27,211 bases of DNA from a virus, in the IMG/VR virus record IMGVR_UViG_3300021963_000544, positions 1-27,211 of that record; one strand, written 5' to 3'. The position numbers were made by a program, and so were the translations under genes. This document shows, one piece after another, positions 1 through 27,211 of the stretch (its first letter is position 1; each line of letters begins with the position of its first letter). The notes beneath the pieces were generated by a model, which ran no database searches, was not told where the DNA came from, and saw nothing but the letters and a program-made list of their open reading frames with translations.

Positions 1-215
1 TCGCCGGCCGAGTTATCGAACGCGGTCTGGCCACCTTCTGTCTTTAGCTGAGCAAGACCAAGGAAGCGCATTTCAGCGGTACGCTCAAGCGCCATCTTAC
101 TGTCATGCTTCGTGAAGATCTTGTCATACTGCGACGGGATCTGCTCATACTTGCCTTCAATCCCCCGGAGACCGGGGAGGAGAAGGTCTTTGATGGCGGA
201 AAGATTAACAGCCAT
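1..215 (-). CDS. major capsid protein, N-terminal part (truncated by window edge)
   Basis: This is the first 71 codons of a gene running leftwards off the window. The visible protein begins MAVNLSAIKDLLLPGLRGIE and continues with a charged segment (YEQIPSQYDKIFTKHDSKMA). The pattern of a short helix, then a YDKIF segment, then 'AEMRFLGLAQLKTEGGQTAFD' fits the N-terminus of phage major head proteins from memory of such families. Position supports this: it follows scaffold and a decoration-type gene in the usual scaffold-decoration-capsid order, 13 bases after the preceding stop. An AAGGAG-like ribosome site lies just upstream of the ATG (213-215). The HK97-fold core lies outside the window, so the assignment rests on context and the N-terminus only. 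Confidence 0.65.
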   Translation of the reverse strand, partial: MAVNLSAIKDLLLPGLRGIEGKYEQIPSQYDKIFTKHDSKMALERTAEMRFLGLAQLKTEGGQTAFDNSAG

Positions 216-228
216 TGGTCCTTACTCC

Positions 229-813
229 TTAGATCGTGACAAGTGTCTTGGTCGACACATTGAGGAAGCCGACGATAACGTAGTTGGCCACCGCAGTGAT
301 GTCGGTTCCATTAGAGCCCGGCGGGTCCGTGACAAGGCTGATGACGCGGAACGGCGCCGTCGAGGACGTGCCAACCGTATCAAGATACATGCCCGAAATG
401 CCGGTCGAGGTATTGCCGCCAGAGCCGCCAGCAAGCGAGATCGAAGCGCCGATCGCCGCCTGCGTGACATTCAGAGACGCACCAGCCTGCGCAACAAAGC
501 GCGCATTCGGATCATTGACGACGTAGGCGTAAACGTCGCCGCTGTTGTCCGATCCCGGCCAGAAGTTCGACCAAACAGTGCGCTTCTGCGCGACCGAAAG
601 GTATTTGCAGCCCTGGAAGACGCCAGCAAGCTGCGTGGTCGGGCCGTCGCCGGCGCGGGTGATGTAGCCATTGGCGTCCTGCAGAACAGCGTCGCCATAG
701 AAAATAGCAGTGGTGTAGTCCGACTTGATCAGCATTTCGATCTGCTCATAAGTCGGAGCAGAACCGGCGCCAGAATACTGGCGAAATCCGAAAGGCGCAT
801 ACGTGTTCGCCAT
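229..813 (-). CDS. head decoration-type structural protein
   Basis: A 194-residue protein starting MANTYAPFGFRQYSGAG, rich in Gly, Ser, Thr, Ala and Val with few charges, predicted to be mostly beta structure. The 'MANxxAPFGFR' opening recurs in small virion proteins encoded directly before the major capsid gene in many podovirus- and siphovirus-like genomes. By that context it would bind the capsid exterior or stabilise it. The start has a clear AAAGGAG site about 8 bases upstream. The gene is separated from the upstream head genes by about 210 bases that hold a terminator, so it is probably expressed from its own promoter together with the capsid gene, consistent with a need for high copy number. 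The exact family is not established. Confidence 0.55.
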   Translation of the reverse strand: MANTYAPFGFRQYSGAGSAPTYEQIEMLIKSDYTTAIFYGDAVLQDANGYITRAGDGPTTQLAGVFQGCKYLSVAQKRTVWSNFWPGSDNSGDVYAYVVNDPNARFVAQAGASLNVTQAAIGASISLAGGSGGNTSTGISGMYLDTVGTSSTAPFRVISLVTDPPGSNGTDITAVANYVIVGFLNVSTKTLVTI

Positions 814-1022
814 GACGGGCTCTCCTTTTTACAGGAAGTTCTGTCATCGCGCCGAGCGACTATGGAACCAGGAAAAGTTTGCCTTGCGCCGGGCAAGGAT
901 GCGACTGCCGCGCCGAGCGGTATGCCTGCTGGGGCGATATTATTGCAAACAGAATATAAAAAGTAAAGGGCCGCCCAGAAGAGCGGCCCTTATCCGTCAA
1001 GTCTTGCCTGACGGGGGGAAGA
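814..1022. other. intergenic region before decoration/capsid genes
   Basis: A gap of about 210 bases with no convincing gene. It holds the leftward terminator at 955-991 and, further left, an AT-rich stretch (about 925-965) where a promoter for the decoration and capsid genes would be expected. On the minus strand a TAATAT box is visible there, but its best -35 partner (TTTACT) is 19 bases away, so I do not call a promoter. Confidence 0.5.
955..991 (-). terminator. leftward intrinsic terminator
   Basis: Arms AAGGGCCGC (966-974) and GCGGCCCTT (983-991) form a 9-bp stem with an 8-base loop. On the minus strand the stem is followed by a T-rich run (TTTACTTTTTAT). It lies between the gene at 1023-1604 and the decoration/capsid pair and would isolate the two transcription units. 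Confidence 0.75.
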
Positions 1023-1604
1023 TCATTCCTCCGGGATAGGCATCGCCTCGTAGGATTTTTTGATCTGCGGCCGCACCTTGGCGTGGTCGCGCGTCATTGT
1101 CCCGTCCGGCGTGCCGGCAAGCTGCTGCTCCTTGTGACGGACCTGCAGGCGCGCAATTCGCTGCTCCTCGGCGCGCCGCTCCTCGACAATCTCCAGCGGA
1201 CACTCCATGAGGATCAGGCCGTCACGCATGATGAACTGATCCGTATTGCCCAGAGGCATCATGTGCGGATGACGCGTGCGCGGGACGGCAGACCAGCCTC
1301 GACGCTGAAGCTCAATCTGGTAGGAAGGGTTTTCCGCCCCGTAGACCGAAAACATCTTCCACTCATAAGACCACCCGTCCGGGATATCGTTCGGGTCAAC
1401 ATAGAGCGGATCAGGTCCTTCGCTGGCGGCGTTGCTGCCATGCTGGCGCAGCTCTTCCGCGCGCTGACGGGCGCGTGCGCGCGGGTCATCTTCTCTCATC
1501 TTTGGCCTCCCGGGCGCGCGAGGCGCCGTCTCTGTGCTTGCTGGCGCGGCCTCTGACCGCATGCGCTCGGCGAACTTCGCAGCCGCTTCATTCTGCTGTG
1601 TCAT
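1023..1604 (-). CDS. conserved phage head-region protein of unknown function
   Basis: About 193 residues. The N-terminal 60 are Ala/Glu/Arg rich and probably disordered (a GRPKMREDDPRARAR stretch). The centre carries a recognisable conserved block, DPLYVDPNDIPDGWSYEWK, then 'NPSYQIELQRRGWSAVPRTRHP' and 'GLILMECP'. The C-terminus is a charged helix. I have seen this DPNDIPDGWSYEW block in phage proteins encoded between scaffold and capsid genes, but no role is known to me. The start is set at ATG 1604 because GGAG lies 7 bases before it. The in-frame ATG at 1616 overlaps the upstream stop (TAATG) and is itself part of the leader ATGGAGATTGTTATG. It could be a minor virion or assembly protein. 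Confidence 0.6.
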   Translation of the reverse strand: MTQQNEAAAKFAERMRSEAAPASTETAPRAPGRPKMREDDPRARARQRAEELRQHGSNAASEGPDPLYVDPNDIPDGWSYEWKMFSVYGAENPSYQIELQRRGWSAVPRTRHPHMMPLGNTDQFIMRDGLILMECPLEIVEERRAEEQRIARLQVRHKEQQLAGTPDGTMTRDHAKVRPQIKKSYEAMPIPEE

Positions 1605-1615
1605 AACAATCTCCA

Positions 1616-2578
1616 TTACTGGCCGTAGCGGCCTTCCTTGATCAGCGCCTGCTTGTTGCGGGCGTATTCCTCCGGCGACATGCCAAGATCGCGCGCGGTT
1701 TGAGCTTCCGCGGCGGACAGCCGGACCGTCCCCGGACGGCTGGAGCCGCGCGAGACCGGCGCCGCTGGCGGCGGAGAAGGCTTGCGCGCCGGAGCTGGCG
1801 CGGCGGCGGCGGACAGCGCACTATTGTCTTCTTCATCCGCCGGCGGGGGCGCCGCAGGCGCGACCTTGCGCATGCCAAGCCGCTGCTCGATGAACTCGAA
1901 ATATTCATCGCTGTCAGGCGTGACGCCGTCGAGGATCGCCGCCTCGTGGGCGTTGAACATTTTCCGGATCGACTTCTCATCCCGAAGATGATCTTTTGCA
2001 CTACGCAGCCAAGCCGCTGATCGGGGCGTGACCTTCGACGCCATGTCCTCAATCACGTCGTCAACGCGTGGCGCCGACGGCATGGGCTGGACAGGCTGGG
2101 CATTCGGGCTGGCCCTTTCCACCTCCATCTGCTCGCGGATCGCCTTCTCGCCCGCGCGCAGCCTTTCCATCTGGTCCTGGTTCACGACCATGGCGCGATT
2201 GATTTGCGCCAGCTTCTCATAGTCCCCGACGCTGCTGGCTTCGGCATACGCCGCCTCCAGCGCCTTGCCGCGGCCCTCAATCGTCTCAAGAGCGCTGACC
2301 ACTTGATGATATTGGGCCTCAGTCACGTCGACTTTGGCGCGTTGGGCCTGCTGATACGCCGCCTGCATGCGGCGCTCGGCCTCAACACGGGCGTTTTGCT
2401 CTTCAATGAGGCGTCTTTTCAGCTCATTGATACCTTCTTGCGGCGAAATCTCCGGAACTTCCTCGGATTTTGCCTTGGCGGGTTCTTTTTCCTCTTCAAT
2501 TTCAACCTTTACATCTTCGGAGCCTTCTGTTTTGTTTTCATCAAGCACAATTTCGATATCTTCTGCTTCATTAGACAT
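1616..2578 (-). CDS. scaffold-like head assembly protein
   Basis: About 320 residues, highly acidic N-terminus (Glu/Asp/Lys-rich first 50 residues), then long predicted coiled coil (roughly residues 55-160: ELKRRLIEEQNARVEAERRM and onward), then a Pro/Ala-rich low-complexity linker (PAAPPPADEE, SAAAAPAPARKPSPPPAAP) and a basic C-terminal segment with 'LSAAEAQTARDLGMSPEEYARNK'. That build, an acidic coiled-coil body with a basic capsid-binding tail, is typical of scaffolding proteins that line the procapsid and leave before packaging. It sits between a GroES-like gene and the capsid genes, as expected. Start chosen at ATG 2578: GGAG precedes it by about 7 bases, and the in-frame ATG at 2590 overlaps the previous stop codon. 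No protease gene of the usual prohead type is seen in the window. Confidence 0.75.
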   Translation of the reverse strand: MSNEAEDIEIVLDENKTEGSEDVKVEIEEEKEPAKAKSEEVPEISPQEGINELKRRLIEEQNARVEAERRMQAAYQQAQRAKVDVTEAQYHQVVSALETIEGRGKALEAAYAEASSVGDYEKLAQINRAMVVNQDQMERLRAGEKAIREQMEVERASPNAQPVQPMPSAPRVDDVIEDMASKVTPRSAAWLRSAKDHLRDEKSIRKMFNAHEAAILDGVTPDSDEYFEFIEQRLGMRKVAPAAPPPADEEDNSALSAAAAPAPARKPSPPPAAPVSRGSSRPGTVRLSAAEAQTARDLGMSPEEYARNKQALIKEGRYGQ

Positions 2579-2589
2579 TTTTTTCTCCA

Positions 2590-2982
2590 TTACCAGGCCA
2601 TATCAGGCATAGGAACGCGCATTTTTACCTGCGTATCGCTCAAAACACGGCACAAAACGCCATTTATTGTGACGTTCCATCCATCCGAAGGCCTCAAAAC
2701 AAGCCAATCATGTAGATTGAACGTCGCTTTATTGAACCATTCGCCACTATCATCCTGAAAAGCCGACGGGCCCATCGCAACGAGCAGTCCAACCTTGCCC
2801 TGGAACCGATCTTCGCCTCGAATTCCATCGGTCAGAATGATGCCGCCCTTGGTTTTCTCCGGCCTGATATACACGGCGCACAAAATCTGGTTGTTGAACA
2901 ACTCGATTTTGGAAATATCGCCGAGCGCTTTCAGTATTTCTTCTTTTGGATCGACAACATGATCCATCAGCATATTCGTCAT
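2590..2982 (-). CDS. GroES-like (Cpn10-fold) co-chaperonin-type protein
   Basis: 130 residues. The middle matches the order of Cpn10 elements: 'VYIRPEKTKGGIILTD' resembles the GroES mobile-loop flank (KSAGGIVLT), 'FQGKVGLLVAMGP' resembles the RGEVLAVGNG strand, and 'HDWLVLRPSDGWNVTINGVLCRVLSDTQVKMRV' resembles the final strands. GroES caps GroEL; phage versions (T4 gp31 is the known case) adapt the host chaperonin to fold capsid protein. The place between portal-side genes and scaffold suits a capsid-folding or assembly role. An N-terminal extension of about 30 residues is unlike bacterial GroES. A ribosome site AAGGGG lies 6 bases before the ATG, and the stop overlaps the leader of the scaffold gene. 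It may instead be a structural protein using the same fold. Confidence 0.7.
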   Translation of the reverse strand: MTNMLMDHVVDPKEEILKALGDISKIELFNNQILCAVYIRPEKTKGGIILTDGIRGEDRFQGKVGLLVAMGPSAFQDDSGEWFNKATFNLHDWLVLRPSDGWNVTINGVLCRVLSDTQVKMRVPMPDMAW

Positions 2983-3003
2983 GGCTTCCCCTTTCGTTTT
3001 GCG

Positions 3004-3207
3004 CTATCTTTGGCTGCAGATTTTGTCTGCTTCCGCCATCAACTCGATCGCGACGCGCAGTCCCGCGATCTTGCCGCACGCATGGCGGTAATCTTCAAAC
3101 GATTGAATTGATCCGAAAGACATATTTTGCTTCATGTTCTCGATTTCAATTTCAATCAGCTTTTTCAGTTCATGCTCATAGAACGCCGCATAGGTCTGCG
3201 CGCCCAT
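3004..3207 (-). CDS. small conserved phage protein, unknown function
   Basis: 67 residues, predicted almost wholly helical: 'YEHELKKLIEIEIENMKQNM' then 'FEDYRHACGKIAGLRVAIELMAEADKI'. The pattern of a charged helix followed by a (F/Y)xxYxxxxGKIxGLRxAIE helix is one I recognise in small proteins from podovirus-like head modules, with no known function. It has a strong AAGGGGG site before the ATG. It is preceded by an intergenic hairpin (3238-3275) and followed after 21 bases by the GroES-like gene. Confidence 0.6.
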   Translation of the reverse strand: MGAQTYAAFYEHELKKLIEIEIENMKQNMSFGSIQSFEDYRHACGKIAGLRVAIELMAEADKICSQR

Positions 3208-3237
3208 AATTCCCCCTTACGCCCCCATTGTGTGTGT

Positions 3238-3275
3238 GGGCGGGATGCCGGAAAGGGGGCCACGACATCCCGCCC
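3238..3275 (-). other. 10-bp inverted repeat, mRNA hairpin between head genes
   Basis: GGGCGGGATG (3238-3247) and CATCCCGCCC (3266-3275) are exact reverse complements with an 18-base loop. It lies 12 bases past the stop of the gene at 3288-4505. On the minus strand no T-run follows, so it looks like a stabilising or processing hairpin, or a leaky terminator, rather than a standard intrinsic terminator. Confidence 0.55.
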
Positions 3276-3287
3276 GCGCAGGGTTAA

Positions 3288-4505
3288 TTACGCCCCGCGA
3301 GCCCTCTGCAACTTCTCAATCGCAGTCTTCTGCAGCCGGCCCTTGCCGCTCTCGGCTCCGGCCGTCATGTCCTTATACGACTTCGGCGCCCGCCCGCCAG
3401 AGCGGCGCGCCGGAGCGTCAGTGTGCTTCTTTTCGATGTCCGTCTTCTGCAGACGACCCTCGCCCGACGCGGCGCCAGCCTCCATGTCCTTGTAGGACGA
3501 CGCGACCCTGGTAATGCGGCCACCAGCCTTGCGGCCCATGGGCATGGGACCCGGGGCCGGCATGGGCGGCGGCGCGGCAATCGCGGGCGGCATCATCGGA
3601 GCAGGCGCGCCGCCGGGCGCCGGCATCGGCACGGGGGCCACGCCCGGCCCGCCGTCGGGCGGAAGCATGGGTAGCGGACCCGGTTTGCCGCCAGCAGAGA
3701 TGATGTTGATCTTGATGTCGGTCTTGCCCTTGCCGCCCTTGCGGGACTTTGGCTTCGCGCCCATCAGAGCGCCGCCGGAGGCCTTGGCGACCTTCTTCCC
3801 GCCGCGCTTCATAAACTGATCGCTTTGCACCGGCTGAGCGAGGGAGCCGCGCATTCCGGGGGCTTCATTTTCGTAAGCGACCTGCATTTCGCGAGATCCG
3901 CGCTCTGGCGAAAGTCGCTCAAGCCGCGCGCGCCGCCGAGCAGGGCTTGCTGCCCGCTTTGCTCCTACAAGCTGCATGGGCGCGCCGGGAGCCTTGGCGG
4001 GGGCCTCCTCGCCACTTCCCATCCACGTTGAGCCGTCGATGTAGCCACGGCCGGCAAGCGCATTGGCGAGCGCGTCAATGATGCCGCCATCCGCCTTGGC
4101 GACCTTGCCGCCGCTCTTGTAATGCCCCGCGGCAGCGCGCGTCGGCTTGTGGATCTTGGCCTCGGGGAGACCGCCCCCATGCTTCATGCCGCCGATGTGC
4201 TTGATGCCCGGGCGCTGTTCGTTGGCTTCCTTCATGTCCTTATTGGCCATGCCGATGCCGATATCCTTCTCCATGACCTTGCCGCCCGCCTTGCGACCCG
4301 GGCGATCGGCGCGACGCGCTGACGCCGAGCCGCCGGCGCTGTATTCGCGCGGCTTGCCGATCGGGCGCATGCCTGTCTTGATGTCTGCGTTCAGGGGCTC
4401 GGCCGGCGACCAGTCGGAGCTATCTACCTTCTGATCTTTTTCGCCCGCCAGCCGGCGGGCTTTTGCCTTCATGGCCTCACGGGCCTGCTTGGCGACATCG
4501 GACAT
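3288..4505 (-). CDS. cationic Gly-Gly-repeat, low-complexity phage protein
   Basis: 405 residues, very basic, rich in Gly, Ala, Pro, Lys and Arg, with little predicted fold. Three layers of repetition are visible: at least eight short basic Gly-Gly motifs (RKAGGKV, KSGGKV, KADGGII, KRGGKKV, KASGGAL, RKAGGRI, RSGGRA); a Pro/Met/Gly tract around residues 275-330; and a C-terminal near-duplicate of about 24 residues beginning SYKDMEAGAASGEGRLQKT and SYKDMTAGAESGKGRLQKT. Such 'YKDMTAGAxSGxGRLxKT' segments occur in other phage proteins next to portal genes. It lies between the polyvalent protein and the small head genes, so a DNA-binding or internal virion role is plausible but unproven. AGGAG precedes the ATG by 8 bases. 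Confidence 0.6.
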   Translation of the reverse strand: MSDVAKQAREAMKAKARRLAGEKDQKVDSSDWSPAEPLNADIKTGMRPIGKPREYSAGGSASARRADRPGRKAGGKVMEKDIGIGMANKDMKEANEQRPGIKHIGGMKHGGGLPEAKIHKPTRAAAGHYKSGGKVAKADGGIIDALANALAGRGYIDGSTWMGSGEEAPAKAPGAPMQLVGAKRAASPARRRARLERLSPERGSREMQVAYENEAPGMRGSLAQPVQSDQFMKRGGKKVAKASGGALMGAKPKSRKGGKGKTDIKINIISAGGKPGPLPMLPPDGGPGVAPVPMPAPGGAPAPMMPPAIAAPPPMPAPGPMPMGRKAGGRITRVASSYKDMEAGAASGEGRLQKTDIEKKHTDAPARRSGGRAPKSYKDMTAGAESGKGRLQKTAIEKLQRARGA

Positions 4506-4544
4506 TTTATTCTCCTGGCCAGTAATCCCGGCGTCCCGGGGAGG

Positions 4545-7500
4545 CTACGCCGCCTCAAGCTCTCGCGCGTTTGCGATGTTGGATGATACACGAACGGCGT
4601 CGTCAATTACAGAGCCGCCCGAGGCGTATAGCGTTCCCGACAAGACAAGATCGCGCGCGGTCTCCGGAGAGACGCCTCGGCGCCTCGCGATGTTGGCGAT
4701 CTCTTGCGAAAGCATTTCAAGTTTTGGCGAGCCGATTGGCGTGTCGACGCCTGTCGCGCCGGAGCCCGTTCCCCAAAGCAACGCCTGCGCGGGAACTGCC
4801 TCCATCTCCGCCGGCCGCGCGACGCTTTCGCGGAACCACGGGCCGACGGGCCTATATTCGCCCATCTTCATTGACACTTCCGGGTCCGCCGTCTTGCGCA
4901 CATCAGGCATGCCAAGAATGCGCGTGTAATGCGCGTCCGGCACCGGCAGCTTTGTCTGGAAGCCTGTCTCAGGCACGCCAGACGCCTGAATGTAGAGAGG
5001 CACCTTCGGCGTTCCGGTCGTGTATTCGCCGGTCTCGAAGAAGCGGCGGAGCGGGCCCGCGTGCGACGTCGAGTGATACGGGTGGCCCTGCATGACCTCG
5101 CGCACGTATGACGGCAGGCCTTCTGCTGGCGCGGCGGACGGCTTGCCGCCATGCGTCAGGAAGTCTTGCAGCCGCCCCTGCATCGCAAGGTGATACGCGC
5201 CAAGGCCACGATTGATTTCTGTCTGCACCGGACTGCCGGGCGACATAGCCCCAAGCGTCGTGTTGAAAATGTTGTAGCGCGCCGCGGCCTCTTCCGGATC
5301 AAACAACTCTTTCAGGCGCGCGTGCACAGGGTCCATGTAATACCAGGGCATCATGCCTGTGCGCAGGCCCGGCTGCTTCTCTCCCTCCGCGAGGATGTCA
5401 AGAAGGCGACGCTCGTTCTCCGGCGTCATGACGCCCTCGGAGGCGTAATTGATGCCACGCGTGCGCTCCGGCGGCGCGGCCAGCTTGGGCTCCATGTTGC
5501 CTTGGCGGCGCGCCGCGATGTCGAAAACATCCTGTCGCGTCACGCCGAATAGCTGCTTCATGATCGGGTCTTCGGGCGCGACGCGGCTTTCCGCCTCAAG
5601 CGCCATTTCGCGCGGATTGCCGTAGACGCCGGGGAACAGTGGCTCCTCGCGCGCGAGGTTCTTCACTGTTGGCACAATCTTTTTCGCCAGCGCCTTGGCG
5701 ATGACGCCCGACATTGTTTCGGCTTTCGCCGATCCAACCGGGTTGAATTGCGACAGGAAGCCTAGCGCGCGGTCAACGACGCCCGGCTCTTCAACCTCGC
5801 CTCCCTCGGCCTTGCCCGTCAGGCTGCGAATGTAGGCCTCGACATCTTCGCCGACGGCCGGAGCGGGCGCTTGCGTCCACTCCGGCATGCGGCCGATCTT
5901 CTGTTCGGCAAAGTGGGTTGTTGCCCCGGGCGCGGATCGGTTTGCTTCACCGTAAGGCCCGTAGTTCACCCACGAGTTCTGCCCGCGCGTCTCTAGCGTG
6001 GCGGCGGGTAGCGCCTCCTTGCCAAACATGCGCGAGTGGAGTTGATACGCACGCTCTTCGCCCGGAGCGCGGAAAAAAGGATTGCCCGGACCAAAGTGGC
6101 CGTAAAGATCGTGAGCAATCCGAAAAGCATCGTTGATGACTGCATCGGGTTTGTCTCCTACCTTGCCGGCGCGGCGCAGGAGGGGATTGTCGGCGATCAA
6201 GCCTCCGGACGATCCAAACCCTTGCTCGGTGGGGAAGACGAAGAGCCGACCCCGGTTGACGATATCCTCATAACCCAGCGCCGGCGACGCGGCATAAGGA
6301 TCAGCCTGTCCTTGCTTGAGAAAACGGAAGTCAATTCCTGTGTCCTTTGCGGCTCTGTATTGGGCCATGGTCTCGTCTATGAGCGCGTCATAGGCTCGAC
6401 GAACGGCCGGATCGCCGGGACGATGCTTCATCTCAGCGAAGGCGTCTGCGACCTTGGTCGCAAATTCCGGATTGAATTCAGGGAAAGATGCGACCTCATG
6501 CTCGCCGGGGCGGCCGATCGTCTGCATGTATTTTGACGCGGCGCTTTCGACCTCAGGGATCGGCCGCGCCTCGACCTTGCCAATACCGGGCAAGGTGACG
6601 AGCGACGGCTTGCCGGGCGCGCCGGCGTAACCGGAGCCTTCGGGTAAAAGCTTGCCGAGCATCTTGAGAGCAGCCTTGACCGTTCCGCCATCCGCGCGGC
6701 CCGCGCGTCTCTGCGCCTCAAGCTCCTGCGCGTATTTCATCATCGCCTCTTCTTCGGGCGACACGGCTTCCTCAAGCCTGGAAGGCAACGGATCAGATTG
6801 TAGCTTGCGAGCCAAGGCAATCGCGCCCTCTCGCGCCTTTTCCCATTCAGGATTTGGTTCGTTGCCAATGATGGCTGGCGAGGGCGGTCGGACAATGATG
6901 CTTTCGTCGGAGAACGGATAATTCATACGACGCTCTGGAAGCGACATTTCAAGACGCTCGCCGGGAAGGCGCGCAGTGACTTCCCCGAGAGATTTGAAAT
7001 ATTGTTGATACGGATCAGGCGTCGTCTCATAGATACGATCAATCTGATGCCCGAGAAGTTCTTGGGTGTTGTAAAGCCCTTCATTGCCAAGACTGATAAA
7101 TTTCAGGGGCTGCGGGCCAAGGGGCAATCCTGCTTTACGCGCCTCGACAAGGGCGTCCAGCGGCCTCATCGTTGGATTGCGTTCCATAAACTCTTTGAGA
7201 ACAGACGCGCCTTTGGCTGACTGCAAATCCTCTTTTAGCGGCGCCGCAAGACGATCAGGGTGTGGGAATACGTCTGGATTTGTTCCCGGAGACATTTGCT
7301 CAACATGCTGAACGCGATGCTGATGCTCATGCAAAAGATTTTCAAGTAAGTCGCGATCGTCAAGCCGGACGTTGGAGCCGATTTCATCCTTAAGCTGATC
7401 GAAGTAGCCGCGGTGCCGCATCTCGCGCTCAAACGGAGCAACCGAAGCGGAAAAGGACCCCGGGTAAAGATCATAGACTTCCGGGTGTGAAAGCAATTCA

Positions 7501-8297
7501 CCGAGCTGGACTTTTTCGCCACGGCGGAACCGCTCAAGTCCGGAAGGAATAAGCCGGGCAGGCGCGTCTGAAATTTCGCCAACAATTTTTCCCGAGGGGT
7601 CTGGGGCCGCCCCGTAGCGCGCAAATGCGCTGCGCGGATACATGCTTTGCCGCGTTGCGTGCTTGGCCGCCTCAAATGCTTGCCGCATGGCGGGTGACAT
7701 CCGAGCAGCTTCTGAGAAAAAAGTTGCCTGCGCTTCCTGCGGCATCATGGCCGCTCCGGCGAGGATGGCTGATTTTGCGTATTTGCCGGGCGCGCCGAGG
7801 GCTGCCGTAGCAAGTTCGAAGGGGTCGCCGTGCTTCATGCCAGCGGCCACGTCGCGCGCGGCAAAGGCCGGCGCAGCCGGCGTGAAATAGGGCGCAACGC
7901 CCATCGCGGTTTCCAGGGCGGCGGCAGTCGCCGGCGGAGCGCGGAAAAGCTCCTTTTCGTAACCGGAAAGCGGCTCACGAAACGTGACGGGCGCTGTCTC
8001 GACAACGCCGGGCCCACTTTCGTAATGCGTCATGGAACGCTGATCTTCAGGCGACGGCGCGCCGCCTTCCTGCATCACCTGTCGCCCGACTTGCGGCATG
8101 TAGGCGGTCGGGAACTCGTCCTCCAAAATGCGCCCGCCTGTGGCATACTGTCGCAGGCCCGGGACATATTGCCCCTCTTGCTTCCGGCCCGGAAACAGCG
8201 GCGCGACGGCGTAGGAATAGAGCGCGAGGCGGCGGAAGTATTCTTCCGGGTCAGCCTTGCCGAGGCCGAGATCAAGGCGCTGGGGAACGTCGGCCAT
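4545..8297 (-). CDS. polyvalent multidomain protein with zinc-metallopeptidase motif
   Basis: 1250 residues. Domain 1 (about 230-455) holds HEHQH at 323-327, an HExxH zinc-site pattern in 'LLHEHQHRVQ', and a later 'SLGEVTARL' (Glu 439) fitting the GExxAR third-ligand region of metallopeptidase-like polyvalent-protein domains. Domain 2 (about 585-808) has HDLYGH (729-734), 'RAPGEERAYQLHSRMF' and 'ETRGQNSWVNYGPYGEANR', a strongly conserved-looking block I associate with very large phage proteins but cannot name. Domain 3 (about 880-1180) has 'WYYMDPVHARLKELF' and 'YNIFNTTLGAMSPGSPVQTEI'. Motifs YATGG (51), RADGG (534), KAEGG (829) and YASGG (1224) fall near the domain limits. It follows portal by 6 bases; GGAGGG at the portal end serves as ribosome site. 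Polyvalent proteins are thought to be delivered with phage DNA and act early in the host; delivery here is inferred. Confidence 0.7.
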   Translation of the reverse strand: MADVPQRLDLGLGKADPEEYFRRLALYSYAVAPLFPGRKQEGQYVPGLRQYATGGRILEDEFPTAYMPQVGRQVMQEGGAPSPEDQRSMTHYESGPGVVETAPVTFREPLSGYEKELFRAPPATAAALETAMGVAPYFTPAAPAFAARDVAAGMKHGDPFELATAALGAPGKYAKSAILAGAAMMPQEAQATFFSEAARMSPAMRQAFEAAKHATRQSMYPRSAFARYGAAPDPSGKIVGEISDAPARLIPSGLERFRRGEKVQLGELLSHPEVYDLYPGSFSASVAPFEREMRHRGYFDQLKDEIGSNVRLDDRDLLENLLHEHQHRVQHVEQMSPGTNPDVFPHPDRLAAPLKEDLQSAKGASVLKEFMERNPTMRPLDALVEARKAGLPLGPQPLKFISLGNEGLYNTQELLGHQIDRIYETTPDPYQQYFKSLGEVTARLPGERLEMSLPERRMNYPFSDESIIVRPPSPAIIGNEPNPEWEKAREGAIALARKLQSDPLPSRLEEAVSPEEEAMMKYAQELEAQRRAGRADGGTVKAALKMLGKLLPEGSGYAGAPGKPSLVTLPGIGKVEARPIPEVESAASKYMQTIGRPGEHEVASFPEFNPEFATKVADAFAEMKHRPGDPAVRRAYDALIDETMAQYRAAKDTGIDFRFLKQGQADPYAASPALGYEDIVNRGRLFVFPTEQGFGSSGGLIADNPLLRRAGKVGDKPDAVINDAFRIAHDLYGHFGPGNPFFRAPGEERAYQLHSRMFGKEALPAATLETRGQNSWVNYGPYGEANRSAPGATTHFAEQKIGRMPEWTQAPAPAVGEDVEAYIRSLTGKAEGGEVEEPGVVDRALGFLSQFNPVGSAKAETMSGVIAKALAKKIVPTVKNLAREEPLFPGVYGNPREMALEAESRVAPEDPIMKQLFGVTRQDVFDIAARRQGNMEPKLAAPPERTRGINYASEGVMTPENERRLLDILAEGEKQPGLRTGMMPWYYMDPVHARLKELFDPEEAAARYNIFNTTLGAMSPGSPVQTEINRGLGAYHLAMQGRLQDFLTHGGKPSAAPAEGLPSYVREVMQGHPYHSTSHAGPLRRFFETGEYTTGTPKVPLYIQASGVPETGFQTKLPVPDAHYTRILGMPDVRKTADPEVSMKMGEYRPVGPWFRESVARPAEMEAVPAQALLWGTGSGATGVDTPIGSPKLEMLSQEIANIARRRGVSPETARDLVLSGTLYASGGSVIDDAVRVSSNIANARELEAA

Positions 8298-8303
8298 GTT
8301 TTG

Positions 8304-10730
8304 TTACCCTCCAAACCCGGGTGGCGCAGGCTCCTCGCTCTTCAGCAAGCCAAGCGTCTTGTCGTCGATAATCTTCTTCATGGATTGCTCGCCGCCGGGC
8401 GTCTTCATGACATCCTGCGCCAGCTTGACGGCGGCAATGCGCTCGTCGCTCTCGCGATCCTTGCGGCGGTTCCAGTTTTCAAGCTGATCCGTCTCGCGAA
8501 CAAACATGTCTTGCCGCAGTCTGGAAGCATCTTCCGCCTTGCGCATTTCCATTTCCATCTGAACGCGCCGCAGCTCGGCGTCGATCTCCTCGCGCTTCAT
8601 CTGGAGCTCTGCAGCCTTCTGCTGCATCTCCAGGCGCTTCAGCTCGGCGTCGATCATTTTGTTCGGGTCCATCTGCGGCGCGCCGTCGGGCCCGGCGCCA
8701 ATGTCCGCCTGAACCTTGGCTGCGTTCGCCTGCGCCGTCATCATGCGGGCGTCAGCGTCCTGCTTCTTGATCTTCAGCTCTTCCAGCTTCGCCATTGCCT
8801 CGGGCGGCATCTGGTTGCGGCTCTCAGCCGGCGACATGAACTGTTCCGGGTTCGACCAGCCGATCGCCTTCAGCGCCGCCGTGTCGACCGCCACGGGGTC
8901 GTAGAGGGCCGGGTTCGAGGCCGCAAGTTGCTTGAGAGCCATCACCTTCATCACGCGCTGCGTGTGGCTCGCCGTGTTCGGGTCCGCCTGCGGGACAAGC
9001 TCGCAGTCGTTCAGAGCGCGAATAAACAGCTCCTCGTTCCACTTGATTGTTTGCTTGCGGCAGCGCTCCCAGAAGCTCTCGGGGTGCTCCTTGAAGCAGC
9101 GCACCAGAAGTTGGAACTCCTCGGCCTGCGCCGCATGCAGGCGCTTGTGGACCGAGTTCATGATCTTGGTCGCCTGATCAATCAGGGCGAGCGTCGTGCC
9201 GACGGGCGCGTCCTGACGCCCCTCACCAACAGCCAGCTCAGCCGTGCCGCCGACGCGCTGGCCGGTCTCGGCGATATTCGTCACAAGCGTCATCAGGGCG
9301 GCGCCCGGCTCCTTGTAGGGGAGCGGCATGATCGCCTGATTGATGGGCTGGCCGCCCGTCTTGACCAGCGCGCCGCCTCCGGGCGGCACGCGGAAGATGT
9401 TGGTGTTCTGCCGGCCACCGGTGTCGGACATCAGGAAGCCGGGGAAATTGGCATACATGCCCGCGTCCAGCATCTCGCGCCACGCGGCCGTCACGGCATT
9501 CGTCGTGTTGCCGAGGATGTGCAAGAGGCCGATGTCATAGAACCCGAAGCCGGGCACGAAGGTGAACTTGACGAAGTTCTGGCGCGCCTCGGGCAGGCGG
9601 TCGCCCTCCTCGCCGGTCGGCTCGTCGTAGTTGCGGACTATTGACAGAATTTCCCGCGACGAGCGATCGATCGTGACACGATACGGGATTTCGAGCCCCG
9701 TGACCTTGCCGCGGTATTTGTGCTCAAAGCCGGGGATGTCGAGTTCGCAGTAGCACTCGTAAATCTCGCGGTCGCGGTCGTCAGGATTGATCGGATCGGC
9801 GGAAATGCCCTGCTGATCCGCCATCTCGCGCTTCAGATCGTCGCGCGTCGACTGGTCTGGCAAGGGAAGATCAACGTCCCTGTAAACACCAAGGATCTGC
9901 ATGCGGCGCACGGTCGAGGGGCGCATGTAAACGCGATGCGTGACACGCTTCGCGTCCTGCAGCGTTGTCGCGGCATTGTTTACGATCAGATCGTCGGCGT
10001 CGACGCTGACGCTGACCGGGCGGCCGCGCAGCGGGCAGAAGTCCACCTTCTTGAATGATGTGCCGCCGAAGCCGAGCATCAGCAGCATCTTGTCTGTATC
10101 GGGATAATATTCCTTGGCAATGTCGGTCAGATAGTGGTTCAGGTCGCTTTCGAGCGCGTCGGCAAGCTGCTCCTGCGGCGCGTGCGTGTCGACGGCATCA
10201 TTGCGGACCTTCACCGGCCCATCTGTCGGAAGCATCTCCGAGCGGGCATTGGCCTGAAATCGGAGAACGGCTTCGAGCAGTAATGGGTGGCGAACGCGGC
10301 TCATGCCTTCGACCGGCGCGCCGTCGGCGGCGCCCTGTAATCCGGGAAGCTCAATCTTCAGACCCAGCAGCTTGATGCCTTGGGCTCGGTCCTCAATCCA
10401 TTCTTTGCGGCTGTCGAGGTCGTCCTGGACGCCGCGCAAAAGATCGCTGGATATCAGGCTGAGCTGACCCTGATCAATCTCGTCAACCAGATTGCGAAAC
10501 CAGTCTCTGGCTTTTGCCGCCTCGCTGGGGCCGTCGACCGGCCGCCCGTCAAGCGAGACGCTGATTGATCCGTCCGGGTGCTCAATGCGCAGGATGTTGC
10601 CATGATCGTCCGTCTCCGGCTGATCGGCGCCCTCTTCGATCTCGACGATAATGTCTTCTGCGGCTCCGAGGCCCTGCGGCTCCTCACCCGGCTGGCGAAT
10701 GGACGGGCTCAGCCCGGGCGTCATCGGCAT
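8304..10730 (-). CDS. portal protein
   Basis: 808 residues, long for a portal. The portal ring is the DNA entry and exit channel at one capsid vertex. Visible support: a body with 'RVRHPLLLEAVLRFQANARSE', 'YYPDTDKMLLMLGFGGTSFKK', a YRVTIDRSSREILSI strand and 'FTFVPGFGFYDIGLLHILGN', a set I recognise from podovirus-like portals, then a helical region and a long coiled coil at the C-terminus (about 660-775, Glu/Lys/Met/Ala rich), which would be the barrel-like extension. The first 60 residues are acidic and disordered. It follows the large terminase and one small gene, the standard packaging order. AAGGAAG precedes the ATG by 7 bases; a second in-frame ATG two codons later is possible. Confidence 0.88.
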   Translation of the reverse strand: MPMTPGLSPSIRQPGEEPQGLGAAEDIIVEIEEGADQPETDDHGNILRIEHPDGSISVSLDGRPVDGPSEAAKARDWFRNLVDEIDQGQLSLISSDLLRGVQDDLDSRKEWIEDRAQGIKLLGLKIELPGLQGAADGAPVEGMSRVRHPLLLEAVLRFQANARSEMLPTDGPVKVRNDAVDTHAPQEQLADALESDLNHYLTDIAKEYYPDTDKMLLMLGFGGTSFKKVDFCPLRGRPVSVSVDADDLIVNNAATTLQDAKRVTHRVYMRPSTVRRMQILGVYRDVDLPLPDQSTRDDLKREMADQQGISADPINPDDRDREIYECYCELDIPGFEHKYRGKVTGLEIPYRVTIDRSSREILSIVRNYDEPTGEEGDRLPEARQNFVKFTFVPGFGFYDIGLLHILGNTTNAVTAAWREMLDAGMYANFPGFLMSDTGGRQNTNIFRVPPGGGALVKTGGQPINQAIMPLPYKEPGAALMTLVTNIAETGQRVGGTAELAVGEGRQDAPVGTTLALIDQATKIMNSVHKRLHAAQAEEFQLLVRCFKEHPESFWERCRKQTIKWNEELFIRALNDCELVPQADPNTASHTQRVMKVMALKQLAASNPALYDPVAVDTAALKAIGWSNPEQFMSPAESRNQMPPEAMAKLEELKIKKQDADARMMTAQANAAKVQADIGAGPDGAPQMDPNKMIDAELKRLEMQQKAAELQMKREEIDAELRRVQMEMEMRKAEDASRLRQDMFVRETDQLENWNRRKDRESDERIAAVKLAQDVMKTPGGEQSMKKIIDDKTLGLLKSEEPAPPGFGG

Positions 10731-10731
10731 T

Positions 10732-10947
10732 TCAGCTTCCTTGCTTTTTCAGCAAATCCTCGATCTCGCGGACAAAGCGATCAAGCCCCTCGCGCGCGGC
10801 CATGTTATCAGTTTTGGCCGCAATTTCATACACGCGCACGTAATCATGAGGCTCCTTGCCCCAGACCTCCACGCGGAAACGCCCCAGACCCTTCCCGTGC
10901 GGAGGCGGGACTTCGAGCGGGTCAACAATGGCATTTGCCAGTATCAT
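10732..10947 (-). CDS. small conserved protein between terminase and portal
   Basis: 71 residues starting MILANAIVDPLEVPPPHGKG. A short beta-like segment 'GRFRVEVWGKEPHDYVRVYEI' is followed by a helix 'MAAREGLDRFVREIEDLLKK'. A longer reading frame exists upstream, but it overlaps the terminase gene in another frame and has no ribosome site; ATG 10947 has AGGAAA 8 bases before it, so this start is preferred. It lies 13 bases after the large terminase stop and ends 1 base before the portal start. I recognise this gene position as holding a small conserved protein in related phages, but know no function. Confidence 0.65.
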   Translation of the reverse strand: MILANAIVDPLEVPPPHGKGLGRFRVEVWGKEPHDYVRVYEIAAKTDNMAAREGLDRFVREIEDLLKKQGS

Positions 10948-10960
10948 CTTGAATTTCCTG

Positions 10961-12586
10961 TTAAATTGGATAGAGCGGCTCCTCCGGAGCGCCGCGATGC
11001 ACAATACTTTCGTCGACTTCGGCCGTCCACTCTGCGCCTCTGACGAGCAGTCCCGCGTCGCGCAGGTGGCGCATCGCCATACTAACCGTGTCGACAAGAT
11101 CGTCATGCTTCCCTTTCGGGAATTGCGACGCCTGATTTATGACGGCGTCTGCCCATGATCGATCCGGCGCATAGATGAGGCCCTCTGCAAAAAGATGCTG
11201 CACGCTGTAAAGACGGGCCATCTTGTCGAGCGTCCTCGGGTCGACCATCTGCACGCCAAAATCCTCGTGACCATAAACGCGACGAAGCTCCTGGGCAACG
11301 CTATGGCCGGACGCCTTGTTTTCGACCAACAGCCGATCAACGCCGTATCGGTCCATTGTCTCGCGCACTTTCTCGACGAGGTCATGAAGCTCAAGGCGTT
11401 CAGTCCACGCATACATGAGCATGCACTTTGGATGCTCGTCGCTATATGTGCGTTGCAGAACAGCCATAATCTCTCCGTCAGAAGTCGGCGCGCGGGTTAT
11501 TTGCGCGACCTGATCGCCGCCCGACCAGATGCCCCAGACGGTCATGGCGCTCGGGTCGTTCTCCTGCTTCGTCGTGTAGGCCGTGTCGAGGCTGGCGACG
11601 ACGTAATCAAATTGCGGGTAGCTCTCGCGCTCCCATAGCTGCCACCACTCGCGCTTGATAATGCCGCCGCCGCGCGGCACGGGACTTTGCTGCAATTGGC
11701 CGGCAGACGCATATGGGCCCATGACACGCTCGTCGCGATCGACGACGTGCTCCGGGAAGCGGGCGGGGAACAGAAGCTCGCCCTCTTCCTTGCGCGGATC
11801 CTCCCAGCCAAGCAGCGTCGGCGCGGCCCTGCCGGGATCGTAGCGCATAGGCAGCATGATGTGATCGTAGCCAAGCTGCTTGTCGATGATGACGCCGGAG
11901 ACGTCGCCCTCGTGCAGTCGCTGCATGATGACGACGATCGCGGATCGCTCCGGGTTGTTTAGACGCGTCGGGACGGCTTCGAGAAACCACTCGATCGTTG
12001 AGGCTCGCATGGCGTCGGAGCTGGCGCCCTCGACGCTGTGCGGGTCATCAATGATGACAATGTCGCCGCGCGAGCCGGTGATTGAGCCTGACGCGACAGC
12101 CTCGCGGAAGCCGGTGGCGGTGTTCTCAAATTTTGTTTTGGCGTTCTGGTCGCCCGTGAGCGTAACTTGATCGCCCCACCGCGCCTGATACCAGTCGCTG
12201 GCGATGAGGCGGCGCATTTTCGTGCTGTCGCGGATCGCGAGCGACTGCGAGTGCGACGCGCAGAGGAAACGCTTGTGCGGCTGCTGCTTCGGCCCCCAGA
12301 TCCACGCCGGCCAGAAGACGCTGGTGAGCAGCGACTTCATTGCGCCCGGCGGCACGTTGATCAGGAGGCGGTTGTAGAACTCGCCCTCCTCGATCTCAAC
12401 GCCGTCCGCGATAGCTTCGAGGTGAGCGCAGAGAAAGTCTATGTGCCACCCGTGAACGTATGGCGAGCCCGGCTCGATGATGTGCCAAGCCATCCGCACG
12501 AACTTAACAAGGCTGCCGGCCGCATCAATCTTGTCGAGTTCGATCAGCGTTTCGTCGACGTCATCTATGACGAGGTCGTCGATCAT
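10961..12586 (-). CDS. terL: terminase large subunit
   Basis: 541 residues, the usual length. The protein is the ATP-driven packaging motor and genome-cutting nuclease that docks on the portal. ATPase half: phosphate-binding loop NVPPGAMKS (77-85), a variant Walker A, and Walker B DIVIIDDPHS (175-184). Nuclease half (RNase H fold): 'SLDTAY' (Asp 334), 'LLVENKASG' (Glu 422) and 'GKHDDLVD' (Asp 495/496), which give the expected three acidic metal ligands. The start overlaps the oxygenase stop by 4 bases (ATGA), so the two genes are probably translationally coupled. The family is the one where the DNA-binding small subunit lies upstream, as found here at 13784-14254. Confidence 0.95.
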   Translation of the reverse strand: MIDDLVIDDVDETLIELDKIDAAGSLVKFVRMAWHIIEPGSPYVHGWHIDFLCAHLEAIADGVEIEEGEFYNRLLINVPPGAMKSLLTSVFWPAWIWGPKQQPHKRFLCASHSQSLAIRDSTKMRRLIASDWYQARWGDQVTLTGDQNAKTKFENTATGFREAVASGSITGSRGDIVIIDDPHSVEGASSDAMRASTIEWFLEAVPTRLNNPERSAIVVIMQRLHEGDVSGVIIDKQLGYDHIMLPMRYDPGRAAPTLLGWEDPRKEEGELLFPARFPEHVVDRDERVMGPYASAGQLQQSPVPRGGGIIKREWWQLWERESYPQFDYVVASLDTAYTTKQENDPSAMTVWGIWSGGDQVAQITRAPTSDGEIMAVLQRTYSDEHPKCMLMYAWTERLELHDLVEKVRETMDRYGVDRLLVENKASGHSVAQELRRVYGHEDFGVQMVDPRTLDKMARLYSVQHLFAEGLIYAPDRSWADAVINQASQFPKGKHDDLVDTVSMAMRHLRDAGLLVRGAEWTAEVDESIVHRGAPEEPLYPI

Positions 12587-13206
12587 TTCAGCTCCAGAGC
12601 GCTGGAAGCAAACTCGTCGCCGACAGCTCCACGCACGAATGTATTGAATGCGAGAGACAGGCGCCCCTCCTGGCGATCCTTGTCAACGGGATCGACGCCG
12701 TGAACGAGCGCAGACGGGAACAGGATGATCTCGCCCGTCTCGACGCCGATGCTGCAGATCTCAGAGTTGAAGGAGTTCCGCGCGACGCCTTCGATAGCGA
12801 GTATCTGCCGGTGATTGTCGCGATAGAATTGGACGCTGTCGCCCGGCTGCGTCCTGAGGTAGACGACGCCGGATATTATGCTGTTACTGTGAGAGTGCTG
12901 GTGATGATACATCCCCATCTTCTCAAGATTGAACCACGACTGCGTGATGTAAACTTCAATCGGATCGCGCGGCGCGATCACGCGCTGCACGTAAAGATCA
13001 ATGTGCTCCTCGATCAGCAGTCGAAGCGCGCTCATGCGAGCGTCCTCAAGCACGCGCCGATTATTGCTGATCAAGTCTCCGACATTGAGAGAGAAGTCCT
13101 GACCCTGCTCATGGACGAACGCCATCTCGTCTTCCGTGAAGTCGCGGTCGAGCAGGGCCGTGTAAATGGGCCATGGAAAAATTGCGTGAATGACCGGCGG
13201 GTTCAT
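12583..13206 (-). CDS. putative 2-oxoglutarate/Fe(II)-dependent oxygenase
   Basis: 207 residues. The double-stranded beta-helix signature of the phage and cyanobacterial '2OG-Fe(II) oxygenase' family is visible: 'YHHQHSHSNSIISGVVYLRT' (about 100-119) gives the first metal-binding His region and the SG(V)xYL strand; 'GEIILFPSALVHGVDPV' (about 158-174) gives the distal His 169; 'RLSLAFNTFVRG' (about 182-193) supplies the Arg/Ser that binds 2-oxoglutarate. Such enzymes hydroxylate protein or nucleic-acid substrates using O2. The substrate is unknown. It lies between small and large terminase genes with 4-base overlaps at both ends, so it is co-translated with packaging genes and may act on a virion protein or on DNA. 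The start lacks a clear ribosome site, consistent with coupling. Confidence 0.78.
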   Translation of the reverse strand: MNPPVIHAIFPWPIYTALLDRDFTEDEMAFVHEQGQDFSLNVGDLISNNRRVLEDARMSALRLLIEEHIDLYVQRVIAPRDPIEVYITQSWFNLEKMGMYHHQHSHSNSIISGVVYLRTQPGDSVQFYRDNHRQILAIEGVARNSFNSEICSIGVETGEIILFPSALVHGVDPVDKDRQEGRLSLAFNTFVRGAVGDEFASSALELK

Positions 13207-13514
13207 AGCGTCGCGGGATAGTATATGATTTCAGTTTCGTCGCATTGCGTCCAAGCTTCATTTATCGCTTCAACCAACAAAGGCGACAATGGGCGCTCAT
13301 AATGAACCTTCAATATCCCCTTATAGTCATGGATAGATTGAAGGCAGTGAAACTCCCTTTCAGCGCCTATTCCGCCAACCTTCGCGACGGCGTATCCGAA
13401 GGCAATATTTAACGCCTCGCGGACGCGTTCATTGTCGCCGTCCTCGTCGTATCTCGTGCATGGTGTTTTTCTGCGGTCAAAAACGAGCGTATATTCTCCA
13501 ACGAAGTTTTGCAT
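13203..13514 (-). CDS. small hypothetical protein
   Basis: 103 residues, not recognised. It starts MQNFVGEYTLVFDRRKTPCT and has an alternating strand-helix look: 'NERVREALNIAFGYAVAKVGG', 'GILKVHYERPLSPLLVEAINEAW', 'ETEIIYYPATL'. The start is ATG 13514, which has GAGGAG 6 bases upstream; the longer frame to 13595 lacks one and would overlap the previous gene. The stop overlaps the oxygenase start (ATGA). Tight packing suggests a role tied to packaging or the oxygenase. Confidence 0.55.
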   Translation of the reverse strand: MQNFVGEYTLVFDRRKTPCTRYDEDGDNERVREALNIAFGYAVAKVGGIGAEREFHCLQSIHDYKGILKVHYERPLSPLLVEAINEAWTQCDETEIIYYPATL

Positions 13515-13524
13515 GGCCCGCTCC

Positions 13525-13782
13525 TCAGTGCTTGGCTCTTGATGGCATACTTCCATCTTTCTTTTTTTGCTCAACAAGCCCCATCGTCTGCGCAACTGTT
13601 TCCATCATTTCATCGAACACATATTTAGCCGTCTCTTCATTCTCGATATGCGCGAGGACCTGACATAACGCCGCGCCGAGCGAATGCACCGCGATATATT
13701 TTGTCACCTTCTCTCCAGCCATCACTTCCATGATTTTCTCGCAACAATGAGCGACGCGATCTGTTGCTTCCTTATCATCCAT
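13525..13782 (-). CDS. small helical hypothetical protein
   Basis: 85 residues, not recognised, predicted nearly all helical: 'EATDRVAHCCEKIMEVMAGEKV', 'IAVHSLGAALCQVLAHIENEETAKYVFDEMMETVAQTMGL', ending in a basic tail (QKKKDGSMPSRAKH). It begins 1 base after the small terminase stop (TGAAATGGATG), which favours coupled translation, and AGGGG is upstream. It could be a small oligomeric accessory protein; nothing identifies a function. Confidence 0.5.
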   Translation of the reverse strand: MDDKEATDRVAHCCEKIMEVMAGEKVTKYIAVHSLGAALCQVLAHIENEETAKYVFDEMMETVAQTMGLVEQKKKDGSMPSRAKH

Positions 13783-13783
13783 T

Positions 13784-14254
13784 TCACTGCCCCTTTTTCG
13801 CCAGCGTCAGCAATTCGCGCAGCTTGTCGCGCTGCGCCTCGTCAAGCGCGGATAGATCAAGCGACGCCTTGTGTTCGTGCCTGATCGCGCCGCCGTCCTT
13901 GCCGGTGACTTCCTGCACCTTACGCTCGGTGTAATCTTCTCGGAAACGGGCCTGCATAGACGTGCGCCAGACAGCCGACTGAAAGTTCTTCGCCTCCATG
14001 CAACTCTTGCCTTTTTCCTCCCACCATTCCTGCTCTCGAAGCTTCGCTTCCTTGAGGGCTGTGGAAAAATCAGGATGATTTTCCGCCCAGTCGAACATGG
14101 TCGTTCGGTCAATTCCGCACGCAAGAGCCCACGAAACCCAGCCCTTTCCCTCAGTCGCAAGTTTGACGATCATCTCGCAATATTCAGGCTTGTATTTCGA
14201 CGGGCGCCCGACCGGGTTCTTCTTCACGGGCGCCTTTGCGTTTGAGGCAACCAT
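13784..14254 (-). CDS. terS: terminase small subunit
   Basis: 156 residues. Opens with a basic tail and GRPSKYKPEYCEMIVKLATE, followed by a helix-turn-helix (SWALACGIDRTTMFDWAENH) and 'DFSTALKEAKLREQEWWEEKG', the standard build of small terminase proteins that recognise the packaging site. The C-terminal part (about 115-155) has 'LSALDEAQRDKLRELL', as in related proteins where it contacts the large subunit. Start: two GTG codons lie in frame just before ATG 14254, but GGAGGAG is spaced 5 bases before this ATG, which overlaps the preceding stop by 1 base (TGATG). The large subunit is separated from it by three genes. Confidence 0.85.
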   Translation of the reverse strand: MVASNAKAPVKKNPVGRPSKYKPEYCEMIVKLATEGKGWVSWALACGIDRTTMFDWAENHPDFSTALKEAKLREQEWWEEKGKSCMEAKNFQSAVWRTSMQARFREDYTERKVQEVTGKDGGAIRHEHKASLDLSALDEAQRDKLRELLTLAKKGQ

Positions 14255-14625
14255 CACCACTCCTCCCCGCTATGCTGATCGCGCAGCTTTCTGAGTTCGG
14301 CCTTCGCGGCGTCAGTGCGCTTGCGAAGATCGGACACAAACATGTCGAGCGCATCAAGGCGCATTTTGATTTCCATCTCGTCTGTCACTTTCCAATTGAA
14401 TGGCTCGTCTTTTGTCTCCCCGCACAGGAAGCGCCAGTCATCAATCGTAAGGCCGTTGTCGTGCGGAGATCCCGGCTTCGATCCTTCGTCGACAAGGCGA
14501 ATTTTCCAGCCGGCGGCGAGCGGATATTTGAGGCCGACGTATTCGACGGCCGTCTTGGTCCACGCCCCGTTGCGTATTTTGAAGCCCGTCTCCATGAGAG
14601 ACAGATCGTCACAAGTGATATCCAT
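14254..14625 (-). CDS. hypothetical phage protein
   Basis: 123 residues starting MDITCDDLSLMETGFKIRNG. The N-terminal half looks like beta strands with conserved-type aromatic residues ('AVEYVGLKYPLAAGWKIRLVDEG', 'TIDDWRFLCGE'); the last 40 residues are a coiled coil (MRLDALDMFVSDLRKRTDAAKAELRKLRDQ). Not recognised. The start at 14625 has GAGG 6 bases upstream; the longer frame to 14676 has none. The stop overlaps the small terminase start by 1 base, so it belongs to the packaging transcript. Confidence 0.5.
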   Translation of the reverse strand: MDITCDDLSLMETGFKIRNGAWTKTAVEYVGLKYPLAAGWKIRLVDEGSKPGSPHDNGLTIDDWRFLCGETKDEPFNWKVTDEMEIKMRLDALDMFVSDLRKRTDAAKAELRKLRDQHSGEEW

Positions 14626-14685
14626 ATCAAACCTCGATCGACGAGGGCTCGTCGCCCCCGTCACATATGATAGCACGTTTACAAA

Positions 14686-14985
14686 TTAAAACCCATCCTC
14701 GTCATCGACGGCGGCTGGAAGGTCGCGCGCGACGGCCGCCCGGCCGAGCGGCGTGTCGGCGAGCATCCCAAGCTCGGTCATGTAGATGGCCAACATCTCC
14801 TGCTCCTCGCGGCGCTTGGTCGCGTCTTTCCTGCGCATGGCGACGATCTGCTTGATGATCTTTGGCTCGAAGCCATTTCCCTTGCTCTCGGCGTAGACGC
14901 CCTTGATGTCTTCGGCGATTGCGGATTTTTCCTCTTCGAGCTTCTCAATTCTCTCAACGATAGACTTCAATTGGCTATTGCTCAT
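14686..14985 (-). CDS. gapR: GapR-like (DUF2312) nucleoid-associated protein
   Basis: 99 residues starting MSNSQLKSIVERIEKLEEEK. The run 'AIAEDIKGVYAESKGNGFE' then 'IIKQIVAMRRKD' and a C-terminal helix matches the DUF2312/GapR family closely. GapR of Caulobacter is a dimer/tetramer that encircles AT-rich, overtwisted DNA ahead of forks and polymerases and aids gyrase. Phage copies could protect or organise phage DNA or compete with the host protein. The host family is largely alphaproteobacterial, which is the main clue to the host. The start at 14985 has GAGGG 6 bases upstream and overlaps the previous gene by 11 bases. The additional C-terminal tail of about 20 residues (ARDLPAAVDDEDGF) is acidic and unlike short host forms. 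Confidence 0.85.
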   Translation of the reverse strand: MSNSQLKSIVERIEKLEEEKSAIAEDIKGVYAESKGNGFEPKIIKQIVAMRRKDATKRREEQEMLAIYMTELGMLADTPLGRAAVARDLPAAVDDEDGF

Positions 14986-15199
14986 TTTGGCCCTCTTTCT
15001 GATGCGCGACGATGTTGTGGACCACGTAGAACGCCTGCGCGAGGCAGAAATCGCACGGGTCCTCGCACCTTGGACTTTCAATAATCACCGGCTGACCATC
15101 CCGGCAGGTGAAGTTGAACCGGCACAGGGCGCCGGCTGCGGCGTCAACCACGAGCGCGAGCGTCTCGGGGTCAGTTCGGTCTAGCAAGAGCGGCGGCAT
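14975..15199 (-). CDS. small cysteine-containing hypothetical protein
   Basis: 74 residues starting MPPLLLDRTDPETLALVVDA. Four cysteines are placed as C..C (RFNFTCRDGQPVIIESPRCE) and C-x2-C (DPCDFC), which could bind zinc or form disulfides. Not recognised. GGAGG precedes ATG 15199 by 8 bases, making this the first gene of the leftward transcript; the longer frame to 15298 runs through the divergent promoter region and is rejected. It overlaps gapR by 11 bases, so the two are probably coupled. Confidence 0.55.
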   Translation of the reverse strand: MPPLLLDRTDPETLALVVDAAAGALCRFNFTCRDGQPVIIESPRCEDPCDFCLAQAFYVVHNIVAHQKEGQNEQ

Positions 15200-15259
15200 T
15201 GTCAAATCCTCCGGGAAAAAAGAAAGATACATGCGCCGCAAAAATATTGCGAATGCGGG

Positions 15260-15288
15260 TTGACGGCGGAAGAAACTTCCGCTATACG
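15260..15288 (+). promoter_or_regulatory. rightward promoter with operator in its spacer
   Basis: TTGACG (15260-15265), a 17-base spacer and TATACG (15283-15288) give a good sigma-70-type promoter for the rightward operon. The whole spacer is a palindrome: GCGGAAG (15266-15272), AAA, CTTCCGC (15276-15282). A protein bound there would sit between the -35 and -10 boxes and block RNA polymerase. It lies in the 120-base divergent gap, so it could also affect the leftward operon, for which I cannot locate a clear promoter. Confidence 0.75.
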
Positions 15289-15321
15289 TAGTGAACACTG
15301 ATGATTTGGATGGAGATTGAA

Positions 15322-15546
15322 ATGCAGACCGTAGCCCTCAACCGCAAAGGCGTCATGCAACTGGCCTGGGACTTCTATCACCGCTGGGGCGCCGAGATGT
15401 CCTTCGGCGAGTGCCTCGCCCGGGCGTGGTTCAACGCGAAGTATATTCGCTCGAACGTCATCAACCAGAAGCAGACAAAATACTTCAGCGACTACGACCT
15501 GCTCGTTGGCGTGTCGCGCGAAGTGTATGTCGTCGCGCCGCTCTGA
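15322..15546 (+). CDS. small hypothetical protein, first gene of rightward operon
   Basis: 74 residues starting MQTVALNRKGVMQLAWDFYH. Composition: helical, with several Trp/Tyr ('DFYHRWGAEMSFGECLARAWFNAKYIRS') and a C-terminal segment 'SDYDLLVGVSREVYVVAPL'. Not recognised; such short proteins with 'ECLxRAWxNAK' look like small conserved early phage proteins. The start ATG 15322 is preceded by GGAGATTGAA; two upstream in-frame ATGs (15301, 15310) lie at or next to the probable transcript start. It is the first gene after the operator-containing promoter. Confidence 0.6.
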   Translation: MQTVALNRKGVMQLAWDFYHRWGAEMSFGECLARAWFNAKYIRSNVINQKQTKYFSDYDLLVGVSREVYVVAPL

Positions 15547-15586
15547 TCTGATCCGCAACTGAATTGATATTGGTATGGAGATCGAC

Positions 15587-15892
15587 ATGCTTATCGACAA
15601 CGTCAAAACTACGACCATCGACAGCGCGATCACGATGCGCGAGGACCGCCGGGGCGACTGGAGCGAGATCGCCTTATACGTCAGCTTTGCAAACTCATCG
15701 TGGCAAAATCGCACCTGCGCGGCTGTCATCACGCATCCGTGCAAAAAGGCCAAATGGAACCTGTTCCTTGGTCAGGATCCCGTGCGTCGCTTCAAGACGC
15801 GCAGAGATGCAGTCGCCTTCGCCCTCGGCGTTGCGCGCGGCATGCCCGAATATATCAAAGCAATGGAGGAGAGACGTGCCAATCAACATTGA
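15587..15892 (+). CDS. hypothetical early phage protein
   Basis: 101 residues starting MLIDNVKTTTIDSAITMRED. Predicted mixed fold: 'SEIALYVSFANSSWQNRTCAAVITHPCKKAKWNLFLGQDPVRRF' looks like an antiparallel sheet; the C-terminus ('RRDAVAFALGVARGMPEYIKAMEE') is a helix. Not recognised. The leader ATGGAGATCGAC comes directly before ATG 15587 and is identical to that before the gene at 16695, so the inner ATG is taken as start. The end overlaps the next gene by 17 bases. Confidence 0.55.
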   Translation: MLIDNVKTTTIDSAITMREDRRGDWSEIALYVSFANSSWQNRTCAAVITHPCKKAKWNLFLGQDPVRRFKTRRDAVAFALGVARGMPEYIKAMEERRANQH

Positions 15893-16136
15893 CTGGAATG
15901 CATCAGCGTATTTTCCGCCGGAAGGCGAGCGAGAGGAGGACATATCATTGACCGACGAAGAGCTGCGCGCCAGAATTCTGGACGTAAGAGACCAGACAAT
16001 CATGATGCTGCTGAAGGCGGCGCAGAAGCTGGAAAGGGAGCCCGACAACCCGGATCACATCTACCAGATAAACTATTGCGCGAGAAACTACACTGACGCG
16101 CAACTGATCCTGAACCCTAAATTTTTCGGAGATTGA
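15876..16136 (+). CDS. small hypothetical protein, GTG start
   Basis: 86 residues. A strong GGAGGAG lies 4 bases before GTG 15876, inside the end of the preceding gene, so the start is GTG even though the open frame extends far upstream. The protein begins (V/M)PINIDWNASAYFPPEGERE, has an acidic stretch, then a helix 'LRARILDVRDQTIMMLLKAAQKLEREP' and 'NYCARNYTDAQLILNPKFF'. Not recognised; it is an acidic, helical small early protein. Confidence 0.55.
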   Translation: MPINIDWNASAYFPPEGEREEDISLTDEELRARILDVRDQTIMMLLKAAQKLEREPDNPDHIYQINYCARNYTDAQLILNPKFFGD

Positions 16137-16137
16137 T

Positions 16138-16356
16138 ATGAAAAACAAGGATGTCTATTCGCGCTACATGAGCATGTCTGAAAGCAAGCTTCAGCAAGCC
16201 TGTCTTCTGCTGGCGGGAACGCTGCCGCAGGATCCGGCGATAGGCAGGCGGCTCGACATAGCAATCATCGCGCTGGCGAAGAAGATGGAGCAGGATGAGT
16301 TTTATGAATTCATTCGCGGCGTGAGCGACGTTTACAACAGAATGAAAGCCGCCTGA
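16138..16356 (+). CDS. small helical hypothetical protein
   Basis: 72 residues starting MKNKDVYSRYMSMSESKLQQ, predicted three helices: 'ESKLQQACLLLAGTLPQD', 'IGRRLDIAIIALAKKME', 'DEFYEFIRGVSDVYNRM'. Not recognised. It begins 1 base after the previous stop, with GGAGATTGAT directly upstream, so it is coupled to that gene. The spacing of hydrophobic residues suggests a small helical bundle. Confidence 0.55.
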   Translation: MKNKDVYSRYMSMSESKLQQACLLLAGTLPQDPAIGRRLDIAIIALAKKMEQDEFYEFIRGVSDVYNRMKAA

Positions 16357-16366
16357 GGAGGCTGAA

Positions 16367-16585
16367 ATGAACCACGTCAAATTGATATGCGATTATTCGA
16401 CCGACCCGAGCGGCAAGGCCGCTATCCACCGCAAGATGAAGCGCTTGCGGACAGATGAAACCTACAGCGCGGAGCTACGCAGGAAGCTGGTGTTTGCGCA
16501 GCATCGCAGATACCTGTCCGAGGAACCGGTGACGCTGCCGCGCGTGGCGTGGATGGAGCGTCCGGACATCACGCTGGAGTGGTGA
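16367..16585 (+). CDS. small basic hypothetical protein
   Basis: 72 residues starting MNHVKLICDYSTDPSGKAAI, basic, with 'RRKLVFAQHRRYLSEEPVTL' and a Trp-containing C-terminus (RVAWMERPDITLEW). Not recognised. GAGGAGG is 5 bases before the ATG. It is the last gene before a second operator-controlled promoter, so the first unit of the rightward operon probably ends here, although no intrinsic terminator is visible. Confidence 0.5.
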   Translation: MNHVKLICDYSTDPSGKAAIHRKMKRLRTDETYSAELRRKLVFAQHRRYLSEEPVTLPRVAWMERPDITLEW

Positions 16586-16595
16586 CAAAAAAAAT

Positions 16596-16647
16596 CGGAA
16601 CTTTCTTCCAAATAGCTATTGCGCGGAAGAAAGTTCCGTAGTATGTT
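16596..16647 (+). promoter_or_regulatory. second rightward promoter with paired operators
   Basis: TTGCGC (16619-16624), a 17-base spacer and TATGTT (16642-16647) form a moderate promoter placed exactly like the one at 15260. GGAAGAAAGTTCCG fills the spacer (16625-16638), and its exact reverse complement lies upstream at 16596-16609, 15 bases away: a perfect 14-bp inverted repeat whose halves are each GGAA-N5-TTCC. Two dimers bound at both copies could loop or cooperate to repress. Confidence 0.72.
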
Positions 16648-16694
16648 CTGTTCATGGGCGCTGGTTGCCCACGCTGATTGAAATGGAGATCGAC

Positions 16695-16976
16695 ATGTCC
16701 AACCTTGCTTCCCTCGCCGACCGCTACGCCTCCCTCAAGAATGAGATCGACGCCCTGACCAAGGAGCTCGACGCGGCCAAAAAGGAAATCCTCGAGCTTG
16801 GCGTCGAGGAAGTTGTCGGCAACTTCTGCGTCGTCACGATCGGCCTGTCCGAGCGTTCGTCGCTCGACCAGAAAAAGGTCAAGGCGCTGCTGACGCCGGC
16901 GCAAATCACTGAGGCCTCAACGACAACCCTGATCACGACCGTGCGCGTCAAGGCGAAAGTGCCGGTCGCCGCCTGA
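16695..16976 (+). CDS. conserved small phage protein with N-terminal coiled coil
   Basis: 93 residues. Residues 1-40 form a coiled coil (ADRYASLKNEIDALTKELDAAKKEIL), followed by a beta-type segment 'VVGNFCVVTIGLSERSSLD', a helix 'QKKVKALLTP' and 'TTLITTVRVKAKV'. The pattern 'LSERxxLDxKxVKALL ... TxxTTxRVK' is one I recognise in small proteins of many alphaproteobacterial phages; no function is known. Start ATG 16695 follows ATGGAGATCGAC, and the gene is the first behind the second operator-promoter. Confidence 0.65.
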   Translation: MSNLASLADRYASLKNEIDALTKELDAAKKEILELGVEEVVGNFCVVTIGLSERSSLDQKKVKALLTPAQITEASTTTLITTVRVKAKVPVAA

Positions 16977-16983
16977 TTACAGA

Positions 16984-17001
16984 GGGCCGCTTCGGCGGCC
17001 C
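16984..17001 (+). other. GGGCCGC-TTCG-GCGGCCC RNA hairpin
   Basis: A 7-bp perfect stem closed by a TTCG tetraloop (one of the most stable RNA loops), 8 bases after the stop at 16976. No T-run follows in either direction, so it is probably a weak terminator, mRNA stabiliser or processing site between two small early genes rather than a full terminator. Confidence 0.6.
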
Positions 17002-17035
17002 ACACTTCTCGCAAAATGTCATATGGGGATTAATC

Positions 17036-17296
17036 ATGTCTGTATCGAAACCCGCGCTTCAGGACGCAGACGTCCTTGTCCACGCAGAAGGCTTCGCCAC
17101 CATCTGGATGTTTGAGCCCGTCTCTGACGAAGCCGTAGAGTTTTTCGCAGAGAACATCGTCGCCGAGGACTGGCAGCACTTTAGCGGCAAGATAGCAGTC
17201 GACCACCGCCCGGCGCGAGACCTGGCCAATGAGCTTTATGTGCAAGGCTTCCGCATCCTGAACCCGCGCTACGGCTGGTTCGTCGCGGATCATTGA
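17036..17296 (+). CDS. hypothetical early phage protein
   Basis: 86 residues starting MSVSKPALQDADVLVHAEGF. It has an N-terminal region with 'TIWMFEPVSDEAVEFFAENI' and a second half 'HFSGKIAVDHRPARDLANELYVQGFRILN', ending in GWFVADH. The pattern of strand-helix pairs suggests a small alpha/beta protein. Not recognised. The leader ATGGGGATTAATC comes directly before the ATG and is repeated before the clamp gene at 17329; here the ATG of the leader is out of frame. Confidence 0.55.
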   Translation: MSVSKPALQDADVLVHAEGFATIWMFEPVSDEAVEFFAENIVAEDWQHFSGKIAVDHRPARDLANELYVQGFRILNPRYGWFVADH

Positions 17297-17328
17297 TCTT
17301 TCAATCTGTCAAATGGGGATTAATCGAC

Positions 17329-17976
17329 ATGCTGACTTTTGACCTTCGCCCCCTCATGGCCGCCGCAGTCTGCGCCGGCACAGAAGAGACCCGCTACTAC
17401 CTCAATGGCGTTTATCTTGAGGTGACGCCGTTCCACATGGTCTTCGTCGGAACAGACGGCCACCGGCTTGCGGCGCTTCGCACATTCGTGCAGTGGGACA
17501 AAGAGCCCGACGCGCATGACTTCAACATCATCATTCCGCTTTCCGTTATCAAAAAAATCAAGTTCACGAAGCGAGACACGAAGGCGTGCCTGAAAAAGAT
17601 AACGCTTCCCGACGGCGGCGAGGGATACCTGATCAAGCGGCTCGGCGAGCCGGACGCAGACGGCATAACATTCTCGCCGCTCGACGCGACCTATCCCGAC
17701 TGGCGCCGCGTCGTCCCCTCGGATGCGAGCAATACAGGCGGAATGGAGATACAGTTCAACCCGAGATACCTGCATGAATTTTTGAAAATTGGCAAAATCT
17801 TCGGGCAGGAAACCGAATTTTTGTCGGTCGTCAAAAATGACGCCGGTCCCGCGCCAGTCAGCATCCAGCCGGACCTTGAGATTGTTTCCGAGTTGAACCT
17901 TGAATACGCGTTGGTGATCATGCCGTTCAGAAGTTCGGCGGATAAAAAATGGGAAAAGCCGGAGTGGGCAAAGTGA
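17329..17976 (+). CDS. dnaN: short DNA polymerase III beta subunit (sliding clamp)-like protein
   Basis: 215 residues. Order of motifs matches bacterial DnaN: 'TRYYLNGVYLEV' (about 21-32), 'VGTDGHRLAALR' (40-51), 'FNIIIPLSVIKKI' (65-77), 'YPDWRRVVPSD' (122-132), 'FNPRYLHEFLKIGK' (143-156) and 'YALVIMPFR' (193-201) near the C-terminus. DnaN rings (three domains, about 366 residues, dimer) tether polymerase to DNA. Here the first domain of about 120 residues is missing, so a ring would need three copies of a two-domain subunit, like the eukaryotic or T4 clamps. Start: ATG 17329 with GGGGAT 9 bases upstream; the longer frame to 17293 has none. It overlaps the next gene by 1 base. Confidence 0.75.
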   Translation: MLTFDLRPLMAAAVCAGTEETRYYLNGVYLEVTPFHMVFVGTDGHRLAALRTFVQWDKEPDAHDFNIIIPLSVIKKIKFTKRDTKACLKKITLPDGGEGYLIKRLGEPDADGITFSPLDATYPDWRRVVPSDASNTGGMEIQFNPRYLHEFLKIGKIFGQETEFLSVVKNDAGPAPVSIQPDLEIVSELNLEYALVIMPFRSSADKKWEKPEWAK

Positions 17977-18077
17977 TGTCGGACATTTTTGGACTTCTTA
18001 TCGCGATGATGTTTCTGGTCGGAGGCGGCGTTCTCGCCGTCTTCATCATCCTGCTCATGACAGAATGGAGGGACTGA
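17976..18077 (+). CDS. 33-residue single-pass membrane peptide
   Basis: The peptide is MSDIFGLLIAMMF then LVGGGVLAVFIILLMTEWRD, with one hydrophobic segment of about 22 residues. The ATG overlaps the clamp stop (TGATG) and the stop lies 1 base before the next gene, so it sits exactly in an operon slot. GGAG lies about 12 bases upstream, rather far, but coupling would serve. Such phage microproteins are often holin-like, superinfection-related or unknown; here the function is open. Confidence 0.6.
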   Translation: MSDIFGLLIAMMFLVGGGVLAVFIILLMTEWRD

Positions 18078-18078
18078 T

Positions 18079-18279
18079 ATGGTAAGCGGAGCTCCGATCG
18101 GCCGGCTGGAGCCGTGCCACGTCGTCAACATCGAATTGTGGAAGCTGTATTGCTCCCTCGTCGGTCGTCGCCCTGACAATGTCGCCGATCACTGGACGGA
18201 GAGAGACGTCATCATGGCTATCGCGGCGCGCACGGCGCGCGTATCAAGAGAAGGAGGAAACCATGAAGCGCGGATTTGA
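18079..18279 (+). CDS. small hypothetical protein
   Basis: 66 residues starting MVSGAPIGRLEPCHVVNIEL, with a helical core ('WKLYCSLVGRRPDNVADHWTERDVIMAIAARTARVSREGG'). Not recognised. GGAGGGACT precedes the ATG, within the end of the membrane-peptide gene. Its 3' end overlaps the following gene by 17 bases, and the ribosome site of that gene (AAGGAGG) lies inside it. Confidence 0.5.
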   Translation: MVSGAPIGRLEPCHVVNIELWKLYCSLVGRRPDNVADHWTERDVIMAIAARTARVSREGGNHEARI

Positions 18280-18466
18280 AAACAAGGCTTCGCTGACGCC
18301 ACGCGAAAAGATCAAGGTTACATATGCCTACGAGATCATGGGGATTTCCCAGCACGACCTCGCCGCCCTGTTCGAAGTCAATCAGGGACGCGTCGCCGAG
18401 GCCATCCGGGCAATCCTCTACGCCGCCGGCGTGGAGCCGAAAGCGGGTGAAAATGACCCCGTCTGA
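18263..18466 (+). CDS. small helix-turn-helix DNA-binding protein
   Basis: 67 residues starting MKRGFENKASLTPREKIKVT. The segment 'EIMGISQHDLAALFEVNQGRVAEAIRAIL' (about 26-54) is a clear HTH: a first helix, a 'SQHDLAALFEV' turn, and a recognition helix 'NQGRVAEAIRAI'. AAGGAGG lies 6 bases before ATG 18263, an excellent site. It overlaps the next HTH gene by 14 bases. Its position at the end of an operon whose two promoters have palindromic operators makes it a candidate autorepressor. It resembles small Cro/sigma-like HTH proteins; the exact family is not certain. Confidence 0.7.
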   Translation: MKRGFENKASLTPREKIKVTYAYEIMGISQHDLAALFEVNQGRVAEAIRAILYAAGVEPKAGENDPV

Positions 18467-18689
18467 ACTTCGGGCGACGATGAATGAGATTGGGCTGACA
18501 TCGGGGGACGTCGGCTTGATCGCCGGCTGCACGGACCGCCAGGTGCGCTCGTGGCTGTCTGGCTACGCGCCTGTGCCCCGAGCCATGGCGGCCATCCTGA
18601 TCGGCCTGCGAGGCGGGGAAATCAATCGCGACTGGCTCGTTGATGTGGTTATGTCAGAGCTTAGATCGGAAGCCGACGCTCAGACTTGA
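18453..18689 (+). CDS. second small HTH protein, XRE/YdaS-like
   Basis: 78 residues starting MTPSELRATMNEIGLTSGDV. The layout 'LRATMNEIGLTSGDVGLIAGCTDRQVRSWLSGYAPVPRAMAAIL' follows the Cro/CI five-helix pattern: helix 2-turn-helix 3 'SGDVGLIAGCTDRQVRSWLSG' and the typical 'xxPxxMAxxL' end. The start overlaps the upstream HTH gene in another frame; the ribosome site (AAGCGGGTG) is weak, consistent with coupled translation. Two adjacent HTH genes at an operon end recall paired repressor/antirepressor or Cro/CI-type switches. Confidence 0.68.
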   Translation: MTPSELRATMNEIGLTSGDVGLIAGCTDRQVRSWLSGYAPVPRAMAAILIGLRGGEINRDWLVDVVMSELRSEADAQT

Positions 18690-18712
18690 CCATACCAAAG
18701 CCCGCTGACAGC

Positions 18713-18746
18713 AAAAAGGCCCGGGGAGCTACCTCCGGGCCTTTTT
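18713..18746. terminator. strong bidirectional terminator between converging genes
   Basis: AAAAAGGCCCGG (18713-18724) pairs with CCGGGCCTTTTT (18735-18746), a 12-bp stem with A/T ends, so T-runs follow on both strands. The rightward operon ends at 18689 and the leftward gene ends at 18778, so it ends both transcripts. Confidence 0.9.
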
Positions 18747-18777
18747 CTTCGTTTCGCTTACAGGCGCCCCGTTTCTG

Positions 18778-19218
18778 TCAATGTGCGGGGCCTTCTCCCG
18801 CTAAGGGGTCGGGGCCCTCCAGAAACCTGACGCGCGGCAGGGACATGAGGGTCATCCGCCGGCCGGCGTTCCCACCACAGTTGTCGTGATCCCGGATTTT
18901 TTCTCCCACCTCGACGTGCCCGGAGAGCCGGGCGTTGGCGATAACCATTTTCGAGACGCGCTCAATGACGAGCTCTCCGCCGCCGTGCAGGTGAAGCACA
19001 ATCGGCTTCGACTGCAGCGCCTCGTCCTTCGTCAGGTCTTCGTAGCTGTGGCGCGACATGGTTTTGATCGTCTGCCGCGCCTGCCTCGCCGTCTCAAGCG
19101 CGGCGTCCGCCTCTTGCCGCGTGCGGAATGAGCCAACGTAATCGCGCCTGCCGTCGCGCTGCGATATCTCGACAACCCAACGCTGACGCTCTTCCCGAAA
19201 ATAAATCTTGTCCTTCAT
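18778..19218 (-). CDS. AP2/integrase-arm-like N-terminal domain protein
   Basis: 146 residues. Residues 1-48 ('KIYFREERQRWVVEISQRD', 'RDYVGSFRTRQEADAALETAR') follow the three-strand-plus-helix plan of AP2 DNA-binding domains and of integrase arm-binding domains (RWxVEI, then YxGSFxTxxEAxxA). A linker and a beta-rich part ('KPIVLHLHGGGELVIERVSKMVIANARLSGHVEVGEKI') follow, with a Pro/Gly tail. There is no nuclease or recombinase motif. It is the last gene of the leftward block that starts at 21428, two bases from the gene above it. It probably binds DNA, but the role is not known. The start ATG 19218 has AGGAT 7 bases upstream. Confidence 0.55.
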   Translation of the reverse strand: MKDKIYFREERQRWVVEISQRDGRRDYVGSFRTRQEADAALETARQARQTIKTMSRHSYEDLTKDEALQSKPIVLHLHGGGELVIERVSKMVIANARLSGHVEVGEKIRDHDNCGGNAGRRMTLMSLPRVRFLEGPDPLAGEGPAH

Positions 19219-19219
19219 G

Positions 19220-19912
19220 TCAAAATCCTGGTTCGTCGTTCAGAACATCATTTGGCGTCAATTCGCCCCTGAACCCCTCTACGCCATCTATCGGCGGCGT
19301 TGTCTCGTGTATGCCCTCCTCGCTGTCGCCAAGCGGCGTCTGGAGAGGATCGGCGACGCGCGTCTTTGTTCGCATCACTTTGGCGCCGGGGAACTCCGCT
19401 TTCGCCTTGCAGATTTCCGGAAAGGCGGAAATCATATTCGCGATCTCTTCAAGCGTGTAGGCGTTGATCCTGCGCCCGTCGGCGACGACCCTGGACAACA
19501 GGGACGCGTCCTTGACGATGCTGGCGACAACGCCGTCATGCAGCGTCACCTCCCAAATCTCCGGGTCAAGAACCTTTTCGCCGCTTGCTTCTGCAGCCTT
19601 GTCGAGCGCGCGCCACGCAGCAGCCATGCGCCTCGCTTCACGCCGCACGTCTTCCAGATCGCCCTTCCATCGCGCGTTGCTCGTCAAATATCGCTGCCGA
19701 TCGAACTTCTCGCGCAACTCCTGCGACACGAGGAGGCGCAATCGATCGCGCCCCCACTTCAACTCCATCTCGACTTCAAGCGCGTCAGCTTCGTCGAGGA
19801 ACGAGCGCCCGGCGATATACATGCCGGGCGTTTGCATCCACGGGATTGTCGGCGTCGTGACTGCAATGCCTTTGTCAGCTTTCGGAAATTTCGCCGCTGG
19901 TTTGCGCGCCAT
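19220..19912 (-). CDS. hypothetical phage protein
   Basis: 230 residues, not recognised. N-terminus basic (MARKPAAKFPKADKGIA), then 'PTIPWMQTPGMYIAGRSFLDEADALEVEMELKWGRDRLRLLV', a charged helical region (about 70-110, 'DLEDVRREARRMAAAWRALDKAAEASGEK'), 'EIWEVTLHDGVVASIVKDASLLSRVVADGRRINAYTLEEI' and an acidic C-terminus. The combination suggests a protein with a helical middle and two globular ends. GATGAAGAACG precedes ATG 19912 inside the end of the previous gene, with which it overlaps by 38 bases. The context (methyltransferase, AP2-like protein) suggests DNA-related work. Confidence 0.5.
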   Translation of the reverse strand: MARKPAAKFPKADKGIAVTTPTIPWMQTPGMYIAGRSFLDEADALEVEMELKWGRDRLRLLVSQELREKFDRQRYLTSNARWKGDLEDVRREARRMAAAWRALDKAAEASGEKVLDPEIWEVTLHDGVVASIVKDASLLSRVVADGRRINAYTLEEIANMISAFPEICKAKAEFPGAKVMRTKTRVADPLQTPLGDSEEGIHETTPPIDGVEGFRGELTPNDVLNDEPGF

Positions 19913-20192
19913 CGTTCTTCATCTCCATCTCAATGCAATTCAAAACCCACTTCGCAAGAACGGGATCTTTTCGCAAGACCCATTTCCAACCTTCCGTCTT
20001 CGAGTTTTTCCAGTCTCTGAGGCTCCATCCAACCATAAATTTTATTTTCTGCCGTTTCTCTACGCCGAAGTCGTCAGGAAAAGACCGATACCCGACGACC
20101 CAGAAGTTTACCCACTTGCGAACGCCTGCCGGCGCCTGTGGCGTTCGATAGACGCCCACGCCGCCCATGCGGCCAATTTCCCTGTTCGGCAT
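19875..20192 (-). CDS. tryptophan-rich hypothetical protein
   Basis: 105 residues starting MPNREIGRMGGVGVYRTPQA. Unusually Trp- and Lys-rich: 'VRKWVNFWVVGYRSFPDDFG', 'KFMVGWSLRDWKNSKTEGWKWVLRKD', 'AKWVLNCIEMEMKND'. Predicted mostly beta with one helix. Not recognised. It begins 1 base after the methyltransferase stop (TGACATG), so the two are probably co-translated, and overlaps the next gene by 38 bases. Confidence 0.5.
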   Translation of the reverse strand: MPNREIGRMGGVGVYRTPQAPAGVRKWVNFWVVGYRSFPDDFGVEKRQKIKFMVGWSLRDWKNSKTEGWKWVLRKDPVLAKWVLNCIEMEMKNDGAQTSGEISES

Positions 20193-20193
20193 G

Positions 20194-21048
20194 TCAATGA
20201 TCCACGATGTCCATGAGCGCCTTGATTACTTCGGCCGCGAGCGGCGGGACGATGGCGTTGCCGAAGCCCCGCAGTCGTCCCACGCGATTGGGAACCCCAT
20301 CAACCAGCAGACAAAGGTCGGATTTAACGCGCCGCGTTTTGCCGTCGGCTCCCCGTCGCCACTCCACGCCGCTCGCCCAAGGAGCGCGTTCGTCGGCACA
20401 TTCGGGCAAAAGCTGCCGTCCTTGCCATCCCGCGTCGTCGGCGTCGGCCACATCGCCGCTTCGCGCGCATGGATCGGCAGATGGCTGTTGCCGCCGCCCT
20501 TTGTCTTCGTCGTGCGGCCGCCCTCGCCGTCCGAGGCCTTTGGCGTTGGCCACCCAATAAAGTCTTTGCCGGATGTGGGGCGCGCCGACGCCCGCAGCGC
20601 ACAGATCGGCTCCCGCCCCGGCATATCCCACGCCTTCCAGGTCAGCAAACACTCCGGAGAGCCATTCACGTCCAGCCTTGCTCGCAACCTGTTCTCCAAC
20701 GACGACTGCAGGTCTGCACTCGCTGATGAGCCTGAAGAAATCTGGCCAAACATGTCGTTCATCCGCCGTCCCCTTCCCCTTTCCCGCCACGCTGAATGGC
20801 TGACACGGGCATGACCCCGTCCATATCCGCCGATCCGCCGGCCATTCCGCCAACTGCAACGCCCGGCTCCAGCCGGCGATGCCCGCAAAAAAATGATGCT
20901 GCGTGAACCCGCGCAAATCATCCGCCGCAACATCGGCGATCGACCGCTCGTCCACCTCACCCGCCGGAATGAGCTTCCGCCGGATCAATTCCCGCAGCCA
21001 CGCCGCCGCTCGGGGGTCGAACTCGTTGTAGTAAACGCCGCGGGTCAT
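20194..21048 (-). CDS. DNA (cytosine-5) methyltransferase
   Basis: 284 residues. Transfers a methyl group from S-adenosylmethionine to C5 of cytosine in a target site. Motif I 'FFAGIAGWSRAL' (53-64), motif IV 'PCQPFS' with catalytic Cys 82 (81-86), a motif VI region 'VVGEQVAS' where the usual ENV is EQV (119-121), motif VIII 'PHIRQRLYWVA' (157-167) and motif X 'RLRGFGNAIVPPLAAEVI' (258-275). The target domain lies between about 170 and 250 and is short. No partner restriction gene is next to it, so it is likely an orphan phage enzyme protecting DNA from host restriction. ATG 21048 overlaps the upstream stop (TGATG). A possible ribosome site, GGGGGAGG, lies about 6 bases before it. Confidence 0.9.
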   Translation of the reverse strand: MTRGVYYNEFDPRAAAWLRELIRRKLIPAGEVDERSIADVAADDLRGFTQHHFFAGIAGWSRALQLAEWPADRRIWTGSCPCQPFSVAGKGKGTADERHVWPDFFRLISECRPAVVVGEQVASKAGREWLSGVFADLEGVGYAGAGADLCAAGVGAPHIRQRLYWVANAKGLGRRGRPHDEDKGRRQQPSADPCARSGDVADADDAGWQGRQLLPECADERAPWASGVEWRRGADGKTRRVKSDLCLLVDGVPNRVGRLRGFGNAIVPPLAAEVIKALMDIVDH

Positions 21049-21428
21049 CAAGCCGCCTCCCCCGCGTAAATCCGTCCAAGCTCCTCACCGACCCACGCCG
21101 CAATAGCCGGCTCGCGGTCAGCCAAAACGCCCATGCTTCTGTTTCTTGCCACACGGCCAAGCTTAACATTGTAGCCAAGCTGGTAAATCCTTTTCCTCGA
21201 CTGCTTGCGCGCGTCGAACAGCTTGAGCGAAACCCAGTCGCCCTTCCGCCAGTCCCGGAATTCCGAAAGCTCCCACAAGCCGTTGTGCGCCAGAAAAAGC
21301 TCATCGACCCTCACGCGATACTTTTTCTTGCCGACATACCGATACCCCTTGATCGGCAGCCGCTTCGGTTTCTTCCTCCCGGCCTTCTCCCGAACCTCAA
21401 CCATCTCGACCATATCGACCATCTCCAT
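21048..21428 (-). CDS. basic hypothetical protein upstream of the methyltransferase
   Basis: About 126 residues starting MEMVDMVEMVEVREKAGRKK. The N-terminus is a small repeat of ATGGTCGA-type codons, then a basic stretch 'KAGRKKPKRLPIKGYRYVGKKKYRV' and an alpha/beta-looking body ('HNGLWELSEFRDWRKGDWVSLKLF', 'RIYQLGYNVKLGRV', 'PAIAAWVGEELGRIYAG'). Not recognised. Several in-frame ATGs are possible; 21428 was chosen because a GAGATCGAA leader of the recurrent type precedes it. It is the first gene of this leftward block and is downstream of the repeat region. Confidence 0.45.
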   Translation of the reverse strand: MEMVDMVEMVEVREKAGRKKPKRLPIKGYRYVGKKKYRVRVDELFLAHNGLWELSEFRDWRKGDWVSLKLFDARKQSRKRIYQLGYNVKLGRVARNRSMGVLADREPAIAAWVGEELGRIYAGEAA

Positions 21429-21546
21429 TTCGATCTCACTAAAGCAAAAACACACCAACCCTGTCAGTCAAAACCACGTCCGTCAATGGCCAGCGCAGCG
21501 GCCGTGAGCGCGGAGCCTCCGGCGGAGCGCGAGCGCCGCGAGCAAT

Positions 21547-21565
21547 ATACTAATCGTATTAGTAT
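21547..21565. promoter_or_regulatory. perfect 8-bp-arm palindrome (operator-like)
   Basis: ATACTAAT, CGT, ATTAGTAT: a 19-base dyad with a 3-base centre, in the form bound by HTH dimers. It lies about 120 bases upstream of the leftward gene starting at 21428. The sequence differs from the GGAA/TTCC operators, so it suggests a second regulator. Confidence 0.55.
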
Positions 21566-21570
21566 GATCG

Positions 21571-21746
21571 TTCCGTAGTTCCGCATCGTTGTTTTTATTG
21601 AAGAAACGGAACTTGGTTCCGCTGGTTCCGCAAAAAGTGGTTCCGTAGTTCCGTTTCATCTTTACCTTCAATGGTTTGTAGTTCCGCAATCTTTCGTTTT
21701 GCGGAACCTTGCGGAACCTTTTACGGAACCACTTTTCGAGGTTCCG
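21571..21746. repeat. array of twelve TTCCG/CGGAA units
   Basis: TTCCG begins at 21571, 21579, 21617, 21626, 21641, 21649, 21682 and 21742; CGGAA begins at 21607, 21702, 21712 and 21724. Most extend to GTTCCG or CGGAAC. Spacings of 8-10 bases recur. Two pairs make dyads: CGGAAC-TTG-GTTCCG (21607-21621, same GGAA-N5-TTCC form as the operators at 15266 and 16625) and CGGAACC-N9-GGTTCCG (21724-21746). Consistent with iterons or a multi-site operator. Confidence 0.75.
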
Positions 21747-21759
21747 TAAGCCTTTTTCT

Positions 21760-21786
21760 GCCTGTGAGATCTCACGCCTCACAGGC
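21760..21786. other. inverted repeat at the end of the primase-helicase gene
   Basis: GCCTGTGA (21760-21767) and TCACAGGC (21779-21786) are exact reverse complements; the interior also contains the 12-base palindrome GTGAGATCTCAC (21764-21775). It overlaps the stop codon of the leftward primase-helicase gene. No T-run follows on the minus strand, so it is not a standard terminator; it could protect the mRNA 3' end or bind protein. Confidence 0.5.
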
Positions 21787-23947
21787 CGTTCAGGACCTTC
21801 AGGCCCTTCAATTTTGTGCTGCTGTCGCGCACGGCGGTTACGATCACGTCATTGCTAAGCCAGCGCCTGATCATGCTCTCCCCGACGTCGACATCGACGG
21901 CAAATCTGTCCTTGATCAGCCACGGCGCGTAGCGTCCATCCTCGCGCGTCTGCTTGTTGTTGCTCCACGGCCGGCCCTCGTCCCACGCCTTCTGAAGGTC
22001 GCGCAGGATCGCCTTGCAAACGTCCTTTGCGGGCCACTTCTTGCCGTCGACGATCTGGCCGCCCGTCTCCTGCTGGCCGCCAAAGCCCTCTCCGGCGGGC
22101 TGCGCGCGGTCGACAGTGCGCTCGGCGACGAGGGAAGTCTTGCCTATGCCGACGGCCACCTCCGTCAACACAAAGGCCTCCCGCCAGCCATCCCGGGCCG
22201 ACTTGATCTTGCGGGCGACGAGAAACCTCTCGCCCGTCTCCTCGTCGATCTCGATCGAGATCAGGAAGTCAGCGGCGCCGTCGAAGACCGTCGAGCCGCG
22301 CATGCTCGCGCCCGCGCGCGCCGTGTGGTGGACGCCCATGACGGCGCAGTCGAAAGCCTCCTGGATCGCCTGACACGTCTTGATGTAGAGCGTCATGTCT
22401 TTCTGCAGGTTCTCGTCGGCTCCCGGCAACGTCCTCGACACCGTGTCTACGACAACCAGCGCCGGCGGCTCGTCGCCGTATCCCCCCCGCATAGTCCGCA
22501 GCAGCTTCATGACGCACTCGGCGTCCATGAAGTTCACGCTGTCCTTGAGCAGCGAGAAACTGATATCGCCCTCAGTGACAGGCGTCTTGTTTCGCGTTGA
22601 CCACGCCTCGATGCGGAACTTCATGTCGTTCACGCCCTCGCATGAGATGTAGAGGACCGGCCCCTTGCGGCTGATCTTTCGCCCCCACCAGTCCGGGCGG
22701 CCGGTGGCGATCGACAGCGCGAGGCTCTTGGCCACGAATGTCTTCCCCAGCCCCGGCGCGGCAAACAGGAAGCCCAGCGCGCGCTCCATGATCAGGTCGT
22801 CGACCAGATAGACCGGGTCCGGCATGTTCATGATGTCGCGGATGCTGAGCAGCTGATAGACGTCCGCCTCCGGGTCCGCGACCGTGATCGCGTTTCCGGA
22901 AAACCCGGCATCAAAAGGGGACGGGTTTTCTCCAGGGTTTCCGGATAACGGCGCCTCAGCCTTCTTTTGCGGCGGATCACTGGCCGCGCGCGCGATCTTC
23001 TCGTCCCACTGCGCGATCGCCTCCCGCCACTTCTGCGCAAACAGCGTCAGGCCGCGGCCCTCGCGCTCGAGGAGGATGTGGTTGGGGGTGCCGGGCTCGT
23101 GGATGCGGGATTTGACCCGGAGCTCGAACAGCTTGAAGCACTCGCGCATCAGCCGCTGCTGCTCGCCGGGGTCTGGCAGGATCGGGCAATCCCGATAGGC
23201 GTTCACGACCGCGGCGAACACCATGCGATGCATGTAGTCTTCGCGCCCGTCGACGATATTGCCAAAGGCGTCCGTGGCTCTTTCCGGCGTCGGCGTCTTT
23301 TCCTTCGCGCCCGTCGAACCCTCTCCTCCGGTGCCATATTTGTCCGCCAGCGCGCGCACTTCCTCGAGAAGCCAGTCTGGCGCCGTCTCAATCCCGACAT
23401 CGCACGGCTCAAACCCATCGTCCCAGTGGTAATAGCCGCCGCTGTCGTGTTTTGAGGGAGGCAGCATGGCGAAGCCGCCCTCGCCCCGGAAGTCGACACC
23501 GATTGGCGTCTTGGTTGTCGGGAGGCGAACGCCTGCCGGCGCGCGGAAAAAATATTGCTTGCCGCCGCCGCCCGTCGTCTGCGTCGCCGTCTCGAGGAAG
23601 ACGCCGCCGTGGTGGTCGGCGTGTATGCCTTCCCACCAGACATTCGCCTCCGGGTGCTTGTGCGTGTCGAGATCAATGACGAGGAGGTTTCCGGAGCAAG
23701 ACCCGGTGATGACGCCCATATTCTGGCGATTGATGAATTCACCGCCGGCGCCATACCACTGCTCGAACAACTCATCATTGATCAGTTGCTTCTCATGCTC
23801 GCGCCACGGGATTGCCGGGCGCTTGAAGCCTTCGCCTCTTTTTACTTCTGCGGGAGACTTGGCGGGGACAACTTGCAGGCCGCACGATCTATACATCCGC
23901 GCCCATTGTGAAACGGACGCGAAGCCGGCGTCGAAATCTTCTTGCAT
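21779..23947 (-). CDS. primase-polymerase / RecA-like replicative helicase fusion
   Basis: 722 residues from ATG 23947. N-terminal primpol domain (about 1-225): 'MGVITGSCSGNLLVIDLDTH' gives the DxD metal site (Asp 92/94), with 'GVDFRGEGGFAMLPPSKHDSGG' the typical continuation. A linker follows, then a RecA-like ATPase (about 370-600): Walker A 'APGLGKT' (397-403), Walker B 'LVVVDTVSR' (497-505), and 'GVHHTARAGASMRGSTVFDG', as in RepA/AAA_25-type helicases. The C-terminus (about 630-722) looks like a winged-helix module. It would unwind DNA and prime synthesis. The frame stays open to ATG 24019, but the first 24 residues look non-conserved; neither start has a good ribosome site, unusual here, so translation may be regulated (see leader elements). 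Confidence 0.88.
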   Translation of the reverse strand: MQEDFDAGFASVSQWARMYRSCGLQVVPAKSPAEVKRGEGFKRPAIPWREHEKQLINDELFEQWYGAGGEFINRQNMGVITGSCSGNLLVIDLDTHKHPEANVWWEGIHADHHGGVFLETATQTTGGGGKQYFFRAPAGVRLPTTKTPIGVDFRGEGGFAMLPPSKHDSGGYYHWDDGFEPCDVGIETAPDWLLEEVRALADKYGTGGEGSTGAKEKTPTPERATDAFGNIVDGREDYMHRMVFAAVVNAYRDCPILPDPGEQQRLMRECFKLFELRVKSRIHEPGTPNHILLEREGRGLTLFAQKWREAIAQWDEKIARAASDPPQKKAEAPLSGNPGENPSPFDAGFSGNAITVADPEADVYQLLSIRDIMNMPDPVYLVDDLIMERALGFLFAAPGLGKTFVAKSLALSIATGRPDWWGRKISRKGPVLYISCEGVNDMKFRIEAWSTRNKTPVTEGDISFSLLKDSVNFMDAECVMKLLRTMRGGYGDEPPALVVVDTVSRTLPGADENLQKDMTLYIKTCQAIQEAFDCAVMGVHHTARAGASMRGSTVFDGAADFLISIEIDEETGERFLVARKIKSARDGWREAFVLTEVAVGIGKTSLVAERTVDRAQPAGEGFGGQQETGGQIVDGKKWPAKDVCKAILRDLQKAWDEGRPWSNNKQTREDGRYAPWLIKDRFAVDVDVGESMIRRWLSNDVIVTAVRDSSTKLKGLKVLNGL

Positions 23948-23953
23948 TGCAGG

Positions 23954-23996
23954 GGCTCTTTGCTTTCGTGGGGAAATATCAAAATATTTAAGAGCC
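23954..23996 (-). promoter_or_regulatory. structured leader next to the primase-helicase start
   Basis: GGCTCTT (23954-23960) pairs with AAGAGCC (23990-23996), and inside it AAATAT (23974-23979) pairs with ATATTT (23984-23989) around a 4-base loop. In the minus-strand mRNA this nested structure ends 6 bases before ATG 23947, and it would lie within the coding region if ATG 24019 were used. It may control initiation. Confidence 0.4.
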
Positions 23997-24000
23997 GCCC

Positions 24001-24030
24001 TTGAACGCCTGCCTCGCATTGGCGTATAAA
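24001..24030 (+). promoter_or_regulatory. plus-strand promoter opposite the primase leader
   Basis: TTGAAC (24001-24006), an 18-base spacer and TATAAA (24025-24030). It points rightwards, against all genes of this block, and is followed about 40 bases later by a textbook terminator on the same strand. A chance match cannot be excluded. Confidence 0.45.
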
Positions 24031-24036
24031 AAGTTC

Positions 24037-24101
24037 GGCGCTCTTCCTTGGGGCGTTTCCTCCCAAACTAGACAGCGCTCACACCGCTGTCTATTTTTTT
24101 T
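24037..24101 (+). ncRNA. candidate short antisense RNA opposite the primase-helicase leader
   Basis: The promoter at 24001-24030 should start a transcript near 24037, and the terminator at 24069-24101 should end it, giving an RNA of about 65 bases. No coding potential is seen on that strand. It is complementary to the minus-strand mRNA between the 47-residue gene and the primase-helicase gene, including its hairpin, whose loop would face the same loop in the antisense RNA. The layout resembles plasmid copy-number antisense RNAs. Inference only; no expression data. Confidence 0.4.
24069..24101 (+). terminator. rightward intrinsic terminator
   Basis: TAGACAGCG (24069-24077) and CGCTGTCTA (24085-24093) form a 9-bp stem with a 7-base loop, followed by eight T's on the plus strand. 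On the minus strand the hairpin is preceded by A's but no T-run follows. The T-run overlaps the stop codon of the minus-strand gene at 24100-24243. Confidence 0.85.
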
Positions 24102-24243
24102 ATTTTGGATTGCAGGAATATCCCATTCCGCCGATCACGTTTGATCTTATTTCACGCGCCGCGCGTTCGCATGCCGCCTGAGATGAATGCTCCTGCGTTA
24201 TGACGCCTGCGCCGTATATCCAGAGGGTGAGTATCCAGGTCAT
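24100..24243 (-). CDS. small secreted or membrane-anchored protein, 47 residues
   Basis: The peptide begins MTWILTLWIYGAGVITQEHS and continues through 'QAACERAAREIRSNVIGGMGYSC' to a stop. The N-terminus is hydrophobic (a short signal or anchor of about 15 residues) and the rest is hydrophilic with two cysteines about 19 residues apart. Small phage proteins of the type 'hydrophobic strand, then xACxxA...C' are common. AAGGA lies 6 bases before ATG 24243, a strong ribosome site, and the gene follows the upstream one by 9 bases. Function not known. Confidence 0.65.
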   Translation of the reverse strand: MTWILTLWIYGAGVITQEHSSQAACERAAREIRSNVIGGMGYSCNPK

Positions 24244-24252
24244 TTCGGTTCC

Positions 24253-24531
24253 TTATTCATCCGGCGTCCAGACGTAGCCACTGACGAGAGACGCGGCGCG
24301 GCGAATATCGCGTAGCTGGACGTTAATCTCGCAGTCAGAGCCGTCGTGCCAATCTTCAGACCATTGGTTTGCCTGTGCGAGGGGCTTTAGAGCCTCTCGC
24401 AGCCGCGCGGTTTCTTCGCGCAGGCGGGTGATTTCGTCGCGGGCCCAGTCCTCTGCTTTCGTTCTTTCCAGTCCTTCCTGCATAATAATACGCTCTAATA
24501 GCGGTGCTTCTTTTTCAGCGTATTTAGCCAT
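24253..24531 (-). CDS. coiled-coil hypothetical protein
   Basis: 92 residues starting MAKYAEKEAPLLERIIMQEG. A long charged coiled coil 'AEDWARDEITRLREETARLREALKPLA' is followed by 'WHDGSDCEINVQLRDIRRAASLVSGYVW'. Not recognised. GGGAGGAG precedes ATG 24531, and the 5' end overlaps the previous gene by 8 bases. A 28-base DNA segment (24399-24426) is repeated with one mismatch in the upstream gene, in the matching LREE-ARL coiled-coil region. Confidence 0.5.
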   Translation of the reverse strand: MAKYAEKEAPLLERIIMQEGLERTKAEDWARDEITRLREETARLREALKPLAQANQWSEDWHDGSDCEINVQLRDIRRAASLVSGYVWTPDE

Positions 24532-25099
24532 CCTCTCCTCCCTCACGAATAGCGGCGCGGGCGCGTGAAATTTGTTTTCTGTAGTCGGCAAGCATTTGCT
24601 CAAACATTTTGTCGCTTGGCGCACCGCCTTTCTCGCCGCGCTCAAGAAGGCTGACTGCAGCAATCAATGTCACAAGCGTTCGCTTAAAACTTGTCTGCAG
24701 CCGCGCGTTTTCTTCGCGCAGGCGCTCGTTTTTCACCTTCTCTACTGTGTAGTCGTCGCCTGTGATGGTGATTTTCAGAAGGCCGATGCGGTCATGGTCG
24801 GCATTTGCGTTGGCGTTGGATTTTGATTTGTATCCGTAGAACATGCCACTCAAATTCGCATTCACCCAAAACTCTTTGGTTTCGACGGGTGGCATGAGGT
24901 CGTATTCGCTTTCTTGGTTTTTAAAAGAGCCATCCTCATGCCACGTGCAAACACATTCGACGCCGTTTTTGTCTTGGATTTTTCCCGCAAGCGAGCATCC
25001 TGACGGTCCTTTAAAATCGTCATCCGATATTTTCGCGTCCAGCCCGTTACGCGTTTTATACCACTTGCCGACTTCCCATTTGTAGGTCGTGTCAGTCAT
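24524..25099 (-). CDS. tandem paralog A, with extra coiled-coil tail
   Basis: 191 residues starting MTDTTYKWEVGKWYKTRNGL. Residues 1-122 are a copy of the neighbouring paralog (25096-25473): same 'VGKWYKTRNG', 'DDDFKGPSG', 'LMPPVETKEFW' and 'IGLLKITITGD' segments, so a small beta-rich domain. Residues 123-191 add a coiled coil ('NERLREENARLQTSFKRTLVTLI', 'ISRARAAIREGGE') that the paralog lacks. Function unknown. The start overlaps the paralog stop (ATGA). Confidence 0.55.
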   Translation of the reverse strand: MTDTTYKWEVGKWYKTRNGLDAKISDDDFKGPSGCSLAGKIQDKNGVECVCTWHEDGSFKNQESEYDLMPPVETKEFWVNANLSGMFYGYKSKSNANANADHDRIGLLKITITGDDYTVEKVKNERLREENARLQTSFKRTLVTLIAAVSLLERGEKGGAPSDKMFEQMLADYRKQISRARAAIREGGEDG

Positions 25100-25473
25100 A
25101 TCGCCACCTTCTCCACTTCGTATTTGTCGCCTGTGATAGTGATTTTCAGGAGGCCGATGCGGCGGTTGCTGGCAAATTCATCGGCAATGGGGTTTGATGC
25201 GTATCCGCCTGAAATATAATCACCATACAAATTTATCCAAAACTCTTTGGTTTCGACGGGTGGCATGAGGTCGATCCCGCTTTCTCGATCTTTCGACCAG
25301 CGGCCATCCTCATGCCAAGCGCGAACAAATTCGAAGCCAATTTCGTTTTGGACTTTGCCCACAAGCACCTTTCCATCCGGTCCTTTAAAATCGTCATCCA
25401 ATATTTGCGCGCTCCACCCGTTGCGCGTCTTATACCACTCGCCAACTTCGAATTTGTAGTTTGTGTCAGTCAT
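24762..25473. repeat. tandem gene duplication
   Basis: Segments 24762-25099 and 25134-25473 encode the same domain and keep long stretches of identical DNA, for example AACTCTTTGGTTTCGACGGG followed by TGGCATGAGGTCG in both (from about 24870 and 25230). The copies are adjacent and in the same direction, with different 3' extensions. Confidence 0.75.
25096..25473 (-). CDS. tandem paralog B, single-domain form
   Basis: 125 residues starting MTDTNYKFEVGEWYKTRNGW. Compact protein of beta strands: 'SAQILDDDFKGPDGKVLVGKV', 'FEFVRAWHEDGRW', 'LMPPVETKEFWINLYG', 'RRIGLLKITITGDKYEVEKV'. It aligns along its whole length with paralog A, which suggests a recent duplication, and the DNA is also similar. 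ATG 25473 was chosen over an upstream ATG at 25506; the 5' end overlaps the previous gene by 8 bases. The ancestral function is not recognised. Confidence 0.55.
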   Translation of the reverse strand: MTDTNYKFEVGEWYKTRNGWSAQILDDDFKGPDGKVLVGKVQNEIGFEFVRAWHEDGRWSKDRESGIDLMPPVETKEFWINLYGDYISGGYASNPIADEFASNRRIGLLKITITGDKYEVEKVAI

Positions 25474-25606
25474 CGTCTTCCTCGTCCCACGGTTTATATC
25501 TGCCACTGTTTCCCGTCCGATCGCCCGTCAGCGCCAGCACGATACGCACGGCGCACATGACGAGAGTGTAGACGCCGACGGCGAGGACTATGTTATGGAG
25601 CGTCAT
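25466..25606 (-). CDS. 46-residue membrane protein
   Basis: Begins MTLHNIVLAVGVYTLVMCAV and continues 'RIVLALTGDRTGNSGRYKPW' with an acidic end (DEEDDD). One transmembrane segment of about 22 residues and a hydrophilic C-terminal tail. GGAGGCGCGG precedes ATG 25606, which overlaps the stop of the 30-residue membrane gene (ATGA), so they are translated as a pair. It may be a holin-like or superinfection-related membrane peptide; nothing identifies it. Confidence 0.6.
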   Translation of the reverse strand: MTLHNIVLAVGVYTLVMCAVRIVLALTGDRTGNSGRYKPWDEEDDD

Positions 25607-25695
25607 CCCGCGCCTCCGTCTTTCGTTGCCGTCAGCACTGCCGCCCAGATCAGCGCGGTCAGAATGGCGATTATCCAGTAGAGCCATCGGAGCAT
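25603..25695 (-). CDS. 30-residue membrane peptide, partner of the next gene
   Basis: Begins MLRWLYWIIAILTALIWAAV and ends 'LTATKDGGAG'. Almost all of the first 22 residues are hydrophobic. GAGGGACAAGAT lies before ATG 25695, and the stop overlaps the next membrane-protein start (ATGA). The two tiny proteins sit together, which is the usual layout of paired membrane peptides; function unknown. The 5' end overlaps the HTH gene by 25 bases. Confidence 0.55.
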   Translation of the reverse strand: MLRWLYWIIAILTALIWAAVLTATKDGGAG

Positions 25696-25868
25696 ATCTT
25701 GTCCCTCGCGTTTTCGAACAGCTTGCGGACGTTCGCCTCTGACGTGCCAATGATCGCCGCGACTTCCTTCGTTGTTTTTGTTTTCTTTAATTCGTAAACC
25801 TGCTTCTCGCGCTCCGTTAAAGCGAACACATTAAATTGCCCCGCCCTTCCCACGCCCTTGATACTCAT
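25671..25868 (-). CDS. small LuxR/GerE-type helix-turn-helix protein
   Basis: 65 residues starting MSIKGVGRAGQFNVFALTER. The C-terminal 45 residues 'LTEREKQVYELKKTKTTKEVAAIIGTSEANVRKLFENARDKI' match the LuxR/GerE DNA-binding fold: opening LTxREKxVxxL, turn 'TTKEVAAIIGTSEANVRK', and recognition helix. No sensor domain is present, so it is a bare DNA-binding module; sigma-70 region 4-like HTHs share this form. GGGGAT lies 6 bases before ATG 25868. It could regulate the phage genes of this block. Confidence 0.75.
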   Translation of the reverse strand: MSIKGVGRAGQFNVFALTEREKQVYELKKTKTTKEVAAIIGTSEANVRKLFENARDKICSDGSTG

Positions 25869-25870
25869 GG

Positions 25871-26176
25871 CTATCCCCATCCATTCCAACCGCACATTGA
25901 AACAATCCGCCCCGGCTTGCCTTTTTTCCACTCCGGCAAATCAGGGCGGCGCTCCGGCTTTGGCCTGTGACCATATTTCCGTTCATTCGCCGATTTCACG
26001 GCCGCAATCCGATTTTCTTCGTTTCGCCTCCGACGCTCCTCAATGAACTCCGGCGTCAGCTTCGCCTTCTCGCGATCTCGTCTCGCCTGATTGTTTTTCG
26101 CCTTCATCGCGAGATATTTTGCGTGATAAACAGGGTCTTCAGCGCAGCGTTTTTTGATTTTCTCATATGCCGTCAT
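25871..26176 (-). CDS. basic hypothetical protein
   Basis: 101 residues starting MTAYEKIKKRCAEDPVYHAK. Very rich in Lys, Arg and Glu, mostly helical ('YLAMKAKNNQARRDREKAKL', 'FIEERRRRNEENRIAAVKSANERKYG'), ending in an aromatic/Gly tail (SMCGWNGWG). It resembles small nucleic-acid-binding proteins but no family is recognised. GAGG lies 7 bases before the ATG; the next gene starts 2 bases after its stop. It lies directly downstream of the RuvC-like nuclease gene, so it may work with it. Confidence 0.5.
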   Translation of the reverse strand: MTAYEKIKKRCAEDPVYHAKYLAMKAKNNQARRDREKAKLTPEFIEERRRRNEENRIAAVKSANERKYGHRPKPERRPDLPEWKKGKPGRIVSMCGWNGWG

Positions 26177-26178
26177 GG

Positions 26179-26640
26179 CTACCTCACAACCACTTGCGAG
26201 CCATAAAGTGCAAGAAGAGCCGCCTCTGCGCGCCCGTGATCTTTCTTGCGATTGAAGTGCGCGCATTCAGGCCACTTGGAAATTGCAAGCGCGCGTGCTT
26301 TTTCCTTGTCGCTATCGAGAGCAAAGTGTTTCTTCCATTTTGTTGGCGACACAAGGTGCGTCGGGATGAAGGCCCCGGAGATGACGCCGCGAACCATGCC
26401 AAAAGCCATGCCAAATGAGAAGCTTGAGGCGACGCCCTGCTTCGGCATGGAATGGACAAGCTCAATGATCGCCAATTCCGGATTGTGGGTCTGAACGAGC
26501 TGCATCAGGGCGGAGCAATTGATCTCCTTGCCGACGATCGGGACATCGTAGACTGCGACGCGTTGCGGATATTTCGGGTAATAAAACGCAGCAGCGCCCG
26601 ACGCGCCGGGGTCGACACCCATGATGCATGTGTCTGTCAT
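26179..26640 (-). CDS. RuvC-like Holliday-junction resolvase-type nuclease
   Basis: 153 residues. RNase H-fold nuclease: 'IMGVDPGASGAAAFY' gives the first acidic residue (Asp 10), 'LAIIELVHSMPKQG' gives Glu 60, and 'DHGRAEAALLALYG' (Asp 134, Glu 139) is the RuvC C-terminal acidic motif. RuvC enzymes cut four-way junctions arising in recombination or replication. Phages use them to resolve branched DNA before packaging. 'SSFSFGMAFGMVRGVI' is the typical family segment between the catalytic acids. The start overlaps the stop of the HTH gene by 4 bases (ATGA). It lacks any obvious fusion domain. Confidence 0.85.
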   Translation of the reverse strand: MTDTCIMGVDPGASGAAAFYYPKYPQRVAVYDVPIVGKEINCSALMQLVQTHNPELAIIELVHSMPKQGVASSFSFGMAFGMVRGVISGAFIPTHLVSPTKWKKHFALDSDKEKARALAISKWPECAHFNRKKDHGRAEAALLALYGSQVVVR

Positions 26641-26918
26641 GTGTAATAATCATCCTCTTTGTGCTGATCTTCATCGTTGATAAAATAATCAGGATCAAAT
26701 GACCCCTCGTCTATAAAGTCTAATCTTCTCTTTCCCTCAAGAGCAATCCTTTCTTTAAGAATTCTGTGGTTCCTTAGCTTGGTGCATATTGAACTTGCAC
26801 TTACGCCGTATATTTTTCCTATGTCTTTAAGCTTTTGCCCTCTTTCGGCCCTTCTTATTATGTCCGCATATTCCTTTGGTCCCCATATATTCCGACCTGT
26901 CGATGGATGTTTTTTCAT
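26637..26918 (-). CDS. small HTH protein in an AT-rich segment
   Basis: 93 residues starting MKKHPSTGRNIWGPKEYADI. The part 'EYADIIRRAERGQKLKDIGKIYGVSASSICTKLRNHRI' (about 17-54) is a helix-turn-helix of the kind seen in small phage and homing-nuclease-associated regulators. The C-terminus is acidic and Tyr/Asp-rich (DPDYFINDEDQHKEDDYYT). DNA here is much poorer in GC than the neighbours, suggesting a recent arrival. GAGGAAATTGAT precedes the ATG, a leader seen elsewhere in the window. Confidence 0.65.
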   Translation of the reverse strand: MKKHPSTGRNIWGPKEYADIIRRAERGQKLKDIGKIYGVSASSICTKLRNHRILKERIALEGKRRLDFIDEGSFDPDYFINDEDQHKEDDYYT

Positions 26919-26928
26919 ATCAATTTCC

Positions 26929-27211
26929 TCACATTTTGATCCTGTATTCTTTCCGTTGATTTTCGATCCAGCCGTCGTCGGCGTTAACGAACACCGGCTG
27001 AATGAATACTTGCTTTACATCCTTCCGCCCTTCGCCGATACGCTGATTTCGAATATGGCCGCGTCTAAGATGAGGGCGGACCGGTGATCGATTGTCGCCT
27101 GATGACCTCACTGTTTCTGTTATTTTTCCAATTTTTATAGTCGTTATGTATTTGTATTCACGCGGCCTTTTTTTGCTTTTTGCGCCGTGTTTTTTGATTT
27201 CCTGAATATCT
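26929..27211 (-). CDS. conserved phage protein, C-terminal part (truncated by window edge)
   Basis: The frame is open to the window edge with no start, so this is the C-terminal 93 codons of a longer gene. It includes a basic segment ('KKRPREYKYITTIKIGKI') and 'RSPVRPHLRRGHIRNQRIGEG' followed by 'KQVFIQPVFVNADDGWIENQ'. The 'PHxRRGHIR ... VFIxPxxV' pattern is one I recognise in the C-terminus of phage and plasmid proteins of unknown function. It ends 10 bases before the HTH gene start. Confidence 0.6.
   Translation of the reverse strand, partial: DIQEIKKHGAKSKKRPREYKYITTIKIGKITETVRSSGDNRSPVRPHLRRGHIRNQRIGEGRKDVKQVFIQPVFVNADDGWIENQRKEYRIKM

Follow-up and report, generated by a model that had tools for sequence, protein, structure and literature searches.

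A conserved domain of a portal-adjacent, polyvalent-type phage protein is probably a metal-dependent enzyme and recurs in bacterial cassettes with an S-adenosylhomocysteinase-like gene

The protein P0001, encoded next to the portal gene in the IMG/VR virus record that we analysed (27,211 nucleotides, here called the window), is a phage polyvalent-type protein, an overall kind that is already known. The new part of P0001 is its module B, a member of a widespread and previously unclassified family that is probably a metal-dependent enzyme, with putative metal binding and catalysis. P0001 is made up of three separate conserved modules (A, B and C), each of which has its own set of relatives. The best explanation as a whole, to which we give a probability of about 45%, is that P0001 is a delivered polyvalent protein with a SAM-related metalloenzyme (B), a zincin-like module (A) and a helical module (C).

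The 1250-residue open reading frame that an earlier note on this DNA had described is real; it is located on the minus strand (4545..8297, read from 8297 to 4545) and begins with ATG. It shares 80% identity over the full length with one relative (L002) and 45-54% with others, and its motifs are conserved to an extent that excludes chance. The portal gene is located immediately upstream, ending 6 bp before P0001 (8304..10730, minus strand; SU10_portal E=2.1e-10, phrog_1216 E=1.1e-26), and the gene for the terminase large subunit (TerL) is found at 10961..12586 on the same strand (minus; phrog_38 E=2.2e-86, Terminase_6C E=1.1e-7); both were identified with Pfam and PHROGs profile searches. The P0001 gene is linked to virion genes, with TerL, portal and P0001 in a row, and this order is common to the relatives L002, L003 and L005-L009, whereas in L126 and L129 the portal gene follows the polyvalent-type gene instead.

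The earlier assignment to the polyvalent proteins was borne out by the architecture, by the adjacency to the portal gene and by the polyvalent domains of the homologs: L012 matches Pfam LPD23 (E=5.5e-18), L008 matches PBECR5 at residues 898-972, between modules B and C (4.8e-11), and L114 carries ART-PolyVal. Recognised polyvalent domains are present above the Pfam cut-off in homologs only and not in P0001, in which residues about 212-265 (7503..7664, minus strand, approximate boundaries) align with the LPD23 stretch of L012 and score below the cut-off. Consistent with the position of its gene, P0001 is probably packaged and delivered with the DNA.

Elsewhere in the window, positions 21779-24019 encode a primase-polymerase/AAA helicase protein (Prim-Pol 4.5e-20, AAA_25 1.4e-30). 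Positions 3288-4505 encode a protein of 405 aa in which Gly, Ala, Lys and Pro are abundant and stretches similar to KAGG/KSGG recur; Pfam and PHROGs profile searches gave no family match for it. A short N-terminal segment of P0001 itself (residues 14-60, window 8118-8258) resembles the stretch located just before module C in L006 and L008.

Module B comprises about 230 aa with a core at residues about 590-812 (5862..6530, minus strand). Its alignment (A4) contains 98 diverse rows with 22-91% identity to the window copy, which span phages, Actinomycetota, Bacteroidota and Pseudomonadota, and 14 residues are invariant in all of them (N722, D723, F725, R726, H729, D730, H734, F742, G746, E747, H754, E769, Q773 and K800). 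H729, D730 and H734 are part of the motif HDLYGH (residues 729-734; 6096..6113, minus strand), E747 and H754 are located on the next conserved helix (6036..6059, minus strand), and E769 and Q773 belong to ETRGQNSW (residues 769-776; 5970..5993, minus strand). The earlier note had placed both motifs in one block at residues 729-787; HDLYGH was found where it had been reported, and the block ends at residue 776. H729, D730, H734, E747, H754, E769 and Q773 make up a likely metal site.

The AlphaFold2 model of residues 559-815, computed with 91 of the 98 rows (rows from the phages collection were left out), has a pLDDT of 94.9 and a pTM of 0.92. A Foldseek search of this fold against the PDB gave no match with E <= 0.001, and against viral models it gave 20 matches, some with polyvalent-type names. 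Pfam gave no match for module B in the window, and NCBIfam gave none for P0001 and chance-level matches only for 3 of 9 bacterial relatives of B. Solved structures searched by sequence with B, C and DUF3293 returned nothing credible, the Gag/capsid rows for DUF3293 being at chance level. In PHROGs, phrog_3170 matches B at residues 721-783 (E=2.5e-9). Relatives of B are encoded in at least 595 IMG/VR stretches and at least 128 genome-collection entries; in the tree the window copy is part of a branch of 27 phage rows, with L002 nearest. Another B protein is gp99 of Mycobacterium phage Alice, a cultured phage. What stands of the undescribed enzyme suspected in the earlier note is a compact, well-predicted domain with an invariant set of His, Asp, Glu and Gln and with no family or PDB match; an enzymatic activity is what we infer from it.

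The motif of B invites a comparison with the aromatic amino acid hydroxylases (AAAH). B might be a remote relative or a mimic of these; it would then be a non-haem Fe(II) enzyme that relies on both His residues of HDxFGH together with a Glu from a later helix, a reading that we consider quite unlikely. The bacterial AAAH sequence EPDxFHDxFGH resembles the NDxFRAVHDxFGH of B, visual comparison allows for a common order of elements, helix-strand-strand-helix(HDxFGH)-helix-helix(E), and hhalign found a local match (P=3.1e-4). However, no more than 10 columns are aligned in that match (prob 39%), in B the key Glu comes about 6 residues earlier (+40 instead of +46 from the first His), and the reduced form of B described below, mini-B, has HDxGH, which is one residue shorter. 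Furthermore, the best AAAH in the Foldseek search, TPH2, was found at rank 42 (E=3.4, TM 0.14) with no significant PDB match, and the family was picked after the motif had been seen.

It is also improbable that B is itself a metallopeptidase, namely a divergent one with the HExxxH type of motif, whose targets would be the polyprotein or proteins of the host. Polyvalent MPTases with HEXXXH have been noted by Iyer et al. (PMC5512222); B has HDxxxH, with a Glu and a His further along on later helices, and Pfam MATCAP is matched by 3 of the 98 members (best 1.7e-5). But B has an invariant Asp in place of the catalytic Glu, hhalign aligns MATCAP with another region of B (P=0.03) and no position could be assigned to the three Pfam matches. 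The sole peptidase row in the PDB fold search was 3c37 (E=0.91, TM 0.14), and a peptidase would leave the SAM-cycle neighbours described below unexplained. The more specific idea of a MATCAP-like peptidase was rejected: the three weak Pfam matches were not reproduced when members were scanned singly, hhalign aligned elsewhere, and genome searches gave MATCAP only in full-length MATCAP-type proteins, in a fragment and in one chance-level match.

The first lead to the chemistry of B comes from bacteria, in which B also occurs as a free-standing protein, such as the Aquimarina protein of L053, in conserved SAM-cycle cassettes together with an AhcY-like (S-adenosylhomocysteinase) gene and DUF3293. 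The AhcY-like NAD-binding protein is found beside B in Bacteroidota, Alpha- and Gammaproteobacteria and one actinomycete, in most of them together with DUF3293, and these neighbour families were confirmed by Pfam. Among the 80 genome loci fetched for B, an AhcY-like match lies within about 6 kb of it in 18 and a DUF3293 match in 12, with fusions counted; the binomial tail for at least 17 of 80 is 6e-23 if a background of 0.5% is assumed and the kinship of the loci is ignored. A single 814-aa reading frame in Actinophytocola (L054:4807-7251) even combines AhcY-like, B and DUF3293, and in two further loci (L066, L068) B and DUF3293 share one reading frame. In the tree, a branch supported at 96/98 separates the 11 cassette rows from the others. 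The cassette is rare, being present in 1 of 274 and 1 of 296 sampled genomes, in each case the centre genome itself.

A second bacterial clade consists mostly of actinomycetes and Paraburkholderia. Here, B is located near aminotransferase-V/cysteine-desulfurase-like and SAM methyltransferase genes, with Cys/Met PLP and homocysteine S-methyltransferase genes also close by, and an AhcY match was found in the Streptomyces, Micromonospora and Paraburkholderia loci. This actinomycete/Paraburkholderia cluster around B was seen in L060, L063, L074, L078, L087, L103 and L106, and no description of it was found in the literature searched. Literature searches on DUF3293, the B cassette, SAH-hydrolase-like paralogs and a link between SAH hydrolase and phages likewise gave nothing relevant. 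None of the viral loci fetched for B has an AhcY-like or DUF3293 match; thus, the linkage stems from bacterial clades that are separate from the phage clade. The surroundings in bacteria point to a SAM/SAH/homocysteine-related metabolite as the most likely substrate of B.

These neighbourhoods also bear on a further reading, which we regard as unlikely: B would bind a metal or a ligand and catalyse nothing, serving as a sensor or as a structural component of the virion, and its residues would be conserved to keep it stable. No member of the B family has a known activity, and the depositors of Rhodococcus phage E3 labelled its B-carrying gp205 a structural protein (a literature search on this phage gave no dedicated paper among the matches listed). 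On the other hand, the invariant cluster of polar and charged residues looks like those of active sites, and one bacterial form of B shares one reading frame with an AhcY-like enzyme.

The second cassette partner, DUF3293, might provide a connection to SAM lyases. The phage SAMase family, including that of T3, consists of SAM lyases, and the T3 enzyme was first recognised for counteracting restriction-modification (PMC7877911). Searching 13 whole bacterial genomes with Pfam S-AdoMet_lyase gave matches in six, all of them sub-threshold: in two unrelated genomes (G032, G035) they map to the DUF3293 gene adjoining B, the matches of G614 and G615 map to L079 and L097, two proteins with a fused B, and those of G045 and G616 lie in reading frames as long as L065 and L062. 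A comparison of DUF3293 with five SAM lyases using hhalign was sub-threshold as well (P=0.0039, prob 9%; reversed control 0.34), and the five-sequence SAM-lyase profile did not recover DUF3293. These sequence matches are suggestive of a relation between DUF3293 and SAM lyases. B itself was rejected as a SAM lyase homolog (hhalign P=0.88), and it has no sequence similarity to DUF3293 (hhalign P=0.3).

Weak likeness to the phage SAM lyase family was observed for the DUF3293 proteins L053:6715-7122 and L048:6714-7160. In addition, four actinobacterial-type proteins of 450-585 aa (L062, L065, L079 and L097) combine a conserved, weakly SAM lyase-like N-terminal domain with a variant of B in which HDxxAH replaces HDxxGH; L065, a close version of these fusions, is from a MAG labelled Verrucomicrobia.

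A reduced form of B, mini-B, was found in some T7-like phages. In the viral fold search with B, Q0E607 of phage LKA1 appeared with E=1.3 and TM 0.24; ORF7 of LKA1 (188 aa) was equated with it on the basis of equal length. Six mini-B proteins compared with B using hhalign gave P=1.9e-7 (prob 94%; reversed control P=0.4), and relatives of mini-B are present in 123 phage records. Its motif is HDxGH. Mini-B is the first annotated gene of the Pifdecavirus phages Pf-10 (L255:588-1070) and Kanksi (L259:628-1128) and is located further inside the genome in phiPsa17, Bf7 and ERS. The first-gene slot holds the SAMase in T3 (PMC7877911); the position of mini-B in this slot is no more than suggestive.

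Module A is a zincin-like metallopeptidase candidate at residues about 266-455 (6933..7502, minus strand). The HEHQH motif was located at residues 323-327, as the earlier note had reported (7317..7331, minus strand), and HExxH is kept in 38 of 38 tblastn matches to module A. The zinc protease predicted there thus holds at the level of the motif, but the best Pfam match of the window copy, DUF6782, is sub-threshold (E=0.89), as are the matches of its homologs L008 and L012 (E=6e-4 to 8e-4). GEVTAR is indeed present at residues 438-443; the strict pattern, however, was found in just 4 of 37 HExxH matches (the window, L199, L200 and L219), so that its Glu is not established as a zinc ligand. We take module A to be a putative zincin-like metallopeptidase with a predicted activity.

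The WYYMDP and SPGSPVQ block of the earlier note was found at residues 985-990 and 1019-1025 and is part of a separate conserved domain, module C, of about 340 aa (residues about 888-1225; 4623..5636, minus strand). In its alignment of 12 rows 45 columns are invariant, among them W985, Y986 and P990 of WYYMDP and S1019 of SPGSPVQ. The AlphaFold2 model of residues 866-1250 (pLDDT 81.3, pTM 0.81) is almost wholly helical, and its fold has no match in the PDB, with a best E of 0.49 among the matches listed. Module C recurs in other B-containing phage proteins, and in L119 it is encoded in a separate reading frame after that of B. Two candidates for C were rejected: an HhH-GPD DNA glycosylase, based on the resemblance of PDAHYTR to vDtHvxR, since no such fold was among the PDB matches listed (best E=0.49), and DUF7178, a profile that matched neither the window protein nor the records of L002 and L012. 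In another phage contig, the reading frame just before that of B (L131:1424-2641) matches DUF7178 below the cut-off (1.1e-4) and weakly matches module C.

Taken together, P0001, encoded right after the portal, would be packaged and delivered with the phage DNA, and module A might process the P0001 polypeptide, of which module C would form a helical part. Module B would act on a SAM/SAH/homocysteine-related metabolite and alter a SAM-related pool at the start of infection. The changed pool could then weaken SAM-dependent defences such as restriction-modification or BREX, which is the least certain step. A further-reaching idea is more tentative and rather doubtful at present: B may be a new-fold family of SAM/SAH metalloenzymes that phages have reused as an early counter-defence, both within polyvalent proteins that are injected and, as the reduced mini-B, at the first-gene position of some T7-like phages. 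For many domains of the known polyvalent proteins no chemistry has been assigned. B is absent from Pfam and NCBIfam and has no solved relative, yet it is tied to specific metabolic genes by bacterial cassettes and a three-way fusion; thus, an anonymous phage domain can now be assayed on a small number of substrates. Should the SAM link prove true, B would be a second, unrelated enzyme family with which phages affect the methyl-donor pool that several defence systems need.

P0001 resembles the polyvalent proteins of Iyer et al. 2017 (PMC5512222) in being large and multidomain, with a zincin-type motif and a gene among virion genes, and in having homologs with LPD23, PBECR5 or ART-PolyVal; it differs in that no LPD domain of Pfam has a match in module B or C and the window copy is under every Pfam cut-off. 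Module A homologs align in the HExxH region with the putative metallopeptidases of DUF6782 (PF20573; E=6e-4 to 8e-4), but below the curated cut-off. E3 gp205 has B followed by DUF7178 (PF23802; 4.7e-17), whereas module C of the window does not match this family. Residues 721-783 of B align with phrog_3170, a family of unknown function. With AAAH (PF00351) B shares the iron-binding motif HDxFGH, but it has no fold match, an offset Glu and only 10 aligned columns. The T3-type SAM lyase (PF23780; PMC7877911) is unrelated to B in sequence (P=0.88), but it occupies the first-gene position in T3, which in Pifdecavirus belongs to mini-B, and it weakly resembles DUF3293, the neighbour of bacterial B.

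Follow-up and report, generated by a model that had tools for sequence, protein, structure and literature searches.

The window, by which we mean the whole stretch of 27,211 nucleotides analysed (IMG/VR virus record IMGVR_UViG_3300021963_000544), carries a rightward early operon with two promoters, P1 and P2, ending in two small genes, h67 and h78, and, on the opposite strand, a primase-helicase gene with a repeat array beside it (Table 1). Terminase and portal genes are present in the record itself.

Table 1. Features of the early operon and the primase-helicase region, in coordinates of the window
Feature	Position	Strand	Remarks
Early promoter P1	15260..15288	+	-35 TTGACG, 17-nt spacer, -10 TATACG
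Operator in P1 spacer	15266..15282	.	GCGGAAGAAACTTCCGC, GAA-N5-TTC dyad; predicted
Early ORFs	15301-16585		
Second operator O2	16597..16609	.	28 bp upstream of O1; predicted
Early promoter P2	16619..16647	+	-35 TTGCGC, -10 TATGTT; precedes gene 16695-16976
Operator O1 in P2 spacer	16625..16637	.	GGAAGAAAGTTCC; predicted; conserved in G1, G2, G003, G007
h67, second small HTH-like protein	18263..18466	+	adjoins h78, same operon
h78, 78-aa XRE-type HTH	18453..18689	+	operon's last gene; proposed autorepressor
Terminator-like hairpin	18713..18746	+	after h78, ending operon
Iteron array, 12 x CGGAAC	21570..21746	.	177 bp, both orientations; proposed replication origin
Primase-helicase	21779..24019	-	Prim-Pol PF09250 + AAA_25 PF13481
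Primase-helicase C-terminal region	21782..22105	-	predicted winged helix; candidate iteron-binding domain

Palindromes at the promoters and in the array

The preliminary description of this DNA had listed four related palindromes. All four can be found in the sequence, two of them one base away from the position given there. The first, GGAAGAAACTTCC, begins at 15268 rather than 15267, GGAAGAAAGTTCC lies at 16625 and has an exact inverted copy, GGAACTTTCTTCC, whose start is 16597 rather than 16596, and CGGAACTTGGTTCCG lies at 21607 in the array beside the primase-helicase gene. Dyads do fill the 17-nt spacers of both promoters, as had been claimed (TTGACG-GCGGAAGAAACTTCCGC-TATACG and TTGCGC-GGAAGAAAGTTCCGTAG-TATGTT). 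CGGAA-N5-TTCCG was observed 4 times in the window against an expectation of 0.07, and GGAA-N5-TTCC 9 times against 0.64; five of these nine (at 1017, 1323, 6326, 8523 and 20966) fall outside the claimed sites, with unrelated centres. LexA-type boxes were considered as an identity for the dyads, but their spacing differs. Those at 15268, 16597 and 16625 are, on sequence grounds, predicted operators.

The array is located downstream of the stop codon of the minus-strand primase-helicase gene, between it and a leftward promoter-like sequence, and it adjoins a further dyad (21547–21565) and a strictly conserved GC-rich block. It contains the 12 CGGAAC half-sites reported earlier (two in the dyad and ten others). 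When the 320-bp intergenic region was dinucleotide-shuffled 1000 times, the count averaged 0.38 and never exceeded 4. The gaps between half-site groups are AT-rich as judged by eye. Helicases 84–88% identical are encoded on two IMG/VR contigs, G001 (G1, 16.9 kb) and G002 (G2, 61.5 kb), both of which also have P1 and P2 with their dyads. The half-site spacing (33, 8, 15, 9, 9, 29, 8) is the same in the window, G1 and G2, and the ends of the G2 contig, which have 20 bp in common, fall inside the array. Coding sequence was rejected as an explanation, since the frame of the ORF at 21483–21782 (minus strand) is broken in G1 and shifted in G2; with reading frames differing among relatives, the array is taken to be non-coding. 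One pair of array sites has operator-like geometry (CGGAACTTGGTTCCG in the window, CGGAACCAGGTTCCG in G1 and CGGAACTAGGTTCCG in G2).

Predicted operators and h78 across the phage family

GAA-N5-TTC dyads between the -35 and -10 elements of early promoters recur throughout the phage family. In 1.0 Mb of helicase-carrying loci, some of them overlapping or near-identical, 57 promoter dyads were counted, compared with 1–7 in composition-preserving shuffles. When all arm triplets were scanned at spacings of 3–8, GAA-N5-TTC ranked first of 384 arm/spacing classes with 73 matches (median class 1), and the runner-up classes, CGA-N7 and GGA-N7, largely count these dyads again with an offset of one base. 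A dyad promoter precedes the orthologue of gene 16695–16976 in the window, G1, G2, G003, G008, G010, G011 and G015, and also in L026, L027, L030 and L036; distant relatives keep the GAA-N5-TTC dyad before this orthologue, but its flanking and central bases differ.

A separate IMG/VR scan used only the operator pattern (a dyad followed by a -10-like element, with no protein query) and yielded 62 stretches, the majority of which are apparently chance matches. Five were G003–G007, whose promoters read TTGACA-dyad-TATAAT and whose genes include homologs of h78 (43%), of 16695–16976 and of 18079–18279. The three operator matches of G003 are confined to its early operon, and one of them precedes the gene that has an operator before it in the window too; CGGAAGAAACTTCCG of the P1-spacer operator recurs unchanged in two promoters of G003/G007. 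The start-to-start distance between O2 and O1 is 28 bp in the window, G1, G2, G003 and G007, and the sequence between them differs. The GAA-N5-TTC promoter was not found in the fetched DNA of many h78-family groups (e.g. TTRSVFNW and THRHGRKW). The nearest annotated phage by terminase, MW202675.1 (63%), has a different helicase and lacks such a promoter dyad, and neither a profile search for h78 nor the k-mer method for arrays gave a match in it. Phage_integrase had no match in five near-complete genomes, which is consistent with lytic phages, and a lysogeny switch was rejected on this ground.

The structural model of h78 (pLDDT 95) has five helices, with residues 28–36 in the recognition position. 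Its nearest solved Foldseek neighbours are Aca1, Aca2, Aca10, the 434 repressor and other XRE proteins, at modest E-values, and its best match among PDB sequences is Aca2 (E 0.005); it matched no Pfam family, no NCBIfam model came near its cut-off, and no match was found among 50,697 phage records. The operators change together with this protein. In a comparison of 22 non-redundant h78 families using windows of nine columns, with similarity of the rest of the protein controlled by partial Mantel tests, the three windows over the recognition helix, out of 58 in all, tracked operator similarity best (partial Mantel r 0.39, p 0.0005, in a type of test that shared ancestry can inflate). The best single column is residue 32: Q32 always occurs with CGAA, R or N32 with GGAAG and S32 mostly with AGAA, and within the Q32 group N26 accompanies GAAT and V26 accompanies GAAA. 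Columns 43, 52 and 62, which lie outside the recognition helix, also track the operator, so shared ancestry may contribute. The co-variation of operator sequence with the recognition helix nevertheless points to h78 as the likely autorepressor, a protein that would bind the promoter dyads and repress its own operon. The preliminary description had offered both HTH proteins at the operon end for this role and had extended the role to the array; repression of its own operon through the dyads is very probably right for the second candidate, h78, and the extension to the array was not supported.

The neighbouring h67 is HTH-like and belongs to the same operon, which would make it a candidate for the operator binder, but it was rejected because it is missing from the fetched regions of relatives with an identical operator. 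No tblastn match to h67 was obtained in the fetched regions of the operator-carrying G003 (L168), G007 (L169), G008–G011 and G015, nor was it found in those of G004 (L119) and G006 (L142); the operators are accompanied only by h78, plus the variably conserved 18079–18279 and 16695–16976. Binding by h67 is therefore extremely unlikely. A host protein might instead occupy the dyads, given that the promoters look sigma-70-like and host factors act there; however, the operators of related phages differ in step with the recognition helix of the phage protein, and we regard a host binder as highly unlikely.

The helicase-linked arrays and their relation to the operators

Arrays of a 9–10 bp iteron accompany the primase-helicase across the family, some directly 3' of its gene and others a few kb further downstream. 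Among the consensus forms are TGCGGAGGTT, GGCGGAGGTA, GCGGAAGTA, GCGGAGATA (RHph_N65), CGGAAC (window) and GCGGGGGT (G003), other iterons beside the same helicase are GCGGAAGT, GCGGAGGT and GCGGAGAT, and most are GCGGA-type. At some helicase loci no array was found by the array method used. Bacterial assemblies yielded matches on only four contigs, binned as Opitutae or Alphaproteobacteria and possibly misbinned phage; all four of these later-fetched loci have a CGGA-type array near the helicase, and one of the four has a GAA-N5-TTC promoter. A scan of IMG/VR for CGGAAC runs recovered relatives and unrelated contigs, among them arrays beside other primases (L018, L019) and runs inside an ORF resembling a Mu-type transposase gene (L020, L021).

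The position 3' of an initiator gene and the conserved iteron spacing make it plausible that the array is a replication origin. The promoter-like sequence, the dyad and the GC-rich block that adjoin it would also suit another kind of protein-binding region, serving packaging, partition or the regulation of the downstream leftward genes. Such a role is unlikely, as the array stays with the helicase gene from relative to relative, close by or a few kb downstream of it, its iterons change between helicase lineages, and the arrangement matches the origins of PICIs, located 3' of rep (PMC6092414). The helicase C-terminus is modelled as H-H-H-E-E with moderate confidence (core pLDDT about 75–88) and has weak winged-helix matches in the PDB; judging from position and fold, the helicase may bind the array, perhaps through this domain.

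The preliminary description had joined the promoter dyads and the array in one scheme, with a single regulator or initiator that would link the transcription of early genes to replication. GGAA does occur in both elements of the window and one of the array pairs is operator-like, and across the family an iteron resembles the operator of its own phage slightly more than it does under permuted pairing (p 0.036, with ancestry uncontrolled), a likeness driven by the window's own clade, where GGAA occurs in both. The relatives contradict this scheme. G003, whose helicase was found by profile and has one of the most divergent C-termini aligned (28% identity), and G007 carry window-type operators in the same operon places, but their helicase-linked array is GCGGGGGT and not CGGAAC. 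Other members combine GCGAATTTAGTTCGC or CAGAAATAAGTTCTG operators with a GCGGAGGT array, other families have GCGAATT or CAGAAAT operators with GCGGAGGT arrays, and EBPR siphovirus 5 and RHph_N65 have arrays without such promoter dyads in the regions examined. Even within the window, every array site reads GGAAC, whereas P1 has GGAAG on both arms. One motif for all sites is ruled out by G003 and the others, and since G003 keeps the window's operators and has a different array, the two recognition systems drift independently. A single regulator is thus very unlikely, and the GGAA core common to operators and array is most likely coincidental. We give a similarly low probability to the proposal that the two elements converged on GGAA in the window's clade and that h78 there also binds the array, at least the conserved CGGAA-N5-TTCCG pair; if true, this binding would couple early-gene shut-down to replication control in this clade, and other family members would be without the link.

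The reading that we consider quite probable is that of two separate DNA-recognition systems, one formed by h78 and the promoter dyads and the other by the array, most likely as origin iterons. A dimer of h78 would bind GAA-N5-TTC between the -35 and -10 elements of the operon's two promoters and, at P2, also the second site 28 bp upstream. Bound h78 would block RNA polymerase, so that accumulated h78 would turn early transcription off, in an Aca/Cro-like negative feedback loop. The CGGAAC array would provide the origin iterons, and the replication protein itself would bind them, perhaps via its C-terminal winged helix. The case also illustrates that motif resemblance within a single genome can mislead until relatives are compared.

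Comparison with known systems

With no match to h78 in the 50,697 phage records, these operator-repressor pairs are apparently undescribed, and the at least 22 natural pairs, in which the recognition helix co-varies with the half-site, represent a test set for specificity change in HTH repressors. In Aca systems, an inverted repeat in the core promoter brings about repression, and some promoters have a second repeat (PMC9410906). The present arrangement resembles them in that h78, a small HTH protein of XRE fold, has its gene in last place in the operon that it is proposed to control, with an inverted repeat in the core promoter and, at one promoter of the window, a second repeat outside it. 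However, the sequence similarity of h78 is weak, the operator recurs here at several early promoters of each phage, and the phages appear lytic; because no named Aca family gave a significant sequence match, membership is not claimed. The XRE fold and the palindromic operators overlapping early promoters are also shared with 434/lambda-type repressors (Cro, CI), which differ in having tripartite operators in place of the single dyads inside spacers seen here, and Phage_integrase had no match in the five near-complete genomes.

For the array, the closest parallels are replication modules. PICIs provide documented examples of an origin 3' of the initiator gene, and in the pri-rep-ori layout of SaPIs and EcCICFT073 the iterons likewise come directly after the primase/initiator gene, on its 3' side (PMC6092414). 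The phages described here are tailed phages with terminase and portal, not satellites using a helper capsid, and their replication protein combines Prim-Pol with AAA_25 beside iterons of about 9–10 bp. In the archaeal plasmid pRN1, a stem-loop origin region 3' of the gene for the Prim-Pol replication protein ORF904 is essential (PMC4234260). The Prim-Pol replication protein and the non-coding element directly downstream are common to both, whereas the element is a 100-nt stem-loop in pRN1 and a set of iterons here. The helicase-linked arrays offer a second comparative set beside the operators, and they suggest that the origin-3'-of-initiator layout of phage satellites may also occur in tailed phages.

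The GC-rich block and dyad flanking the array

A 51-bp GC-rich block adjoins the array, and sequence comparison showed no differences in it among the window and two contigs with closely similar helicases (G1 and G2), while its flanks vary among the three; an exact IMG/VR scan matched only these same contigs. G003, a relative with window-type operators, has a GC-rich block close to its own array, but one unlike that of the window. At the position equivalent to the window's dyad, G2 carries another dyad, TTATACATTAAGTATAA.

Features in the window and other loci
Locus	Coordinates	Feature	Context
Window	2590-2982	Putative GroES-like gene	
Window	17293-17976	Small protein with a match to the beta clamp of DNA polymerase III (central domain, PF02767)	Within early operon
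Window	21489-21539	GC-rich block	Adjoins array
Window	21547-21565	Near-perfect dyad ATACTAATCGTATTAGTAT	Between GC-rich block and array
L018	6067-6353	CGGAAC array	5' of 787-aa primase gene
L019	80-301	CGGAAC array	3' of 916-aa primase gene
L020	2298-2378	CGGAAC run	Within ORF
L176	11322-11399	CCGTTAA / ACGGGTA cluster	Immediately 3' of helicase

Repeat arrays at other loci

The arrays in L018 and L019 accompany unrelated primases, which suggests that GCGGAAC-type iterons emerge repeatedly. In L020, and also in L021, the run lies within an ORF resembling a Mu-type transposase gene. Phages represented by L176 and L031/L032 carry, immediately 3' of the helicase, a second repeat cluster (CCGTTAA / ACGGGTA) unlike their GCGGAGGT array, which lies approximately 2 kb beyond it.

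A putative co-chaperonin gene

One window gene resembles, as judged by eye, a GroES-type co-chaperonin; the annotation of the terminase relative MW202675.1 includes a groeS-like gene.
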